From: Phycisphaerae bacterium
GTDB lineage: Bacteria > Planctomycetota > Phycisphaerae > UBA1845
DNA: 64,000 nt
Direction of reading: 5' to 3'
Assembly (NCBI GenBank): GCA_029260015.1
Contig: JAJDEB010000044.1
Span: forward strand, 1-64,000
Positions 1 through 64,000 of this stretch are shown here, one piece after another (position 1 is the first letter of the stretch; every line of letters starts with the position of its first letter). A model generated the notes under the pieces. It ran no database searches. It was not told the origin of the DNA and worked only from the letters and a program-made list of their open reading frames with translations. The position numbers were made by a program, and so were the translations under genes.

Positions 1-133
1 GCACTACAACGAACAACGTCCCCACGGCTCGCTGGGAAACCTGGCCCCCAGCGAATTCGCCAATGAAGGCCAGAAAGCCATGACCGAAGAGCGTCCCAAA
101 TTTCTCGTTACGATTGGTACAGAAATGGGGTAA
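1..133 (+). CDS. C-terminal end of an IS3-type transposase (truncated by window start)
   Basis: The reading frame starting at base 2 gives 43 residues that begin HYNEQRPHGSLGNLAPSEFA and stop at the TAA at 131-133. This is the usual C-terminal end of the rve/DDE integrase domain of IS3-family OrfB proteins, which carry a Y-N-x-x-R-P-H-x-S-L-G motif just after the catalytic Glu. The catalytic residues lie outside the window, so it cannot be judged whether the element is complete. The next gene is a broken uvrA on the opposite strand, so this tail marks the edge of a rearranged stretch. Confidence 0.8.
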   Translation, partial: HYNEQRPHGSLGNLAPSEFANEGQKAMTEERPKFLVTIGTEMG

Positions 134-208
134 GCGTCAAAGCACCCTTGGTCTAACATAAGCACTGGTATCAACACCGGGGGAAGGTCAGTAGGTTTCC
201 GTTACGCG

Positions 209-1220
209 TTAGGCTCTTCCGTCAGACTCAGTGCAAGTGCTGTTCGAGCCTAAAAGTGACTTCTGATCCAAGAACAAGAACGGGGCGGTGCGACTCGTCT
301 TGGATTTTGCAACTTTGGCCGGCGGACCCTGGACGACGATGAGTCCGCCCTCGTCGCCCGCGCCGGGGCCGATGTCGATGATCCAATCACTGCTGTTGGC
401 CACCTGCATATCGTGTTCGACCATGATGACGGTATTGCCTGCGTCAACCAACCCGTTTAATTGATCCATTAGCTTCGACACGTCCGCTGGATGCAGGCCG
501 TTGTTGGTTCATCCAGAACGTATAGCGTGTCACCTCGCTGTCCACGCTGCAATTCGGTTGCAAGCTTAATGCGTTGGGCTTCACCCCCGGAGAGTTCGGT
601 TGCTGGCTGACCAAGTCGGAGGTAACCGAGGCCGACTTGCAGCAAGGCATCAAGGGCACGGAGCACTGGAGTTTCATCGACAAAAAATTGGTGTGCGGAT
701 TCGACGGTCAGATCGAGAATTTCGGCGATGTTTTTGTTCCTGTACGTGATCTCCAACGTTTTTTCGTTGTAACGTTGTCCCTGACACACTGGGCACGGTG
801 TATAGACGCACGGAAGAAATAGCAACTCGACGCTGACAAAACCGGCTCCTTCACAGTTTGCGCATCGTCCCTTGGCAACATTGAACGAGAACCGCCCAAC
901 ATCGTATCGGCGAGACTTGGCTTTGCGCGTTTTCGCGAACAACTTGCGGACGTGATCGAATAAACCGGTGTATGTAGCCAGGTTGGAACGCGGTGTGCGA
1001 CCGATCGGTTTTTGGTCAACGGTCACGAGCCGTCGGACGTGTTCCATTCCGTCAACAATCCGCCCAACAGTTGATGTTTCCAATTCGCGTTCTAAAAGAT
1101 CGACTTCCCCGTTCGGAGCCTCAATGGTTCGCTTCTGCCCAAGTGTCTTACCGACGAATTCAACAATCGTCTGACTCACAAGGCTCGACTTCCCCGACCC
1201 AGACACGCCGGTAACCCATT
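209..1220 (-). pseudogene. uvrA: uvrA 3' fragment (excinuclease ABC subunit A), frameshifted
   Basis: UvrA is the DNA-damage-recognition ATPase of nucleotide excision repair. Only the second ABC module is present: Walker A VTGVSGSGKSSL right at the 5' edge, the zinc-finger Cys pairs (CANCEGAG and CPVCQGQRY), the ABC signature LSGGEAQRIKLATEL and Walker B LYVLDEPTT. Near 500 the frame shifts by one base: after DEPTT the ORF reads ACIQRTCRS and stops, while the other frame continues HPADVSKLMDQL to VEHDMQV and IDIGPGAGDEGG and ends at 209. Everything upstream of Walker A, more than half of the protein, is missing, and the sequence changes at about 1220 into a marC fragment on the other strand. 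It is therefore a dead remnant. Confidence 0.85.
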
Positions 1221-1221
1221 C

Positions 1222-1851
1222 AGCACGGCGGTGGTACTCCTCACTCTCACTGAAGGTTTCAGCGAAAACTGGCGCCGGAAACAAGCCCGCTTGGCCTGCA
1301 TCTATATGGCTGCCGTTCTGGTCACTTTCCTGTTGTTGGGCTCGTTGATTATGAACTTCTTTGGCATCTCAATTCCAGGGTTGCGCATTGCTGGGGGATT
1401 GATCGTCTCGCGCATCGGTTTTGGGATGCTGAATTCCAAGTCAGAGAACGAAATGTCCGAGGAGTCCCAAGAGGAAGCCGCGCGAAAAGTCGACATTGCA
1501 TTTACACCATTGGCTATGCCCATGCTCAGCGGACCCGGATGCATCGCCGTCACCATCGGCATGGCTACGGAGGCCAACGGAGTGGGTGAGATCTTGGCTA
1601 TTGTCGCGGGAATTGGACTGGTGGCCTTTGTTTCGTGGCTGGTGCTGCGTTCCGCTACCAGGGTGGTCCGTGCCTTGGGTGCAACCGGCATGAATGCCAT
1701 GGGCCGAATCATGGGCTTCCTGCTAGTTTGCGTGGGGATTCAATTCATTGTGGATGGCACCCACGATATCCTGTCAAGCCCGGAATTCTGGCGCCCCATC
1801 TTAGATGCAATCCACGACTGCGTCACTTCTATGACCCACAAACCCACTTAG
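1222..1851 (+). pseudogene. marC-family (UPF0056) membrane protein, 5' truncated
   Basis: The frame gives a multi-spanning membrane protein of the MarC/UPF0056 family, with recognisable blocks LTEGFSENWRRKQA, FFGISIPGLRIAGGLI, PLAMPMLSGPGCIA and MNAMGRIMGFLL. The first 25-30 residues expected of the family (first membrane helix and the N-P-I-G region) are absent, because the homology begins exactly where the uvrA remnant ends at about 1220. A GTG at 1231 could initiate, but there is no convincing ribosome site. An intact paralogue lies at 3541-4149. Family function is poorly known; early links to multiple antibiotic resistance were not upheld. Probably non-functional. Confidence 0.75.
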
Positions 1852-2406
1852 TTGGCACTGCATTCCGCAGATATCTCGTGAAACGTTACCCGGCAAGGGA
1901 CAACCATCTCACCCACGAGACAGTCGCGGAGTGAAACGACTATTCGTCGAAACTGGTCGTGTGGTGGCATTGATTGAGTGGCGGCGTCCGAGTTGACTCC
2001 AAGCAAAACGCCGCATTAGTTTTCGGAGAGCGGCTGCACGACTCGATGCACTTGATGCACGGTGTCACTGGTGCGAACAGCAGAACCGACTGAGCGATTC
2101 CAATAGTCTTGCTCACGGCTGAAGTCGCCGGTATTATCAAAGATGGCAACTTTGGTTTCATCGGTCCCGCAATTCCCTGGTTGGGTGATTGGCCAGTTCC
2201 GATCCACTGAGTCGTGCCCAATCCGCGAGTAGCCCACATCGAAGTATTCGTCGGAGTTGCTGACGCCATGCATTCATTGGGTTTGATTTGAGCGACAAAC
2301 ACGTAAGTGGAATCTCCTAGAACCGCTATATTAAGTTGTCGACACACAAATTGTTTTCAGCACTCATTCAGTCTTCTCGCAGTTTTCTTATGGAGATACG
2401 TTAGCG
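1852..2406. other. intergenic stretch without a convincing gene
   Basis: About 550 bases between the truncated marC and the carbonic anhydrase. A minus-strand frame at 2016-2273 (85 codons) has protein-like composition, but it has no ribosome site and no family that I recognise, and it is closed by a stop directly upstream of its ATG. It may be the remains of a gene. The last bases hold the ribosome site for the next gene (GGAGAT about 10 bases before the ATG). Confidence 0.4.
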
Positions 2407-3051
2407 ATGCGTCTATTGCCAGAATTGATTGAAAAAAACAGGTCGTGGGCCAAGAACGTTACTGCTGAGAATCCAAACTTCTTCGCCGAGTTGGCCAAGA
2501 AACAGAGCCCTAAATATCTATGGATTGGGTGCTCTGACAGTCGCGTCCCGGCGAACCAAATCGTCGGGTTGATGCCCGGTGAAGTCTTCGTTCACCGCAA
2601 CATCGCCAATGTTGTTGTACACACCGATTTCAACTGTTTGAGCGTTGTTGAATTCGCCGTTGCCGTTCTGAAAGTCAAACACATCATCGTTTGCGGGCAC
2701 TACGGTTGCGGTGGAGTTAAGGCTGCCAGCCAAAACCAATATCTTGGATTGATTGACAATTGGTTGCGCCACATCCGAGACGTGCGCAATAAACATGACG
2801 CCGCCTTAAGCGCCATCGCAGACGAAAATGAGCGATTTGATCGGCTTTGCGAGCTAAATGTTGTCGAGCAAGCAAACAATGTTTGCCATACCACCATCGT
2901 TCAAGAGGCTTGGGCGAAGGGGCAAGAACTTTCTGTTCATGGCTGGATCTACAAGATTCAAGATGGATTGATCCGCGACATTCAAGTCACAATCTCTGGC
3001 CCTGATGAAATTGCAGACGCATACAAGGTTGCGATTGGCAGCGACGTTTGA
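2407..3051 (+). CDS. can: beta-class carbonic anhydrase
   Basis: This cytoplasmic zinc enzyme interconverts CO2 and bicarbonate. The 214-residue protein is full length for the class. Zinc ligands are visible as Cys42, His98 and Cys101 (GCSDSR and VCGHYGCGG), with the catalytic Asp44/Arg46 dyad in the first motif. The RNIAN segment (about 64-68) is typical. The ATG at 2407 has GGAG about ten bases upstream. The gene is followed at once by a decayed second beta-carbonic anhydrase and then by an intact marC, so it sits in a small duplicated or assembled neighbourhood. It is the only intact CO2-handling gene here. Confidence 0.95.
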   Translation: MRLLPELIEKNRSWAKNVTAENPNFFAELAKKQSPKYLWIGCSDSRVPANQIVGLMPGEVFVHRNIANVVVHTDFNCLSVVEFAVAVLKVKHIIVCGHYGCGGVKAASQNQYLGLIDNWLRHIRDVRNKHDAALSAIADENERFDRLCELNVVEQANNVCHTTIVQEAWAKGQELSVHGWIYKIQDGLIRDIQVTISGPDEIADAYKVAIGSDV

Positions 3052-3140
3052 TAATGGATTCGCCCACCTTGAATCCGCTTGCCCCAAGCCTTCATGGTTT
3101 CGCTCGGTCAATGTTCGGAACGATTGAAGACCTCAAGTAA

Positions 3141-3548
3141 CTGCAGCCCAATTCAGACGGCTGGTCGGCCGTCATTTTCTGCTGTTCCGAAAACGGTTTT
3201 CAACCTGATCAAAATTCAATTTCTGAGATCGGGGAAGTTTATATTGTCCAAAATTTCGGAAGCGTAATATTGCCATAGGGTGAAGACGAGGTTGTTGCGG
3301 AGACTACCCATGTCTTGCAAGAAAAACAACTGAAGGACTTAATCGTTCTTGGTCACATTCGCTGCAAGACCATTGAGCACTTTCTATGGACGGAGCCGAG
3401 ACATGATTCTTGCCGGTCATGGACACAAATAGGTGCATCATGGTTAAACGACATGGCGGATGCTCGCGTAAGGCCAATTACGGGAATGTCGCATTCACTG
3501 CGTACAGTTCAGGCCAACTATCTGACGCGGACATCACTCGATGATTGA
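3141..3548 (+). pseudogene. decayed second beta-carbonic anhydrase
   Basis: One reading frame (codons starting at multiples of three, for example 3180 and 3264) carries degraded versions of the beta-carbonic anhydrase landmarks in order: VIFCCSENGFQ (for the C-S-D-S-R motif), GEVYIVQNFGSVI (for G-E-L-F-V-x-R-N-A-G-N), KDLIVLGHIRCK (for the H-x-x-C motif), ASWLND and LRTVQANYL. A TAG at 3276-3278 interrupts the frame, a TAA at 3138 closes it upstream, and the CSDSR residues are lost. The frame ends at a TGA at 3546-3548 that overlaps the start of marC. It is too degraded to be active. It is less similar to the intact gene than a recent duplicate would be, so it may come from another subtype. 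Confidence 0.6.
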
Positions 3549-4149
3549 CTACGTCGCGACTTTCATTGCGTTCTTCGCTGTAATCGATCCCATCGGAACG
3601 GTGCCTGTGTTTGTCGCAGTAACGCAACATCACGACGAAGCAACGAGGCGCAAGGTTGCGCTGATCGCTACAGGGGTCTCAGCGGTGGTGCTTTTTGTAT
3701 TCGTTGTAGTAGGCGAGATAATCCTCAGGGCGATGAACATCCCACTTCCGGCATTTCGCATCGCAGGCGGCGTCGTCCTGTTTCTGTTCGCGATCACGAT
3801 GATATTGGGAGAGAGCAAGCCCGAGAATGAGATTACGCTCGCCGAAAGCGCTGAAGACACCGCCATCTTTCCGGTGGCAGTGCCTTCGCTTGCGGGTCCG
3901 GGCGCGATGCTTGCTGCCGTTCTGTTCACTGAGAACGCCCGATTCAACCTCTGGGAGCAGGCGCAAACCGTTCTCATGATGTTTGCAGTTCTCCTTGTAG
4001 CCCTTGTGCTCATGCTCGTTGCTGGTCGTGTCCAGCGCGTGATCGGTGCCAGTGGCGCTAGCGTAATTAGCCGCGTCATGGGATTGATTCTCGCATCGGC
4101 GGCAACGCACAATGCCTTAGAAGGGATCAAAGAGTACTTCGAGATCTGA
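3541..4149 (+). CDS. MarC-family (UPF0056) integral membrane protein
   Basis: The 202-residue protein is full length for the MarC family and highly hydrophobic, with about six predicted membrane helices. Family blocks seen include VIDPIGTVPVFVAVTQ near residue 14, PAFRIAGGVVLF near 70, PSLAGPGAML near 120 and ISRVMGLILAS near the C-terminus. The family is sometimes annotated as an amino-acid or antibiotic exporter, but the substrate is not established. The ATG at 3541 overlaps the end of the decayed carbonic anhydrase frame. A truncated paralogue lies at 1222-1851, so two MarC genes flank two carbonic anhydrase genes. Confidence 0.85.
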   Translation: MIDYVATFIAFFAVIDPIGTVPVFVAVTQHHDEATRRKVALIATGVSAVVLFVFVVVGEIILRAMNIPLPAFRIAGGVVLFLFAITMILGESKPENEITLAESAEDTAIFPVAVPSLAGPGAMLAAVLFTENARFNLWEQAQTVLMMFAVLLVALVLMLVAGRVQRVIGASGASVISRVMGLILASAATHNALEGIKEYFEI

Positions 4150-4190
4150 ATGCTGCTTTCATTTTTCCGATAGAACCAGGTCTTTGGTGA

Positions 4191-4223
4191 ATGATAAGAT
4201 GACCATTGCTCTTATCATAAGAG
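4191..4223. repeat. nested inverted repeats (possible operator or attenuator)
   Basis: In the 349-base gap after marC two alternative dyads overlap. ATGATAAG at 4191-4198 pairs with CTTATCAT at 4211-4218 (8-bp arms, 12-base loop), and CTCTTAT at 4209-4215 pairs with ATAAGAG at 4217-4223 around a single C. Sharing of the middle arm makes the two hairpins mutually exclusive. There is no T-run, so it is not a standard terminator. The rest of the gap (4224-4498) shows nothing else convincing. Confidence 0.45.
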
Positions 4224-4498
4224 GAACGCATTGGGCGCCGTGGATCAGGCTAGCATCTCACGTCGCCTGAACAGTCGACGATTGTGGCGAATAAAGCCAC
4301 TCACGGCGTAGGCGATGAAACGAATTACGACCACTCTGCATATAGGCTCAACCCGTGGCGGCTACGACGACGGTGCCTACCGTGTCCAAAATCAATTCTT
4401 CAATTTTGTTATGTAGGCCGTTCTCGCCGGTCTGCGTGCCCAACGACTTGGCGGTCAGGATCATTGCATGATTCGACGATTTCTTGCGGAGTTAAGTC

Positions 4499-5149
4499 AT
4501 GGCCCCCATTGCGCGAACGAAACAAGTCGCCGGAAATAAACCAGAAATCGATGATGACGGGATGCCAATCGATCAATGGGAAAACGAGGGTGGCCGCGTC
4601 CATGCGCAGGCAGGCATTGGTCGGGTGGGGGTCGGATCCAATCTACGCACGTGGGGCAAGAGATGTGATAGGGCGGCCGGACGCACATTAGGCACCAGCA
4701 TCGTGCTGCCCCCTGAAAAGCAGAATAGGATCATCTTTCTGCTCAATCAACTAATCACTGAAACGTTCGACCTCTGCGGGCAGATCAAGCAGGCGAGTTG
4801 GAACGTCAGAGACCCGCAGTTTCAAAATTTGCATGAACAGTTTGACGACCTAGCTGTACAGTTGGAGAAGTACTCCAATCTGATCGCCGAACGGGCGACG
4901 GTGTTGGGGGCTACAGTCTGCATAACCTCCGAGGCGTCCCGTCTCACCGAGTCTACCCCCGACGTGAAGGGAGGTATGCAGCACGTCGCGACCCTGGCGA
5001 TGCGTTTCTCTGCCCTAGTCTCGACGACGCGATCCGCCATTGATGCCTCCACTGAACTTGGCGATGCCGTCTCTGCGGACCTGCTTACCGAAATTTCTCA
5101 TGGTCTGGTCAAGTCTTTACGATTCTTGGAGGCGTGTTTGCAGGCGTGA
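4499..5149 (+). CDS. dps: Dps-like ferritin-fold protein with a 65-residue N-terminal extension
   Basis: Residues about 66-216 match the Dps/bacterioferritin-like fold, whose dodecamers bind iron and protect DNA from peroxide. The pattern WNVRDPQFQNLHEQFDDL followed by LIAERATVLG is diagnostic. Aligned on the E. coli Dps ferroxidase residues by spacing (His51, His63, Asp67, Asp78, Glu82), this protein has Ser100, His112, Asp116, Asn127 and Glu131. Two of the five ligands are thus replaced. The first 65 residues (MAPIARTKQVAGNKPEIDDD and onward) are not part of the Dps fold, and I do not recognise them. They may be a fused small gene, since the ATG at 4499 has a fair ribosome site (GGAG). Function as a storage protein with altered iron chemistry is an inference. 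Confidence 0.75.
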   Translation: MAPIARTKQVAGNKPEIDDDGMPIDQWENEGGRVHAQAGIGRVGVGSNLRTWGKRCDRAAGRTLGTSIVLPPEKQNRIIFLLNQLITETFDLCGQIKQASWNVRDPQFQNLHEQFDDLAVQLEKYSNLIAERATVLGATVCITSEASRLTESTPDVKGGMQHVATLAMRFSALVSTTRSAIDASTELGDAVSADLLTEISHGLVKSLRFLEACLQA

Positions 5150-5938
5150 TGTCAACGGCTGCGTCTCGCGTTACTTCAGAAGAGAAAAATGCAAGGTACT
5201 GGCAGCCTTCAATTGTCGGTAAAATAGAAGATCCTGCGACAAGCTGCCGCGTCTATTAGATTTAGCGAAGTGCGAGAAGGATCACCTCGTCACCGAAGGC
5301 GATCGCCCCAGGATTGAACGTGCCGACGATTTCAAGATCAACGTGGGACGGTCTCGAGTCGCCGGGCCGACGAAGGCAGGTCGTGAATAGTCGGCGAATC
5401 ATGATATTGCCTCTGTCTGGAGTGGAAATCCATCGGGCACATCAATGCCGCGGATGAGCATAAAAGTGGTAACCAACGTAGGCTGAATCAAGAGGCGATC
5501 GACCTGCGAGTCATGATCCAATTGGATGGTTTGCAGAAACATGATTGGCGATTCCAAGGGTGTAGGTTTGCCTACATTGCACGCCGGTTAGGTGAACGGG
5601 CATCCATTCATTTTGCTCTCCCCAGGTCTCCGGCTGGACCTCCACTTCGGTCTCCGGCTGATTCGTCGGATCATCGAGTCCGAAGTCGATCTTATTCGCC
5701 TTGGTAGGTTGTCGCTCTATTGTCCCGATTCGACTTTGGACTTGATCACGAATAATGAGTTTCATGTTCAGCAGGTCGCACGGGTTGGCACCGACTCTTC
5801 TTGTTGTCCATTGCTTACATTGCACGAGACGACGAATCCCTGTCGTCCATACCAGAGTGGGCCGAGCGGGCGATTCGACCGGTTAGCAGGGGGGAGCCGC
5901 GTTTCGCTGGTTCGCGGGCTGCGGTTGCACAGCCGCTT
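5150..5938. other. intergenic, probable gene debris before the IS
   Basis: About 790 bases without a credible gene. A short open stretch around 5268-5390 reads DDFKINVGRSRVAGPTKAG and could be a remnant, but I cannot name it. Other open frames lack codon bias and ribosome sites. The stretch ends at the left terminal repeat of the insertion sequence. Confidence 0.4.
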
Positions 5939-5964
5939 GCGGGGGTCCAAAATGTAGGCCGCTT
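5939..5964 (+). repeat. left terminal inverted repeat of the IS
   Basis: The 20-base core gcgggggtccaaaatgtagg (5939-5958) is followed by CCGCTT. It matches the complement of 7264-7291 with two mismatches and one extra base, and it matches the left end of the second element at 63830-63849 at 18 of 20 positions. Confidence 0.75.
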
Positions 5965-6009
5965 GTGACTACTGGACTTACGTCTCCTGTTCGTCGGAGC
6001 CGATACCTC

Positions 6010-7098
6010 ATGCCACGCTGGGTCTACGTCGTTCTTCACCTCCTGTTCGAAGGTCAATCAGCACGTCGCGATGCACGCGTTCGAATCCTGCTTGCCCAAA
6101 TTGATATCCTGCGATCGCAACTCGACGGCAATCGCGTGATCCCGTCCCCGGCTGATCGCTCCCGGCTGCTGTCCATCGGAAAGGAACTCGGCCACGACGT
6201 CAAGGACTTTGTTGGGATCGTGAAACCCGAGACCTATCGACGCTGGATCCGTCAGAATGAAGCCGGCAAAAAACCGAAGCCGGTCGGACGCCCCCGGATC
6301 AGCACTGTGCGACGCCGGATCATCGTTCGAATCGCCAAAGAAAACTTCGGTTGGGGCTATCGCCGGATTGTTGGCGAACTCTTCAAACTCCATCTTCCCG
6401 TTGGTCGCTCCAGCATTCGGCGCATCTTGCAAGAAGAAGGGTTCGCGCCTCCTCCGGGGAAGGCACGCCGCACACACGCGACCGAAACGCCTTGGCGGAA
6501 GTTTCTGCGATTACACATGAACACGCTCGTTGCGTGCGACTTCTTCACCAAAAGCGTATGGACACCGATCGGGTCCAGAACTGCATACTGTTTATTCTTC
6601 ATTCACTTGAAGAGCCGCAGAGTCTTCATGTGTTCGGCCACCTACCATCCGAATGGGCAATGGATGATGCAACAAGCGCGGAACGTGCAGATGTGGATGG
6701 AGGATCAGAAGATTGAACCTCGGTTCCTACTCCGTGACCGCGATGCGAAGTTCACGCTTGTATTCGACACGTTGTTCAATGATGTCGGAATCCGCATTGT
6801 GAAGTCGCCAGTACAAGGGCCGAACGCGAACGCATTTGCCGAATCGTGGATCGGTTCGCTCAAGCGTGAATGCTTGGACCACTTCACCTGCTTCAGTCGC
6901 AAGCACCTGGATCACATCCTGCGTGAGTATGTTCGATTCTACAACAGATACCGCCCACATCAGGGGCTGAATAATCGCCCACTGGCTGTCGCTGGCGGCA
7001 ACGATCCAGCGCCGCCCGAGCAGCCGGAATCGGATCCGATTCGCTGCGAGCGATTCCTCGGTGGTTTGCTGCGCCACTACTATCGCGCGGCTGCGTGA
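6010..7098 (+). CDS. IS transposase, integrase-core (DD35E)
   Basis: This 362-residue protein catalyses strand transfer of the element. A helix-turn-helix/helper region (about residues 70-150, with a GRPRISTVRRRIIVRIA segment) precedes the rve catalytic core. The triad is visible as Asp177 (VACDFF), Asp243 (LLRDRDAKF) and Glu278 (AFAESWIGSLKREC), a 35-residue spacing. The C-terminal YNRYRPHQGL motif is also typical. I place the start at ATG 6010 (MPRWVYVVLHLL) because the related copy at 63901 starts at the same point (MRRWFNVILHLL), and a GGAG precedes both. An earlier in-frame ATG at 5965 lies close to the terminal repeat. The frame is intact, so the enzyme is probably active. Confidence 0.9.
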   Translation: MPRWVYVVLHLLFEGQSARRDARVRILLAQIDILRSQLDGNRVIPSPADRSRLLSIGKELGHDVKDFVGIVKPETYRRWIRQNEAGKKPKPVGRPRISTVRRRIIVRIAKENFGWGYRRIVGELFKLHLPVGRSSIRRILQEEGFAPPPGKARRTHATETPWRKFLRLHMNTLVACDFFTKSVWTPIGSRTAYCLFFIHLKSRRVFMCSATYHPNGQWMMQQARNVQMWMEDQKIEPRFLLRDRDAKFTLVFDTLFNDVGIRIVKSPVQGPNANAFAESWIGSLKRECLDHFTCFSRKHLDHILREYVRFYNRYRPHQGLNNRPLAVAGGNDPAPPEQPESDPIRCERFLGGLLRHYYRAAA

Positions 7099-7263
7099 CA
7101 ATCAGTCGCCCAAGCCCTTCATGTCGCCACATCTTTCGCTCTCGCCACTCAACGGCGACTCTGTTATCATGCGCGAAGTTGCCTGCGATCCTCGCAACTG
7201 ACTCATCCGTCTCACGAAACCACGCCATTGAATGAATTTCAAATCACTTCCGAAGCCGAATAG

Positions 7264-7291
7264 AAGCGGCACCTACATATTGGACCCTCGC
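7264..7291 (-). repeat. right terminal inverted repeat of the IS
   Basis: Read on the minus strand this segment starts gcgagggtccaatatgtagg and continues TGCCGCTT. It mirrors the left end at 5939-5964 and fixes the right boundary of the element about 190 bases beyond the transposase stop. Confidence 0.7.
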
Positions 7292-7311
7292 TGAATGGAC
7301 CCGCGCGAGTT

Positions 7312-7345
7312 TTGGCACAGTTCTTGGCACAGTTCATTGTGCCAA
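7312..7345. repeat. tandem 12-bp repeat plus hairpin upstream of the recombinase
   Basis: TTGGCACAGTTC occurs twice in perfect tandem (7312-7323 and 7324-7335), and the second copy forms a perfect 8-bp hairpin with TGTGCCAA at 7338-7345. A run of A follows on this strand, which is the wrong polarity for a terminator. Its position just upstream of a serine recombinase suggests a protein-binding or attachment site, but this is inference. Confidence 0.55.
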
Positions 7346-7351
7346 AAAAAA

Positions 7352-7394
7352 GACGCCTCGTAACGACTTGTAAATAAAGTCTTTACGAAACGCC
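7352..7394. repeat. imperfect 18-bp inverted repeat
   Basis: Segments 7352-7369 and 7377-7394 are inverted repeats matching at about 14 of 18 positions around a 7-base AT-rich centre. Together with the tandem repeats just upstream, this fits a crossover or regulatory site for the recombinase encoded from 7489. From here to about 7660 the sequence holds nothing else that I can name. Confidence 0.45.
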
Positions 7395-7488
7395 AAAAAT
7401 GTAAAACGGAGAGGGGGGATTCGCGAGCCCCGGTTTTGCGCAACCTGCTGACTGCGCTCGATTTACGCGTAAGCTCTTCGTTGAAACG

Positions 7489-9741
7489 TTGTTGCGCGAT
7501 TCCAGTTGTTCACCATCAATACCAGTCAGATACGGTTGTAAGCGCAGTGCACCGGGACAAATCCGGGACAAGTTGCATTCCACCGATAGCAGCGCGAGCA
7601 CACTGGCATTACCCGCTTGCAGCTTGCGCGCGCGACGGCGAACCCGCACGGGAAAACGAATTCGCGGTGCAATCTACGCACGGTTTTCGACGAAGGACCA
7701 ACATTCCATCGAGGACCAAGTGCGGAGTTGCCGCGAATTCGCGGACATGAATGGAATCGACATCGTTGATGAATTGATATTCTCTGACAGCAGCGTTCGT
7801 GGCTGTCGTACCCGCAGGCCCGGGTTCACTGCGCTCTGTTCTGAGTTGGAACGAGGCGAGATCGACATCGTTCTGATCTTTTCGACAAATCGACTTTACC
7901 GGAAAACCTATAAATCGCTCCAATTCGTGGAGGAGGAAATCGTTGATCGTGGAATTCGCTGCGTTTTCGTCAGGTCCGGGATCGACACAGCGGACACCGA
8001 CCGCTGGCGACAGCTTCTGCACCTCCACGCAATGATGGACGAAATGGTTGTCCATATGAGTGTATCTCACATCCGTGCGGCGCACGAAGGCATGTTGGAT
8101 CAGGAGTTGGTTCACGGCACAGTGACTTTTGGATTCCGCGGTGTCGCCGTTTCTGGCCAGAAAACTAAGAAGAACAACGCGCGTCGGCGATTTGAGATTG
8201 ATCCCGTCCAAGCCGAATGGGTGCGCAAGATCTTCGCGTGGTATGTCGATGACGGCCTCTCCATCAGTGCCATTATTCGCAAACTTAATCGCGAGAAAGC
8301 GCCGCTTCCGCCCAAATGCACAACGGGCCAATGGACCTATCAGGCTGTTCGTCTGTTGCTTGGAAATCAGCGATACGATGGTCTCTGGGCATACGGCGTA
8401 ACCAAGTCGCAGTACCTAAACAAGCAAGACTATGTTCGGCAAGTCGCGCGCGATGAGCCGCTGCGAACAAAACAGATTGAGCGTCTTCGTATCGTCGATC
8501 ATGTAATGTGGCTGCGCACGCAGGAACGGTTGGCAAACGAACCGAGGCGCGGAGGGCGGACGGCCAAAACGGAAGACAGGAAGCGACGTCCAGAGTTTCT
8601 GAATGCCATGCTACGGTGCAAAGAGCATCAAACCCGCATGCATGTTGGCGGCGCACACGGGCGATATTACTTTTGCCCAATTTGCAAACGAATGGACGCT
8701 CCGGTGCTCTACAGCATGCTGAATCGTGAACTCGCCTGGAAAACAATTAACCAAGAGTGTGCGTCACTTCTATTGGAGGACAGCGAGCTCGTGGACGACA
8801 TCATCGCCTGCACCCAAGCGTTTGTTGAACGTGCCCAGCGACCTGATCCGGGCCAACTCAAGAAGCTTCGCAGCCAGGAGGCGGAATTAACGCGCCGCAT
8901 CCAATTCATTCTGGCCAACTGCGGAGCATCGCCCGACGATCAAAGCGAAGACGCGGCGGCGTTGGCGGACACGCGAGGTCGGCGAGCAAGTGTGCAGGCT
9001 AAGATCGGAGCCTTGGAGGATGCAGAGTCGCGCGTTGTGAAGGTGCCGACAAATGACGAAATCCGTTCATTCCTAAACGATCTAGTCAAGATTCTCCAAC
9101 TCTCCTCGGAATCCAACGACGAAGAAAGCACTGCCCGCGTTCGACGCGTGATCGAGCTGATCACGGGAGGCATCATTGATCTCCAGCAAATGGGCGAACG
9201 AAAGGCGCAGCGAGGCTGGCTCCAGGGGACCTTCCGCAACCACCTGCTCGAATCAACGGTGAATCATTTCACCGGTGGGATCCATCACGGCGATGGCGTT
9301 GGTGTTACCGTTGATTTTCGAGAACCTGCACCGGCGGAACAAATCGCCGACGACGCTAAGCGCCTTTGCGATGAGGGGCTCCTCATGAAGGAAATCGCGG
9401 TGCGTCTGAACTGCTCTCGCAATTTGATCACAAAAGCACTGAAGATTTGGTATGAGCGTCAGGGCGAAAGCCCACCTGACGGGCGCACGCGCCGTTCGTC
9501 GCTCAAACGTAAACACCGAGAGCCTCCAAAAGATCAACGCGCGGCAGACGCAGTCAAGCGACTCGCAGACACTGGCCTCCTCATGCAGGAGATTGCGGAG
9601 AAACTCAACCTTGATCCAAACACGGTGACGAAAGCGTTGCGTTTCGCACACGAGCAAGAAGGGACTATCGCGCCAGACGGAAGATATCGCCGACGGTCGC
9701 TCGCAAGAAAAACCACCAAGGGGAAGCGGAAGTCTGTGTAG
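7489..9741 (+). CDS. large serine recombinase with tandem C-terminal HTH-like repeats
   Basis: The protein (up to 750 residues) is a site-specific recombinase of the resolvase/invertase superfamily. The catalytic domain (about 60-200) contains AIYARFSTKDQHSIEDQ with the nucleophilic Ser67, and LIFSTNRLYRKTYKSL. A recombinase DNA-binding domain (about 215-330, with GLSISAIIRKLNREK) and a zinc-ribbon-like CKEHQTRMHVGGAHGRYYFC segment follow, then a coiled region. The last 130 residues hold two copies of a roughly 55-residue unit (CDEGLLMKEIAVRLNCSRN and ADTGLLMQEIAEKLNLDPN), each a helix-turn-helix followed by a basic PDGR-x-R-R-x-S-L tail. The true start is uncertain: ATG 7489 lies some 60 codons before the domain and lacks a good ribosome site. 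It may have mobilised neighbouring accessory genes. Confidence 0.88.
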   Translation: MLRDSSCSPSIPVRYGCKRSAPGQIRDKLHSTDSSASTLALPACSLRARRRTRTGKRIRGAIYARFSTKDQHSIEDQVRSCREFADMNGIDIVDELIFSDSSVRGCRTRRPGFTALCSELERGEIDIVLIFSTNRLYRKTYKSLQFVEEEIVDRGIRCVFVRSGIDTADTDRWRQLLHLHAMMDEMVVHMSVSHIRAAHEGMLDQELVHGTVTFGFRGVAVSGQKTKKNNARRRFEIDPVQAEWVRKIFAWYVDDGLSISAIIRKLNREKAPLPPKCTTGQWTYQAVRLLLGNQRYDGLWAYGVTKSQYLNKQDYVRQVARDEPLRTKQIERLRIVDHVMWLRTQERLANEPRRGGRTAKTEDRKRRPEFLNAMLRCKEHQTRMHVGGAHGRYYFCPICKRMDAPVLYSMLNRELAWKTINQECASLLLEDSELVDDIIACTQAFVERAQRPDPGQLKKLRSQEAELTRRIQFILANCGASPDDQSEDAAALADTRGRRASVQAKIGALEDAESRVVKVPTNDEIRSFLNDLVKILQLSSESNDEESTARVRRVIELITGGIIDLQQMGERKAQRGWLQGTFRNHLLESTVNHFTGGIHHGDGVGVTVDFREPAPAEQIADDAKRLCDEGLLMKEIAVRLNCSRNLITKALKIWYERQGESPPDGRTRRSSLKRKHREPPKDQRAADAVKRLADTGLLMQEIAEKLNLDPNTVTKALRFAHEQEGTIAPDGRYRRRSLARKTTKGKRKSV

Positions 9742-10819
9742 TTGATGCAGATCGGGCGTTGGCTATTTGAAGATACATCGCGGGTCACTCGCGCTGTCAC
9801 TCACGACTTCGTGTTTGATTACGCGGCGGTCCAATGCAAACGCCCTTATCGAGAAATCGATTGGCCCGACTTATGACGGCCAGCTGCGTGAGCTGGCAGT
9901 CATTGTGTCAATCGGAGCATCAACATGATCAACGCCATGTCTCTTTAAGATTCTAACCCGCCCAGGGCAGCCACGGCAAGCGTCGCGCTCTCGGAGGCGT
10001 CCCTCGATGCCCGATCGCCCTGTCCGCCCAAGCAACATCGACCGGTTCGCGCGGAATCTACGCACGTGATAATCAGTGAGCCAAGTGTGCGTCAAGAGTG
10101 GGTCAGTTGCGGGGTGCAAACCATTTGTTCTTGTCACAATTGGCGTGTCATTCCAGCTGGATCGGCTTCCCGGAGTTCTTCCGAGCTGGACTTGGATCTT
10201 TCGCGGTCGCGCCGGAGACTAATTCCAGGTTGCGCGCCTGGACTCCGGCTCCGATGGTCGCGATCAATTCTCCCGGTTCTTGTCCAGTGAAGAGCGCAAA
10301 CCGGATGCTTCGGCCAATTCGTGCTTGATTCATCGGAAGGGGACGCCGTGGGCAAAGAACGCCACATCGGTGATTCAAGGAATGGCCTATTTTTCCTCAG
10401 TGGATGGGTGTTGCGAAAGTGAGGCGCTGAGCTGAGGCGCGGACGCAATTACCGGCTGAGCCCAAAACGAGAATCTGAGCACACATTGGCGGCCCGCCTG
10501 GACGATCACACTTGTTCCACTTCCGCCTGAGGCTTCCCCGCCACTCGGAGCGAGCCTCGCGAATGGCGCCTTTCTCCTCCCTCCCCGGAGTACTACCGCG
10601 TCGACAAATCGCGGGTCGCGGCCTTCGTGAGCAGAATAGTTAAGCCGTACCGCCGCTCCCTTGAGAGTTAGCGCTTGCCCACAGACCAAGTCAAGGTCGG
10701 TCTCTGTAGCCATCACGGCTAGGGTGTGCAAGCTTTGTCCAGCGGGTAGAATGTGCAATCTTCTGGCCACCGGCGGTCGGACCCGGACATGGGAATTTGG
10801 AGGCGTCGGAAAGTTCGTC
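9742..10819. other. long intergenic region, no confident gene
   Basis: About 1.08 kb between the recombinase and the sigma factor. A 43-codon frame directly after the recombinase (9745-9876) and two minus-strand frames (10148-10378, and 10387-10713 starting MATETDLDLVCG) have somewhat protein-like composition. They lack ribosome sites and recognisable families. Divergent promoter elements for the sigma operon may lie here, but no clear -35/-10 pair stands out. Confidence 0.4.
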
Positions 10820-11452
10820 ATGGCGCGCGAGGAAATGAGTGCTACGGAGCTGGACCGCAAGGACGGAAATCATCCGGCAAACTTGAACTTGGTTGAAGCG
10901 TGGGTCGATGAGCACGCCGACTACCTGCTTCGGTACGCCCTCCCACGTCTTCGTGATCGTCATGTCGCCGAAGAGGTGTTGCAGGAGACCTTCATGGCGG
11001 CGCTGAAGTCTGCGGCCAAATTCCGCGGGGATTCCAGCGCCCGGACTTGGCTCGTGGGCCTGCTTCGCCGCAAGATCGCCGACCATTATCGAAAACGTGG
11101 CCGTGAACCTCAAACAGAATCGCTTGACACGACGGATTCAGTGATCGACGGGTGGTTCGACGAGAAGGGCATGTGGAAACGATGGCCTGGCGAGTACGAC
11201 GTGGATCCCTCAACGCTCCAAGACAAGGCCGATTTTTGGCGCGTTTTTGAGACGTGCCTGAAGGCGCTGCCGGAGCGCTTGGCGGAGGCGTTTGCTTTGC
11301 GCGTGGTGGATGATCGGGAGCCGGACGACGTATGTAAGGTTTTGTCGATCACGTCGACTAACCTATGGGTGTCGCTGCACCGCGCGCGGGCACGGCTTCG
11401 CGTCTGCCTGGAGGCGAATTGGTTTCAATCGGAAATAGAGGAGTCCGGTTGA
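10820..11452 (+). CDS. ECF-type RNA polymerase sigma factor
   Basis: The protein (about 210 residues from ATG 10820) directs RNA polymerase to a stress regulon. Region 2 is visible as DRHVAEEVLQETFMAALKSA with the following FRGDSSARTWLVGLLRRKIADHYR, and region 4 as LPERLAEAFALRVVDDREPD followed by LWVSLHRARARLRVCLE. An unusually long, acidic linker (WFDEKGMWKRWPGEYDVDPS) separates the regions. The longer open frame from 10661 has no family support. The stop overlaps the ATG of a zinc-finger anti-sigma protein (TGATG), which indicates translational coupling and a regulator pair. Confidence 0.88.
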   Translation: MAREEMSATELDRKDGNHPANLNLVEAWVDEHADYLLRYALPRLRDRHVAEEVLQETFMAALKSAAKFRGDSSARTWLVGLLRRKIADHYRKRGREPQTESLDTTDSVIDGWFDEKGMWKRWPGEYDVDPSTLQDKADFWRVFETCLKALPERLAEAFALRVVDDREPDDVCKVLSITSTNLWVSLHRARARLRVCLEANWFQSEIEESG

Positions 11453-11730
11453 TGTTGTCTTGCAAGAAAGCCATCGAACTAATGTCCGAAGGAATGGACC
11501 ACAAGTTGCCGTTCTGGCGACGGCTATCCCTGCGTCTCCACGTTGCAATGTGCCACCACTGCCCGCGATACGCACGTCAAATCCGGTCGTTGGATCTTGC
11601 CGTCAGGCAACACTATAGCGCTGATCCGTCGCGGACGACGACGGAGCCCCTTGCTCGCACCGACCTGGAGCGAATCAAGGCCTTGCTGCGTGAAGCCGCA
11701 TCCAAATCTGAACCGCAAAAAGATTCGTAA
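11452..11730 (+). CDS. small zinc-finger anti-sigma factor-like protein
   Basis: This 92-residue cytoplasmic protein starts MLSCKKAIELMSEGMDHKLP and contains the H-x3-C-x2-C signature (HVAMCHHC, about residues 29-36) of ZAS-type anti-sigma factors. The first Cys is at residue 4. No membrane helix is evident. It overlaps the ECF sigma gene by one base, so the two are translated together, and it very likely binds and silences that sigma factor. It may respond to redox or metal through its Cys/His cluster; this last point is family knowledge, not shown here. Confidence 0.75.
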   Translation: MLSCKKAIELMSEGMDHKLPFWRRLSLRLHVAMCHHCPRYARQIRSLDLAVRQHYSADPSRTTTEPLARTDLERIKALLREAASKSEPQKDS

Positions 11731-11897
11731 GGTATTTCAGCTCCCCGGCGACCAACCCTGCAGAACAGAAGCGCAACCGAGCGAGCGGTCGAGTAGGCCG
11801 CACGGCGTGGTTGACGTTAGCCAATCGGAAACGGAATCAACCGTCGTCCCAAACGGAAGGCGGCATTCCCTCCCGGTCGAGGTACGTACAAGTGCGC

Positions 11898-12527
11898 ATG
11901 GCAACCAAGGATATTGTGGACGGGTCAACGGTCGAAGGTGGCGCGGGATGCTCCGAGTCAGAATCCGCCTTTGCGGTCAGCGGTTGGTGGCGTCGGCCCA
12001 TCCCGTTAACACTGTTGATGAGCGCCACCATCGTGTCCCTCTACGCCGCCTTTGAACGTATCGGAACCCAAGCCAATGCCGATGTGATTGAATACACGAC
12101 CAATCTCGGTGGCGGGTTCCTGGCCGTTGGCATGACGGACGATCAGCCGGGTTTCATCGTCTTGTCGGCGCTCGATCAAACCGATGTGAAAGTTTCCGCG
12201 GATCAAGTGAGCAGTGTCGTGGCGGGAGAACACACCCGCGTCGAGGTTCGCACGCCGAGCGATCGCTGGACGGCGCGACTGCGCGGTCCACAAGTTGTCG
12301 TCGTGGACAAGCAGGGCGCAGTAACAACGGCCCGCGTGGACTGGCGACTTGAAGAGTTCGTTCGTCTCCGCGACAGCGCGGACTGTGCACACTCTATTGC
12401 GGGCGCTCATCCGCATTGCGGCGCGCCATTCGCCGACCTACAAGCCATTGTATCGGCCGGTCTGGTCGCCGGCGTGCCCGACGACATGCGGAGATTTTTA
12501 GACGGTTACAGGGAGCCATCGGAGTAG
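11898..12527 (+). CDS. single-pass membrane protein of unknown function in the sigma operon
   Basis: I do not recognise the family. From ATG 11898 (MATKDIVDGS) the protein has about 209 residues. It has a hydrophilic N-terminus of about 30 residues, one membrane helix (IPLTLLMSATIVSLYAAF), then an extracytoplasmic domain with TTNLGGGFLAVGMTDDQPGF and a Cys/His-containing tail (DCAHSIAGAHPHCG). The frame is open from 11811, but no start with a clear ribosome site is seen there. It lies 167 bases after the anti-sigma gene on the same strand and may be part of that operon, for example as a sensor or target. Confidence 0.55.
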   Translation: MATKDIVDGSTVEGGAGCSESESAFAVSGWWRRPIPLTLLMSATIVSLYAAFERIGTQANADVIEYTTNLGGGFLAVGMTDDQPGFIVLSALDQTDVKVSADQVSSVVAGEHTRVEVRTPSDRWTARLRGPQVVVVDKQGAVTTARVDWRLEEFVRLRDSADCAHSIAGAHPHCGAPFADLQAIVSAGLVAGVPDDMRRFLDGYREPSE

Positions 12528-12607
12528 CTGAGTGAACCCCGCGCGGCGGGACTCTCACTCGATGGCGACGCATGCGCAATACACAACGAGATGACCAGGA
12601 GAACCAT

Positions 12608-13174
12608 ATGCCAAGATTGAAAGCAGTAACTACCTCGGATGCGACGGGCCAAGCTCGTGAGCTTCTTGAAGGCGTCGAGAAAAGACTGGGGATGGCGCCG
12701 AACATTATGCGGACGATGGCAAACTCGCCGGCGGTGCTGGAGGCTTATCTCGCGTTTGGTGCGGCCCTCGGCAAGGGATCGTTATCGGCGAAACTTCGCG
12801 AGCAGATCGCTCTGGCGGTCGGTGAAGCCAATCAATGCAAATATTGCCTGGCCGCGCACTCGGCGCTTGGCAACAAGGCCGGTCTGAGTGAAGCGGAAGT
12901 CGAGGAGAGTCGCCGCGGCGTTTCATCCAACGCCAAGACTCAAGCCGCACTCGGATTCGCAAGGAAAGTCGTACGCGAGCGCGGCTGGGTTGGCAACGAT
13001 GACCTAGCAAGCTTGCGAACCGCCGGGTTCGATGACGGCGGGATAGCCGAAATCGTCGCGACGGTCGCGGTGAACATCTTCACCAACTATTTCAACCACG
13101 TCGCCGAGACGGTGGTCGATTTTCCCGAAGTCAGTGAGTTAAAGGTTGGTACCGAGTGCGCAAGCACCCAGTAG
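12608..13174 (+). CDS. carboxymuconolactone decarboxylase/AhpD-family protein
   Basis: The protein (about 188 residues from ATG 12608, preceded by AGGAG) belongs to the CMD/AhpD alkylhydroperoxidase-like family. The redox motif is NQCKYCLAAHSALG, a C-x2-C-x3-H centre, preceded by LREQIALAVGEAN, as in peroxidase-type members that reduce hydroperoxides with a thiol partner. It sits just upstream of the YHS protein and the arsenic cluster. CMD proteins are common next to arsenic and other stress genes. Substrate unknown. Confidence 0.88.
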   Translation: MPRLKAVTTSDATGQARELLEGVEKRLGMAPNIMRTMANSPAVLEAYLAFGAALGKGSLSAKLREQIALAVGEANQCKYCLAAHSALGNKAGLSEAEVEESRRGVSSNAKTQAALGFARKVVRERGWVGNDDLASLRTAGFDDGGIAEIVATVAVNIFTNYFNHVAETVVDFPEVSELKVGTECASTQ

Positions 13175-13204
13175 CGAGTTCTATTTTTTGAAAGGATAAA
13201 TGAG

Positions 13205-13771
13205 ATGAAGTTTTGTGCGTTGATTCTAACAGGAGTACTCCCTGCGATAGCGATTGCGCAGGGCTCGGGCACGGAGACTCACCCCACCGCGCTGGACGGG
13301 TACTGCGCGGTCAGCATCGTCAAGATGGACAAGCTGATCAAGGGAAGTCCGGCCCATTCTTCGGTCTATGATGGAAAGGAGTACAATTTTCCTTCCGTTG
13401 AGGCCAAGAAAATGTTTGACGAAAACCCGGCGGCTTTCGCTCCCGCATTGGGCGGCAATTGCGTCGTATGCAAAGTTGACGTCAAGAAAGACGTACCGGG
13501 CAAGCCGGAATTCCGTCGGGTCCATAACGGTCGTTTGTACCTCTTCCCATCTGAGGAGCCCCTCAAGACATTCATCGCCAATCCGGAAAAGTACGCCGAC
13601 GCCGACTTGGCGCTAAGCGGAATTTGTCCCGTCTGCAGAGTGGATGCAAAGAAGGAAGTGAAGGGCAAAGCGGACCTTGCCTGGGACTACAAAGCAACTC
13701 GCTACCTTTTTCCGGCGAAGGAGCAGCTCGATAAATTTCGGAAAAACCCCAAGCGATATGCGGTTAAATAG
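13205..13771 (+). CDS. secreted protein with three YHS-like domains
   Basis: A signal peptide (MKFCALILTGVLPAIAIAQG) is followed by three copies of a roughly 50-residue unit of the YHS type, a small metal-linked module found in copper and heavy-metal proteins. The units start at GYCAVSIVKMDKLIKG, NCVVCKVDVKKDVPG and ICPVCRVDAKKEVKG, and each continues to an F-P-S/A-x-E motif and an N-P-x-x-Y/F end. Repeats 2 and 3 have C-x-V-C or C-P-V-C pairs and repeat 1 has a single Cys. A GAAAGG site precedes the ATG. The location upstream of ArsM suggests periplasmic metal or metalloid binding, but this is inference. Confidence 0.8.
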   Translation: MKFCALILTGVLPAIAIAQGSGTETHPTALDGYCAVSIVKMDKLIKGSPAHSSVYDGKEYNFPSVEAKKMFDENPAAFAPALGGNCVVCKVDVKKDVPGKPEFRRVHNGRLYLFPSEEPLKTFIANPEKYADADLALSGICPVCRVDAKKEVKGKADLAWDYKATRYLFPAKEQLDKFRKNPKRYAVK

Positions 13772-13946
13772 GACACGTAGGGAACCGCTTTCTTAACGCC
13801 GGGCTGCGAGTCGCGTGGCGGTCGTCTGCTACGCGACTCTCCCGCCCCGGCAGGACGTTGTTGCGAGGCATCGTTTGGGCGCAATTGTGTCGCAGGAATC
13901 CGGCTGATGCCGCCGGAGAACACCTGAGAAGCGAAAGAGGTGATTT

Positions 13947-15164
13947 ATGGGATTGACTGTTGCGGAAAGCGTTGACGCGAATGCAACGGTGGACGGGAGC
14001 GTATCGGACGTCGAGCGGCACGTCGTTGAGCGATATGCACAGGCTGCTCGGACGGTGGAACCTGCATTGTGCTGTCCGGCATCCAGTTACGATCCAAAGC
14101 TTTTGGAAAAACTGCCCCCCGAGATCGTCGCTACCGATTACGGGTGCGGCGACCCTTCCACGCACGCAAAGTCCGGCGAAACGGTTCTTGATCTCGGGTC
14201 AGGGTCTGGCAAGGCTTGCTACATCTTGGCACAGACGGTCGGCCCTTCGGGACGAGTGATTGGCATCGACATGAACGACACGATGCTGGCACTGGCCCGG
14301 AAGTTCCAGAAGGAAATGGCTTGCAGAATTGGGTACGAAAACGTGCAGTTCATTAAAGCGCGCATACAGGATCTGGGGTTGGATCTGGAGCAGATGGAAG
14401 AGTGGTTGCGCAGTCATCCCATCACGGAGATGACGGGGATCGCCGCGTTTGAAAGCGAGTGCGACCGGCTGCGGCTCACTTCGCCAGCAGTCGAGTCCCA
14501 AAGCGTAGACGTTGTGGTTTCCAACTGCGTTCTGAATCTCGTTCGCCCCGCCGACAAGGTTCGCCTGTTCGGCGAGATTCATCGTGTGCTCAAGCGTGGC
14601 GGCCGGGCAGTGATTTCGGACATTGTTTGCGATGAGGAGCCGACGCAGGCAATTGTCAACGATCCCGAGCTTTGGAGCGGCTGCATCGCCGGTGCGTTTC
14701 GCGAGGATCGTTTTCTGGAGCACTTCGAAAAGGCCGGGTTCTACGGCGTGGAGATCGTCGCTCGTCAAGCGGAACCATGGCAGATTGTCGACGGAATTGA
14801 GTTCCGGTCCATGACCGTGCGGGCCTACAAAGGCAAGGAGGGTCCGTGTCTGGAACGCAACCAGGCAGTTATCTACAAGGGTCCGTGGAAACAGGTCCGC
14901 GACGACGACGGACACATCCTGCATCGTGGCCAGCGCATGGCCGTTTGCGACAAGACGCTACGAATTCTTACGGACCTCAAAGGCCCGTATGCGACTGACA
15001 TCATTTCGGTTCAGCCGCGGGACGAGGTTCCATTGGATACGGCTCGGCCATTTGATTGCCATAGAGTCAAGCTGCGTGATCCGCAAGAGACGAAGGGACA
15101 GGATTTCAGTGAAACATCTCTAGGTGAAGGCGGACCATGTTGCGACGGCGATCAGTGTTGTTGA
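13947..15164 (+). CDS. arsM: arsenite S-adenosylmethionine methyltransferase, arsenosugar-type
   Basis: The 405-residue protein methylates As(III) with S-adenosylmethionine, the entry step to methylarsenicals and arsenosugars. It carries the long form's N-terminal ALCCP and YGCGDP motifs, the SAM-binding LDLGSGSGKACY motif, and the two Cys that bind arsenic in ArsM proteins, here Cys194 (VSNCVLNL) and Cys246 (SGCIAGA). The C-terminal extension ends GPCCDGDQCC, a likely thiol cluster for holding metalloid. It heads the run ArsM, PiT transporter, ArsS and FNR-like reductase on one strand, with 40 bases to the next gene. Confidence 0.93.
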   Translation: MGLTVAESVDANATVDGSVSDVERHVVERYAQAARTVEPALCCPASSYDPKLLEKLPPEIVATDYGCGDPSTHAKSGETVLDLGSGSGKACYILAQTVGPSGRVIGIDMNDTMLALARKFQKEMACRIGYENVQFIKARIQDLGLDLEQMEEWLRSHPITEMTGIAAFESECDRLRLTSPAVESQSVDVVVSNCVLNLVRPADKVRLFGEIHRVLKRGGRAVISDIVCDEEPTQAIVNDPELWSGCIAGAFREDRFLEHFEKAGFYGVEIVARQAEPWQIVDGIEFRSMTVRAYKGKEGPCLERNQAVIYKGPWKQVRDDDGHILHRGQRMAVCDKTLRILTDLKGPYATDIISVQPRDEVPLDTARPFDCHRVKLRDPQETKGQDFSETSLGEGGPCCDGDQCC

Positions 15165-15204
15165 GACAACTTACCCTTGTGCGACGTCACAACGGAATTG
15201 AACG

Positions 15205-16344
15205 ATGACGCTGTTCATTCTCGCCCTTGCCGTCTTCTGGCTCGCTTACAGCAATGGTGCGAACGACAATTTCAAAGGCGTTGCTACGCTCTATGGAAGT
15301 GGGACGCTTACGTTTCGCTCGGCGCTTGGGTGGGCAACGTTAGCTACGCTTGCCGGAAGCGTGTTGTCGATCGCACTCGCAGGCTCACTCGCGAAATCCT
15401 TCAGTGGTAAGGGGCTCGTCCCGCCCGACATTTTGCAAAGCGGTTCACTACTGATCGCGGTCGCATCGGCGGGCGCGATAACGATTTTTCTGGCCACGAT
15501 TCTGGGCATGCCAACGTCAACGACGCACGCATTGACCGGCGCGCTGGCTGGCGTGGCAATCGTCGCAAGTCCCGACCGTTCGGGATTCACCAAGTTGCTG
15601 TCGGAGTTTCTAGTGCCCCTGCTAATCAGTCCGGTGATTGCGATCCTTGGCGCGTCGATACTCTATGTACTTTTTCACCGTGCGCGCCTCGCCCGTGGCA
15701 TCACACGCGAGACTTGCGTGTGCATCGGAAGGTGCCCACCGATACCCGTTCGGATGCAGGCAGATGGGGCAGCGTTTGTGGCCGTGCCCCTGGACGGCGG
15801 CCCCAGGTTTATGGTTGCAACTCAAGACGAGTGCGTTGAGCACTACGAGGGTAACGTCGTCGGGGTTAGCGCGCAGGCGGCCGTGGACGGCCTGCATTCC
15901 TTCAGCGGGCTCGCCGTTTGCTTTGCGCGGGCAGTAAACGACACACCTAAGATTGCCGCGCTACTCTTCGCGGCTGGAACAGCCGGAACCATCGGCGTCG
16001 GTTGGAAACTCGGTCTTGTAGCGGTGGCCATGGCGCTTGGCGGAATGCTCAGCGCCCGAAAGGTGGCCGAAACCATGAGCAAGCGAATTTCCAAATTGAA
16101 TTCGGGTCAGGGACTGACCAGCAGCCTAGTAACGGCCGGACTGGTTCTTATCGCGTCGCGGCTCGGTATGCCTGTCTCCACGACCCATGTCTCGTGTGGT
16201 TCGATCTTCGGCATCGGAATTGTTTCTGGGACGGCTCGTTGGAAAACGATCAGCCACATCTTGCTGGCCTGGATCACGACGCTGCCGATGGGCGCCATTC
16301 TCGGGGCCGGTGGATACTTGTTCATGACGCATCTTCGAGGTTGA
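15205..16344 (+). CDS. pit: PiT-family inorganic phosphate (arsenate?) transporter
   Basis: The 379-residue polytopic membrane protein has the duplicated PiT signature: YSNGANDNFKGVATLYGSG near residue 14 with GMPTSTTHALTGALAG at about 95, and the second copy CFARAVNDTPKIAALLF with GMPVSTTHVSCGSIFG. PiT carriers take up metal-phosphate with protons or sodium. Its place between ArsM and ArsS, five bases before ArsS, suggests a role in phosphate homeostasis during arsenic exposure or in moving arsenate. The family itself does not discriminate strongly. A short Cys-containing loop (TCVCIGRCPPIPV) in the middle is unusual. Confidence 0.93.
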   Translation: MTLFILALAVFWLAYSNGANDNFKGVATLYGSGTLTFRSALGWATLATLAGSVLSIALAGSLAKSFSGKGLVPPDILQSGSLLIAVASAGAITIFLATILGMPTSTTHALTGALAGVAIVASPDRSGFTKLLSEFLVPLLISPVIAILGASILYVLFHRARLARGITRETCVCIGRCPPIPVRMQADGAAFVAVPLDGGPRFMVATQDECVEHYEGNVVGVSAQAAVDGLHSFSGLAVCFARAVNDTPKIAALLFAAGTAGTIGVGWKLGLVAVAMALGGMLSARKVAETMSKRISKLNSGQGLTSSLVTAGLVLIASRLGMPVSTTHVSCGSIFGIGIVSGTARWKTISHILLAWITTLPMGAILGAGGYLFMTHLRG

Positions 16345-16348
16345 ACCA

Positions 16349-17341
16349 ATGAGTATTGCATTGAACATACTACTACCCGTTGTCGAGTCGGATGATTTCC
16401 AACGCCAGGTCGAGGCAACAGCAGGCACCGGGCTCTTTGCGCAAACACTTGAGACGATTCAAGTCAACATTGGACTTACCTGCGATCTTGCCTGCCGCCA
16501 TTGCCACGTCGAATCATCGCCGAAGCGGACGGAGCAAATGGACTGGTCGACAATGCTGCTCATCTTGCAGGCAGCCAAACGATCTGGCGCGGACCAACTT
16601 GACATAACGGGCGGTGCGCCTGAGATGAACCCCAACTTCCGCCGGCTTGTAGTCCTTGCCCGTTTCATGGATTTGCAAGTGACGGTGCGAACGAATCTCA
16701 CGATCATGCTTCGCGACGCGTACACCGATTTGCCTGAATTCTACCGCGATCAACGTGTTCATCTGATCGCGTCGTTGCCGTGTTACCTTTCAGAAAACGT
16801 CGATCGGCAACGTGGCATGAGGGTGTACGATCGAAGTGTCCAAGTAATCCGGCATCTGAACGCCGTCGGTTACGGCACCGAGTCGGACCTTCCGCTCGAT
16901 CTGATCTACAACCCCGGAGGGCCAGCGATTCCGCCGGATCAGAATCAACTCGAAGAGACCTATCGCGGCGAACTCGAACAGCGATTCGGCATCCGATTCA
17001 GCCGACTCTACACGATCACCAATATGCCCATCGGCCGGTTCCTGCACGACCTTCGTCGTGACGGCCAGGACGAGCAATACTTGCAGTTGCTGCGCGAGTC
17101 GTTCAATCCCGCGACGCTAGACGGGCTAATGTGTCGCCGCCAAGTTCATGTAAGCTGGGACGGAACTCTGCACGATTGCGACTTCAACTACGCTCTTGGG
17201 ATGCCAACGGATGATGGAACACCGAGGCATATTCGCGACTTTGATGGGGAAGCGCTAACGCACCGGCGCATCGTGACGGGTGATCATTGTTTCGGTTGTA
17301 CGGCCGGACATGGGTCTTCGTGCGTGGGAGCGCTGGCATGA
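16349..17341 (+). CDS. arsS: arsenosugar biosynthesis radical SAM protein ArsS
   Basis: ArsS is the radical SAM enzyme thought to add a deoxyadenosyl group to dimethylarsenic on the way to arsenosugars. The 330-residue protein has the [4Fe-4S] motif C-x3-C-x2-C at Cys45, Cys49 and Cys52 (TCDLACRHCH), DITGGAPEMNP, the DUF3641 C-terminal region (LPLDLIYNPGGPAIPP), and the terminal Cys cluster HCFGCTAGHGSSC. Some family members carry selenocysteine, but here every position reads as Cys. The gene starts five bases after the PiT stop, and its own stop overlaps the next start (ATGA), so it is in an operon. Confidence 0.95.
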   Translation: MSIALNILLPVVESDDFQRQVEATAGTGLFAQTLETIQVNIGLTCDLACRHCHVESSPKRTEQMDWSTMLLILQAAKRSGADQLDITGGAPEMNPNFRRLVVLARFMDLQVTVRTNLTIMLRDAYTDLPEFYRDQRVHLIASLPCYLSENVDRQRGMRVYDRSVQVIRHLNAVGYGTESDLPLDLIYNPGGPAIPPDQNQLEETYRGELEQRFGIRFSRLYTITNMPIGRFLHDLRRDGQDEQYLQLLRESFNPATLDGLMCRRQVHVSWDGTLHDCDFNYALGMPTDDGTPRHIRDFDGEALTHRRIVTGDHCFGCTAGHGSSCVGALA

Positions 17342-18168
17342 AGAACGACAACAGACTGCCGAACGGTTGGGACAACTGCACACTCATCGAGCGCCAGGAT
17401 TTGGCAAATGATCTGGCAGTGTTGCGAGTCAAGCCCGATCGCGAGTTGTTTGGATTCCGTGCCGGGCAATACGCGGTAATCGGCCTGCCCGCGTCCGCGC
17501 CTCGTTTTGAACACTCCGAACCCGACGATGATGAAGCTCCAACCGCGAGCAAACTCATTCGCCGAGCCTACTCTATCGCGTCTTCCTCGAAAACGAATGA
17601 ATACGTCGAACTTTATGTCACTCTGGTCCGGTCCGGCGAATTGACACCCCGGCTCTGGCTATTGCGAACGGGTGATCGACTTTGGCTCAGCCCGAGCGCG
17701 AAGGGCCATTTCACGATGGACGATTTACCGCAGGACAAAAACGTGGTGCTGATTGGGACCGGAACCGGCCTTGCTCCGTACATCTCTATGATTCGGGAGC
17801 ATCACCGCTGCAACTCTGGTCGGACATTCGTCGTTGTTCACGGCGCACGACATGTCCGGGAATTGGGTTACCGCGACGAGCTCGAAGTCCTCGATCGAGA
17901 TTGCGGTACGTTGGTGTATGTCCCAACAGTAAGCCGCCCGGAGCCCGAAGAAGGCTGGCGCGGTCACGTGGGTCGTGTTCAGTCCGTGTTCGCTGATGGG
18001 ACGATCGATGCCGCGCTGGATGGCTCAATGTCGCCTTCCGCGACGCATGCTTTCGTCTCGGGAAACCCCGAAATGGTCGAAGACATTCAACGACTACTCC
18101 TTGGCCAAGGATACACGCTACACAACGCACGATTGCCGGGGACGTTGCACGTCGAGCGATATTGGTGA
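17338..18168 (+). CDS. ferredoxin-NADP+ reductase-like flavoprotein
   Basis: The 276-residue protein belongs to the FNR superfamily, which moves electrons between NAD(P)H and ferredoxin or similar partners. FAD binding is shown by RRAYSIASS (R-x-Y-S motif) and NAD(P)H binding by LIGTGTGLAPYISMI; the C-terminus LHVERYW is typical of bacterial FNRs. The start overlaps the ArsS stop by four bases. A radical SAM enzyme needs a reductant, so this protein plausibly feeds electrons to ArsS. That pairing is inference from coupling, not established for this organism. Confidence 0.9.
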   Translation: MKNDNRLPNGWDNCTLIERQDLANDLAVLRVKPDRELFGFRAGQYAVIGLPASAPRFEHSEPDDDEAPTASKLIRRAYSIASSSKTNEYVELYVTLVRSGELTPRLWLLRTGDRLWLSPSAKGHFTMDDLPQDKNVVLIGTGTGLAPYISMIREHHRCNSGRTFVVVHGARHVRELGYRDELEVLDRDCGTLVYVPTVSRPEPEEGWRGHVGRVQSVFADGTIDAALDGSMSPSATHAFVSGNPEMVEDIQRLLLGQGYTLHNARLPGTLHVERYW

Positions 18169-18208
18169 CGCAATCAACACAACCTAAGAATGGAAGAAGG
18201 TTCGCACT

Positions 18209-19522
18209 ATGCCAACATCAGAAGATTCCCAGCATGATCTCTTTCAGGACGCGATTACGCGGCTTACGACCGCAGCAGCGCTTTCCGAGATCGAGGATGA
18301 AGCCGTGCAGCGTCTTCGTCACCCCAAAGCGATTCTGGAGGTATCAATCCCCATTCGGATGGACGATGGGACGCTTCGTGTGTTTACGGGATATCGCGTA
18401 CGTCATGACGACACCCGTGGTCCAACGAAGGGCGGCATCCGATACCATCCGGACGTCAACTTGAGCGAGGTAAAGGCCCTCGCCTTCTGGATGACCTGCA
18501 AGTGTGCCGTCGTGGGGATTCCATACGGCGGTGCGAAAGGTGGCGTAATCGTTAACCCGAAGGAGTTGTCTCCTCTGGAACTGGAGCGGCTCAGTCGGGG
18601 TTTCATCGACCAGATTGCTGATTTCATTGGCCCCGAAACCGATGTGCCGGCACCCGATGTGTATACCAACGCAAGGATCATGGGCTGGATGATGGATGAG
18701 TTCTCCAAGCTCCGGCGTCAACGTACTCCCGCCGTGATAACGGGCAAACCGGTGTCGCTGGGCGGGAGCCTCGGTCGCGACGATGCGACAGGGCGCGGTG
18801 CCTACTTCTGCATCAAGGAACTTGAGCGATTGCGCAAGTGGCAGCCGAGGGAAATTCGGGTGGCCATTCAAGGGTTTGGAAACGCCGGCCAACACGTCGC
18901 CCAACTGCTGCACAACGACGGGTACCGCATCGTCGCGGTCAGCGATTCGCGCGGAGGAGTCTACCGGCCCGAGGGTTTCGACATCGCAAGCTTGATTCAG
19001 GCCAAGAATGAGACGCGACAAGTGAAGGCGGTGTACTGTGACGGTTCGGTTTGCGAGGCGGTCAAAGCTGACACCATCTCCAACGAGGACCTGCTGGAAC
19101 TCGACGTCGACCTTCTGATCCCAGCGGCCATGGAAAACCAGATCACGGCAGACAACGCCGCGAACATCAAAGCCCCGGTCATCGTCGAAATCGCAAATGG
19201 CCCGACCACGAGCGATGGCGATGCAGTGTTGGTTGCGAAGAATACGCTCGTCGTCCCCGACATTCTTGCCAACGCGGGCGGTGTAACCGTAAGTTACTTC
19301 GAGTGGGTGCAAAACAAAGCTGGGTATTACTGGCCCCTGGAGGAGGTGCACACCAAACTCCACGCCATTATGGTGCGCGAATTCAATGCAATCTACGAGT
19401 TGATGTTGAAAAAAAGCATCGACATGCGCACCGCCGCCTATGTACACGCGCTAAATCGGATCGGCGAAGCGATAGAAGCACAGGGCACTAGCCGGTACTT
19501 CAGCAACGAGATAGCGAAGTGA
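18209..19522 (+). CDS. gdhA: Glu/Leu/Phe/Val dehydrogenase (glutamate dehydrogenase)
   Basis: The 437-residue hexameric-type dehydrogenase interconverts glutamate with 2-oxoglutarate and ammonia. Substrate-binding GPTKGGIRYHP and the catalytic block MTCKCAVVGIPYGGAKGG are present, with the dinucleotide fold VAIQGFGNAGQHVAQLL in the second half. ELERLSRGFIDQIADFIGPE and LVVPDILANAGGVTVSYFEW also match. The GAAGG ribosome site lies at a normal distance from ATG 18209. The gene is 40 bases after the FNR gene on the same strand and may be co-transcribed, but no link to arsenic is known. Confidence 0.95.
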   Translation: MPTSEDSQHDLFQDAITRLTTAAALSEIEDEAVQRLRHPKAILEVSIPIRMDDGTLRVFTGYRVRHDDTRGPTKGGIRYHPDVNLSEVKALAFWMTCKCAVVGIPYGGAKGGVIVNPKELSPLELERLSRGFIDQIADFIGPETDVPAPDVYTNARIMGWMMDEFSKLRRQRTPAVITGKPVSLGGSLGRDDATGRGAYFCIKELERLRKWQPREIRVAIQGFGNAGQHVAQLLHNDGYRIVAVSDSRGGVYRPEGFDIASLIQAKNETRQVKAVYCDGSVCEAVKADTISNEDLLELDVDLLIPAAMENQITADNAANIKAPVIVEIANGPTTSDGDAVLVAKNTLVVPDILANAGGVTVSYFEWVQNKAGYYWPLEEVHTKLHAIMVREFNAIYELMLKKSIDMRTAAYVHALNRIGEAIEAQGTSRYFSNEIAK

Positions 19523-19588
19523 TTACCTATCTTCCAGGCGAGGCGAATTGGATGGAAACAGCAGCAATTATGCAGGAGCTCAGCAAGC

Positions 19589-20809
19589 ATGCCATCAAAC
19601 CGGGTTGAATTTGTCGGATCACAGGGCGAAAAACTTGCCGCGCGATTGGATCTGCCCATCGGTCCCCCACGAGCGTATGGCCTGTTCGCACATTGTTTTA
19701 CCTGTTCGAAAGACGTCCTAGCGGTATCGCGCATTGCTCGCGAACTGTCAGCGCGTGGGATCGCGGTCCTGCGATTCGATTTCACGGGCCTTGGGCACAG
19801 TGAAGGCGAGTTTGCCAATACCAACTTTTCATCCAATATCGAAGATCTGGTTCTCGCGGCCGCTTGGCTCCGCGCCGAGCACGAAGCTCCAACGCTTTTG
19901 ATTGGACACAGTTTGGGCGGCGCTGCTGTATTGGCAGCCGCGGGTTCCGTTCCAGAGGCAGTCGCGGTAGTGACTATCGGTGCGCCGGAAGATCCGAATC
20001 ACGTTAAAGAGCTTCTGGTAGGCACTGGCACCAAATTCAGAGAATCAGGCGAAGCAGACGTGGAAATCGCCGGGCGCCGATTCACCATTCGCAAGCAATT
20101 CATTGACGATTTGCAAGGCCACAGCCTAGAGGATCGAATACGCGACCTTGGCAAGGCTTTGTTGGTGTTGCACTCTCCGGATGACGTCGTTGTTAGCATT
20201 GAGAATGGCGAACGAATCTTTGAGGTGGCGAAGCATCCGAAAACTTTCGTCTCACTCGACAAAGCAGACCATCTGCTTACACGACGTGAAGACGCCACCT
20301 ACGTTGCAGAGGTGCTCGCTGCATGGACCAGCCGGTATCTTCCCAATCTTGACCAGCAAGAACCCTCCGATGTTCCGACTGGAGTGGTCGTTGTCGATGA
20401 GTCCGGCTCCGGCAAGTTCACGCAGCGTATTCGAGCGGGGCGCCACGAATTCGTCGCGGATGAGCCAGCGTCGGTCGGCGGCAATGACGACGGACCCACG
20501 CCTTACGATCTCTTGCTCGCCGCACTGGGGACCTGCACATCAATGACCCTGAGAATGTATGCGGAACGGAAGGAGCTTGCGCTCGATCACGTCGCGGTTC
20601 GTCTGCGCCATAGTAAAATACACGCTAAGGATTGCGAATCTTGCGAAGCAAGCGATGGTTGGGTCGACCACATCGATCGTGAAATCACGATTGAAGGCGC
20701 CGTCGATGAGGCCCAGCGACGACGGCTCTTGGAAATCGCTGATCGCTGTCCGGTGCACCGTACGCTGCATGCTGAAGTCCGGATTTCAACTCGTGAGGCG
20801 GGGGAATAG
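19589..20809 (+). CDS. alpha/beta-hydrolase-OsmC fusion protein
   Basis: Residues about 1-255 form an alpha/beta hydrolase with the nucleophile elbow LLIGHSLGGAAVL and HSPDDVVVS with a later His near KADHLL. Residues about 265-406 form an OsmC/Ohr-like domain that reduces organic hydroperoxides, with its peroxidatic Cys in GTCTSMTLRMYAERK and the second Cys in ADRCPVHRTL. This two-domain architecture is known in several phyla. AGGAG precedes ATG 19589. It is probably part of oxidative or electrophile defence together with the CMD protein and the decayed FMN reductase that follows. Confidence 0.93.
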   Translation: MPSNRVEFVGSQGEKLAARLDLPIGPPRAYGLFAHCFTCSKDVLAVSRIARELSARGIAVLRFDFTGLGHSEGEFANTNFSSNIEDLVLAAAWLRAEHEAPTLLIGHSLGGAAVLAAAGSVPEAVAVVTIGAPEDPNHVKELLVGTGTKFRESGEADVEIAGRRFTIRKQFIDDLQGHSLEDRIRDLGKALLVLHSPDDVVVSIENGERIFEVAKHPKTFVSLDKADHLLTRREDATYVAEVLAAWTSRYLPNLDQQEPSDVPTGVVVVDESGSGKFTQRIRAGRHEFVADEPASVGGNDDGPTPYDLLLAALGTCTSMTLRMYAERKELALDHVAVRLRHSKIHAKDCESCEASDGWVDHIDREITIEGAVDEAQRRRLLEIADRCPVHRTLHAEVRISTREAGE

Positions 20810-20864
20810 CGTAGAACGATGTTGCGACACACCCAGACATCATTGAATTTAGGGAGTCGAATTC

Positions 20865-21560
20865 ATGAAACTCAACGAACGGCAGCAAGAGCTATGTTCC
20901 TCCAGCCAGTGGGACTTCTCGGGATTGATGGCTCATTTCTTGAACTGCACGCTAAAGAAATCGCCCGACGGCTCGCACACAAAAGGGCTGATTGCAATTT
21001 CAAGGGCGATCATGGAGGAGAACGGCGTCTCAGTGGAATTGCTTCGCCCGGTAGATTCCAACATCGTGTAACGGAGTATACCCAGACATGACCGAGCACG
21101 GCTGGGCGGAAGACGCATGGTCAGCGGTCTAAGAAAAGGTCAAGGCCGCCAACATCCTTGTGCTGGGATCACTTATCTGGTTGGGGGAATAATCATCTGT
21201 GTGCACCAAAGTCATCAAGCGGCTTTACTCCACGTCCGGCGACCTTAATGAACATGGGCAATACCCGTATTACGGCCGTGTTGGCGGATGCCTGATCACC
21301 GGGAACGAGGACGGCGTGAAGCACTGCTCAATGAGCATTCTCTATGTGCTACAGCACATCGGATACGTCATCCCGCCCTAGGCCGATGCCGGGCGGATTG
21401 GAGAAGTCGGCCCCGGCCCGTCTTACCTTGATTCCGGTTCGGGTGGCCCTGAAAACGATTTCACGAATCGAAACACGACATTTATGAAGTGGAATCTGCT
21501 CCACATCGCACGAATGAACCAGGACGCCGATTCGATTTCGCGAATCCGGAGCATCGTTGA
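20865..21560 (+). pseudogene. NADPH-dependent FMN reductase/flavodoxin-family protein, broken
   Basis: The start is normal (MKLNERQQELCSSSQWDFSG, LKKSPDGSHTKGLIA), but the frame ends at 21069-21071. In another frame the same family continues: DMTEHGWAEDAW, then TAA (21130-21132), AANILVLGSLIWLGE, TAA (21190-21192), KVIKRLYS and YYGRVGGCLITGNEDGVKHC, TAG (21379-21381), and finally GPGPSYLDSGSGGPENDFTN and a short tail. One frameshift and three nonsense codons inside a very well conserved protein mean that the gene is dead but recently so. Some residues normally invariant (for example a G-P-I-W-L-G-D block) already differ. Confidence 0.85.
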
Positions 21561-21687
21561 ATTCCGGCGAACTGCGCCTTGGTCCAGCCGTCGGTGTACT
21601 GTCCAAATCAGGGAGCGTTGGACATGTCACCAGATTAGTTCGAACGGTCGCGTGCGCTCCATCGCCGACACCCTGAAAAGCGGAGCG

Positions 21688-22545
21688 CTATGAGCAAGGT
21701 GTCCCTTGCATCGCGCGGCGACCTGTCGCTTGTTCATACGCCAGGCACATCGACCTTGATGCGGAAGTCTTTGATGTGTGCGAAAAATAGCTTCCCGGCG
21801 TTTTGCCCAGAACTCGCTTGAACATCGCGATGAAGGCGCTTGTGCTGTCATAGCCCACAGCCAACCCTGCTGCCGTGACAGAATCGCCAGCGGCCAGTCG
21901 CTCGAGCGCGTGCAGCGCCTTTACTTGCGTTAGCCATCTTCCGAAAGTCATGCTCGATTCTTTAAGGAAGAGTCGTTCGATTGTCCGAATGCTTGCGCCA
22001 CTCCCGTGCATCAACTCAGATATCGATTTCGTTGCCGATAGGTTGGCCATGGCATTCTCCGCGACGCGCCGAGCACGCGCGTCCGTTGGCAGCTTGAACT
22101 GCAAAGGGTTTTCCCGCCGGTGAATGATCTGATCCAATAGGACGGCAGCTAATCGCGCCTGTTCGGGTACTTTGTCGGCAAGCATCTTTAGCCGCATCGT
22201 CTCCAAGATCAGCTCGCGCAACAGTGGCGTCACGTCGATCACGCAACATCGCTCAGGAAGATGGCGATAGCCCGGATGAAGGTAGAGAGTTTGCATTCGG
22301 ACCAGCCCGGTCGTCCTTATGGCGTGCTCGAAGCCTGCCGGGATCCAGACCGCGCGACGAGGGGGGACCACCCAGGTGCCGATCGACGTGTCCACAGTCA
22401 TTACACCTTGGGTTGCATAGACTAACTGGTGCCATTTGTGCGAATGCGACGCGACGCGGTGGCCGGACTCGAAACGCAAGCCCAACGAACGGACCACGAT
22501 TGCACACTCAGAAGCGGCTTTTCGTGGTTGTCGGTTTTGCGGCAT
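21688..22545 (-). CDS. AraC-family transcriptional regulator
   Basis: The 285-residue protein has an N-terminal cupin-type sensing domain (HSHKWHQLVYATQGVMTVDT, PPRRAVWIPAGFEHAI) and a C-terminal double helix-turn-helix (about 185-265; SISELMHGSGASIRTIERLF and SVTAAGLAVGYDSTSAFIAM, then FKRVLGKTPGSYF). It is transcribed away from the VOC and SnoaL-like genes, from which it is separated by a 92-base divergent gap. It therefore probably controls them and itself. Effector unknown. Start at ATG 22545 has only a weak ribosome site. Confidence 0.9.
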   Translation of the reverse strand: MPQNRQPRKAASECAIVVRSLGLRFESGHRVASHSHKWHQLVYATQGVMTVDTSIGTWVVPPRRAVWIPAGFEHAIRTTGLVRMQTLYLHPGYRHLPERCCVIDVTPLLRELILETMRLKMLADKVPEQARLAAVLLDQIIHRRENPLQFKLPTDARARRVAENAMANLSATKSISELMHGSGASIRTIERLFLKESSMTFGRWLTQVKALHALERLAAGDSVTAAGLAVGYDSTSAFIAMFKRVLGKTPGSYFSHTSKTSASRSMCLAYEQATGRRAMQGTPCS

Positions 22546-22637
22546 AACTTGTCAATATATCGCAAGACAGACCAACATGGCAAGCTTATTATCCGATCTT
22601 CTGAAGTCGACTAGATCCCTAACGACTGGAGACAATC

Positions 22638-23012
22638 ATGCCCAACGACATTGCCCACTTTGCCATACATGCTGACGATTGTGAACGTGCGAAGGCCTTT
22701 TATGAGAAGGCCTTCGGCTGGTCGTTTGAACCCTGGGGGCCGCCGAACTTCTGGCGCATCCACACAAGTCCTGGTGCGATTCATGGAGCCTTACAGGAGC
22801 GCAGGGCACCTGTGTCGGGACAAGGTATGATCGGTTTCGAGTGCTCGATCGCAGTCAAGGACGTGAAGTCCGCAGCCAAGACCATTGAGGCGTGCGGAGG
22901 CAGAGTGACTATACAGCCCTTTGAGATTGAAGGGGTAGGCACGCTTCTCATGTTTGAAGACACCGAAGGCAACGTGGCGGGAGCGATGCAGTATCAGGAG
23001 GGAGCTCGATGA
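22638..23012 (+). CDS. VOC-family (glyoxalase/bleomycin resistance-like) protein
   Basis: A 124-residue single-unit vicinal-oxygen-chelate protein. The pattern IAHFAIHADDCERAKAFYEKAFGW and the end segment LLMFEDTEGNVAGAMQY mark the beta-alpha-beta-beta-beta fold. Such small VOC proteins bind a divalent metal and act on various electrophiles or are simple binding proteins. Substrate cannot be told. Its stop overlaps the next ATG (ATGA), so the two genes are coupled, and the divergent AraC regulator lies directly upstream. Confidence 0.85.
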   Translation: MPNDIAHFAIHADDCERAKAFYEKAFGWSFEPWGPPNFWRIHTSPGAIHGALQERRAPVSGQGMIGFECSIAVKDVKSAAKTIEACGGRVTIQPFEIEGVGTLLMFEDTEGNVAGAMQYQEGAR

Positions 23013-23620
23013 GCATGATTAATTCACTGGGCAAGACCGGCGGGATCCTTGGCCTTACCGCAATTGCTATCGTGACGTTGGGCTCTGCGTTGCTGACTCA
23101 TTCTTTGGTGCCACCGATCGGTGATTCAGTAGAAAGTCCGCGCCACGAACGTATGGATGCCGAACGAACGGGAGGGGAGAAGGATGAGTCTCACCCAGAC
23201 GTCGAAAAACAAATCAAGGCTTTCATCATCCACTACATCGCGACGCTCGAAGGAAAAAATGAGAAGGCTATCCGTGCGCTATTCATTGAAGACGACCGCT
23301 TCGCGTGGTTCACGGATGGCGTGAAGTCCTACGCAACCATCGACGACGTTCTTGCAGGAATGCGCAAATACGCGGGCATTCGCTTCGAGACAACGATCTC
23401 AAGAATCCACGTAGTACCCTTGAGCGCATCCTTGGCATCGGTGCGATCAAAGTTCCGAACCAAACTAACGATCCCCGGCGCCGAAAACCATGAATACGGC
23501 GGCGTCATTACTTGGCTTCTCGAGAAGGCCCCGGCGTCCGACGAGTGGAAGGTTATCCTTGGACACACTTCGACGCCGGGCGGTCCACCGAACAATGACT
23601 ACAAAGGGGGAAAGCAATGA
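23009..23620 (+). CDS. secreted SnoaL/DUF4440-like (NTF2-fold) protein
   Basis: A hydrophobic N-terminal helix (GILGLTAIAIVTLGSALLTH) suggests export or membrane anchoring. It is followed by an NTF2-like domain (about 70-195) that starts IKAFIIHYIATLEGKNEKAI, continues through FAWFTDGVKSY and ends GVITWLLEK, WKVILGHTS. Such domains bind small hydrophobic ligands or act as isomerases. The gene is translationally coupled to the VOC protein, which suggests that the two handle the same compound. I cannot name the substrate. Confidence 0.75.
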   Translation: MSMINSLGKTGGILGLTAIAIVTLGSALLTHSLVPPIGDSVESPRHERMDAERTGGEKDESHPDVEKQIKAFIIHYIATLEGKNEKAIRALFIEDDRFAWFTDGVKSYATIDDVLAGMRKYAGIRFETTISRIHVVPLSASLASVRSKFRTKLTIPGAENHEYGGVITWLLEKAPASDEWKVILGHTSTPGGPPNNDYKGGKQ

Positions 23621-24194
23621 GCGCCGATGGGAATTGCGACAAATGTGACCGTGTCGGGCGTTTGTTCTGTAGCTGGGGGCTCCGGTCTGGGTTCTCATCA
23701 GCGAAACGATATCGCTTGGATTGCGGCGCGATGCACGCTATGAATAGAGGAGAGTCATGCACGGTGAAGGACGTAAGGTATTTTCGAGCACACCGACAAA
23801 CCTATGAGTGGCCGTCCTAGAGGCATGGCGCGTTCCTGCTCGTGTCGGTGCTTTCCAGGAGCTTTTCCATGATCAGTTGACGCACCAACATGAGGACTTG
23901 ATCGACGATACTGTTGCTACCGATCGGTCGTTCGGGAAAACAAGAACGCAGAGACTGTCGAAGCTGTCAACCGGGTTTATTCGAAGCTCATCACTGCGAC
24001 CATGTTCTTTATAGCCGGGTGAAGCCTATTGCCCACAACGCCATCACGCTGAAACCTTGAACTGCCAATTGTGCGGATCCGTGTTCTTGCTTTCGCAGTT
24101 GAACAAGACTCCTGCGGGCTACATTTCGGATGTCAGCGATCGCGATGGACACACGGCGCACCAGCTTACGAGTATTTTGGAGGACGCGAAGTGA
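23617..24194 (+). other. probable broken gene(s) between the SnoaL-like and DUF2892-like genes
   Basis: A 67-codon frame starts at ATG 23617, overlapping the previous stop (ATGA), and has clustered Cys (NCDKCDRVGRLFC), but I do not recognise it. Further on, coding-like segments occur in different frames: HEDLIDDTVATD near 23890, NAETVEAVNRVYSKLITAT near 23945-24010, then LNCQLCGSVFLLSQLNKTPA and DRDGHTAHQLTSILEDAK ending at the TGA 24192-24194. The last one overlaps the start of the next gene (GTGA). The pattern is that of one gene broken by frameshifts and a stop. Identity unknown. Confidence 0.4.
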
Positions 24195-24358
24195 ACATCG
24201 ACCCAACACTTGGCAAAGTTGACCGCATCGGGAGCATCTTCATTGGGATCGGAGTCGTAGCATACGCTGGTTTCGGTACTATTGGCCACACTTGGGGACG
24301 TGTGCTGCTCGGCGCCCTAGGAATCATTTTCCTGGTGGGCGGTGTATGGGGGACCTGA
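24191..24358 (+). CDS. small DUF2892-like inner-membrane protein
   Basis: This 55-residue protein starts at GTG 24191 behind a strong GGAGGA site. It reads DPTLGKVDRIGSIFIGIGVV and then a second hydrophobic stretch (GRVLLGALGIIFLVGGVW). Short proteins beginning with a G-x-x-D-R motif and two membrane helices form the DUF2892 family (as in the membrane part of YgaP). The start overlaps the end of the preceding broken frame, which suggests a former operon. Function unknown. It is too short to appear with ordinary length cut-offs. Confidence 0.6.
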   Translation: MNIDPTLGKVDRIGSIFIGIGVVAYAGFGTIGHTWGRVLLGALGIIFLVGGVWGT

Positions 24359-24575
24359 CTCTTCCGAAGGGTGCTCAGTTTGGGCAACAAAAGATAGCGT
24401 TCCAGCGCTTCCACGGCTTGAAGTTCAGCATCAATGAGTTATTGCCCAAGCGTGTGTTGAAGTCGTGTGACGGCCCGTCTGTTTTCTGCCCGTGGCACGT
24501 CAGCCGGTATTGAATATCACGCGATTAGCCAAATGCAGGAAGTCGGTGTGTTTCGCAAATGAAAGAACGTCAAAC

Positions 24576-25760
24576 ATGACTACGGATTTCTTCGAACAAT
24601 CGCTCGCACTCCATCGCAAGCACCGCGGTAAGTTACAAATCACGAGCAAGGTCGCCCTTGCATCGCGGGATGATCTTTCGCTCGCGTACACACCGGGTGT
24701 CGCGGGACCATGTGAAGCCATCGCACGGGATCCGGATTCGGCCTACGAGTTGACCATGAAGGGGAATGCGGTGGCCGTGCTCAGCGATGGTTCTGCAGTA
24801 TTGGGTCTAGGAGCCATCGGTCCCTCAGCCGCACTGCCGGTGATGGAAGGCAAGGCAATACTTTTCAAAGAATTTGCAGGCATTGATGCAATTCCCATTT
24901 GCGTTGAAGCGGCAACCGATGAAGATTTGATCGACGTTGCAAGGGCAATCGCGCCGACCTTCGGCGGAATTAACCTCGAAGACATCCGAGCACCGCGATG
25001 CTTCGTTGTTGAGCAGGCCCTCCAGGATATCGGTATTCCTGTGTTTCACGATGACCAACACGGAACTGCGATTGTCCTGTTAGCTGCGATCATCAACAGT
25101 GCCAAGATCGTCGGAAAGAGAGTGGACGAGTTGTCTGTTGTCGTCAGCGGCGCGGGCGCGGCGGGCTCAGCTATTGTCAAAATCCTACGTTGTCGTAACG
25201 ACGCATCGAGCTCCTGCGTGATGGCAGCCGATGTTGTTGTTTGCGACTCCAAGGGAATCATCTCCTCAACTCGCACAGATCTAGATCCATACAAGAGAGA
25301 ACTGCTGTCGTTTTCAAATCGCCACGACCAGTCGGGCACCCTCCATGATGCGCTCCGAGGCGCCGATGTCTTCATTGGTGTTTCGAGAGGTAATCTCCTG
25401 ACGGCCAACGATGTCAGAAGCATGGCGAAAGATTCGATCATCCTTGCCATGGCCAATCCCGATCCGGAAATCATGCCGGACGAGGCGCGCCGCGGTGGCG
25501 CTGCGATCGTGGGAACCGGTCGAAGCGATTTTGCCAACCAGGTCAACAACGTCCTGGTGTTTCCCGGAATCTTCCGCGGCGCTCTCGATGCCCGGGCACC
25601 GCGAATCTCCGATCGGATGAAGCTGGCCGCTGTCCATGCACTCGCGGATGCTGTTGCGACACCGGCGGTCGAGCAGATTCTCCCAAATCCGTTGGACAGG
25701 GAAGTTTCGACCAAGGTGGCAATGGCGGTCCGCAACGCAGCGGAATTGAATACTCCGTAA
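24576..25760 (+). CDS. malic enzyme (oxaloacetate-decarboxylating malate dehydrogenase)
   Basis: This cytoplasmic enzyme converts malate to pyruvate and CO2 with NAD(P). The 394-residue short bacterial form shows LSLAYTPGVAGPCEAIA, GNAVAVLSDGSAVLGLG, the metal-binding FGGINLEDIRAP and HDDQHGTAI, the dinucleotide fold VVVSGAGAAGSAIVK, and the C-terminal LPNPLDREVSTKVAMAV. I use ATG 24576 (MTTDFFEQSLALHRKHRGK), because the upstream part of the longer open frame has no family similarity. The 3' 110 bases reappear at 28021-28149 as a remnant on the far side of the mercury operon. Cofactor preference cannot be read. Confidence 0.93.
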   Translation: MTTDFFEQSLALHRKHRGKLQITSKVALASRDDLSLAYTPGVAGPCEAIARDPDSAYELTMKGNAVAVLSDGSAVLGLGAIGPSAALPVMEGKAILFKEFAGIDAIPICVEAATDEDLIDVARAIAPTFGGINLEDIRAPRCFVVEQALQDIGIPVFHDDQHGTAIVLLAAIINSAKIVGKRVDELSVVVSGAGAAGSAIVKILRCRNDASSSCVMAADVVVCDSKGIISSTRTDLDPYKRELLSFSNRHDQSGTLHDALRGADVFIGVSRGNLLTANDVRSMAKDSIILAMANPDPEIMPDEARRGGAAIVGTGRSDFANQVNNVLVFPGIFRGALDARAPRISDRMKLAAVHALADAVATPAVEQILPNPLDREVSTKVAMAVRNAAELNTP

Positions 25761-25858
25761 TCTCGTGAGTACGCGCACAGGAAACGGTCCGAAATCGAGG
25801 TGACGCATTGCTGTGCTCGCCTTGGATGCTGCATCTCGAGCGATACTGCGAGACTCAA

Positions 25859-27031
25859 CTATGGATTCTCAACCATGGCCGCGCTGTAACCGTTGGCCTT
25901 CACGGCCTCAACGATTTGATCGGCAACAAGCGGGTTTTCGGCGGCGTACCGAACCACCGCCGTCTTCGTTGGATAGTCGACCTCAACAAACTCGACATCC
26001 GGGAGCTTCGCCAGCGCCGCGCGCAGTCCGGATGCGCAGCCGTCGCAAGTCATACCTTCGATATGGAATCTAGCCGTGGTGAGGCGAACATCTGGCGCGA
26101 GAGCGCTCTCTGATATCGGCGCGGCGAACAGGTGACCGACATAGTTCGGAAAGAACACGAACGCACCGACCAAGCCCGTTGCCGTCCACAGCATGATCCG
26201 GCTGAACGCGCGCATCCTCCGGTTGGGAGCCGCACAGGCAGAGTTCGGGGCGCATGTCTCCCGACGGAAGTAGACGGTGTAGAACCCGATACCGAGCATG
26301 GCCATCGCGCCTGTGATGAAATAGGGGCGGTACGCCTCAAAGAACCCGGCCACTCCCGCCGCTGACACGCCGAAAGCGATCAGAACCAGCGGGAGCCAGC
26401 AGCAGGCCGACGAAAGGATCGCGGCCAGTACCGACCCGCTCGCCGCAATCACACCAGCCCGACGACGGGTCACTCCAGTGCCGAGGGTGGCAGGTTGCGT
26501 CGCGCAACAATCGTCGCGTACCTCGTCCGCGAATCCCGTCTGCGCCGCACCCGACGCGCAGCAGTCCTTCTGGTCGCCGACGCCGTGTTCTACCGTAGTT
26601 TCCTCGCGGCCAGCAAGTTTGAACCCTTGGTCCACAACTTCCTGCACACTCTTCAGACAGCATCCACCCATGGGGTTCGTGTATTCGCAGCGGCAACCCG
26701 GCCCCTTCATGTCGGCCTTGATGCTGTCCAACACCGTCGATTCGCCCGTCCGACGAATCTCATCGTGGATCGCCTCGATGCTATGAGCGAAGCAAAAGCA
26801 CAACGGACGAGCGGGCTCGGTTTCTTTCAAGCCGAACCGGACTGACAGGTCGGATTTCACGAAAGTGCCGGCGTTGCCCGTGCCGAAGTACACCGTCTCG
26901 CATTCCGGCGTCAGGCAGACATGGTACGGCTCGTCCCCGATGTCCGCGAGGCGATCGGCGCGCAGTAGACTTTCGAGCGTCACGCGCTTGACCTTGCGGC
27001 CCGGACGGTTGCATGAAGGACAATTCTGCAT
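25859..27031 (-). CDS. merTP: CopZ-like/MerT/MerP fusion: mercury or metal transport protein
   Basis: The 390-residue protein fuses three modules. Residues about 1-130 resemble the Cys-rich N-terminal domain of CopZ-type chaperones (NCPSCNRPG, CLTPECETVYFG, CFCFAHSIEAI, GCRCEYTNPMGGCC). Residues about 190-310 are MerT-like, with the Cys-Cys pair in the first helix (SSACCWLPLVLIAFG, about 208-210) and two more helices. Residues about 316-388 are a MerP/HMA domain with GMTCDGCASG. MerT and MerP carry Hg(II) into the cell for reduction. A mid-linker holds further CC pairs (DCCASGA, DCCATQ). It is the last gene of a merR-led operon. A mercuric-reductase-like protein lies at 30441. Confidence 0.9.
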   Translation of the reverse strand: MQNCPSCNRPGRKVKRVTLESLLRADRLADIGDEPYHVCLTPECETVYFGTGNAGTFVKSDLSVRFGLKETEPARPLCFCFAHSIEAIHDEIRRTGESTVLDSIKADMKGPGCRCEYTNPMGGCCLKSVQEVVDQGFKLAGREETTVEHGVGDQKDCCASGAAQTGFADEVRDDCCATQPATLGTGVTRRRAGVIAASGSVLAAILSSACCWLPLVLIAFGVSAAGVAGFFEAYRPYFITGAMAMLGIGFYTVYFRRETCAPNSACAAPNRRMRAFSRIMLWTATGLVGAFVFFPNYVGHLFAAPISESALAPDVRLTTARFHIEGMTCDGCASGLRAALAKLPDVEFVEVDYPTKTAVVRYAAENPLVADQIVEAVKANGYSAAMVENP

Positions 27032-27037
27032 ATCAGT

Positions 27038-27388
27038 TCACTCCGATTCGATGACCAGCGGGCGCCGCCACGAAACCCTCTTCGCGCAGCAGGGCGGCAC
27101 CTTCGTTCGCTGCGTGTCGGCAATGGTGCCGCTCTTGTGAAGCGAGCAGCGATCCATGGAGACCAGCTTCCCGGTCAACGGGCAGGCGATCCTGCCCGGA
27201 CAGTCCGGGCGGTTCGGATCGACCGTTGGGCATTTGTCCCGGCAGATGATCTCGCCCGTCTGCGGGCAGGTGATCTTTCCGGGGCAGTCGGGGCGCTAGA
27301 AGCGCGCCTGGCCAAGCACGATGCTTGCGACGGCGACCAGTCCCACGGTTGTGGCAGAAGCCAGCGTAAGAGTCCTGAATGTTCTCAT
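27038..27388 (-). pseudogene. secreted Cys-rich protein of the mer operon, interrupted by an amber codon
   Basis: Read from ATG 27388 (start MRTFRTLTLASATTVGLVAV, a signal peptide), the frame has TAG as codon 31 (27296-27298) and then continues cleanly to TGA at 27038-27040, 116 coding positions in all. After the TAG it encodes two near-repeats, RPDCPGKITCPQTGE and RPDCPGRIACPLTGK, with CRDKCPTVDPN between them, and then CSLHKSG and PPCC. The first RPDC repeat directly follows the amber, so a CAG-to-TAG change is likely. The ATG overlaps the merR stop (TGATG) and has a GGAG site, so it is a true operon member. A truncated 30-residue peptide would be useless unless the stop is suppressed. I do not know the family; a periplasmic metal-binding role is inference. 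Confidence 0.7.
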
Positions 27389-27813
27389 CAGTTCGATCTC
27401 CGTTTTCCGCGTTTCCGTTTCAAGTCCGCTACGACGGCGCACCCTTTCTTCGATTTGCGGCAGCGCTGAAGGGCGTCGGCGAGCGTAGATCGCACGCGCC
27501 GCAGGTCGGCGAGCTTCTCATCGACCTCGGCCAGCCGCCGTTCGATCAATGCCTGCACCTTCTTGCACGGCGAGTCCCCGTTCAGTTCCAACAGCGCGCG
27601 GATGTCGTCCAGCGTGAACCCGACGGCCTGTGCGGCGCGGATGAACTCCAGCCGCTGGATGGCCCCGTCGTCGTACAGACGATAGCCCGCCCGGCTCCGG
27701 TCGGTCGGCGAGAGCAATCCCTCGCGCTCGTAGTACCGCAGCGTCGTGGCGGCCACGCCCGCCGCTTGGGCAACCTCGCCGATGGTCAGTCGGTTCGCGT
27801 TTTCCGTTCTCAT
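27388..27813 (-). CDS. merR: MerR-family metal-responsive regulator
   Basis: The protein (about 141 residues) binds a dyad inside an over-long promoter spacer and activates when metal binds. The N-terminal winged helix LTIGEVAQAAGVAATTLRYY with GLLSPTDRSRAGYRLYDD is diagnostic, followed by a dimerisation helix with SPCKKVQALIERRLAEVDEK. Cys residues at about 82 (SPCKK) and in the C-terminal RCRKSKKGCAVVADLK are candidate metal ligands, in the pattern of Hg/Pb/Cd/Zn sensors. Start ATG 27813 has a perfect GGAGGTGA site. The stop overlaps the next ATG. The promoter lies directly upstream. Confidence 0.92.
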   Translation of the reverse strand: MRTENANRLTIGEVAQAAGVAATTLRYYEREGLLSPTDRSRAGYRLYDDGAIQRLEFIRAAQAVGFTLDDIRALLELNGDSPCKKVQALIERRLAEVDEKLADLRRVRSTLADALQRCRKSKKGCAVVADLKRKRGKRRSN

Positions 27814-27830
27814 GGCAATCACCTCCCTAA

Positions 27831-27862
27831 ACTATACACCTTACACCTACATGTAAGGTCAA
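27831..27862 (-). promoter_or_regulatory. MerR-type promoter with 20-bp spacer and operator dyad
   Basis: On the minus strand TTGACC (-35, 27857-27862) and TATAGT (-10, 27831-27836) are separated by 20 bases. This is the over-long spacing that MerR-type activators need in order to untwist DNA. Inside lies a dyad ACCTTAC/GTAAGGT with an 8-base centre that overlaps both elements. It reads into merR, so the operon is autoregulated and the leader is very short. Confidence 0.8.
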
Positions 27863-28020
27863 GGACGGGCCACAATATTTTTGCTGACCGTCGGCCCCAT
27901 GCCAGTTTACGGGGGCCTCGTTTCGGGGTGTAAGTGAGTCAGCCTCATTATGCACCTCCGGTGACTCTCTGCTCCGTTGGTGGCCGCTGCGCCGCCTCCG
28001 GCGGGGCAGGCGTTGGGCGA

Positions 28021-28149
28021 TGCCATGCACTGGCGGGTGCAGTTGCCACACCGGCGGTCGAGCAGATTCTCCCAAATCCGTTGGACAGGGAAGTTTCGGC
28101 CAAGGTGGCAATGGCCGTCCGCGAAGCGGCAAAATTGGATCGATGCTGA
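28021..28149 (+). pseudogene. 3'-terminal remnant of a second malic enzyme gene
   Basis: The frame CHALAGAVATPAVEQILPNP to KVAMAVREAAKLDRC and stop at 28147-28149 matches the last 40 residues of the malic enzyme at 24576-25760. The DNA shares about 50 identical bases in a row, with scattered changes elsewhere. There is no start and nothing upstream of the fragment. The mer operon thus lies between an intact malic enzyme and a copy of its 3' end. The flanks 27863-28020 and 28150-28375 hold no other gene that I can name. Confidence 0.85.
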
Positions 28150-28375
28150 GCCTTCACGTCCGGGGCTGTTTCGTCCTTCCGAATTGTAAGCGACCCTGTC
28201 CCGATTCACCTGGGCCATTCAAACGAACGGATCTCGCCAGCCTGTTCTGGTTCCTGGGCCGCGACTCCGCGTAAGGTTTAGGCGCGGGGCAGCGACTAAC
28301 CGAGCAGAGGTGGCATCGGCGCAGACTGTGAGCTTATTCGGCGTCCTCAATGCCACCTCCAGGAGGCCTGAATCA

Positions 28376-28756
28376 ATGTTGCGATTGCAATGTGCTGAAG
28401 TCTGGGGCGGCATCAAGAACGAGGATCTGGATGTCTGTTCTCCGGGCCTGAACGTGAGCCTGTACTCCAGCTCCTGCGATGGTGGAAAAGGCGGGGACGT
28501 TTACTATTTCTCGTTGTGTAGCGCCGACAGAGTCACGCGCATCGCCTTGGCGGACGTCGCCGGCCATGGCGAGCAAGTGAGCCAAATCGGCCAGTGGGTC
28601 TACGAGCAGATGGCGGCGAAGCTCGACGAACCAGACTTGCCCGGCATGATGGCGGGCCCGGAGTTGAGAGTGTGGGCTTTGCGATCCCGGTGTCGGAAGT
28701 CGGAGCCTTCGTTACCCCGAGAGAGGAAGCCAATCCGTGATGGAAGGTATAACTAG
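28376..28756 (+). pseudogene. N-terminal fragment of a SpoIIE/PP2C-like phosphatase joined to debris
   Basis: From ATG 28376, behind a good AGGAGG site, the frame reads MLRLQCAEVWGGIKNEDLDV, SCDGGKGGDVYYFSLC and TRIALADVAGHGEQVSQ, the start of a RsbU/SpoIIE-like serine phosphatase with its metal-binding G-D and D-V-A-G-H-G motifs. After about residue 92 (near 28650) the similarity stops. In another frame the next bases give ESVGFAIPVSEVGAFV, which resembles the GFAIP strand of an HtrA-type protease. So two unrelated gene pieces appear to be joined and the phosphatase lacks most of its domain. The ORF ends 12 bases before the next gene. Confidence 0.6.
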
Positions 28757-28768
28757 GAGTGTCTTTGG

Positions 28769-30460
28769 ATGATTGCAGTCAACACTAAAGCCGTCAGCGC
28801 TTCGGTCGAGCCTTTACCGAAATCAAGAATCCGAATGTCAATTGCGTCCCAACTACATCGTCGAGCAGGGCTTATCAAAGCAATCTCGATCATCCTGATT
28901 ATCGTTTCGCTTCTCGTGGTGATTCGGGCGCTGCCGGTGGATCGATTGATCGACATGGTGAAGTTGAAGGCGGATGGGCTTGGGTTCTGGGGTCCGATCG
29001 CCCTTGGAGCGGCATATGTGATCGCCGCGTTGGCATTTTTTCCTGGTTCAGCTCTAACGCTCGCAGCAGGCGCGGTCTTCGGGCTCGTCTGGGGAACGGT
29101 GACAGTCTCCGTTGCTGCTTCAACGTCCGCCGCATTGGCATTTCTGATCGCTCGTTATCTTGCCCGCGACAAGGTCGCGCGTCAGGCCCAAAGATTCCCA
29201 AAATTTCAGGCCATCGATCGGGCCATTGGCAACGGTGGATGGAAGATCATTGCGATGCTTCGATTGTCACCGGCTGTACCGTTTAGCTTGGGCAACTATT
29301 TATTCGGCCTTACCTCCATCCGGTTCTGGCCCTACGTCTTGGCCAGTTGGCTGTTCATGCTCCCGGGCACATTCATGTACGTCTACTTGGGACACATCGG
29401 TACCGAAGGTCTGCGGTCCGCGGCAGGTGCGCAGAGAGGCAAAACACTCGGCGAATGGGCGCTTCTAGGCGTTGGATTGTTGGCCACAGTTGCGGTTACA
29501 GTTTACGTCACTCGATTGGCGCGCAAGGCGCTTCGTGAGCAGACCAAAATCGAAGAGCAACCGACCAATACGTTGCGTGCCGAAGAGTTGGCGGAGTCGC
29601 CCGCCACCGATGCTGCCGGGCGCTCGTGGAGCACAATCGTGCTCCCGATCATCGCCGTTGTGATGCTCGGCATAGCCGCATGCGCACAGTTGCAGGCCGA
29701 CACACTTAAGGGCTTGTTCGGGCCGCCGCCGGTCACCCTGCAAGAGACCTATCAGCGGCAATCGGATGGTCCGAAGGTTGACCATGCTCAATTCGATACC
29801 TTGCTTCGGAGACATGTCGACGCCGATGGATGGGTTGACTATGCAGGGTTGCAGAAAGAAGCGGCAACGCTGGATGCGTACATTTCGGAAGTCGCAAATG
29901 CGCCGTTCGCGGACTTGGGTCGCGACGAAAAACTGTCGCTGCTCATCAACGCTTACAACGCCTTTACGCTTCGTTTGATTCTTGATCACTACCCCGTCAA
30001 GTCGATCAAGGACATTCCCGGTGCGAAGCGCTGGGACGATAAGCGCTGGCGTATCGGAACGATGACGCTCAGTCTGAATCAGATTGAGCACGAACAAATC
30101 AGACCGAAGTTCGCTGAACCGCGCATACACTTTGCCCTGGTCTGCGCCGCCATTGGCTGTCCGAAGCTACGCAACGAGGCCTTTCAAGCGGACCGCATCG
30201 AAAAGCAACTGGAGGACCAGGCTCACTACGTGCATTTGCACGATCGATGGTTTGATTATGAACCTGGCGCCAAGGAAGTCCATCTGACGAAACTCTACGA
30301 TTGGTATGGATCGGACTTCGAGCAGGCAGCGGGCTCCGTCGTCCAGTTTGCCGCTCGTTATTCCGCGCCGCTTAAGGCGGCATTGGATGCGGGTATGAAA
30401 CCCAAAATCAAATGGCTCGACTACGATTGGACACTAAACGATGCAAAAAACAAGCGTTGA
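28769..30460 (+). CDS. TVP38/TMEM64 (VTT) membrane protein fused to a DUF547 domain
   Basis: The 563-residue protein has a basic N-terminus, a first helix (AISIILIIVSLLVVIRAL) and a VTT/SNARE-associated domain (about 70-235; FFPGSALTLAAGAVFGLVWG, RLSPAVPFSLGNYLFGL, PGTFMYVYLGH), then a further helix near 290-310 and a DUF547 domain (about 335-550; LLINAYNAFTLRLILDHYP, HFALVCAAIGCPKLRNEAF, LHDRWFDYEP). VTT proteins are lipid or small-molecule membrane proteins of uncertain role; DUF547 is uncharacterised. Its end overlaps the next gene by 20 bases. In many bacteria a VTT protein is paired or fused with the same mercuric-reductase-like flavoprotein that follows here. Confidence 0.9.
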   Translation: MIAVNTKAVSASVEPLPKSRIRMSIASQLHRRAGLIKAISIILIIVSLLVVIRALPVDRLIDMVKLKADGLGFWGPIALGAAYVIAALAFFPGSALTLAAGAVFGLVWGTVTVSVAASTSAALAFLIARYLARDKVARQAQRFPKFQAIDRAIGNGGWKIIAMLRLSPAVPFSLGNYLFGLTSIRFWPYVLASWLFMLPGTFMYVYLGHIGTEGLRSAAGAQRGKTLGEWALLGVGLLATVAVTVYVTRLARKALREQTKIEEQPTNTLRAEELAESPATDAAGRSWSTIVLPIIAVVMLGIAACAQLQADTLKGLFGPPPVTLQETYQRQSDGPKVDHAQFDTLLRRHVDADGWVDYAGLQKEAATLDAYISEVANAPFADLGRDEKLSLLINAYNAFTLRLILDHYPVKSIKDIPGAKRWDDKRWRIGTMTLSLNQIEHEQIRPKFAEPRIHFALVCAAIGCPKLRNEAFQADRIEKQLEDQAHYVHLHDRWFDYEPGAKEVHLTKLYDWYGSDFEQAAGSVVQFAARYSAPLKAALDAGMKPKIKWLDYDWTLNDAKNKR

Positions 30461-32051
30461 CCCCCAGGGACCTGGGGGTGTCTCAAGCGTGACAGGACCG
30501 TCTGGCACTGGGGAAGGGCCGTCGGACTTAGCCCTTGCGGGTCTACCGCAGGCCCTCCCGTTTGACGAACATAATCGTCGCCTGGTTGCCAACGTACACC
30601 CGATGGACTGGGTGAACCCACAGCCCACGGGTCGCTACAACATGGTGGTGGTAGGTGGCGGCACCGCCGGGCTGGTTACGGCAGCGGGAGCAGCCGGCCT
30701 TGGCGCGAAGGTGGCGCTCATCGAGCGCGCTTTATTGGGTGGCGATTGTCTCAATGTAGGATGTGTTCCATCCAAGGCCCTGATCCGTTGTGCTCGTGCG
30801 TTTGCGGAAGTTCGTGACGCCGGTTCCTTTGGCGTCGCTGTGCCGGACGGCGCAGTCGTGGATTTCGGCGCAGTAATGGAGCGCATGCGGAAACTTCGAG
30901 CGGGCATCAGCCCGCATGACTCGGCGAAGCGTTTTCGCGAACTGGGAATCGATGTCTTCATTGGGGACGCCAAATTCTCGGGACGTGACACAGTCGAGGT
31001 CGATGGGAAGACGTTGCGTTTTTCAAGATCGTGCATCGCCACCGGCGCGAGGGCGGTGCCTTTACCCATACCCGGTCTTGTCGAGGCCGGGTTCCTGACC
31101 AATGAGACTCTGTTTTCCCTCACGGAACTACCGCGTCGACTTGCGGTGATTGGCGCCGGCCCCATCGGCTGTGAAATGGCTCAATCATTCGCGCGGTTCG
31201 GCTCCGAGGTGACACTGCTTGAGGCCATGCACCAGGTTCTCGGCCGCGAAGACCGTGACGCGGCCCAGCGTGTTGAACAGGCTTTGGTGCGCGACGGTGT
31301 GCGATTGAATTGTTGTGCCAAGATTACAGGTGTCCGGAAGGACGGAAACGAACGCGTTCTTACACTTGAAGGGGAGACTGGTGGTTCACTCAGGGTGGAC
31401 GCCGTACTCGTTGCCGTCGGGCGGACACCCAATGTCGAAGGGCTAGGATTGGAGAAGGCCGGGGTCGAATTCGACGCAAAGCTCGGCGTCAAAGTCGATG
31501 ATCGCCTGCGAACGACCAACCCGAAGATCTTCGCGGCAGGCGACATCTGTTCTAAGTTCAAGTTCACTCATGCGGCCGATTTCATGGCTCGCATCGTGAT
31601 CCAAAACGCGCTGTTCTTCGGGAGGAGCAAGGCCAGCGCCCTGACGATTCCCTGGTGCACCTTCACTGATCCTGAGATCGCTCATGTCGGCCTGTACGAG
31701 CAACAGGCGAAAGAAAAGGGGATCGACTTGACAACATTCACCGTGGAATTGTCCGATGTCGACCGCGCTGTGCTCGACGGCGAAGATGAGGGATTCCTAA
31801 AGGTCCACGTCAAGAAGGGGTCCGACAAGATCCTCGGGGCGACGCTCGTTGCTCGTCACGCCGGCGAGATGATCTCGGAAATCACCCTCGCGATGGTTTC
31901 GGGCGCGGGGCTCGGCACGTTGTCCAAGACGATTCATCCTTATCCCACTCAGGCGGAAGTGATCCGCAAGGCCGGCGATGCCTACAACAAGACGAGACTG
32001 ACACCGCGGGTAAAGGGCATATTCGAAATACTATTGCGGTGGAGACGATAG
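30441..32051 (+). CDS. mercuric reductase-like pyridine nucleotide-disulfide oxidoreductase
   Basis: The 536-residue flavoprotein shows the FAD motif VVVGGGTAGLVTAAGAAGLG (about 68), the redox-active disulfide GGDCLNVGCVPSK (Cys102 and Cys107), the NAD(P)H motif LAVIGAGPIGCEMAQSFARF and the dimerisation domain ending in HPYPTQAEVIRK. It lacks both the N-terminal HMA domain and the C-terminal Cys pair of true MerA, so Hg(II) reduction is doubtful. The first 60 residues are a loose leader (PFDEHNRRLVANVHPMDW) common in this subgroup. It overlaps the VTT-DUF547 gene, which indicates joint function, perhaps in a membrane thiol-redox step. Confidence 0.9.
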   Translation: MQKTSVDPQGPGGVSSVTGPSGTGEGPSDLALAGLPQALPFDEHNRRLVANVHPMDWVNPQPTGRYNMVVVGGGTAGLVTAAGAAGLGAKVALIERALLGGDCLNVGCVPSKALIRCARAFAEVRDAGSFGVAVPDGAVVDFGAVMERMRKLRAGISPHDSAKRFRELGIDVFIGDAKFSGRDTVEVDGKTLRFSRSCIATGARAVPLPIPGLVEAGFLTNETLFSLTELPRRLAVIGAGPIGCEMAQSFARFGSEVTLLEAMHQVLGREDRDAAQRVEQALVRDGVRLNCCAKITGVRKDGNERVLTLEGETGGSLRVDAVLVAVGRTPNVEGLGLEKAGVEFDAKLGVKVDDRLRTTNPKIFAAGDICSKFKFTHAADFMARIVIQNALFFGRSKASALTIPWCTFTDPEIAHVGLYEQQAKEKGIDLTTFTVELSDVDRAVLDGEDEGFLKVHVKKGSDKILGATLVARHAGEMISEITLAMVSGAGLGTLSKTIHPYPTQAEVIRKAGDAYNKTRLTPRVKGIFEILLRWRR

Positions 32052-32077
32052 TTGCTTCCAAATAGTAGGCAGAAAAG

Positions 32078-32320
32078 ATGAAGGATGAATCCAAGCCAAA
32101 AGCGTGGTTGGAGATTGCGCTCCAGCGCTCCGTTGTGCAGCGGTCGTTTGCCTATGGAATCGTGGTTGGAGCCATACTGATCCTAATCAACCACGGCGAT
32201 GCGATACTGGCTGGACAGGTCAACGCTGCGAGGGTTGCAAGAATGGCTCTTACCGTTGTCGTTCCGTATGTCGTTTCGACGCTTTCGAGCATAGGAGCCA
32301 CTCGTGCGTTGCGTCGCTGA
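32078..32320 (+). CDS. NrtS-like small membrane protein
   Basis: The 80-residue protein has the NrtS pattern: LQRSVVQRSFAYGIVVGAIL, LINHGDAILAGQ and VVPYVVSTLSSIGATR, with two membrane helices. NrtS proteins were reported to be nitrate/nitrite carriers in cyanobacteria, where two are often found together. No nitrate genes are in the window, so this function is only a family label. The 3' end overlaps the next gene by 17 bases. Confidence 0.75.
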   Translation: MKDESKPKAWLEIALQRSVVQRSFAYGIVVGAILILINHGDAILAGQVNAARVARMALTVVVPYVVSTLSSIGATRALRR

Positions 32321-33764
32321 AACCTCGACCTCTACCGATTCGAGCGCAGGGAGGCGCATCGCGTTGTTTGCCGTGGTCGCTTGCCTGTTGGCGTACGCGG
32401 GCGCACTTGCTTGGCTCTCACGTCGTACGGTGGCGTCGCAGCTCGAATTCCAAAGTGCCGCGAACTGGCTCGTTGTATTTTCAATTCCCGCCGGGCTGAT
32501 TTACCTTGGGGGAGCATGGCTGATCATGCGGAACCCTTCTACGAAGATGATGGTCGCGGCGATCATCCTTACCGGTCTCGCAATGCGCGCGATCGTGATG
32601 ACGTCTCCGCCATCAATAGAAGACGATTTCTATCGTTACCTGTGGGATGGTGCCGTCACGGCACGTGGCCTGAATCCTTACGAATACTCGCCAACGCAGA
32701 TTTTGTGGGGGTCGATTGGGGCTGAACCAATTCCGCAGCCGCTACGGCAACTTGCCGACGAATCCGGATCGATACTGGAGCATGTGAACCACCCTCACCT
32801 TACCACGATCTACCCGCCGATAGCGCAACTCGCTTTCGCCACAGCGCACATGATCGCTCCGTGGAGCACTGACTCCTGGCGAGTGCTTCTGCTTCTCGCG
32901 GAAGGCGTCACGCTTGTGATCCTGTTTCGTTTATTGTCAGTCCTGGGTCTGTCATCGACGGCTATCGTTTGGTATTGGTGGAACCCGATTCTACTTCGCG
33001 AGATTTATGGCGGCGCACACATGGACGTCTTGTTGCTTCCGTTCATTGTGGGAGCCGTGGTACTTGCCACCAAGAAGAGATTCAGCGTATCCATGCTTCT
33101 TCTCGCACTCGCCGGAGGAGTCAAGCTCTGGCCGATCATCTTGGCTCCCATCCTCTTGGGTTCTCTTCTTGCCACGCCGAAACGTTTGTTCTTGCCGCTG
33201 ACTGTGTTCCTTGGGACGACCGCGCTGGTGTGGTTACCTACCCTTCCTCACGCCCTTAGTGCTGACAGCGGTTTCATTGCCTACGCTGAGGCGTGGCAAA
33301 ACAACGCTGGGGTGTTTACGCTACTTGAACGCAGCGGCCGGTATATCTTGGCCGGAATTGGCGAACCCTACGTTTACTTGGGACAACCGATCGCGCGCGG
33401 AATCGTGGGTGTCACATTGTTGGCTTGGATTGCCTGGCTGAGTCTCAAACCAGTTATCGCCATTCGCGATGTTCCGCGGAGATGCTGTCTTGCCGTCGCC
33501 GCACTGTTCTTGCTGGCTCCCGCCCAATTCCCGTGGTATTACGTTTGGCTCCTGCCGTTCCTGTCCGTCGTTCCGAGCATACCTTTGCTGTCTTATAGCT
33601 TCCTATTGCCGCTTTACTATGTGCGTGCTGTTGTACCCACCGTGGTGTGGTTGGAGCACGGTGTCGTCTGGCTACTGCTGGCACGAGAGATGACATCGAG
33701 CGTGATCCGTCAAAGGCGATTCCGCCGTATCGAGTCCGTTTCCTACGCGGATTCTGGATGCTGA
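32304..33764 (+). CDS. GT-C type (GT87/DUF2029-like) polyprenol-phosphate sugar transferase
   Basis: The 486-residue polytopic membrane protein has more than ten hydrophobic helices. After the first helices it carries PSIEDDFYRYLWDGAVTARG with NPYEYSP, the acidic loop typical of GT-C enzymes that use lipid-linked sugars, and later GAHMDVLLLPF and GGVKLWPIILAP. It starts at GTG 32304, inside the end of the NrtS-like gene. The next gene, two bases on, contains two GT2 domains, one of the type that makes polyprenyl-phosphate sugars. Together they probably build or transfer a cell-envelope glycan. Confidence 0.85.
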   Translation: MRCVAETSTSTDSSAGRRIALFAVVACLLAYAGALAWLSRRTVASQLEFQSAANWLVVFSIPAGLIYLGGAWLIMRNPSTKMMVAAIILTGLAMRAIVMTSPPSIEDDFYRYLWDGAVTARGLNPYEYSPTQILWGSIGAEPIPQPLRQLADESGSILEHVNHPHLTTIYPPIAQLAFATAHMIAPWSTDSWRVLLLLAEGVTLVILFRLLSVLGLSSTAIVWYWWNPILLREIYGGAHMDVLLLPFIVGAVVLATKKRFSVSMLLLALAGGVKLWPIILAPILLGSLLATPKRLFLPLTVFLGTTALVWLPTLPHALSADSGFIAYAEAWQNNAGVFTLLERSGRYILAGIGEPYVYLGQPIARGIVGVTLLAWIAWLSLKPVIAIRDVPRRCCLAVAALFLLAPAQFPWYYVWLLPFLSVVPSIPLLSYSFLLPLYYVRAVVPTVVWLEHGVVWLLLAREMTSSVIRQRRFRRIESVSYADSGC

Positions 33765-33765
33765 T

Positions 33766-35826
33766 ATGTTAGACAACGCTTCGGTATCGGTCATCATTCC
33801 TGCGCTCAACGAGGAGCAGGCCATCGCAGAGGTGCTGAACGCGATTCCAAAATGGGTCGACGGCGTAATCGTTGTTGACAATGGGTCCACCGATCAGACC
33901 GCCGCCATCGCAAAACGTCACGGAGCACGAGTAGTTCTTGAGCCGTTGCGCGGATACGGTGCGGCTTGCCTTGCCGGAATCGCAGCCAGTTCTGACTCAG
34001 AGATTCTCGTGTTTCTCGACGGGGACTTCAGTGACCATCCGGAACAAATTGTGCATCTGGTTGAGCCAATAGTGCGCGGCGATGCCGATCTTGCTATCGG
34101 GTCTCGCGTTCAAGGGTGCCGCGATTACGGCGCTCTCACCCTTCAACAACGCGGGGGCAACGCACTCGCCTGCCTCCTTATCCGCACGCTCTGGGGGCAC
34201 CGGTACACCGACCTGGGACCTTTTCGTGTAGTGCGCAGGACCGCGCTTAGCTGCCTTCGAATGGACGACCTGACGTACGGATGGACTATTCAGATGCAAA
34301 TTCGCGCCATCCGCGCCGGCTTACGAATACTCGAAGTCCCAGTGGATTATCGTCGGCGCATTGGACGATCGAAGATCTCTGGAACGACACGAGGCGTGAT
34401 CGGAGCGAGCATCAAGATTCTTTCGACAGTGATTCGGGAACGATTGCACCCCACGACAGTGAGCGACGATCAGGTTTGCGGCGAGCACCTCATCGTTTTC
34501 ACCCGCTACCCCGAACCCGGATTGACAAAAACACGTTTGATTCCCGCGCTGGCTCCTGAACGTGCCGCTGACCTGCAACGGGCAATGACGATTCAGGCTC
34601 TTCGGTCGACGGATCGCCTGCGATTGATCCGCGACGTGTCCATCGAAGTCCGCTTTGCGGGCGGAGATGAATCGCGCATGGCCGCCACGTTTGGCGACCA
34701 GCATACGTACCTGCCCCAAAGTTGTGGGGACCTCGGCGCTCGCATGCATCATGCGTTCCGTGAAGCCTTCGTCCGTGGATCGGAACGGGTGGTTGTCATT
34801 GGGAGCGACTGTCCGGAACTCGATGTCGAGATCATCAGCGAGGCGTTTGATGCACTCCGCAGCCATGATTGTGTAATCGGCCCCTCGGACGACGGCGGGT
34901 ACTACCTCATTGGGTTCAAAAGCCTCTGCCGACAAGTCTTCGAAGGCATCACATGGGGTTCGGCACAGGTGTTTGAACAGACGCAGCGGCAGGCGATCGC
35001 GGCTGATCTGGCGATTCACAGACTCAGGGTGCTTACAGACGTGGACGAGCCGAAGGACTTGCGTGTGTGGGAGCGATATCGCCGGCCGAGGATTTCGGTC
35101 ATCATCCCTGCGATCAACGAATCGCAGACTATCGCACGGGCGATCGAGAGTGCATCCGTCGGCCCAGACGTTGAAGTGATAGTCGTCGACGGAGGCAGCG
35201 TTGACAACACGCCGCAGATTGCCCGCGCCATGGGTGCGCGCGTCGTCGGTTCTGCGGCCGGCCGCGCCCATCAGATGAACGTAGGCGCCGCCGCCGCGCG
35301 CGGCTCGATTCTCCTGTTCCTGCACGCCGACACGACTCTGCCGATTGGATTTCAGCGCCAAGTTTGTGAAGTTCTGGCTCGCCCCAAAGTCAGCGCCGGA
35401 GCTTTTCAACTGCGAATCGCCTCGGCGAGCTGGGCGTTTCGCTGGATCGAGACGTTCGTGCGATTTCGTTCGACGATATTTCAGAGTCCCTATGGCGACC
35501 AGGCCATTTTTGTAAACCCGGCGACGTTTCGTCAGGCGGGCAGTTTTCCAGACTGGCCGGTTATGGAAGACTACGAACTCGTTCAAAGACTCCGCCGCCT
35601 CGGCCGGATTGCAATCGCCCCGATGGCGGTGACGACGTCCGCGCGTCGTTGGCTGGCCAACGGAGTGTGGCGAACGACGCTCATGAATCAAGCGTGCATC
35701 GTGGCAAGGCGTTTGGGCGTATCTCCCGAGCGCTTGGCCGGGTGGCGGGGGCGACGCGACCAAATAGAAAATGCATCGGCGCCTTCGCCGGACGAGTATT
35801 CGACATCGTTCGCACCCAAGACGTAG
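33766..35826 (+). CDS. three-domain glycosyltransferase: GT2 - DUF2064 - GT2
   Basis: The 686-residue protein joins three usually separate units. Residues about 5-235 are a DPM1-like GT2 (SVIIPALNEEQAIAEVL, VDNGSTDQTAA, FLDGDFSDHPEQ). Residues about 239-435 are a DUF2064/TIGR04282 nucleotidyltransferase-like domain (LIVFTRYPEPGLTKTRLIPA, VIGSDCPELD, GPSDDGGYYLIG). Residues about 442-665 are a second GT2 of the TIGR04283 type (ISVIIPAINESQTIARAIE, VDGGSVDNTPQ, FLHADTTLP, SPYGDQAIFV). The last two are known neighbours or fusions in many bacteria, and adding a DPM1-like domain gives a single envelope-glycan enzyme. It starts two bases after the GT-C gene. Confidence 0.93.
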   Translation: MLDNASVSVIIPALNEEQAIAEVLNAIPKWVDGVIVVDNGSTDQTAAIAKRHGARVVLEPLRGYGAACLAGIAASSDSEILVFLDGDFSDHPEQIVHLVEPIVRGDADLAIGSRVQGCRDYGALTLQQRGGNALACLLIRTLWGHRYTDLGPFRVVRRTALSCLRMDDLTYGWTIQMQIRAIRAGLRILEVPVDYRRRIGRSKISGTTRGVIGASIKILSTVIRERLHPTTVSDDQVCGEHLIVFTRYPEPGLTKTRLIPALAPERAADLQRAMTIQALRSTDRLRLIRDVSIEVRFAGGDESRMAATFGDQHTYLPQSCGDLGARMHHAFREAFVRGSERVVVIGSDCPELDVEIISEAFDALRSHDCVIGPSDDGGYYLIGFKSLCRQVFEGITWGSAQVFEQTQRQAIAADLAIHRLRVLTDVDEPKDLRVWERYRRPRISVIIPAINESQTIARAIESASVGPDVEVIVVDGGSVDNTPQIARAMGARVVGSAAGRAHQMNVGAAAARGSILLFLHADTTLPIGFQRQVCEVLARPKVSAGAFQLRIASASWAFRWIETFVRFRSTIFQSPYGDQAIFVNPATFRQAGSFPDWPVMEDYELVQRLRRLGRIAIAPMAVTTSARRWLANGVWRTTLMNQACIVARRLGVSPERLAGWRGRRDQIENASAPSPDEYSTSFAPKT

Positions 35827-35985
35827 ACGTGTTCGTCCTGCGTGCCGAATTGGACTCTGTGGCGTGCCAGGGTGTTGCCTCATAGGCCGGCGACGGAGCA
35901 CGGCAAGTTGAACGGAATTGAATTTGCCACCTTGTCCATTTCATGGATGGCATCAGAACGGTTTTGCAAACAATGAAAGGGGCAA

Positions 35986-36780
35986 ATGCTCATGAATTCC
36001 GATAACCACCAAGACTCCATACCACCGTCCTTCTTGCCTAAATCGCGCATTGGGCGAGGATTCGTTGCCATTTGGTGCGTCGTCGTCGCCGGCCTCGTCG
36101 TGCAGGTCACCCGCCAATTCTTCTTGTCGAATGAGGAAACTAAAGGGCCCAGTATCACAGATGGTCGATTGCATAGCCGTCCGATTGTAGAACGTGACGG
36201 GCGTCGGCTCCTGTGGGCACGCGATGATTCGGATTCCGATGAATTTGAATGGTTTGACGTCACAGATTCGACAATCGATCCCGAACGGTTTCGGCACGGA
36301 ATCGGCAAGGACACGATTGCGTCAATCGATGCCCCACAGTTCGTCGAGGCCGACGATCTGCGACTACAAGAGCACGGAATCGGTGAGAACGACTTGATCA
36401 TTGGTTTCTTGAACGGTGGGGATGCGCGAGCCTATCCTCTCAAGATTTTAAATAGGCATGAGTTGGTTAATGACACGGTGGGCGGTAAGCCCGTAACCGT
36501 CGGATGGTGACCGCTGGACCAACTGTCCGTAGTCTACGGACGCGAAATTGATGACAAAGCGGTAACGTTCGGCACGACGGGCTACACGATGAACAACGTG
36601 TTTGTCCTTTACGATCGGGAGTCCGAATCAATCTGGTATCCGACCGGTGACAAGCACCTGGAGGCAACATCTGGTGCCAAGCAAGGCACACGCATAGAGT
36701 TCCTGGACAAGCCCACGCCCATGCCATTGGGCCAGTGGCGGAATGCCCATCCGAAAACAAGAGTACTCCTGCCGATGTAG
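35986..36780 (+). CDS. DUF3179-family protein, candidate selenoprotein (in-frame UGA)
   Basis: The frame from ATG 35986 (or ATG 35992, better spaced from AAAGGGG) runs without frameshift to TAG 36778-36780, with one TGA at 36508-36510 (codon 175). Before it lie a membrane anchor (GFVAIWCVVVAGLVVQVT) and GDARAYPLKILNRHELVNDT with PVTVGW. After it lie PLDQLSVVYGRE, TMNNVFVLYDRESESIWYPT and TPMPLGQWRNAHPKTRVLLP, all family-conserved. DUF3179 proteins normally have C-P-L-C just here, so the TGA takes the place of the first Cys. A 17-base hairpin starts 14 bases after it. I therefore call it one gene read through as selenocysteine, 264 residues. Nonsense mutation is the alternative. Confidence 0.75.
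36525..36541 (+). promoter_or_regulatory. possible bacterial SECIS hairpin after the UGA
   Basis: GTCCGT (36525-36530) and ACGGAC (36536-36541) form a perfect six-pair stem with the five-base loop AGTCT, starting 14 bases after TGA 36508-36510. The loop has G at its second position and lies about 21 bases from the UGA, within the range remembered for bacterial SECIS elements. It is also coding sequence (LSVVYGR), so chance cannot be excluded. Confidence 0.5.
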
Positions 36781-36963
36781 CTCACGCGTGCTCCTTCGCA
36801 GGGCTTGGAACCGGAGGCGAAGGTGGGAATTGGATTCGCGCAGCCTGTGTGGTGGCGGACTAGGAGAAGATCGTGACGATCCTGGCTAAGGGACGGTTGC
36901 TACTGCGCTGCGTTACAAGGAAACGCCCGTTACGGCACTTCGAGAACGGAAAATGGAGAAGAC

Positions 36964-37107
36964 ATGGCGGTGAGCAGAGTGCATTCTCAGGAAAAAGTCG
37001 GCGCGCGTTTTGAGCGGGACAATAGGATCGTACAATTGCCGCTCGTGAGGCGGCAAATGGGATATCTCGGTTACTACGACGGCGTAGCCGAAGTGCAATT
37101 CAAATAG
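36964..37107 (+). CDS. small hypothetical protein
   Basis: A 47-codon frame starts at ATG 36964 behind GGAGAAG and reads MAVSRVHSQEKVGARFERDN with RRQMGYLGYYDGVAEVQ near its end. I do not recognise it. It is separated by 26 bases from the next VOC gene and could be a small gene or the 3' end of a lost one. The 180 bases between the DUF3179 stop and this frame hold nothing I can name. Confidence 0.35.
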   Translation: MAVSRVHSQEKVGARFERDNRIVQLPLVRRQMGYLGYYDGVAEVQFK

Positions 37108-37133
37108 GAAATGTCAGACGAGATGAGGTAGTC

Positions 37134-37907
37134 ATGCGAAATTCATTCTTCCACGGCGTCGGTGGAGTTCTAAGCGCAGATATTGCGGTGCCGGACCATG
37201 AGCGGGAACTCGGCTTCTACACGAAGGTTCTTACGACGGGACAGGCGCCGCTGTGGCGAGACGATCTCACCAATAACCAAGGTACGCCGGTCATCGGATT
37301 AGGGGCACGTTCACCAGAGTACGAAGCCCTCCCTCTGCAATGGATGCCGCACTTCCAAGTTACCGATGTGGCCGCGAGCGCCGCACGGACAGTCGAACTT
37401 GGAGGCCAGGAGTTGATGCACGGCAAAGGCGGCGACGGACAAAGTCAATGGGCAGTTCTCATTGACCCCGCCGGCGCTGCATTCGGCGTAATCCCCGTCG
37501 TAGTCGATGAATCGCAGGGTGCAAGTCAGCTCGACAGAACTGGTTGTATCTCTTGGCTCTCACTCGCGGTCTCGGACGTTGCGTCGATATGCGAATTCTA
37601 CGAACAAGTTGTCGGATGGTCGGCGGCCCCTACCGGCATTGAAGGCGAACGCGAAATGCGGCGACCCGATGGTGTCGCCGCAGCGGAAATCTGCCCTCTA
37701 AGTGACAACAATGAGGGCATCCCTTCCGTCTGGATACTTCATCTGCCCGTCGACGACTTCGCGGAGAGTCTTCGAAAAGTACGCGAGGGCGGCGGCGAGG
37801 TCGTTTGGGAGGCAACAGGGGCCAGACACGCCGTAATCCGGGACCCGGTCGGTGTTTACGTCGCGTTGCGGCTCACAAGTGCTGCGCGGCGACCTCACAT
37901 GCAATAA
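37134..37907 (+). CDS. two-domain VOC-family protein
   Basis: The 257-residue protein contains two tandem vicinal-oxygen-chelate units: residues about 8-125 (VLSADIAVPDHERELGFYTK to DPAGAAFGVIPV) and about 138-250 (ISWLSLAVSDVASICEFYEQ to IRDPVGVYVALR). Each has the SADIAVPD or SLAVSD start and the D-P-x-G end motif. Such proteins act as glyoxalase-like or dioxygenase-like enzymes, or as antibiotic-binding proteins. The substrate is not evident. It is unlike the single-unit VOC at 22638. Confidence 0.85.
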   Translation: MRNSFFHGVGGVLSADIAVPDHERELGFYTKVLTTGQAPLWRDDLTNNQGTPVIGLGARSPEYEALPLQWMPHFQVTDVAASAARTVELGGQELMHGKGGDGQSQWAVLIDPAGAAFGVIPVVVDESQGASQLDRTGCISWLSLAVSDVASICEFYEQVVGWSAAPTGIEGEREMRRPDGVAAAEICPLSDNNEGIPSVWILHLPVDDFAESLRKVREGGGEVVWEATGARHAVIRDPVGVYVALRLTSAARRPHMQ

Positions 37908-38744
37908 CAGCTGACAAAACTCCTTTTAGCGCAAGCAGATTCCTTTCGTCCGTCCGGATTCTCCACGCGGCGTGGCGAATCATGACTTAAACGTCGAGGG
38001 CTAAATACCACGCCGAGCTCCTTCTCGAATTCCATAGGATCATTCAGGTCTCCGGCTTGGCGCTGGAATTGGAAACCGCGAGGTGCTGACGGTTTTGCCG
38101 GGCCACCCGCAACGGAGATGCGTGATCAGATTTTTGCTAATGGGTGCCAACGTGCTCTGCGCCCCGCGCACCGTTGGCAGGCGATTCGCATAGAAAAGCG
38201 AAATTTCTTCGACAGGGTCACTTCGAGCCGGCGGGAGGCTCTGGTATCACCTGCCGACCAATAATCCCGCAAGATGTCGAAACGGTTTTCTCGTGCAATC
38301 CTGAAAGCAGATTGAATCTCTTTTCCACCTAACAGACCACCCGCTTAGAAAGCCTCTGGACTCCTGAGGGCGGCAGGTGCGAGCTGGGCGTGTCAGCGGG
38401 CGCGAAAGAGTCCTGTCCCGCGCTTCCCGGTGCAAAACGAACATTGCACCAGCCGATTGACAACCCGGGGCAGGCCATCGGGGAAGACTCGGAAAGATTT
38501 GTCGTGTTCCAACGGGTCTGCAAAAATGCCGGTTGCAAGTGCCACTATCGGCAGGCCTATTCGCCCATCTCGATCGACGTCGCCGCGGAGCGCTACGCTG
38601 AGGTCGCCCCCGCCTTTCGCTTCTCCTCTAACCGATCAGAATCATATTGGCTCGCGAAACCCGCATTTTTTTTTGGGGATTCCGGGATGCAATTTCCGAG
38701 TCTCGTCATTCTTGCTTATAGAGTGTGACGTTGGAGCCAGTTGA
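37908..38744. other. intergenic region without a supported gene
   Basis: About 840 bases. Several open frames (for example 38390-38728) lack a ribosome site and family similarity. A T-rich tract (38668-38680) lies about 75 bases before the sigma factor start and may be part of its promoter region. No -35/-10 pair is clear. Confidence 0.4.
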
Positions 38745-39341
38745 ATGTCCGAAGTGGAAGCCGCATTCCTACAGCTCGTTCGCCCCTGTTGGCGGCGGCT
38801 GCACCTCGTTGCGCGGAACTACGCCGCGACTTCCGAGGGTGCGCGCGACCTAGTCCAGGAAACGCTGCTTCGGGCATGGGCGGCGTACAGACCCGGCGAA
38901 GGGCAATCTTACCGCGAGGGCTGGCTGTTCGTCATTCAACGCCGTATTGCTGCGGAATGGGCACGACAGTCGCACCGGCGTATTCGGCTGAAACTAGTCG
39001 AAAACGAGGAACTTACAGACTTGGTGGGCGCCGAGTTGTCCGAGCCTTTTGAATCGCTTCCACCCACGACCGAGGCTCAGTTTCGGGAATTCCTCGATCA
39101 ATATGCCGTTGTGGCGCTCGATTCATTGGAACCGAGCTTTCGGGAAGTTCTCTTGCTGTCGGTGGCGGCTGAGTTGAGTTACCGGGAGATCGCCGACGTA
39201 CTCGGCTTCCCGTTGGGCACGGTGATGTCGCGGATGGCACGGGCGCGACGTGACTTAAGAGAGAAACTGGCCGACGCGGCGAAGGCGGCAGGTTGGAAGA
39301 TCAAGAAATCGCATGAGCCGCAAGCCGGAGAAACGAAATGA
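38745..39341 (+). CDS. ECF-type RNA polymerase sigma factor
   Basis: The 198-residue protein has region 2 (TSEGARDLVQETLLRAWAAY with GWLFVIQRRIAAEWARQ) and region 4 (LEPSFREVLLLSVAAELSYR, EIADVLGFPLGTVMSRMARA). The stop overlaps the next ATG (ATGA) and that gene is a membrane-bound anti-sigma factor, so the pair forms a classical signal-responsive switch. The RND efflux operon lies downstream on the same strand and may be its target; no promoter match was tested. Confidence 0.93.
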   Translation: MSEVEAAFLQLVRPCWRRLHLVARNYAATSEGARDLVQETLLRAWAAYRPGEGQSYREGWLFVIQRRIAAEWARQSHRRIRLKLVENEELTDLVGAELSEPFESLPPTTEAQFREFLDQYAVVALDSLEPSFREVLLLSVAAELSYREIADVLGFPLGTVMSRMARARRDLREKLADAAKAAGWKIKKSHEPQAGETK

Positions 39342-40132
39342 CTTGTGGCGAAGCTCGACAATACATATTCGCATTCCTCGACAACGAGCTTGACTCCGCG
39401 CTGAGCCTCGACGTGCAGCAGCACATCGAGCATTGCCCGTACTGCGCCCGAGAGTGCGAAATTGAGAACACCGTTCGCCGTCAATTGGCCGCAAGGCTTC
39501 AGTCTGTGGACAACATGCCTGCGTTCGACGAATCAACGATTCTCGGCATGCTGCGATATGGTGAGCCGGCTCCTCCGCACGCGCACCGCGAATCACGTCG
39601 CTTTTGGATGGTTGGCGCCGCTAGCGGAATTGCGGCGGCCATCATACTTACCCTAGCACTTTTTGTGGGCAATGAGCCGGCACCCACGGAGCACGGCTCG
39701 CTAGCGAACGCGCTGGTTGACGATTTCGATCACTTCGTCACCGCGTCCAAGCCGCTTGGGATCGTCTCATCTGATGCGGATCAGGTATCTCGGTGGCTGC
39801 AAGAGCAAACCACCCTAGTGGTTCGAATGCCGGCGGTGGATTCATCGATCGCGGAACTCCAGGGCGGACGGAAGTGCAAGATCGGTGGTAAACCGGCGGC
39901 GTTCGCGGTCTATCGTGTCGGCAATGAGTTGGCCTCAGTGGTAGCGATGCACGAGGCCGAAGAATCGTTGGCGCACCTGCGGCGCATTGAACGCGACGGT
40001 CACACGCATTGGGTGGATCGCTGCCGAGGCCATACGGTTTTGGTTTGTCGACGTGGGGAGTTGATTTATGCGGTCGTTTCGCTGCTTCCCGAGGAGTCGC
40101 TTTCGCTTTTGATGCCACCCGCTGAGGGCTGA
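39338..40132 (+). CDS. membrane-bound zinc-finger anti-sigma factor
   Basis: Of 264 residues, the first about 60 form the ZAS domain with MTCGEARQYIFAFLDNELD and H-x3-C-x2-C (HIEHCPYCARECEI). A single helix (MVGAASGIAAAIILTLALFV, about 88-109) follows, and the rest is periplasmic, with EQTTLVVRMPAVD, KCKIGGKPAAFAVYRVG and DRCRGHTVLVCRRG. Two pairs of periplasmic Cys could sense metal or redox. It is translationally coupled to the ECF sigma gene and should hold that factor at the membrane until signalled. Confidence 0.88.
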   Translation: MTCGEARQYIFAFLDNELDSALSLDVQQHIEHCPYCARECEIENTVRRQLAARLQSVDNMPAFDESTILGMLRYGEPAPPHAHRESRRFWMVGAASGIAAAIILTLALFVGNEPAPTEHGSLANALVDDFDHFVTASKPLGIVSSDADQVSRWLQEQTTLVVRMPAVDSSIAELQGGRKCKIGGKPAAFAVYRVGNELASVVAMHEAEESLAHLRRIERDGHTHWVDRCRGHTVLVCRRGELIYAVVSLLPEESLSLLMPPAEG

Positions 40133-40196
40133 CGCGGGATGTCTTGAGTCGTTTGGGTGAAAGGTGCTGAAAAAGGAGAAACTGTAATGAAACGAG

Positions 40197-40661
40197 TACT
40201 GTTCCGGCAACTCCGTTACCATGTTGAACCTCTTGCGCATCGCGCGGATAACGGGCAAAACCGAACTGGAAGAGAAGGCCGCAGGAATCGGACGTGCGTT
40301 CGCCACGCAAGTTTCTCGTGCCCCATCGGCGCACGCACAGTTGCTCTATGCGCTCGAATTCGGAGACGGGCCGAGCTACGAGGTTGTGATCGCCGGCACT
40401 TCTGAGAGCAGCAGTACCGAAGCGATGATCGCACCGTTACGCCGCAATTTTACACCAAACAAGGTCTTACTGTTTCGGTCCGGCGCTGAAGCGCCGCCGG
40501 TCACCGAGCTTGCATCCTTTACGGAGAATCAAGAGTCCCGGCAAGGACAGTCAACTGCATACGTCTGCAGAAACCACCGATGCAAACTGCCGACGACGGA
40601 TCCCGCCGTCATGATTGCGAGTCTGCTCGAAACGACCGCCTCACCGGAGAAGGGCAAGTAA
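40197..40661 (+). pseudogene. C-terminal fragment of a YyaL/DUF255 thioredoxin-domain protein
   Basis: The frame reads CSGNSVTMLNLLRIARITGK, ELEEKAAGIGRAFATQVSRA, GPSYEVVIAG, NFTPNKVLLFRSG and TAYVCRNHRCKLPTTDP, the last 150 or so residues of the large YyaL family (thioredoxin-like plus glucosidase-like parts, roughly 650-700 residues). The homology begins abruptly at about 40197, a few bases after an unrelated-looking start (RBS AAAGGAG and ATG 40187, in a different frame). The piece may be translated from ATG 40221, but it lacks the thioredoxin domain and is presumably not functional. It sits between the anti-sigma gene and the RND operon. Confidence 0.75.
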
Positions 40662-40701
40662 GCGCGGACTCAAGATCGATGCCATCTACGGATAGAAACT
40701 T

Positions 40702-43700
40702 ATGAAAGCAATCGAAGTAACGTTACGCAATCCCTATCTCGTCGTGGTACTGGTACTCGCGACGGTTGTGGTGGGTGTACGGGCCATGATGGAAATCCCC
40801 GCCGACTTGCTTCCCCAGTTCGACACGCCGGCGGTCCAGATCGTCACTTTCTATCCCGGTATGCCGCCAGAGGTGATGGAAAAGGACATCATGAGTCGCC
40901 TGGAAAGGTGGACCGGGCAATCGGTGGGCATTGAGCATCAAGAAGGCAAGTCGATGCTTGGCGTCTCAATCGTCAAGGACTTCTTCCGCGAGGACATCAG
41001 TTTCGATACGGCCATGTCACAGGTTACGTCGTTTGCGATGTCGGACATGTTCTACCTGCCGCCGGGCACGATACCGCCCATGATTATGCCGTTCGACCCG
41101 ACGGCATCGGTACCGCTGTGCCTGGTGAGCGTCTCCAGTCCGACCATGACGGAGCAGGAGCTCTACGACGTCGCCTACTATGAACTCAGAAATCGATTGC
41201 AGGCTATCCAGGGCGTGATCGCACCGGCCGTGTATGGCGGCGTATTACGCCGTATCTTGGCGTACGTCGATCCGATGAAGTTGGCGGCCCACGGGCTGTC
41301 GCCAATGGATGTCGTCAAAACCCTTGGCGAGCAGAGCGTCTTTATCCCAACAGGCAACGCCAAGATCGGCGACGTCGACTATCAAGTCCTCTCCAACGCG
41401 ATGACCAAGACCGTCGAGGAGATGGACGACCTACCGATCAGTTCAACAGGCGATGCGGTTGTCTTTCTTCGTGACGTCGCAAGGATCGAGGACAGCCATC
41501 AGATTCAGTCGAACAAGGTTCGCATCAACGGCAGCACGATGGCGTACATACCGATCTATCGCCAGCCCGGAGCGAACACGCTGGCTATCGTGGACTCCAT
41601 CAAAGCCAAGCTCGCACGGATCAATATTCGCCTCCGGCAGATGGACCCAAAGGCCGGAGACCTCGTCCTCGGCGTCGTGATGGACCAGTCGGGTACGGTG
41701 CGGGCGTCGATAAAGTGGCTTCAGGTGTCCGCTGTGCTCGGTGCACTGCTGGCTGGCCTCATCGTCCTACTGTTCCTGCGCAATTTACGGCTCACATTCA
41801 TCGTGTTCCTGTCTATTCCGCTCTCCATTCTCGCAACACTGATCGGCCTGTTCTACACGGGTGACACCATCAACAGCATGACGCTTGGCGGGTTGGCGCT
41901 GGCGATCGGAATTCTTGTCGATCAATCCATCGTGGTCATCGACAACATCGTGCGTCATCACAAACTCGGCAAATCCCCGATGCAAGCGGCGCTGCACGGC
42001 ACACAGGAGGTTTCGCTGCCCATTCTGGTTTCGACAGTGACCTTCGTCATCGTGTTTTTTCCGGTTGTGTTCCTTTCGGGTGTTCCGCGATTCCTGTTCG
42101 GACCGCTAGCGATCACGGTTACTTTCGCGGTGATTGCCAGCTACTTGATCGCTATCATGGTCATCCCGGCCTTCTCAGCCAAGCTACTGAAGACGTCACC
42201 GGTCAAGGCGAATGGAGCAGACGGCTCTGACGGCGGGCCGATTGTGCCGAGCTGGTTTGAGAACATCTTTCAAACTGTCATTCGCGTGCGCTTCGTCGTT
42301 GTTCTGGCTTCGCTCGGTTTGCTGGTCATCACCGGACTCGTGGTCACGACCATGGGAACCGAGCTCTTTCCCCCGGTCGATTCCAAGCAGTTTTCCATCT
42401 ACGTTCGCACGCCGTCCGGCACGCGGATTGAAAAAACCGAGCGTATCATTGCCGCCATCGAGAAAAGCGTTATCGACGAGATGGGCGAGGCGGACTCCGA
42501 TCCGGAGGACGAAAAACACCCGGACTCCAATCTGCGGATTCTGATATCGAACATTGGCGTGTTGATGGATTGGCCGGCGGCATACACGCCCAACAACGGC
42601 CCCATGGACGCTTTCATGTTGGTGCAAACCAAGGGGAAAAGCGATAAGCCCAACACGTTTGAGATCGTTGACGCGTTGCGGGAACGACTGAACCGGGAAT
42701 TTCCTGCGGTCGACTTCGCCTTCGACACGGGTGGGATGATGACGGCGGCGCTGAACTTCGGGCTTCCTTCTCCCATTCAGGTACAGATTAGTGGCAGCAA
42801 TCTCGAAAAGGCCCAGGAAATCGCTTCACACATCCAAGAGATCGCGGCAGCAGTGCCGGGTACGACCGATGTGCGAATCGCCCAGCGCAACGACTATCCC
42901 CAACTCAACATCGAGGTGGATCGTGTCAAGGCTCACCAGTTGGGTGTTACGCAGGAGGAGGTTATCAAGAACGTGGTCACGGCCCTGAATTCGAGCATCG
43001 GATTCAACCCGGCGTTTTGGATCGCGCCGAACTTCAATCACTATTTTATAGGCGCGCAATACCGCGAGGAGGACATCGACTCGCTGGAGACGCTGCGGGA
43101 TATTCCGATCACCGGTTTCAAGAATCAACAACCGGTTCCACTCCGCAACCTGGCAGAGTTCAATATGAGCTCCGGGCCGGCGGTAGTCAACCACCACAAC
43201 ATCACGCGAGTGACCGATGTTTTTGCCAACGTAGCGAGCGGTTACGACGCCGGATCAGTGGCGGCGGAGATCGAAAGTCGCCTTCAGGAATCCGACTATC
43301 TCAAGGTCGACCAGAAACATGATGAGCGTGGTACGTTCTACGATTTGAGGGGCGAATTGAAGGGCTACAGTTTCAAGCTCAAGGGCGAGACGGAGACCAT
43401 GCGCAACGCGTTCTATCAATTCGGCACGGGACTCGGAATTGCGATTGTCCTGATCTACCTGGCGATGGTGGCACAACTTAGATCGTTCTCCGTACCGTTC
43501 ATTATTGTCCTGAGCATTCCCCTTGGTTTTGTTGGGGTGGTTGCTGCGCTCAAGATAACCGGTTCAAGTCTGAATATTCCTGCGTTCATGGGCATTATCA
43601 TGATGGCAGGTATCGTGGTCGAGTACAGCATCATCCTTCTGGAGTTTGCCGATCAACGTGTACGCGACGGATTGACCGTGAGAGATGCGATTCGGGAAGC

Positions 43701-43923
43701 GACTTGGATCAGGCTTCGCCCGATTCTGATGACATCGCTGACGACTTGGCTCGCGTTAATACCGATGGCCATCGGAGCCGCGGGCGGCGAGGCGAACGCT
43801 CCCCTCGCCCGAGCAGTCATCGGCGGCGTGTTAGCGGCCACTGTTCTCTCTCTCATCGTGATTCCCTGTATGTATGTGATGGTTAAACGTGTACCGAAAC
43901 TGGATGAGGCCGTGGTGTGTTGA
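40702..43923 (+). CDS. RND-family efflux transporter, inner-membrane pump
   Basis: The 1,073-residue protein is full length for AcrB/CzcA-type pumps. There are twelve helices in two repeats, with the N-terminal NPYLVVVLVLATVVVG, the porter loops, and the TM4 segment GGLALAIGILVDQSIVVIDN carrying the proton-relay Asp. PSPIQVQISGSNLEKAQEIA and MRNAFYQFGTGLGIAIVLIY lie in the second half. Long porter loops and the single Asp followed by Gln place it nearer to heavy-metal or divergent multidrug groups than to AcrB, but the substrate cannot be read. It is followed by the membrane-fusion protein and the outer-membrane channel. Confidence 0.95.
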   Translation: MKAIEVTLRNPYLVVVLVLATVVVGVRAMMEIPADLLPQFDTPAVQIVTFYPGMPPEVMEKDIMSRLERWTGQSVGIEHQEGKSMLGVSIVKDFFREDISFDTAMSQVTSFAMSDMFYLPPGTIPPMIMPFDPTASVPLCLVSVSSPTMTEQELYDVAYYELRNRLQAIQGVIAPAVYGGVLRRILAYVDPMKLAAHGLSPMDVVKTLGEQSVFIPTGNAKIGDVDYQVLSNAMTKTVEEMDDLPISSTGDAVVFLRDVARIEDSHQIQSNKVRINGSTMAYIPIYRQPGANTLAIVDSIKAKLARINIRLRQMDPKAGDLVLGVVMDQSGTVRASIKWLQVSAVLGALLAGLIVLLFLRNLRLTFIVFLSIPLSILATLIGLFYTGDTINSMTLGGLALAIGILVDQSIVVIDNIVRHHKLGKSPMQAALHGTQEVSLPILVSTVTFVIVFFPVVFLSGVPRFLFGPLAITVTFAVIASYLIAIMVIPAFSAKLLKTSPVKANGADGSDGGPIVPSWFENIFQTVIRVRFVVVLASLGLLVITGLVVTTMGTELFPPVDSKQFSIYVRTPSGTRIEKTERIIAAIEKSVIDEMGEADSDPEDEKHPDSNLRILISNIGVLMDWPAAYTPNNGPMDAFMLVQTKGKSDKPNTFEIVDALRERLNREFPAVDFAFDTGGMMTAALNFGLPSPIQVQISGSNLEKAQEIASHIQEIAAAVPGTTDVRIAQRNDYPQLNIEVDRVKAHQLGVTQEEVIKNVVTALNSSIGFNPAFWIAPNFNHYFIGAQYREEDIDSLETLRDIPITGFKNQQPVPLRNLAEFNMSSGPAVVNHHNITRVTDVFANVASGYDAGSVAAEIESRLQESDYLKVDQKHDERGTFYDLRGELKGYSFKLKGETETMRNAFYQFGTGLGIAIVLIYLAMVAQLRSFSVPFIIVLSIPLGFVGVVAALKITGSSLNIPAFMGIIMMAGIVVEYSIILLEFADQRVRDGLTVRDAIREATWIRLRPILMTSLTTWLALIPMAIGAAGGEANAPLARAVIGGVLAATVLSLIVIPCMYVMVKRVPKLDEAVVC

Positions 43924-44008
43924 TGCGAGTCCACCACAAAGATTCGCCCGCTGTGTTTTCGTGCGTTGATCCCGCCGGTGGGTGGAAGTTGGCGAGTCTT
44001 TTGACAGG

Positions 44009-45316
44009 ATGGAAACCGAAATGGATATAAAAATAACTGGAATGTGTGGTTGGCGGGTTTCAGCGATGGGTGCTCTGCTTCTACTGCTCTTGCACACGCT
44101 TTTGGGATCAGCGCAAGCGTCGGGACAGCAGAGCAACGCTAGCGCTAGGGTCAGAGCGGAGGTCGTGACACCGGTGCATCGTCCGCTCCTGCGCACGGTA
44201 AGTCTGCCAGGCAGCACCAGGGCCGACGAACTGGTAGACCTGTATGCCAAGACAAGCGGATTCGTTGGGACGATCGACGTCGACATCGGAAGTCGCGTCA
44301 ACAAGGGTGATGTTCTGGTGAAAATCGACGTACCCGAGATGCTGGATGAATTGCACCAGGCGAAATCACTTGTTCAGGCCAAAGAAGCCAAAGTCCGCGC
44401 GCTGCAGGCTCAGGCAGCGCAAGCCGCACAAGAGGTAAAAACGGCATCGGCGGACGTACAAGAATATGTTGCCAAACACAAACTGGGCCAGTTCAACCTC
44501 AAGCGCAAACAGGAGCTTCGGGAGGGCGATGCGATTCCGGAGCAAATGCTTGAGGAGGCGCAAACCGCCCACACTGTCGCCGAAGCGCAAATGGCGAAGG
44601 CTCGCATTAGGGTCGCCGCGGCCGAGGCGCAGCAACTAGCGGTCGAGGCCGACAAGGAAGTCGCGAAAGCGGAGACTAGCGTAGTCCGTGGCAATGTCGC
44701 ACGACTCGAAACGCTGATGGAATATGCCAAGATCAGGGCGCCGTTCGACGGCATTGTTACCATGCGCAATGTCGACCACGGGGCGTTCGTGCGATCGGCG
44801 GCCGAAGGCGCGACCCTGTCGCTCCTGCGGGTCGCGAAGATCGATCGCGTCCGTATCGTGATGGAGATCGCGGAGGGAGACGCAGCCTATGTCCGCCCCG
44901 GCACCGAAGTCACCGTGACGATCGCGGCGTTGGGTGGTCAGCCGATTTCCGCTGCGATTACGCGGACGGCTGGCGCCGTCAATCCGCTTACGCGCACCAT
45001 GCGGGCGGAAGCCGACCTGGACAATGCCGACAACTTACTTACTACCGGCGTGTACGCCATTGTGGTCGTCACTCTCGAATCGAAGAAAGAGGCGATGATG
45101 ATTCCTTCCAAGGCAATTCGCGCCACAGGAGAGGATAAGGTCGTGCTCGTGGTCAACGATGGCGTCGCACAGTCTCGGCCGATCAGCGTCGGATACAACG
45201 ACGGTATCTGGGCCGAAGTGCTATCGGGATTGGATGGGAACGAGGCCGTTATTTTGGGGACGAGCGGTGCGGTCACCGCCGGAACGGCTATTGCTGCGGT
45301 TCAAGCCGGCCTCTGA
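44009..45316 (+). CDS. RND efflux periplasmic adaptor (membrane fusion protein)
   Basis: The protein (about 435 residues) has a signal/anchor (MGALLLLLLHTLLGSAQASG), then a lipoyl/barrel-sandwich half (LYAKTSGFVGTIDVDIGSRV, KGDVLVKIDVPEMLDEL), a long coiled-coil hairpin rich in Ala/Gln/Glu (about 115-225), the second lipoyl half (YAKIRAPFDGIVTMRNVDHG) and the beta-barrel with VRIVMEIAEGDAAYVRPGTE. It links the inner-membrane pump to the outer-membrane channel. A start at ATG 44009 or 44021 is likely rather than the upstream GTG. It lies 85 bases after the pump gene. Confidence 0.9.
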   Translation: METEMDIKITGMCGWRVSAMGALLLLLLHTLLGSAQASGQQSNASARVRAEVVTPVHRPLLRTVSLPGSTRADELVDLYAKTSGFVGTIDVDIGSRVNKGDVLVKIDVPEMLDELHQAKSLVQAKEAKVRALQAQAAQAAQEVKTASADVQEYVAKHKLGQFNLKRKQELREGDAIPEQMLEEAQTAHTVAEAQMAKARIRVAAAEAQQLAVEADKEVAKAETSVVRGNVARLETLMEYAKIRAPFDGIVTMRNVDHGAFVRSAAEGATLSLLRVAKIDRVRIVMEIAEGDAAYVRPGTEVTVTIAALGGQPISAAITRTAGAVNPLTRTMRAEADLDNADNLLTTGVYAIVVVTLESKKEAMMIPSKAIRATGEDKVVLVVNDGVAQSRPISVGYNDGIWAEVLSGLDGNEAVILGTSGAVTAGTAIAAVQAGL

Positions 45317-45349
45317 TTCGCTATATTTGTCGAGAGCAGGCAAATCGAT

Positions 45350-47011
45350 ATGAACATGATACCAACGACCGTTCCGTCCGGGCGTTCAGTGCTTACCGAT
45401 CAAAAGCGCCGGCATGGCCGACTACGAGGTTCGACGTTTCGTCGCGGTTGCCTCTTGACATGCTGCGCACTCGTTCCTCTCGGTTGCCACCAGCCGATGA
45501 AAAAAGCGTATCCGCCGCGGCCAAACATTTCACCCGCCAAGCACGTCATCGATGAAAATCCGTTGCGGTTGGATACTTCGCAGACCGAGCCGATGTACAT
45601 AGAACTGCACGCAGTGGACTTGCCGACGGTCGTCCGGCTCGTCCAAGCGCAGAATTTCGACATCCAACAAGCCCGCCAAGCGGTCCAAGCTGCGCAGGGT
45701 GGATATGAAAGCGCCGTTGGCGACGCGTTTCCGGCCATCGTGCCTATGGCTTTTTTTCAGCGCCGAGACGGCCACTTCCTGAACACCGATGGTCGCATCT
45801 TCGATGTCGGTTCGGGTACCTTCTCCGCATCAGTCGCGATCGACTGGGTTATCAACCCCGGCCAGATCATCTACAACATCCTCGCTGCAAAGAAACGTCT
45901 TTACGCATCGGAATTCCAGGAAGAGCACGTCAAGATGGAAACGCTGCGGGTCGCCGCGGTGCAATTCTATTCTCTAGCGCTCGCTCAGGCCCGAATCGAG
46001 ACGGCCCGCCTGGGCGCCAAAGAGGCGGAGGAACTCCTGAGAATTGAGCAGGTACGGCTTCGGACAGGAACCGGTATTCAGGCCGATGAACTACGCGCCA
46101 AAGCGCAACTCGCAGAGCGGGAGCAGGATCTCGTGTCCGCGCTGCACGGCTTCTACCGCGCGTCCGTAAACCTCACGGTAACGCTGCACCTCGATGCGTC
46201 GGTGACGCTCGTTCCTAAGATCGATACGCTGCCGCGAGAAACACTCGTGCGCGACGACCTGGAAATCGACGAGTTGCTGGCCATCGCCGTGACATTTCGC
46301 CCGGAGCTGCAAAGCGTACGCGAACTCATGGAAGCCGCGTTGTCCGATCGCAAACGGACATGGTGGTCGGGCTTCGGACCGGACTTCACGGTCGGGTACG
46401 AGTACGGCGGCCTCACCGGCCATGCAAATAACGTCGTCCCGAACGAAGGAATTCCAGGAAACCTGGCGGTCAATCCACTGTCTGCAAACGGGACATTCAG
46501 TTCAAATCCTTTGGCCAACGGCCTAGTCAGAGAGGGCATCGTACGTGGATCAGAGCGGCTGGCAGGTTCGGACGATCAGACTTTTAGCTTCTCGCAATTT
46601 ACGCGAGGGACCGCCGGTGTGGGATGGCGATTCAGCGTCTCCACTTTCGGCGATCTTAAGAAAGCCGAGGCCGTCGAGGCGAGCGCGCTGATTGACGCCG
46701 AGCGGAAACTCGATGAGGTTCGCGCAAACGTTGTAAACGTTAATCAGGATGCGATCGCCAATCGAAGACTCGGCGAACTTGCGCTTCAACAGATTGCGTC
46801 TGCCGAGGAAGCCCTGCGCCTTTCTAAGGCCAACCTCCAGGCCGGCGCCATGACTACACTTGACGTGCTCCAAGCCCAGGACACGCTGACGCAAGCGAGA
46901 CTTAGGTACATCCTGGCGGTCGTCGGCTACAATCAAGCGCAAGTCAACATGCTCGCGTCACTCGGCTTACTGTCCGAGGATACCGTACTGGCGAAGACCG
47001 GTGGTTCATAA
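45350..47011 (+). CDS. TolC-like outer-membrane efflux protein (probable lipoprotein)
   Basis: The 553-residue protein has a lipobox-like N-terminus (CLLTCCALVPLGC) and two OEP repeats: LPTVVRLVQAQNFDIQQARQ to about residue 280, then IDELLAIAVTFRPELQSVRE to the end, with the long helical stretch LRLSKANLQAGAMTTLDVLQ. It should form the trimeric outer-membrane channel of the RND system encoded just upstream (33 bases). A Gly/Asn-rich insertion (about 365-405) would be surface-exposed. Start ATG 45350. Confidence 0.9.
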   Translation: MNMIPTTVPSGRSVLTDQKRRHGRLRGSTFRRGCLLTCCALVPLGCHQPMKKAYPPRPNISPAKHVIDENPLRLDTSQTEPMYIELHAVDLPTVVRLVQAQNFDIQQARQAVQAAQGGYESAVGDAFPAIVPMAFFQRRDGHFLNTDGRIFDVGSGTFSASVAIDWVINPGQIIYNILAAKKRLYASEFQEEHVKMETLRVAAVQFYSLALAQARIETARLGAKEAEELLRIEQVRLRTGTGIQADELRAKAQLAEREQDLVSALHGFYRASVNLTVTLHLDASVTLVPKIDTLPRETLVRDDLEIDELLAIAVTFRPELQSVRELMEAALSDRKRTWWSGFGPDFTVGYEYGGLTGHANNVVPNEGIPGNLAVNPLSANGTFSSNPLANGLVREGIVRGSERLAGSDDQTFSFSQFTRGTAGVGWRFSVSTFGDLKKAEAVEASALIDAERKLDEVRANVVNVNQDAIANRRLGELALQQIASAEEALRLSKANLQAGAMTTLDVLQAQDTLTQARLRYILAVVGYNQAQVNMLASLGLLSEDTVLAKTGGS

Positions 47012-48229
47012 GCGACCATTGAGCATTTCCGGCGTGTCATGGGTCAAGACGTGCTTGCGGCGAAAAGAAATCGGACGAATGGGAGCTCCGCCCCGGTTGC
47101 ACGCGACCGTTATGAATCCGCCCGTGCCGCCAAGCCGAAAACTCTGAAGTTGTTGCCGATATGCACCACCCAACGGTGGGTCAAAAGTGGGTCAGTCGCC
47201 ACCTGGTGACCGCTCGTTTTCAACTTCTCAGCCACCTGTCAGCGGCCTGCCACCCTCATCCTGACCCTCAAGATACGGTATAAGCCCTTGCCTGGTACAG
47301 GTTTATGACCGAGTCGCGTTTTCCCAAGCTGGACGTCGTGGACGGCGTTTCATTGCCGACCACTTTCATAATCCCCCGCGTCGAAATCGGTTAGGCGACT
47401 TGTGCTACCGGCCTTCAAACATGTAATTGACTGCGAAGCGGGTTGATCCTTGGTGCAATTCGCTCATCTGGCTGAAGCCAGTCGGTATCGCCTACCACGT
47501 AAGCCGCTCCGGTATAAGCAGTTACAGTACGCACCGTTCTTGTTTGAAATCGCGATTCTGGCGTCCACCAGCAACCGCTGGTCAAACAAGACGGGACCTT
47601 TGAGAATTTGCTTGATGGGCAGCCACTCAGACATGAATCTTTGGTACTGACATCCCTTGCATGACCACTTGCCTCAGTTTTTGAGCGAACAAATAGAAGC
47701 GACGAGTTCGACGGTGCCCCGGTTTCTTCGACGGACTGCATCAATTCCCAATGCTCGGAGCCGTTCACTGAGTTGAGGTGTTTGCACTTTGTCCATTTTG
47801 ATTGCGGCCGATGGAAATCGAACCCGAATCCCCACGTTCACCGCGCGGTGTTCTTGTCATTGGGGAACTTCGCGGTGTGACCAAGACGCGGATACATGGA
47901 ACGTCAATTTAGAATCGATGCGTTCAAGTCGGTCCAACAATCGTCTCGCTGCGAGAAACAGGCGAATCTTGGACATGAGCCCGGAGATTCGTGGACGGTT
48001 TGGAAGTGTTGGACCGAATATGACTGCAGTCATGACGCCGCGTAGCCAGCTCTAATTCAAGAACCAGCACATCTCGTTCGGGGATATTCTGCCCAGCAAA
48101 TTGCGGGGCTTTTTGCCAACGGTTTACCAGATCGCCTGATCGTGGCTCATCTTGCTCTGGTCTCGTTTTTCCATTCAACATATCGGGGCGGGTAGCGTAT
48201 AGGGTAGTGGGAGATCCGTGGAGACGGTG
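47012..48229. other. long intergenic region, only short unassigned frames
   Basis: About 1.2 kb between the efflux operon and the third sigma factor. Open frames at 47415-47768 (minus), 47789-48055 (plus) and 47924-48463 (minus) have no recognisable family or ribosome site. A minus-strand stretch near 47810-47840 includes a GGTTCGA-like sequence resembling a tRNA T-arm, but the stem does not pair. The last 30 bases before 48230 hold the GGAG ribosome site. Confidence 0.4.
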
Positions 48230-48790
48230 ATGGAACATGGCCAAATATCCGACGAGTCGTTGATGAGGCAGGTCGTTGAGGGCAACCGCGCACCTCTCGA
48301 CATTCTCGTCCGCCGATATGCCAATCCCCTGCTGACATTCATCGTGCGTATGACCGGTGATCGCCACCAAAGCGAAGAGCTTTTTCAAGAGGTGTTCGTG
48401 GCCGTATGGGCCAAGCGAAAGACGTACAACGGGTACCACGACTTCAAGCCTTGGCTTTACCAAATCGCCGTCAACAAATGCCGCTCTTCGTTTCGTCGCC
48501 GAACGCTTCCGATGGCGCCAGGGCCGTCCGACGCGTTGAATTCGGCTGCAAGAGACACCGGCAGTGCCCCTGACGATCGCGAATTGTCACAGGAATCAGC
48601 AGCCCTGGTTGCAGACGCCGTGGCGACCCTTCCAGAAAAACAGCGGGCGGTGTTGGTGCTGCGGGTGTGGTCATTGCTTTCGTACTCGGAAATCTCGCGA
48701 ATCTTGAATCGAAGTGAAAACACGGTGCGATCAAACATGCACCATGCGCTGGCCAAGTTGCGCGCATATCTGGAACGGCGTATGCGTTAG
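48230..48790 (+). CDS. ECF-type RNA polymerase sigma factor
   Basis: The protein (about 186 residues from ATG 48230, behind GGAG) has region 2 (MRQVVEGNRAPLDILVRRYA, QSEELFQEVFVAVWAKRKTY with FKPWLYQIAVNKCRSSFRRR) and region 4 (LPEKQRAVLVLRVWSLLSYS, EISRILNRSENTVRSNMHHA). It is a standard ECF factor, similar to sigma-W/RpoE-type members. The next gene, 29 bases downstream, is an alpha-2-macroglobulin that starts with an anti-sigma-like domain, so the pair probably forms a signalling unit. Confidence 0.93.
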   Translation: MEHGQISDESLMRQVVEGNRAPLDILVRRYANPLLTFIVRMTGDRHQSEELFQEVFVAVWAKRKTYNGYHDFKPWLYQIAVNKCRSSFRRRTLPMAPGPSDALNSAARDTGSAPDDRELSQESAALVADAVATLPEKQRAVLVLRVWSLLSYSEISRILNRSENTVRSNMHHALAKLRAYLERRMR

Positions 48791-48819
48791 CACCCGGCGT
48801 GCTGGTTGGGAGTCAGACG

Positions 48820-51800
48820 ATGTCAAACAGAAACCATGGGGCAAACAGAGAGCATGAAATCCTCACGCTCGTAGACGGTTACGTGAACGGGTTGCTTTCA
48901 TCGAGAGACAGAGCATTTGTCGAACAGCAGTGCGAATTCTCGCCAGTGTGGCGGGCGGCATTGGCGGAAGCGCAGAAGAGAGATGAACTGATGCGCAACT
49001 TACCTGAGAGCGAAGCATCGGAGGCTTTGATTCGCAAGACGCTGAGCGGGATTGAAGACCATGCAACCAAGAGCGACCGACGTCGGCGGGTTGGCATGCG
49101 ATTCGTCGCCTTCGGTGTCGCGGCTTCGGTCGCCATTGTCGGAGTGCTGCACGTTTACTATCTCACCCTGGCGCCGTCTCCTTATGATCTCCGGGTTTTC
49201 GGCCAAACCGCACTGTTGGCCAATTCGGACGCGTCGCTTCGCGTGCAATTATTCGATCGCGATCGCGAACAGGGTGTATCTGGGGCGCCGGTGGCAATCG
49301 GTTTGCGAAATATGCAGTCGGGCGATGTTTTCAAACTCGCGAGCTTCAAAACCGACACGGGTGGTTCACATCGCACGCGATTTCGCCTTCCCGATTGGAC
49401 CGATGGCGAGTACGAACTGAGCGTGATCGCAAACGTGGCCGGTAAGCGGGAGGCCATCACTCGTCACATCAAGCTGACGCGGTCTTGGAAACTCATGCTC
49501 AGCACCGACAAGCCCGTCTATCAACCGGGCCAGACGATTCTGTGTCGCAGTCTGGCACTACGCAAACCAGACCTAAAGCCAATCGCCGGTCACGGCATGA
49601 CGTTTACGATCACCGACCCCAAGGGAAATGTGATCTTCAAGCAGCACGACGTGACGAGCAAGTTTGGAATCGCATCGATCGAATGCCCGCTGGCCACTGA
49701 AATCATCGAAGGCCCGTACACCATCGAAGCAACGGTGGGCGAAACAATCAGCCGACTGGCGGTCGAGGTGAAGAAATACGTACTACCGAAGTTTAAGATC
49801 ACGCTCGATCTCGATCAGCCGTACTACAAACCCGGTCAAACCGTGCGCGGTTCAGTTCAGGCTGAATACTATTTCGGAAAACCTGTCGCGAATGCGCGGG
49901 TCAACGTCAAAGCCGATGGCGTACACGGCATTTCGGCAACGCTGGCGGAACTCAGTGTCATGACGGAAGGGTCCGGTTTGGCCGACTTCGAGTTTACGCT
50001 TCCCAGTACCATGCCTGGCACTGAGCAGGTTTCGGGCGATGCGTCGATCGCGATCAGCGTTGACGTGACCGATCCGGCGGGTCAAAGCGTAGCGAAGCGC
50101 ATCCGTCTCCGAGTTACCACCAACCCCATCCGTGTTGAGGTTATCGCCGAAAATGGATCGCTCGTACGTGGTGTTTCAAACACGATTCACCTGCTTGCGA
50201 ATTATGCCGATGGCGAGCCAGCACGCGCGCGGCTGGCCGTCACTGGTTTGGATCACGAAATTCTGACCAATTCGATGGGCGTGGCAACGTTCAATCTGAC
50301 ACCGACGACCGACGAGGTTGGGATGACGATTCGCGCCACCGACGAGCAGGGCCGTGTCGGGCGCCGCCATGTCACCCTCACTTGCGGTAAGAACACGTCT
50401 GATTTCCTGATCCGGACGGACAAATCCGTGTACGACGGTGGCGAGACCGTTGACTTTCTTACCATCGGTTATGGAAGTCAGCCGGTGTTCATTGACTTCA
50501 TCAAAGATGGCCAAACGATTCTCACTGAAACGGTCGAGATGGTCGACGGCCGCGGTGCGTATCAGTTGGATCTGCCACCGGACATCTTTGGCACGTTGGA
50601 ACTGGTCGCCTACCGGTTCGGAGCGGCTGGCCTGCCCATCCGCAAGAGTCGCGTGTTGTTTGTACGACAAGCCAGCGAGTTGACGATCAAGAGTAACCTC
50701 GACTTCGACGAATATCGTCCAGGTGGCAAGGCGAAGCTGACCTTCACATTGGCGAATGGGGATGGACAACCAACGCCCGGCGCAATCAGCTTAGCCGCCG
50801 TCGATGAGGCGGTGTTCGGGGTGCTCGATCAATTGCCCGGACTCGAAGGACGATTCTTCATGCTCGAACAAGAGTTGCTTGAGCCCATCTACGCCATCTA
50901 TCCGTGGTCACCGAATTTAACCACCAGCAAGCCCACCGTCGATCGTATCGCGCTGGAAAACGCACTGTTCACTGTGGCGTCGAACGCGCGGACGCGCGGC
51001 ATGAGCGGTGGGCGCGGTGAGAGAATTCAGGCGCTTCTCGACTCCGGTTATGTAACTCCCCGAACGCTCCGAGTGTTGGAGGATCCGAATCTTGTCAAGT
51101 TGATGGAATCAGTGGATGGCTCCGACGAACTTGCGGCACTACTCCACGAAACGAATCAGCACACCTTGCAGGCGATCAGCTTTCCGGCAAAAGCACGTGA
51201 GGTGACTCGGACACGCCATTCGGCGCTGCGTAAAATGAAGACGACCTGGAAGACGCTGGGCGCTGCTCTTGCAGTCTGTGTGATGATACGCCTCTGTATG
51301 ATGTCGCGAATCTGGGTCAACATCATTGTGGTTGGTTTAATACTCGCGCTCCTTGTTTCAATACTATTGCCTTCATTGAGCAGAGCACGCGAAATGTCAA
51401 AGACCGTGGCCGCGAGGGCCAGCCTGCGGTCACTTGCCCAGGCGAATATGACGTTTACGTCGGACGATAAATCGGAAGCCGTTGTTCCCATCGCAGGTCA
51501 GAAACCTTTACCCGTCCGCGTTCGCGACTGGTTCCCGGAAACGCTTCTTTGGCGGCCGGAATTGATTACGGATGACAACGGGCGGGTTGAAATTGATATC
51601 GACTTGGCCGACTCGATCACCACGTGGCGAGTGTCTGCCAGCGCGGTGACCGCCGACGGAAGCCTCGGTGGATCGTCCGCCGCCATCCGTGTGTTTCAAC
51701 CATTCTTTGTTGACCTGAATCTGCCGGTGGCTTTGACACGCGGGGACGAAGTTACGATTCCCGTGGTGGTCTACAACTATCTTGATTCGGCGCAAACGGT

Positions 51801-53637
51801 TGAACTGCTCTTGGATGATGCAGAGTGGTTCGAGCGGATAGACGTCGGGCAACAAAGCGTTGAACTTGCTGCTGGTGAGGTCAAGTCGGTCGGATATCGA
51901 ATCCGCGTGCGCAAAGTCGGGCAGTACGATCTGAAAGTGACAGCCCGTGGCAGTGGGGTGGCCGACGCGATCAAGCGATCCATCGAAGTTGTTTCCGATG
52001 GCCAACGCGTCGAGCGGGTTTTCAACGGAACCCTTTCGCAGCCTGCAGATTTGGAATTCGTGCTACCGGAATCGGCGATCGAGGGCAGCGCCAAGGCGAT
52101 CGTCAAATTCTATCCCTCGAGTTTCAGCCAGCTTGTCGAGGGACTCGATGCGATTTTCCAAAAGCCATACGGCTGCTTCGAGCAGACGTCATCCACGACT
52201 TATCCGAACGTGTTGGCGTTGGATTACTTGCGACGAACCGGGACGAGCGTTCCCGAGGTCGAGGTAAAGGCCCATCAGTACATTCACTTGGGTTACCAGC
52301 GGTTGCTCGGGTTTGAAGTCGATGGCGGCGGGTTCGATTGGTTTGGTCGCCCGCCGGCCAACCGCACCCTGACGGCCTATGGTTTGATGGAATTTGAGGA
52401 CATGGCCCAAGTGCGCGAAGTGGACCTGAGTCTGATCGGCCGGACGCGGGAATGGCTCATGAGCCAAAGACGAATCGACGGCTCGTGGGAACCCGAATCG
52501 CACAAGATGCACGTCGATCCGACGCAGCGCGGTGACTTAGCCACTTTGAGCACCACCGCGTACGTCGCCTGGGCGGTTTATCGAAATTCTCCGTCACGTG
52601 CTGACGCCGCCGCGACGCTCGACTATCTGCTTTCGCATCGCCCGGAGTCGATCGACGATCCCTATCTGCTCGCGCTGGTTTGCAACGCGCTTTTCGCAAT
52701 GGACGCAAGTGGCGGTTTCGCACAGGATTACGTCGCCAGACTCGACGACATTAAGCGGACATCGGATGACTTGAAAACTATTTGGTGGGAACAGGGTAAA
52801 GGACAGCGCACTGCGTTCTATGGAAGCGGCCGTAGCGGAAGCATCGAGACCACGGCGCTGGCGTCGCTCGCATTGATGGAGTCGGGACGTTACACGCGTT
52901 CCGTTCGAAGCGCTCTGACTTGGTTGGCAGAACAGAAGGATTCGATCGGGACATTCCACACCACGCAAGCAACGGTCTTGGGTCTGAAGGCATTGATCGA
53001 GGGAACCGGAAGACCTCTCGCGGATTCTGCTGAACGTCGAATCGAGCTTGTATTGAACGACGTACCGCTACCAACGATTACCATTCCGGCTGAGCAAGGT
53101 GAAGTCGTTCGGCAAGTCGATCTATCCGAACAGATCAGAGTCGGTTCACAGCGACTGGCCTTGACGGCACGGGGAGAGAATGCGGCCGGCTACCAGGTTG
53201 CATTCAGCTACCACGTGCCTTCGGAAAATGTCTCTGGCCGCGATGAACCCTTGTCGATCGACATTCGCTACGCCAAGTCTGAACTGCGCGTTGGAGATTC
53301 GATGACGGCGGTTGCGACGATCGTGAACAACATGGCTGATCGCGCCCCGATGGTCATTCTAGATTTGCCCATCCCAGCCGGTTTTGGCATCGACCGCACG
53401 GATTTCGACCGCCTCGTGCAATCGAATGCGATTGCCAAATTCCAGGTCAATCCAAGAACGGTGGTGCTCTATCTGCGCGGGCTTGATCCGGGGACGCCGG
53501 TGATGTTCAACTACGAACTGACAGCCACGATGCCAGTCAAGATTACCGTCCCGCCCGCGAGGGTTTATGAATACTATGATCCTGAGACCCAGGGCCAAAG
53601 TCAGCCCAATGCGCTAACGGTTAGGGAAGCGGCATAA
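48820..53637 (+). CDS. giant alpha-2-macroglobulin with anti-sigma-like N-terminus and membrane segment in the bait region
   Basis: The protein has about 1,605 residues (ATG 48820 with GGGAG; a GTG at 48799 is in frame). Residues about 10-80 resemble the cytoplasmic N-terminal domain of anti-sigma factors (EHEILTLVDGYVNGLLSSRD), though the Cys/His zinc signature is missing. A membrane helix follows (FVAFGVAASVAIVGVLHVYY, about 95-115, with positive residues before it). Macroglobulin domains come next (LSTDKPVYQPGQTILCRSLA). Two hydrophobic segments at about 811-827 and 831-853 are followed by LPSLSRAREMSKTVAARASL, a pseudopilin-like motif, within the presumed bait region. The thioester GCFEQ is at 1118-1122. 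Such proteins trap proteases in the periplasm. Confidence 0.88.
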   Translation: MSNRNHGANREHEILTLVDGYVNGLLSSRDRAFVEQQCEFSPVWRAALAEAQKRDELMRNLPESEASEALIRKTLSGIEDHATKSDRRRRVGMRFVAFGVAASVAIVGVLHVYYLTLAPSPYDLRVFGQTALLANSDASLRVQLFDRDREQGVSGAPVAIGLRNMQSGDVFKLASFKTDTGGSHRTRFRLPDWTDGEYELSVIANVAGKREAITRHIKLTRSWKLMLSTDKPVYQPGQTILCRSLALRKPDLKPIAGHGMTFTITDPKGNVIFKQHDVTSKFGIASIECPLATEIIEGPYTIEATVGETISRLAVEVKKYVLPKFKITLDLDQPYYKPGQTVRGSVQAEYYFGKPVANARVNVKADGVHGISATLAELSVMTEGSGLADFEFTLPSTMPGTEQVSGDASIAISVDVTDPAGQSVAKRIRLRVTTNPIRVEVIAENGSLVRGVSNTIHLLANYADGEPARARLAVTGLDHEILTNSMGVATFNLTPTTDEVGMTIRATDEQGRVGRRHVTLTCGKNTSDFLIRTDKSVYDGGETVDFLTIGYGSQPVFIDFIKDGQTILTETVEMVDGRGAYQLDLPPDIFGTLELVAYRFGAAGLPIRKSRVLFVRQASELTIKSNLDFDEYRPGGKAKLTFTLANGDGQPTPGAISLAAVDEAVFGVLDQLPGLEGRFFMLEQELLEPIYAIYPWSPNLTTSKPTVDRIALENALFTVASNARTRGMSGGRGERIQALLDSGYVTPRTLRVLEDPNLVKLMESVDGSDELAALLHETNQHTLQAISFPAKAREVTRTRHSALRKMKTTWKTLGAALAVCVMIRLCMMSRIWVNIIVVGLILALLVSILLPSLSRAREMSKTVAARASLRSLAQANMTFTSDDKSEAVVPIAGQKPLPVRVRDWFPETLLWRPELITDDNGRVEIDIDLADSITTWRVSASAVTADGSLGGSSAAIRVFQPFFVDLNLPVALTRGDEVTIPVVVYNYLDSAQTVELLLDDAEWFERIDVGQQSVELAAGEVKSVGYRIRVRKVGQYDLKVTARGSGVADAIKRSIEVVSDGQRVERVFNGTLSQPADLEFVLPESAIEGSAKAIVKFYPSSFSQLVEGLDAIFQKPYGCFEQTSSTTYPNVLALDYLRRTGTSVPEVEVKAHQYIHLGYQRLLGFEVDGGGFDWFGRPPANRTLTAYGLMEFEDMAQVREVDLSLIGRTREWLMSQRRIDGSWEPESHKMHVDPTQRGDLATLSTTAYVAWAVYRNSPSRADAAATLDYLLSHRPESIDDPYLLALVCNALFAMDASGGFAQDYVARLDDIKRTSDDLKTIWWEQGKGQRTAFYGSGRSGSIETTALASLALMESGRYTRSVRSALTWLAEQKDSIGTFHTTQATVLGLKALIEGTGRPLADSAERRIELVLNDVPLPTITIPAEQGEVVRQVDLSEQIRVGSQRLALTARGENAAGYQVAFSYHVPSENVSGRDEPLSIDIRYAKSELRVGDSMTAVATIVNNMADRAPMVILDLPIPAGFGIDRTDFDRLVQSNAIAKFQVNPRTVVLYLRGLDPGTPVMFNYELTATMPVKITVPPARVYEYYDPETQGQSQPNALTVREAA

Positions 53638-53721
53638 AATCACGGGGAACCGCGTCACGATCAAGCAACACATAGTAGGACGTAGGCTCTGTTCAGTCCC
53701 TAGGAAACTCGTTTGGAAGTC

Positions 53722-55599
53722 CTATCGAACATAGAAACTGAACTCGAATGTGATTGACTTTGACTCGCCTGGGTTGAGTTTGAATTCCCAAGTTACGTCA
53801 CTGTGGTTGTTGACCGTCCAACCTCGATATTTTTTCCAGTCCTGGAGATGGTAGTCGTTGATTCGGATGACGCCGTTGTCTGAGGCTGATTCCACCTTGC
53901 CGCCGATACTCGTGCTCACTCGCATCTGCGAAGCTTCATCGCGGTAATTGGTAACTGTGATCGTGCTCTTCTTTCGTATCAACGAAAAATGATCTCTGTC
54001 CCAAACCAAAGCATTCGGAATCCGATTTAGCTCTTGTTCAACGTAGTCTCCGCGCACATCGACAGCAACTGTGACAGGAAGAAGCACCGTCCCGCCAGCT
54101 GGCGTGTAGGTTAGCAACTCCTGGGCAAGTGGTAGAAGGTTGCGAAGCACCAAGGCGGGGCCGGTGGTCCACGGGACCCCTGTGGAATTGATCAATTCGA
54201 ATTGATGCCAGACTTTGTTGTTGGATAGCCGCAGTGGCGAGTCGTTCGCCGCAGTCTTTGCGTTGACAACTTGGCCAGACTCCTCATCCCGAACCACGCG
54301 GAGATCAAAAGTGTACAAACTGCGAAGGGGAACATCGTTTTGCCACAGGGGCAGGGTGAGTCTAGCCCCTTTGTTTAAAGACACGTCTTCTGCGCTGTAG
54401 ACGTAGAGGTCCTGCTCACGGTTGGACGCCAGCTCAGGGGCAAGATTAAGCGCGCTATCGTTGGCCACAGGCGGCCGAGCGGACATGCCTCGGGGCAACT
54501 CGGCGATGCGCTGTGTTAGTAGAGCATTGCTCAACCGGCCTGTTTGCCCCATCAAGTTGGGGGCAGCCACGGCCAAGGTTTGACGAAGGGTCCGTTCCAG
54601 CGAAAGCGGGGACACCACCGACTTAAATCTGAAATTCGGGACGCCAACCACCAGGTCGATTGTCGCACCGTCGATATCCTCTGCTTCATTGAGTAGCTCG
54701 CCCTGAAGAGCCAAGGCGCCGTCGGTTTCCAGCGCTCCGCCCAATCGATAAGTAGGAATCCATCGAACACCTTCGGAAAAATAAAGTAGATTCAGATCAA
54801 CGGCCTTGCCAGCCATCTGTGGACCCATCTCAATGGTCAGGCGTTTTGTGGTGCTAACGATTTCCTCGCGGAGTTCGATTTGAGTCTTGAGTCCGGCACC
54901 CGATACCGTTCGCACGTCCGCAACTGGCATTACCAACTGCCCATGATCTGCCGTCTCAATCACCAGGAATTGACCACCAACGGGGATGATTTCTCGTTTG
55001 GATTCCCCAACTTGATGACGGGGCAATGACACTGGAGGAGTAGGAGACAAGGAATAATTCGCGTAGATGCTCGAGTGCAACGGTGTCGCAGCTTGGGGGG
55101 TGATTTTGGGCGGCGTGTCGAGCATGGAGTCGTCGGAACGATCCAGAACCGCCACCAACCGCCCTTCCACCGATTGAATTGTATTGCCTGTCAATCCGAG
55201 TCGGACGGCATTGCCTTGATTGGCCCGTAGCAGATCAAGTATGGAGATGCATGTTGTCAGTCTTTTGCGCTCCTGTTTTTTCTCGATCCATTCGGCGCGC
55301 ATGCTGAGCGTGCGATCGCCTGCGCTGGCCCAGAAACTCCCGAGGATCGCTCCATCCGGGACCTCGTTCGTAAAAACACGGCCGTCGGCGTCGGCAATTC
55401 CGGTAGCCTGTTTGACGAATAAGCCATGACCGTCCTTGAAGACGATGACGCGTGATGTCTTGAGGTCAAGTTCCCCGCGAGCATCATCACCGTTGGTAGC
55501 CAGGGCGCTTGATGCACAGAGATCACCGATACCGGTCAGCGCCAAGACAATGACTGGTTGGACCAACTTGTTTAGGGTCCAATGCGTTGGTTTGTACAT
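53722..55599 (-). CDS. secreted DUF4139/mucoidy-inhibitor-A-like protein
   Basis: From ATG 55599 (behind GGAG) the protein has 625 residues. It has a signal peptide (LVQPVIVLALTGIGDLCASS), an N-terminal region and a DUF4139-type beta-rich domain with LNLLYFSEGVRWIPTYRLGG, GELLNEAEDIDGATIDLVVG, DLYVYSAEDVSLNKGARLTL and a final SFYVR. The family's biochemical role is unknown; members often sit beside macroglobulins or other surface proteins. The longer open frame upstream to 55797 has no signal or similarity. It lies between, and is antisense to, two alpha-2-macroglobulin genes. Confidence 0.8.
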   Translation of the reverse strand: MYKPTHWTLNKLVQPVIVLALTGIGDLCASSALATNGDDARGELDLKTSRVIVFKDGHGLFVKQATGIADADGRVFTNEVPDGAILGSFWASAGDRTLSMRAEWIEKKQERKRLTTCISILDLLRANQGNAVRLGLTGNTIQSVEGRLVAVLDRSDDSMLDTPPKITPQAATPLHSSIYANYSLSPTPPVSLPRHQVGESKREIIPVGGQFLVIETADHGQLVMPVADVRTVSGAGLKTQIELREEIVSTTKRLTIEMGPQMAGKAVDLNLLYFSEGVRWIPTYRLGGALETDGALALQGELLNEAEDIDGATIDLVVGVPNFRFKSVVSPLSLERTLRQTLAVAAPNLMGQTGRLSNALLTQRIAELPRGMSARPPVANDSALNLAPELASNREQDLYVYSAEDVSLNKGARLTLPLWQNDVPLRSLYTFDLRVVRDEESGQVVNAKTAANDSPLRLSNNKVWHQFELINSTGVPWTTGPALVLRNLLPLAQELLTYTPAGGTVLLPVTVAVDVRGDYVEQELNRIPNALVWDRDHFSLIRKKSTITVTNYRDEASQMRVSTSIGGKVESASDNGVIRINDYHLQDWKKYRGWTVNNHSDVTWEFKLNPGESKSITFEFSFYVR

Positions 55600-55830
55600 G
55601 GTTAGCTCTCCTTCATGTAGGCCGCAGGCCATCAATTCCATTGATTTGCACGACGCATGAGGTGAATTGGACGGTGTCGTACAATCGGTAGTTCCGTATT
55701 GGGTTCGTAACGACTGAAAAATCTTCTTATTCCTTAGAAGTCGCGGGAACTCCGTGTCGAACAGTGCGTCCAAGTCCACACGTCCTCTGTAATACACCTA
55801 TGGAACAGCGATTTTTGAATGGGGCCTGCC

Positions 55831-58800
55831 ATGTTGATAAAGACAATTAGCGTAATTACGGTCGGAGTGTTTTCTTCTGTTGTTGCTTTACTGGCCGCTG
55901 GTACAGCGCCTGTGGTTGACCGAGCCACGTCGGAGTCGCTGGGAGGTCCCGATCGTTATCTGACGTTTGTCTCGTCGGACAAACCCGTCTATCGGACCGG
56001 TGAACGCGTTTACATCCGTGGCGTTAAGCTTCATGCCCAAACGCACATGCCCATGCCGGCTGACCTTGCTGCCAACGGACTGATTGAGATTCGTGGCCCC
56101 AAGGGGGAGCGCGTTGCTGGAGGGCATGCCTCATCGCAAGACAGTGTGATCTCGTTCGCGTGGGACATTCCCGACGGGCAGCCGGGCGGTCCGTATGTCG
56201 TCAGAATCAGTGATCCATTTACGGGTCAACCACCGGCTGAGCGCAGTTTCGACATCCGCAATTACCGAGCTCCGCGTTTGAAAACCCAGATCGAATTTCT
56301 GCGCGACGGGTACGGTCCCGGTGATCGGGCGACGGCCTCACTCCATGTCGACCGCGCCGAAGGTGGCGTCCCTTCGGGCGCAAGGGTCACCGCCATCGCG
56401 CGCATTGATGGTATGGAGATCCATCGAAACGAAACCCGCGTGAACTTGCTTGGAATCTGCACAGTAAGTTTTGACCTGCCCCAGGACATCGCTCGTGGCG
56501 AGGGGACGCTGGCGTTGGTCATTGAGGATGGCGGTGTGGTAGAGACAGCCACCAAGTCCATTCCCATCTTGTTGCAAACTTTGGACCTGATGATGTATCC
56601 GGAGAGCGGTGAACTGATTGCAGGATTGCCCACACGTGTTTACGTAGAAGCCCGGACGCCCAACGACAAACCGGCGGATATCGTCGGACGTGTTGTCAAC
56701 AAACAGGGTGCAACCGTTGCAACCCTCAAGACCGAGCATGAAGGCCGGGGACGCTTCGCCTTCACTCCAAAACGTGGCGGGCAATATGAACTGCATATCT
56801 CCGAACCGGCTGGGATCAGAACCACGTATCCACTTCCGATTGTCAAAGAGCGCGGAGCAGTCGTGCGATCGGTTGAAGATGTCGTTGAGGCCGGCGATTC
56901 GATCCAGCTACGCGTCGGTGCAAATGCAGCGATGCCATTGACTGTCACGCTAAGTCAGCGCGAGACGATCGTATCACGAGCCACAATCGATCCCCCTTCC
57001 GGTTCGCTGAGCGATGTCATGCTCTATGCTCCGGAACCCGTAGACGGTGTACTCATCGCTACGGTTTATGACGCCGATGGCAAACCCTTGGCCGAGCGAT
57101 TGGTTTTTCGCAAGCCGCAACATCCGATCAAGATCGACATAAGCCCTGATCGCGAGCAATACACGCCTGGGGATGCTGCATCGTTTACCATCACCACAAC
57201 GGACGTTAAGGGGACTCCGATCAGCGCAGTCGTTGGTCTAAAAGTGACCGACGACAGTATCTTAGAGATGATCGAAAAGCGCGAGCAGGCCCCGCGATTG
57301 CCCGTGATGGTGTTTCTCGAACCGGAAGCCCGTGAAATCGCCGATGCCCACGTTTACTTGGATGATGCCAATCCGAAGGCTCCGCTGGCAATCGACCTGC
57401 TGCTTGGCACTCAAGGTTGGCGGCGCTTTGCATTCCACCATGCCGAAGAATTCATGGCCGAGAGTGAAGACGCCGCGGCGCGGGTCCTGGCATTTCGAAA
57501 CACTCGATCAAGTGATGGTTTACGATTCGATGATGGGTTTGGACGGGGAGGATTCGCTGGCAAAGGTGGCGGGCTACCCAACGACGCTGACGTCATTCAA
57601 TTGGGCGCTGAAATTCGCGACATGGCGGTTTTTCCGCGTCCCATGCCCGTGGCACTGAAAGATGAAGAGAAGAAGTTGGCCGCCAAAAACGACAATGGGC
57701 CTGGCCGTCCGGGTGGCGTTGGTGACAAGAATGTTCCCGTCGCGCTCGAACGCGAATTGGTTAACCGCGACCGACGGGCGAAAAGGCGGCAGCGTGGCGG
57801 TAGGGCAAAACAGTTGGCATTGATGTCCGAGAGCATTGAGTCGTTTGACGTTGATGTTTTTGGGAACAACGTGATGGTTGCTGTTCGCGAATATGCCCAT
57901 CAGCTTCGCACCGGACGTCAACCAAATGACCGCATCGACTTCACCGAAACGCTTTACTGGCACGCCGGTGTTCGTACGGATTCTCAGACGGGCCAAGCCA
58001 AGGTGCGTTTTGCCCTCAGTGATGCAGTTACGACATTCCGCGTAATTGCAGACGCCTTTGATGCCAACGGTCACCTTGGGCAAGGTGCGTCGGCGATTGA
58101 ATCGGTGAAACCATTCTACATCGAACCAAAGTTGCCTCTGGAAGTGACGGCTGGAGACATCGTGACAATTCCAGTCGGCATCGTCAGCAATTTGAATGTC
58201 GCTGGCGACAGTGCAACGATTGAAGTCGATACAACCGAGGGCCTTTCAGTTGAACCTGTTTCGCCCGTGTCGCTCACATCAAACAATCGTGGTCGCGGTC
58301 TCATCAACGTTCAAATCAAAAATGCAGCGAGTTCGACAACGCTCACCATTCGCGGTCATTCTTCGGATCAAACCGACACGGTCACGCGGCCACTCGCGAT
58401 CAAACCGCTGGGCTTTCCGGTCGAGTTGGCCCACGGGGGTGTGTTAAGCCCCGGCGAACCGACGGAGCACGAAATCGTGATCCCCGAGCATCTGGTTGCC
58501 GGTAGCGTCCAGGCCAAGATCTCGGTCTATCCAACACCATTGGCGAATATGACCTCCGCGCTGCAGCGATTGATTCGGGAACCGCACGGTTGTTTCGAGC
58601 AGACCAGTTCGACGAGCTACCCGCTGGTGATGGCCCAACAGTATTTTTTGAGCCACAGCGGAATCGATCCGCAGTTGATTGCCCGTAGTAGTGAGAACCT
58701 CCAGAAGAGTTACGCCAAACTCGCGGGTTTCGAATGCAGCAAGAAAGGATATGAATGGTTCGGTCAGGATCCCGGGCACGAAGCGCTGACCGCTTACGGT

Positions 58801-60012
58801 CTTATGCAGTTTTGCGATATGGCCAAAGTGCGTGATGTTGACGCCAAGATGATCGAGCGCACCCGTCAGTGGTTACTCAAAACGCGCGACGGAAATGGCG
58901 GTTTCACTCGAGGACGTCGAGCCTTGCACACCTGGATTGAAGACCGCAACTGCTCCAACGGATATATCCTCTGGGCGCTACAGGAATCAGGCGAATCAGG
59001 ACTAGAAGAGGAAGTCGCCGCGTTCAAGAGCGCCGCGGAGAACGACTCCAACACGTACGTTACGGCGTTGGCCGCCAACATCATGGCACTGGCTGGGGAC
59101 ATGAAATCCGCCAAGGTCTTCATGGATCGCCTCGCTGCAAGACAAAATGACAATGGCTGGATCGACGGGGCCAAGACTTCGATCGTTGGCAGTGGCGGTG
59201 AAGCACTGAACGTTGAAACCACGGCGCTGGCTGTTCTGGCATGGTTGCGCGATCCGTCATACATAGCGTCGGTCGAAGAAGGTGTCCGCAGTCTGTTTGA
59301 ATCGTGCAAGGCTGGGCGGTTCGGTTCCACGCAGTCTACGGTCTTAGCCTTGCAAGCCATCGTTGAATACGACCGCTCGAAAGCCCGCCCCAAGGCTGGC
59401 GGTTCGATTACGGTCCTTCACGATGGTGAACCGGTCGGTGCCCCCATTCCGTTTGACCGCGACACGCAAGGCGAAATCGTCTGCCCGAACATGTCTGATC
59501 TGTTGACGCCGGGTACACACACGATTGCATTGCGGATGGATGATGGCAGTGAGATGCCTTACGCCGTCACCGTCAATTTCTTCAGCACGCAATTGGGTTC
59601 GCACAAGCAGTGTGCCGTCGATTTGCAGGTGAAGCTCGCCGATGAGTTGATGGCGGAGGGTGAAGTGACGGAGGCCATGGTGAAGGTTCACAATCGCAAC
59701 GATGGGGCGATTCCAACGCCGGTGGCGATCATCGGTCTGCCGGGCGGTTTGGAGCCGCGTCACAATCAACTCAAGGAGTTGGTGAAGTCCGGCAAGATCG
59801 CCGCATACGAGGTCATTGGTCGTGAAGTCGTGCTCTATTGGCGCGGCATGAGCGCCGGTCAAACGATCGACGTTCCTCTTTCGCTGGTCGCGGCTATTCC
59901 AGGCCAATACACCGGTCCTGCCAGCCGCGCGTACCTTTACTACACAGACGAATTCAAGACCTGGACCGAACCGATCAGAATCAAGATTACGCCGAACGGC
60001 GTTGATGGATAA
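55831..60012 (+). CDS. second alpha-2-macroglobulin with thioester
   Basis: The protein has about 1,393 residues and a signal peptide (MLIKTISVITVGVFSSVVAL). MG2-type FVSSDKPVYRTGERVYIRG, several beta-sandwich domains and the bait-region insert (GRGGFAGKGG and a basic RRAKRRQRGGRAKQ, about 565-680) precede the A2M domain (TLYWHAGVRTDSQTGQAKV). The thioester is GCFEQ at 920-924, followed by the alpha/alpha toroid (QDPGHEALTAYGLMQFCDMA, YEWFGQD) and a receptor-like C-terminus. ATG 55831 is eight bases after GGGG; an earlier ATG at 55819 is possible. Bacterial members are periplasmic protease inhibitors. No penicillin-binding partner lies adjacent; the divergent neighbour is the DUF4139 gene. 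Confidence 0.92.
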   Translation: MLIKTISVITVGVFSSVVALLAAGTAPVVDRATSESLGGPDRYLTFVSSDKPVYRTGERVYIRGVKLHAQTHMPMPADLAANGLIEIRGPKGERVAGGHASSQDSVISFAWDIPDGQPGGPYVVRISDPFTGQPPAERSFDIRNYRAPRLKTQIEFLRDGYGPGDRATASLHVDRAEGGVPSGARVTAIARIDGMEIHRNETRVNLLGICTVSFDLPQDIARGEGTLALVIEDGGVVETATKSIPILLQTLDLMMYPESGELIAGLPTRVYVEARTPNDKPADIVGRVVNKQGATVATLKTEHEGRGRFAFTPKRGGQYELHISEPAGIRTTYPLPIVKERGAVVRSVEDVVEAGDSIQLRVGANAAMPLTVTLSQRETIVSRATIDPPSGSLSDVMLYAPEPVDGVLIATVYDADGKPLAERLVFRKPQHPIKIDISPDREQYTPGDAASFTITTTDVKGTPISAVVGLKVTDDSILEMIEKREQAPRLPVMVFLEPEAREIADAHVYLDDANPKAPLAIDLLLGTQGWRRFAFHHAEEFMAESEDAAARVLAFRNTRSSDGLRFDDGFGRGGFAGKGGGLPNDADVIQLGAEIRDMAVFPRPMPVALKDEEKKLAAKNDNGPGRPGGVGDKNVPVALERELVNRDRRAKRRQRGGRAKQLALMSESIESFDVDVFGNNVMVAVREYAHQLRTGRQPNDRIDFTETLYWHAGVRTDSQTGQAKVRFALSDAVTTFRVIADAFDANGHLGQGASAIESVKPFYIEPKLPLEVTAGDIVTIPVGIVSNLNVAGDSATIEVDTTEGLSVEPVSPVSLTSNNRGRGLINVQIKNAASSTTLTIRGHSSDQTDTVTRPLAIKPLGFPVELAHGGVLSPGEPTEHEIVIPEHLVAGSVQAKISVYPTPLANMTSALQRLIREPHGCFEQTSSTSYPLVMAQQYFLSHSGIDPQLIARSSENLQKSYAKLAGFECSKKGYEWFGQDPGHEALTAYGLMQFCDMAKVRDVDAKMIERTRQWLLKTRDGNGGFTRGRRALHTWIEDRNCSNGYILWALQESGESGLEEEVAAFKSAAENDSNTYVTALAANIMALAGDMKSAKVFMDRLAARQNDNGWIDGAKTSIVGSGGEALNVETTALAVLAWLRDPSYIASVEEGVRSLFESCKAGRFGSTQSTVLALQAIVEYDRSKARPKAGGSITVLHDGEPVGAPIPFDRDTQGEIVCPNMSDLLTPGTHTIALRMDDGSEMPYAVTVNFFSTQLGSHKQCAVDLQVKLADELMAEGEVTEAMVKVHNRNDGAIPTPVAIIGLPGGLEPRHNQLKELVKSGKIAAYEVIGREVVLYWRGMSAGQTIDVPLSLVAAIPGQYTGPASRAYLYYTDEFKTWTEPIRIKITPNGVDG

Positions 60013-60196
60013 CGTGTCTTTGGGTGACCTCGCGTGGGCAAACACTGGGAGGCACGCGCCCCGTGGTACACAAAGCGCTACGGTTGGATTACTACTGCTC
60101 TAATAAATCCCCTTTTCCTCACCCAATGCATGCCATCAAAGTATAATGATCGAAAGAGATTGATTGATACGTTCCCCATATGAGGAAGCATATGCG

Positions 60197-61474
60197 ATGT
60201 CCGAACAAGTCGTCATTTGTCAAAATTGCGGCCATGAAATCAAGTTGACCGAAGCGATCTCGGCTCCAATTGTCGATCGTCTGCGAAAGCAGTTTGAAGC
60301 CGATGCGCGCAAAAAGAGCGAAGAACTAGCCAAGCGCGAACAGGCCCTTTCCGGCAAAGCTGCAGAACTCGAAGATGCGAAAGCGACCATCGATGCGCAA
60401 GTGGCTGAGCGTTTGAAAACCGAACGGCAACGCGTGGCGAGAGAGGAGTCTGAGAAAGCGTCTGCTGCGATTGCAATCGAGTTGAATGACCTTCGCGAAC
60501 AACTTGACGAAAAGGCCAACAAGCTTGAGGACGCCCAGAGGAATGAGCTGGAGCTACGCAAGCAGCGGCGCAACCTTGAGGAACGCCAGAAGCAATTGCA
60601 ACTCGAAGTCGAGCGTAAGCTGGACACTGAACGTAAAGCGATTCGAGACGCCGCTCAGCTTGAACTGTCGGAGGCACATCGCCTCAAAGAAGCTGAGAAA
60701 GAACAACAACTTGCAGCAATGCGAAAGCAGATCGATGACCTGAAGCGCAAAGCGGAACAAGGTTCCCAGCAGATACAGGGTGAAATCTTGGAGCTTGAAC
60801 TCGAATCACTTCTTTCAACGCGATTCCCGGGCGACACAATTCAGCCAGTCCCCAAAGGTGTCCATGGCGGTGATGTGCTCCAACATGTACACGACGCAAA
60901 CGGCAACGCGTGCGGAACAATCATCTGGGAATCCAAGCGGACCAAGGCGTGGAGCGACGGCTGGCTTCCGAAACTACGCGACGACCAACGGGACGCCAAA
61001 GCAGAGCTGGCCGCGATTGTCAGTGTCGCGCTTCCCAGCAATGTATCGACCTTCGCTTTGGTTGAGGGCGTATGGATAACAAGCGGGGCATGTGTTGCGG
61101 GTCTTGCGACGGCGCTACGCCTAAGCCTCATCGAGATCAACACAATCAAGCAAGCGGAGGAAGGCCGCCATAGCAAGATGGAAGTTCTATATGCTTATCT
61201 CGCAGGTCCGCAGTTTCGCCAGCGTGTCGAAGCCACCATCGAATCGTTTGGAGCGCTGCGAAATGACCTCGAACAAGAGAAGCGAGCGATGCAGCGCATC
61301 TGGGCAAAGCGAGAAAAGCAGATCGAACGGGTTCTCGCCAACACTGTCGGAATGCACGGTGATGTCGCCGGGATCATCGGGGGAGCATTACCGGAGATAG
61401 CAGGCATCGAATTGAAAGCACTCGGAATCGACTCAGCCAATGCAATGGATATTGCCAAGCCATTGGACGGATAA
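60197..61474 (+). CDS. DUF2130-domain coiled-coil protein
   Basis: The 425-residue protein starts with a short zinc-ribbon-like segment (MSEQVVICQNCGHEIKLTEA), then a long Glu/Lys/Gln-rich coiled coil (about 25-205), and the DUF2130 domain (about 207-400; LELELESLLSTRFPGDTIQP, GTIIWESKRTKAWSDGWLPK, RDDQRDAKAELAAIVSVALP). The DUF2130 core resembles restriction-endonuclease-like folds, with E-S-K in the right place, but activity is not proven. GAGGAAG precedes ATG 60197. A TATAAT sits at 60142-60147, without a clear -35, and could be its -10. It converges with a truncated helicase. Confidence 0.88.
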   Translation: MSEQVVICQNCGHEIKLTEAISAPIVDRLRKQFEADARKKSEELAKREQALSGKAAELEDAKATIDAQVAERLKTERQRVAREESEKASAAIAIELNDLREQLDEKANKLEDAQRNELELRKQRRNLEERQKQLQLEVERKLDTERKAIRDAAQLELSEAHRLKEAEKEQQLAAMRKQIDDLKRKAEQGSQQIQGEILELELESLLSTRFPGDTIQPVPKGVHGGDVLQHVHDANGNACGTIIWESKRTKAWSDGWLPKLRDDQRDAKAELAAIVSVALPSNVSTFALVEGVWITSGACVAGLATALRLSLIEINTIKQAEEGRHSKMEVLYAYLAGPQFRQRVEATIESFGALRNDLEQEKRAMQRIWAKREKQIERVLANTVGMHGDVAGIIGGALPEIAGIELKALGIDSANAMDIAKPLDG

Positions 61475-61539
61475 TCGACATCAGAATGCGATTGTCGATT
61501 GGTTTCTGACGCTTAGAAGAATCATCACCGAGAGCGCAT

Positions 61540-63162
61540 CTAATTGACCTCTCTGACGTCCCAGCCGTGGTCCGTTAGTTTCTCAACCTTTTCTTGATCC
61601 AATTCGTTCTTCTCATTTTCAAATGTGCTGCGCTTCATGGCTAGACAAACAAGATGAGTAGGACGGGTCATTGCAACATAGTGCATCCTGAGGCGTGCCG
61701 GTAGCTGTATTTTGGTCGAGCTTGATCCACGCTCGCTTCCATCAATCCACGATAATATATCAGCAAGATTGTGTGCACGCCAAAACGTCTCCAACACCAA
61801 GGTCGCCGTGTGCGTTTGGCCTTTGACCGAATGGATTGAGCCAACTCGAATTTGAACTTTCGGTTCATCATGAGGGTAGCGATAAATGTTATTCCGGCCC
61901 ACCTGAGCCTTGGACGCCGATGGACTCGGGTACGTTTCAGAACTCCACGCCAAGAACGCATCGACGCTTGAACCTGATAGCGGTACTCCCGCAATAGCTT
62001 CCGCAATCTTGCGAATCGCCAAACACCACCTTCCGTTCCACGCCGCCTGTGTGAGGATCCTGCGCCGTAGCGCAAACTGAGAGCTCAAAATTCTGTAGCA
62101 CGCTCGACGCTGGGGTGCGTCTTGCAAGAGTTGGAGGACGTATCGGTGGCGATTCTTGCGACGCTTGATTTGTACATGTTGATCAGTCATGCCTGAAAGA
62201 CGCAGCAAGCCTTCGGCAATCTTCTCGATAGCGGGATAAACCTCGCCAGACACTCCTGCTTCGCTTTGCCCGGCGAAGATATATTGCACGAAAGTCCGTG
62301 GTTTCGGATCACTCTTGCTCAGCTCTGGATCATAGTCCGGCCAGTAATGGCCCACATGCCTCGGCGCGTGATTGTCGCTATTGATCTTGTGCACTGCGCC
62401 GACAGCCGTGAACGTTCCGTTGCGCAATTCCTTCTCAGGAAACGTCTCGACCAAAAGGGTGCCGTACGCGTCCAAGACTTTTTTTGTGCCATGTTCGTCG
62501 AACAGGAAGATGCTGTGCTTGCATTGGGGTTCGACTGAGGCATGCGAAGTCTGCGGACCCTGCCCGACCAGTCCGTTCTGGTACTGCGTCAAGCCAAGTC
62601 GACCAGCTAATTCTGCAATCGTCATTCCAAATCGATGGCTGCTAGGCAGGTCCTTCTTGATCGAGTCATTAGGGAATTGATCTGTTTGTGCTCCTTTGTC
62701 TCCTGCGACGTTGAAAATCGCTTGGTTTGAATCGCCGAAGCGTTGGCGTATCACGGGCGCGGGCCCGGCAACAAAAATACGATGGAGAATCTTGGATTGC
62801 TCTTCGCTGTTGTCCTGTGCTTCATCCAACAAAAAGATGGGAAAACGATCTCGAATTACCTCAGCGATGCCTGGACATGCATCCATCAACTCGCCACCCC
62901 ACATGAACATCTCACCGAATCGGTGGTATCCACCCTCAGCAACAATTCTTGCAATGCGAGAAAGTTGCTTTGCAGAATCTACTGGGTTCTTGAAGACTGG
63001 CACGCCATTCCTATCCACGACCAAGTACTCGGACGAAGCGATGAACCATTCCCCAACGAGGTTTTTGTACGTATCCCTATTACGTACATCCTCGTGACTT
63101 ACTGCCCAGGCGAGTATTTGTTCCTTTCGACATGTCGGATTCTGCACACGCCGCCAGAGCAC
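61540..63162 (-). CDS. UvrD/Rep-like helicase lacking the N-terminal (Walker A) part
   Basis: The 540-residue frame (GTG 63162, no good start) has SF1 helicase motifs II to VI: LLDEAQD (113-117), FGDSNQAIF, SHRFGMTIAELAGRLG, HSVKGQTHTATLVLE and LRMHYVAMTRPTHLVCLAMK. The P-loop of motif I is absent. The frame stays open for 56 more codons upstream, to the TGA complementary to 63331-63333, but these codons show no P-loop and no ATG. It is therefore either 5' truncated or joined to foreign sequence. It resembles the helicase of OLD-nuclease-associated defence systems, but no nuclease partner is here. Probably inactive as a helicase. Confidence 0.75.
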   Translation of the reverse strand: MLWRRVQNPTCRKEQILAWAVSHEDVRNRDTYKNLVGEWFIASSEYLVVDRNGVPVFKNPVDSAKQLSRIARIVAEGGYHRFGEMFMWGGELMDACPGIAEVIRDRFPIFLLDEAQDNSEEQSKILHRIFVAGPAPVIRQRFGDSNQAIFNVAGDKGAQTDQFPNDSIKKDLPSSHRFGMTIAELAGRLGLTQYQNGLVGQGPQTSHASVEPQCKHSIFLFDEHGTKKVLDAYGTLLVETFPEKELRNGTFTAVGAVHKINSDNHAPRHVGHYWPDYDPELSKSDPKPRTFVQYIFAGQSEAGVSGEVYPAIEKIAEGLLRLSGMTDQHVQIKRRKNRHRYVLQLLQDAPQRRACYRILSSQFALRRRILTQAAWNGRWCLAIRKIAEAIAGVPLSGSSVDAFLAWSSETYPSPSASKAQVGRNNIYRYPHDEPKVQIRVGSIHSVKGQTHTATLVLETFWRAHNLADILSWIDGSERGSSSTKIQLPARLRMHYVAMTRPTHLVCLAMKRSTFENEKNELDQEKVEKLTDHGWDVREVN

Positions 63163-63829
63163 AACAGTCCCTACAACACCGAATCGGTATAGCCGCTGAG
63201 GACTCCGTATCGGTCCGGTTGGGCACGTATCTTCGCTCGGAGCGGAAAGCTTGGGGAGCGTCCTAGGAAGGATTGGCGCACGAACGCGGATTGCATCGAA
63301 CGTATATCGGGTAGGTTGAGATAGGCGAAATCAAAGTGATGGTGTTGTCACTTCGGAAGATTACTAAGCCACTTGGCGTGAGTCTAGTTGACGGAATGGC
63401 AGCCGCCCAACCAATGAAAGGGCGATGGTTGACGGTAACTGCTGATGGCGATCGTCGCGTGAGGTAATCAAGGGGGGGCAGGATGTGACCGCTCGATCAA
63501 AACCCCGCCGAGCTCATGGCATCACGAGCAATCTGAATGCTAATAACCCTCCATTATATTATACGTCAAAACGCCGTAAAATGAACCTGCGGACACCCAT
63601 TGCGTGACAGCCTCCGGGTTATGAGCCCGACAGGCGGCAGAATCGCTAAATCCCAATCCCGACGTAACTTATCGCATTCTCAAGTGGTTGCGCTTCGAAA
63701 TCGTTGCTCAACATGTTGCACATGTAGCACATGTTGAACGCCAGTTTGGGCCTTATTTTGGTCACCCCCGATGGTGACGTCAACAAGTTTCGCTTCGGCC
63801 GTGGTCGGCCGTCGGTTGCCCCGGCTTGG
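63163..63829. other. intergenic, with repeat cluster and AT-rich patch
   Basis: About 670 bases between the truncated helicase and the second IS. It has an AT-rich patch (63541-63570, including TATATTATA) and a minus-strand segment around 63612-63630 that looks like a tRNA-fMet anticodon arm (CGGGCTCATAACCCG), but without a matching acceptor or T-arm. No gene is supported. Confidence 0.4.
63711..63734. repeat. three ACATGT palindromes with exact 9-bp period
   Basis: ACATGT occurs at 63711-63716, 63720-63725 and 63729-63734, each separated by three bases. The outer copies also extend into a 9-bp inverted repeat (TCAACATGT / ACATGTTGA). Such regular palindromes often bind a multimeric regulator or transposase. 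They lie about 100 bases outside the left end of the second IS. Confidence 0.55.
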
Positions 63830-64000
63830 GCGAGGGTTCAAAATGTAGGGACCTCTCATCGCCGCGTTCCAAGCGGCTATTTCAAAGGAGCTAATCGATC
63901 ATGCGGCGATGGTTCAACGTAATCCTGCATCTCCTTGCCGAAGCCGGCGCCGCTCGTCGGGACGCCCGTGTCCGCTTCCTACAAGCCCAGGTCGAGATCC
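63830..64000 (+). mobile_element. left end of a second, related insertion sequence (cut by window end)
   Basis: The left terminal sequence gcgagggttcaaaatgtagg at 63830-63849 matches the left end of the IS at 5939 at 18 of 20 positions. A transposase of the same family follows at a similar distance. The right end lies outside the window. Confidence 0.75.
63901..64000 (+). CDS. N-terminus of a transposase related to that at 6010 (partial)
   Basis: Thirty-three residues are visible, starting MRRWFNVILHLLAEAG and continuing ARRDARVRFLQAQVEI. They align with MPRWVYVVLHLLFEGQ and ARRDARVRILLAQIDI of the first transposase with many substitutions, so it is a relative and not an identical copy. AAAGGAG precedes the ATG. 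The rest is outside the window. Confidence 0.8.
   Translation, partial: MRRWFNVILHLLAEAGAARRDARVRFLQAQVEI

Follow-up and report, generated by a model that had tools for sequence, protein, structure and literature searches.

The UGA codon at positions 36508-36510 of a 64,000-nucleotide stretch of Phycisphaerae bacterium DNA (the window) is, from comparative genomics, all but certainly decoded as selenocysteine (Sec). We base this conclusion on the location of the UGA at the Cys column of the DUF3179 family, the Sec machinery of the genome, selection on the sequence downstream, a covarying SECIS hairpin and the agreement of that hairpin with the bSECIS criteria. In the mechanism that we propose, SelB loaded with Sec-tRNA(Sec) would bind the mRNA at the hairpin (36525-36541), with the ribosome placing Sec at residue 175 and continuing to the TAG stop.

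An in-frame UGA at the Cys column of DUF3179

The frame at 35986-36780 (+ strand) comprises 264 sense codons and a terminal TAG (36778-36780), with the TGA at residue 175 (local residues VGW-U-PLD) as its sole interruption. A re-reading of the sequence confirmed these coordinates, which were given in a first-pass annotation of the window. That annotation placed the start at ATG 35986, a point that probably needs a small correction: a Shine-Dalgarno-like AAAGGGG (35976-35982, +) lies 9 nt upstream of ATG 35992 but only 3 nt from ATG 35986. Because of its better spacing, ATG 35992 is the likelier start, giving a gene at 35992-36780 (+) and a protein that is probably 262 amino acids long.

Protein similarity had been described as running through the TGA with the frame unchanged. 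Consistent with this, the match to Pfam DUF3179 (PF11376) covers residues 108-261 (127.6 bits, E 8.4e-37) and spans the TGA in a single frame. The score lies above the Pfam gathering cut-off of 27, placing the protein in the family, and the match takes in positions 1-147 of the 292 in the model, the first half of the domain. In many long homologues, the DUF3179 seed profile has an additional, second match; the long proteins appear from their sequences to consist of two repeats, with the window protein corresponding to the first repeat only. NCBIfam contained no model matching these proteins, searches of PDB sequences returned no relative with a solved structure, and the AlphaFold model of the window protein (pLDDT 49) was too poor for use. 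Residues 25-42 (36058-36111, +) form a hydrophobic stretch that is a probable membrane anchor or export signal. Judging from the translation, the product is probably a membrane-anchored, exported, single-repeat DUF3179 protein.

If the TGA were a true stop, or if a pseudogene or sequencing error split the gene, the cell would make a 174-residue N-terminal part or nothing. Mechanical ORF calling does end this gene at 36510, and TGA serves as an ordinary stop elsewhere in the window, where it terminates 10 of 25 genes. However, the genome contains a DUF3179 paralogue whose corresponding codon is also TGA, and this TGA recurs in at least 35 loci of independent genomes. Since independent genomes share the TGA, sequencing error, which the first-pass annotation had listed as a concern, is excluded. 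The sequence past the TGA also behaves as coding sequence. For codons +15 to +88, dN/dS was 0.10 in comparison with one close relative (L030) and 0.065 with another (L028), values that reveal purifying selection and thus indicate that the sequence 3′ of the UGA is kept as protein. Together with the covariation of the hairpin described below, these observations leave a premature end with a negligible probability; the shared codon and the downstream selection refute a true stop, a pseudogene and a sequencing error alike.

The homologue alignment showed both Cys and UGA at the family column, as had been anticipated for a site of Cys-to-Sec exchange. Of the rows in the loci read, 85 had UGA at the column and 28 had Cys, a few first-repeat rows had Ser or Asn, and the remaining letters derived mostly from the second repeat of long proteins. 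Our choice of loci favored those bearing TGA, so the ratio of 85:28 should not be taken as a frequency. The TGA aligned to the same column in 35 loci encoding U-P-L-x (UPLx), in a W-U-P-S-E-Q subfamily and in one W-U-H-L-C protein. Within the taxonomic family, 29 of 51 genomes contain DUF3179, and nearly all copies have exactly one TGA; across a sample of the phylum, DUF3179 occurs both with and without TGA.

The genome from which the window derives, a 5.36 Mb draft that is 94.6% complete, encodes all four of the genes (selA, selB, selC and selD) for which a check had been proposed. We detected selC as a tRNA-Sec with anticodon TCA (68.7 bits against an Rfam cut-off of 47), selA (E 7.5e-148), an adjoining selB (E 1.8e-104) and selD (E 2.2e-110). 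SelA was found in 47 of the 51 genomes of the taxonomic family. The selD gene (G000:C30:1007939-1008862) itself contains UGA, in the motif ANCAGUAGK, with an inverted repeat just 3′. SelD proteins with a UGA in their own gene are a familiar form.

Could the UGA instead be read as an ordinary amino acid, through reassignment of the code or read-through as Trp? Recoded lineages are known in nature, and the codon preceding the UGA is the Trp codon TGG. However, the use of TGA to end 10 of the 25 window genes argues against a recoded genome, and homologues have Cys at this column, neither Trp nor Gly. The complete Sec machinery and a hairpin that accompanies UGA and is missing from Cys homologues also speak against this reading, which we reject as having almost no chance of being correct.

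The SECIS hairpin

The hairpin that accompanies the UGA is, by comparative analysis and by the bSECIS criteria, a bacterial SECIS element at 36525-36541 (+). Its 17 bases (GTCCGT-AGTCT-ACGGAC) begin 14 nt 3′ of the TGA, and positions 36525-36530 (+15 to +20 after the UGA) pair with 36536-36541 (+26 to +31) around the loop AGUCU (36531-36535; +21 to +25). The first-pass annotation had called this structure SECIS-like; covariation and UGA-linked pairing now identify it as a genuine SECIS.

Pairing follows the UGA. All six pairs were complete in 69 of 85 UGA loci, compared with 1 of 28 Cys loci. At the true offset, 92% of cells were paired, versus 29-60% when the hairpin was moved by up to 12 nt. 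Sixteen UGA loci did not form the full set of six pairs in the fixed register; in several of them (the UVIC and PNY-U types), the hairpin is slightly offset. In four DUF3179 loci encoding U-V-I-C or U-V-V-C (L099, L100, L103 and L106), the hairpin is displaced by one or two bases relative to the others. The W-U-P-S-E-Q proteins (L029, L033, L052 and L063), a second DUF3179 subfamily, have this SECIS with an unchanged offset. A Cys-containing DUF3179 gene (L073, 1501-2391) retains all six pairs with the loop TGCGT; it is possibly a recent Sec-to-Cys change.

We examined covariation in 39 diverse sequences, a set that omits two loci with shifted hairpins (L098 and L101). Each of the six pairs was changed on both sides, with 62 such cells versus 16.8 after shuffling. 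The covariation score was 0.744 compared to 0.222 for shuffled alignments; none of 500 shuffles reached it, and no slid version of the hairpin came near. Of 81 rows, 79 had G at loop position 2 and 78 had T at position 3.

The codons that form the hairpin are constrained beyond what the protein needs. Among UPLx genes, Ser at +6 was encoded by TCC in 33 of 33 cases and Gly at +10 by GGA in 33 of 34, while the background for each codon is 18%. Two UPLx members have Ala at +6, with a matching change in the other arm (GCC/GGC in L058 and GCT/AGC in L037). Synonymous differences were also reduced in codons +1 to +12, with pS of 0.20-0.50 in eight comparisons versus 0.60-0.86 elsewhere in the gene.

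The folding energy of the hairpin was unexceptional (z -0.36, no better than shuffles); the case rests on comparative evidence. Published bSECIS rules specify a loop of 3-9 nt, a stem of 4-16 bp, G in loop positions 1-2, a spacing of 16-37 nt and an MFE of -7.5 or lower (PMC13188914). The window hairpin conforms on the four criteria, with a loop of 5, a stem of 6, the loop G, a spacing of 20 and an MFE of -10.3. It shares with the consensus the N-G-U-N-N loop, the location 16-37 nt past the UGA and the short GC-rich stem; there is no notable difference, its sequence departing from others as is usual between families. When we searched the genome with a covariance model of the hairpin, the only significant matches were the two DUF3179 genes. 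A third match (G000:C46:137850, E 0.3) had no homology worth pursuing and was attributed to chance. An Rfam scan of 36400-36700 yielded nothing relevant and one chance match, and the hairpin fits no Rfam family.

A Sec-using branch within a known family

Two reviews (PMC9312934, PMC13188914) count DUF3179 among the predicted selenoprotein families, with the motif UxxC/T, and NCBI uses the product name "DUF3179 domain-containing (seleno)protein", so the label that the first-pass annotation mentioned does exist. For DUF3179, PMC13188914 refers to Zhang and Gladyshev 2007 (Olavius algarvensis symbiont). The window protein resembles the listed proteins in its Pfam family, its Sec column and its use of UGA with a bacterial SECIS. 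It differs in having UxxD, without Cys or Thr at +3, in matching half of the domain and in belonging to Planctomycetota, within a clade whose sampled members include no Cys form. With canonical CPLC proteins, it shares the Pfam family, the HE..ND motif and the column where they have Cys and it has Sec; unlike them, it has no second Cys, and its SECIS pairs were, as noted above, nearly absent from Cys genes.

A tree built from 114 domains placed the window protein inside a 37-member UPLx clade (SH-aLRT 99) in which all 37 members have UGA and none has Cys. Mapping the UGA label on the whole tree required about 5 changes, compared with 27 when labels were shuffled. The second Cys of C-P-L-C is replaced throughout this clade by A, V, D or S. 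The nearest relatives, L028 and L030 (67 and 75% identity), have U-P-L-D like the window, and the two named relatives that we found are Planctomycetota MAGs. The first-pass annotation had proposed that replacement of the second Cys by Asp leaves a single selenium in the active site, and the clade bears this out, since the partner Cys is gone across it and the window protein has no other Cys outside the membrane anchor. As its sole Cys lies in the N-terminal hydrophobic stretch, Sec175 is predicted to have no intramolecular partner.

From these sequences, what is new is a UxxD/A/V/S branch that always uses Sec in our sample, has half of the Pfam domain and has no partner Cys. Since the 2026 review (PMC13188914) assigns proteins with different Sec motifs to separate subfamilies, we regard this branch as a new variation within a known family. 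We found no mention of the branch, its strict use of Sec or its half-length domain in the open-access literature on DUF3179. Because standard gene calling ends an ORF at UGA, many such genes have probably been deposited as truncated or split proteins, and the covariance model of the window SECIS can find truncated DUF3179 selenoprotein genes.

Possible function and the arsenic-type neighborhood

DUF3179 proteins are widespread, and no activity is known for the family. The absence of a Cys form and of a partner Cys in the sampled branch points to lone-selenol chemistry and narrows the search for a reaction. The most conserved polar residues of the DUF3179 set are H158, E159, N162, D163 and U175. 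The motif H158-E159-L-V-N162-D163 (36457-36474, +) is the most conserved polar one, and its residues are probable active-site partners of residue 175. By sequence, Sec175 is the only reactive chalcogen outside the probable anchor and lies near these residues. We somewhat favor a one-selenol redox or metalloid-binding enzyme; as the protein has no second Cys or Sec with which to form an intramolecular bond, such an enzyme would need an external thiol or substrate.

One version of this activity would be a thiol-dependent peroxidase or reductase of the cell envelope, with Sec175 reducing (hydro)peroxides or disulfides at the expense of an external thiol and with no special link to arsenic. Redox enzymes with a lone Sec are common, most UPLx members outside the window's own clade are not beside arsenic genes, and the window holds a peroxidase-related gene and a gene of the FAD disulfide-reductase family. 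However, the conserved H-E-x-x-N-D set is to our knowledge not a peroxidase motif, and we consider this function a reasonable possibility that falls somewhat short of even likelihood.

In another version, Sec175 would bind or transform arsenic or mercury species within an enzyme or carrier for metalloids or heavy metals that acts with nearby arsenosugar-type genes. Directly upstream of the DUF3179 gene is a fusion of GT2, TIGR04282 and TIGR04283 domains (33766-35826, +), an arsenosugar-type glycosyltransferase by its profile matches; NCBI names TIGR04282 and TIGR04283 for arsenosugar biosynthesis. TIGR04283 was directly upstream of DUF3179 in all three sampled members of the UPLD clade (the window, L137 and L138). 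In L138, a run in one direction contains a YHS (seleno)protein family gene, a Pit transporter, ArsS, DUF547, chorismate mutase/prephenate dehydrogenase, TIGR04283 and DUF3179. Genes of the ArsS/arsenosugar type occur both in L138 and in the window, where they lie up to ~22 kb apart: an ArsM-like methyltransferase (13947-15164, +), a Pit transporter and an ArsS-family radical SAM protein (TIGR04167; 16349-17341, +) are encoded 18-22 kb upstream of DUF3179. The window also encodes a VTT + DUF547 protein (28769-30460, +) and a MerT/CopZ fusion. Against a metalloid role, the association is confined to three related loci, the wider clade has no such neighborhood, and ArsS in the window is 18 kb from DUF3179. 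We consider this function less likely than not.

TIGR04283 was near DUF3179 at only one of the other family loci examined (L151). A role in metalloid chemistry is thus plausible within the window's own clade but finds no support outside it. That the substrate in this small clade is tied to the neighboring arsenic-type gene set is a tentative suggestion. More doubtful is the broader proposal that UPLx proteins form an envelope-protein branch of their own with an obligatory, lone Sec, which in the window's lineage takes part in arsenic or metalloid chemistry with the ArsS/TIGR04283 genes; if true, it would provide the first testable reaction for a family without known activity. We found no description in the open-access literature of DUF3179 as part of an ArsS/arsenosugar neighborhood, and the arsenic-type gene set offers a concrete hypothesis for DUF3179 function.

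Two other features of the window's gene content were observed. The arsenic/selenium-type run at 12572-20809 encodes, in addition to the ArsM-like, Pit and ArsS proteins, a peroxidase-related enzyme, a YHS (seleno)protein family member, a ferredoxin-NADP reductase-like protein, glutamate dehydrogenase and an OsmC-related (seleno)protein-like domain. The MerT/CopZ gene, on the opposite strand (25859-27031, -), joins a CopZ-type domain, MerT and an HMA domain in one fusion and is related to families with selenoprotein members, and a similar gene is found near the DUF3179 gene in L139.
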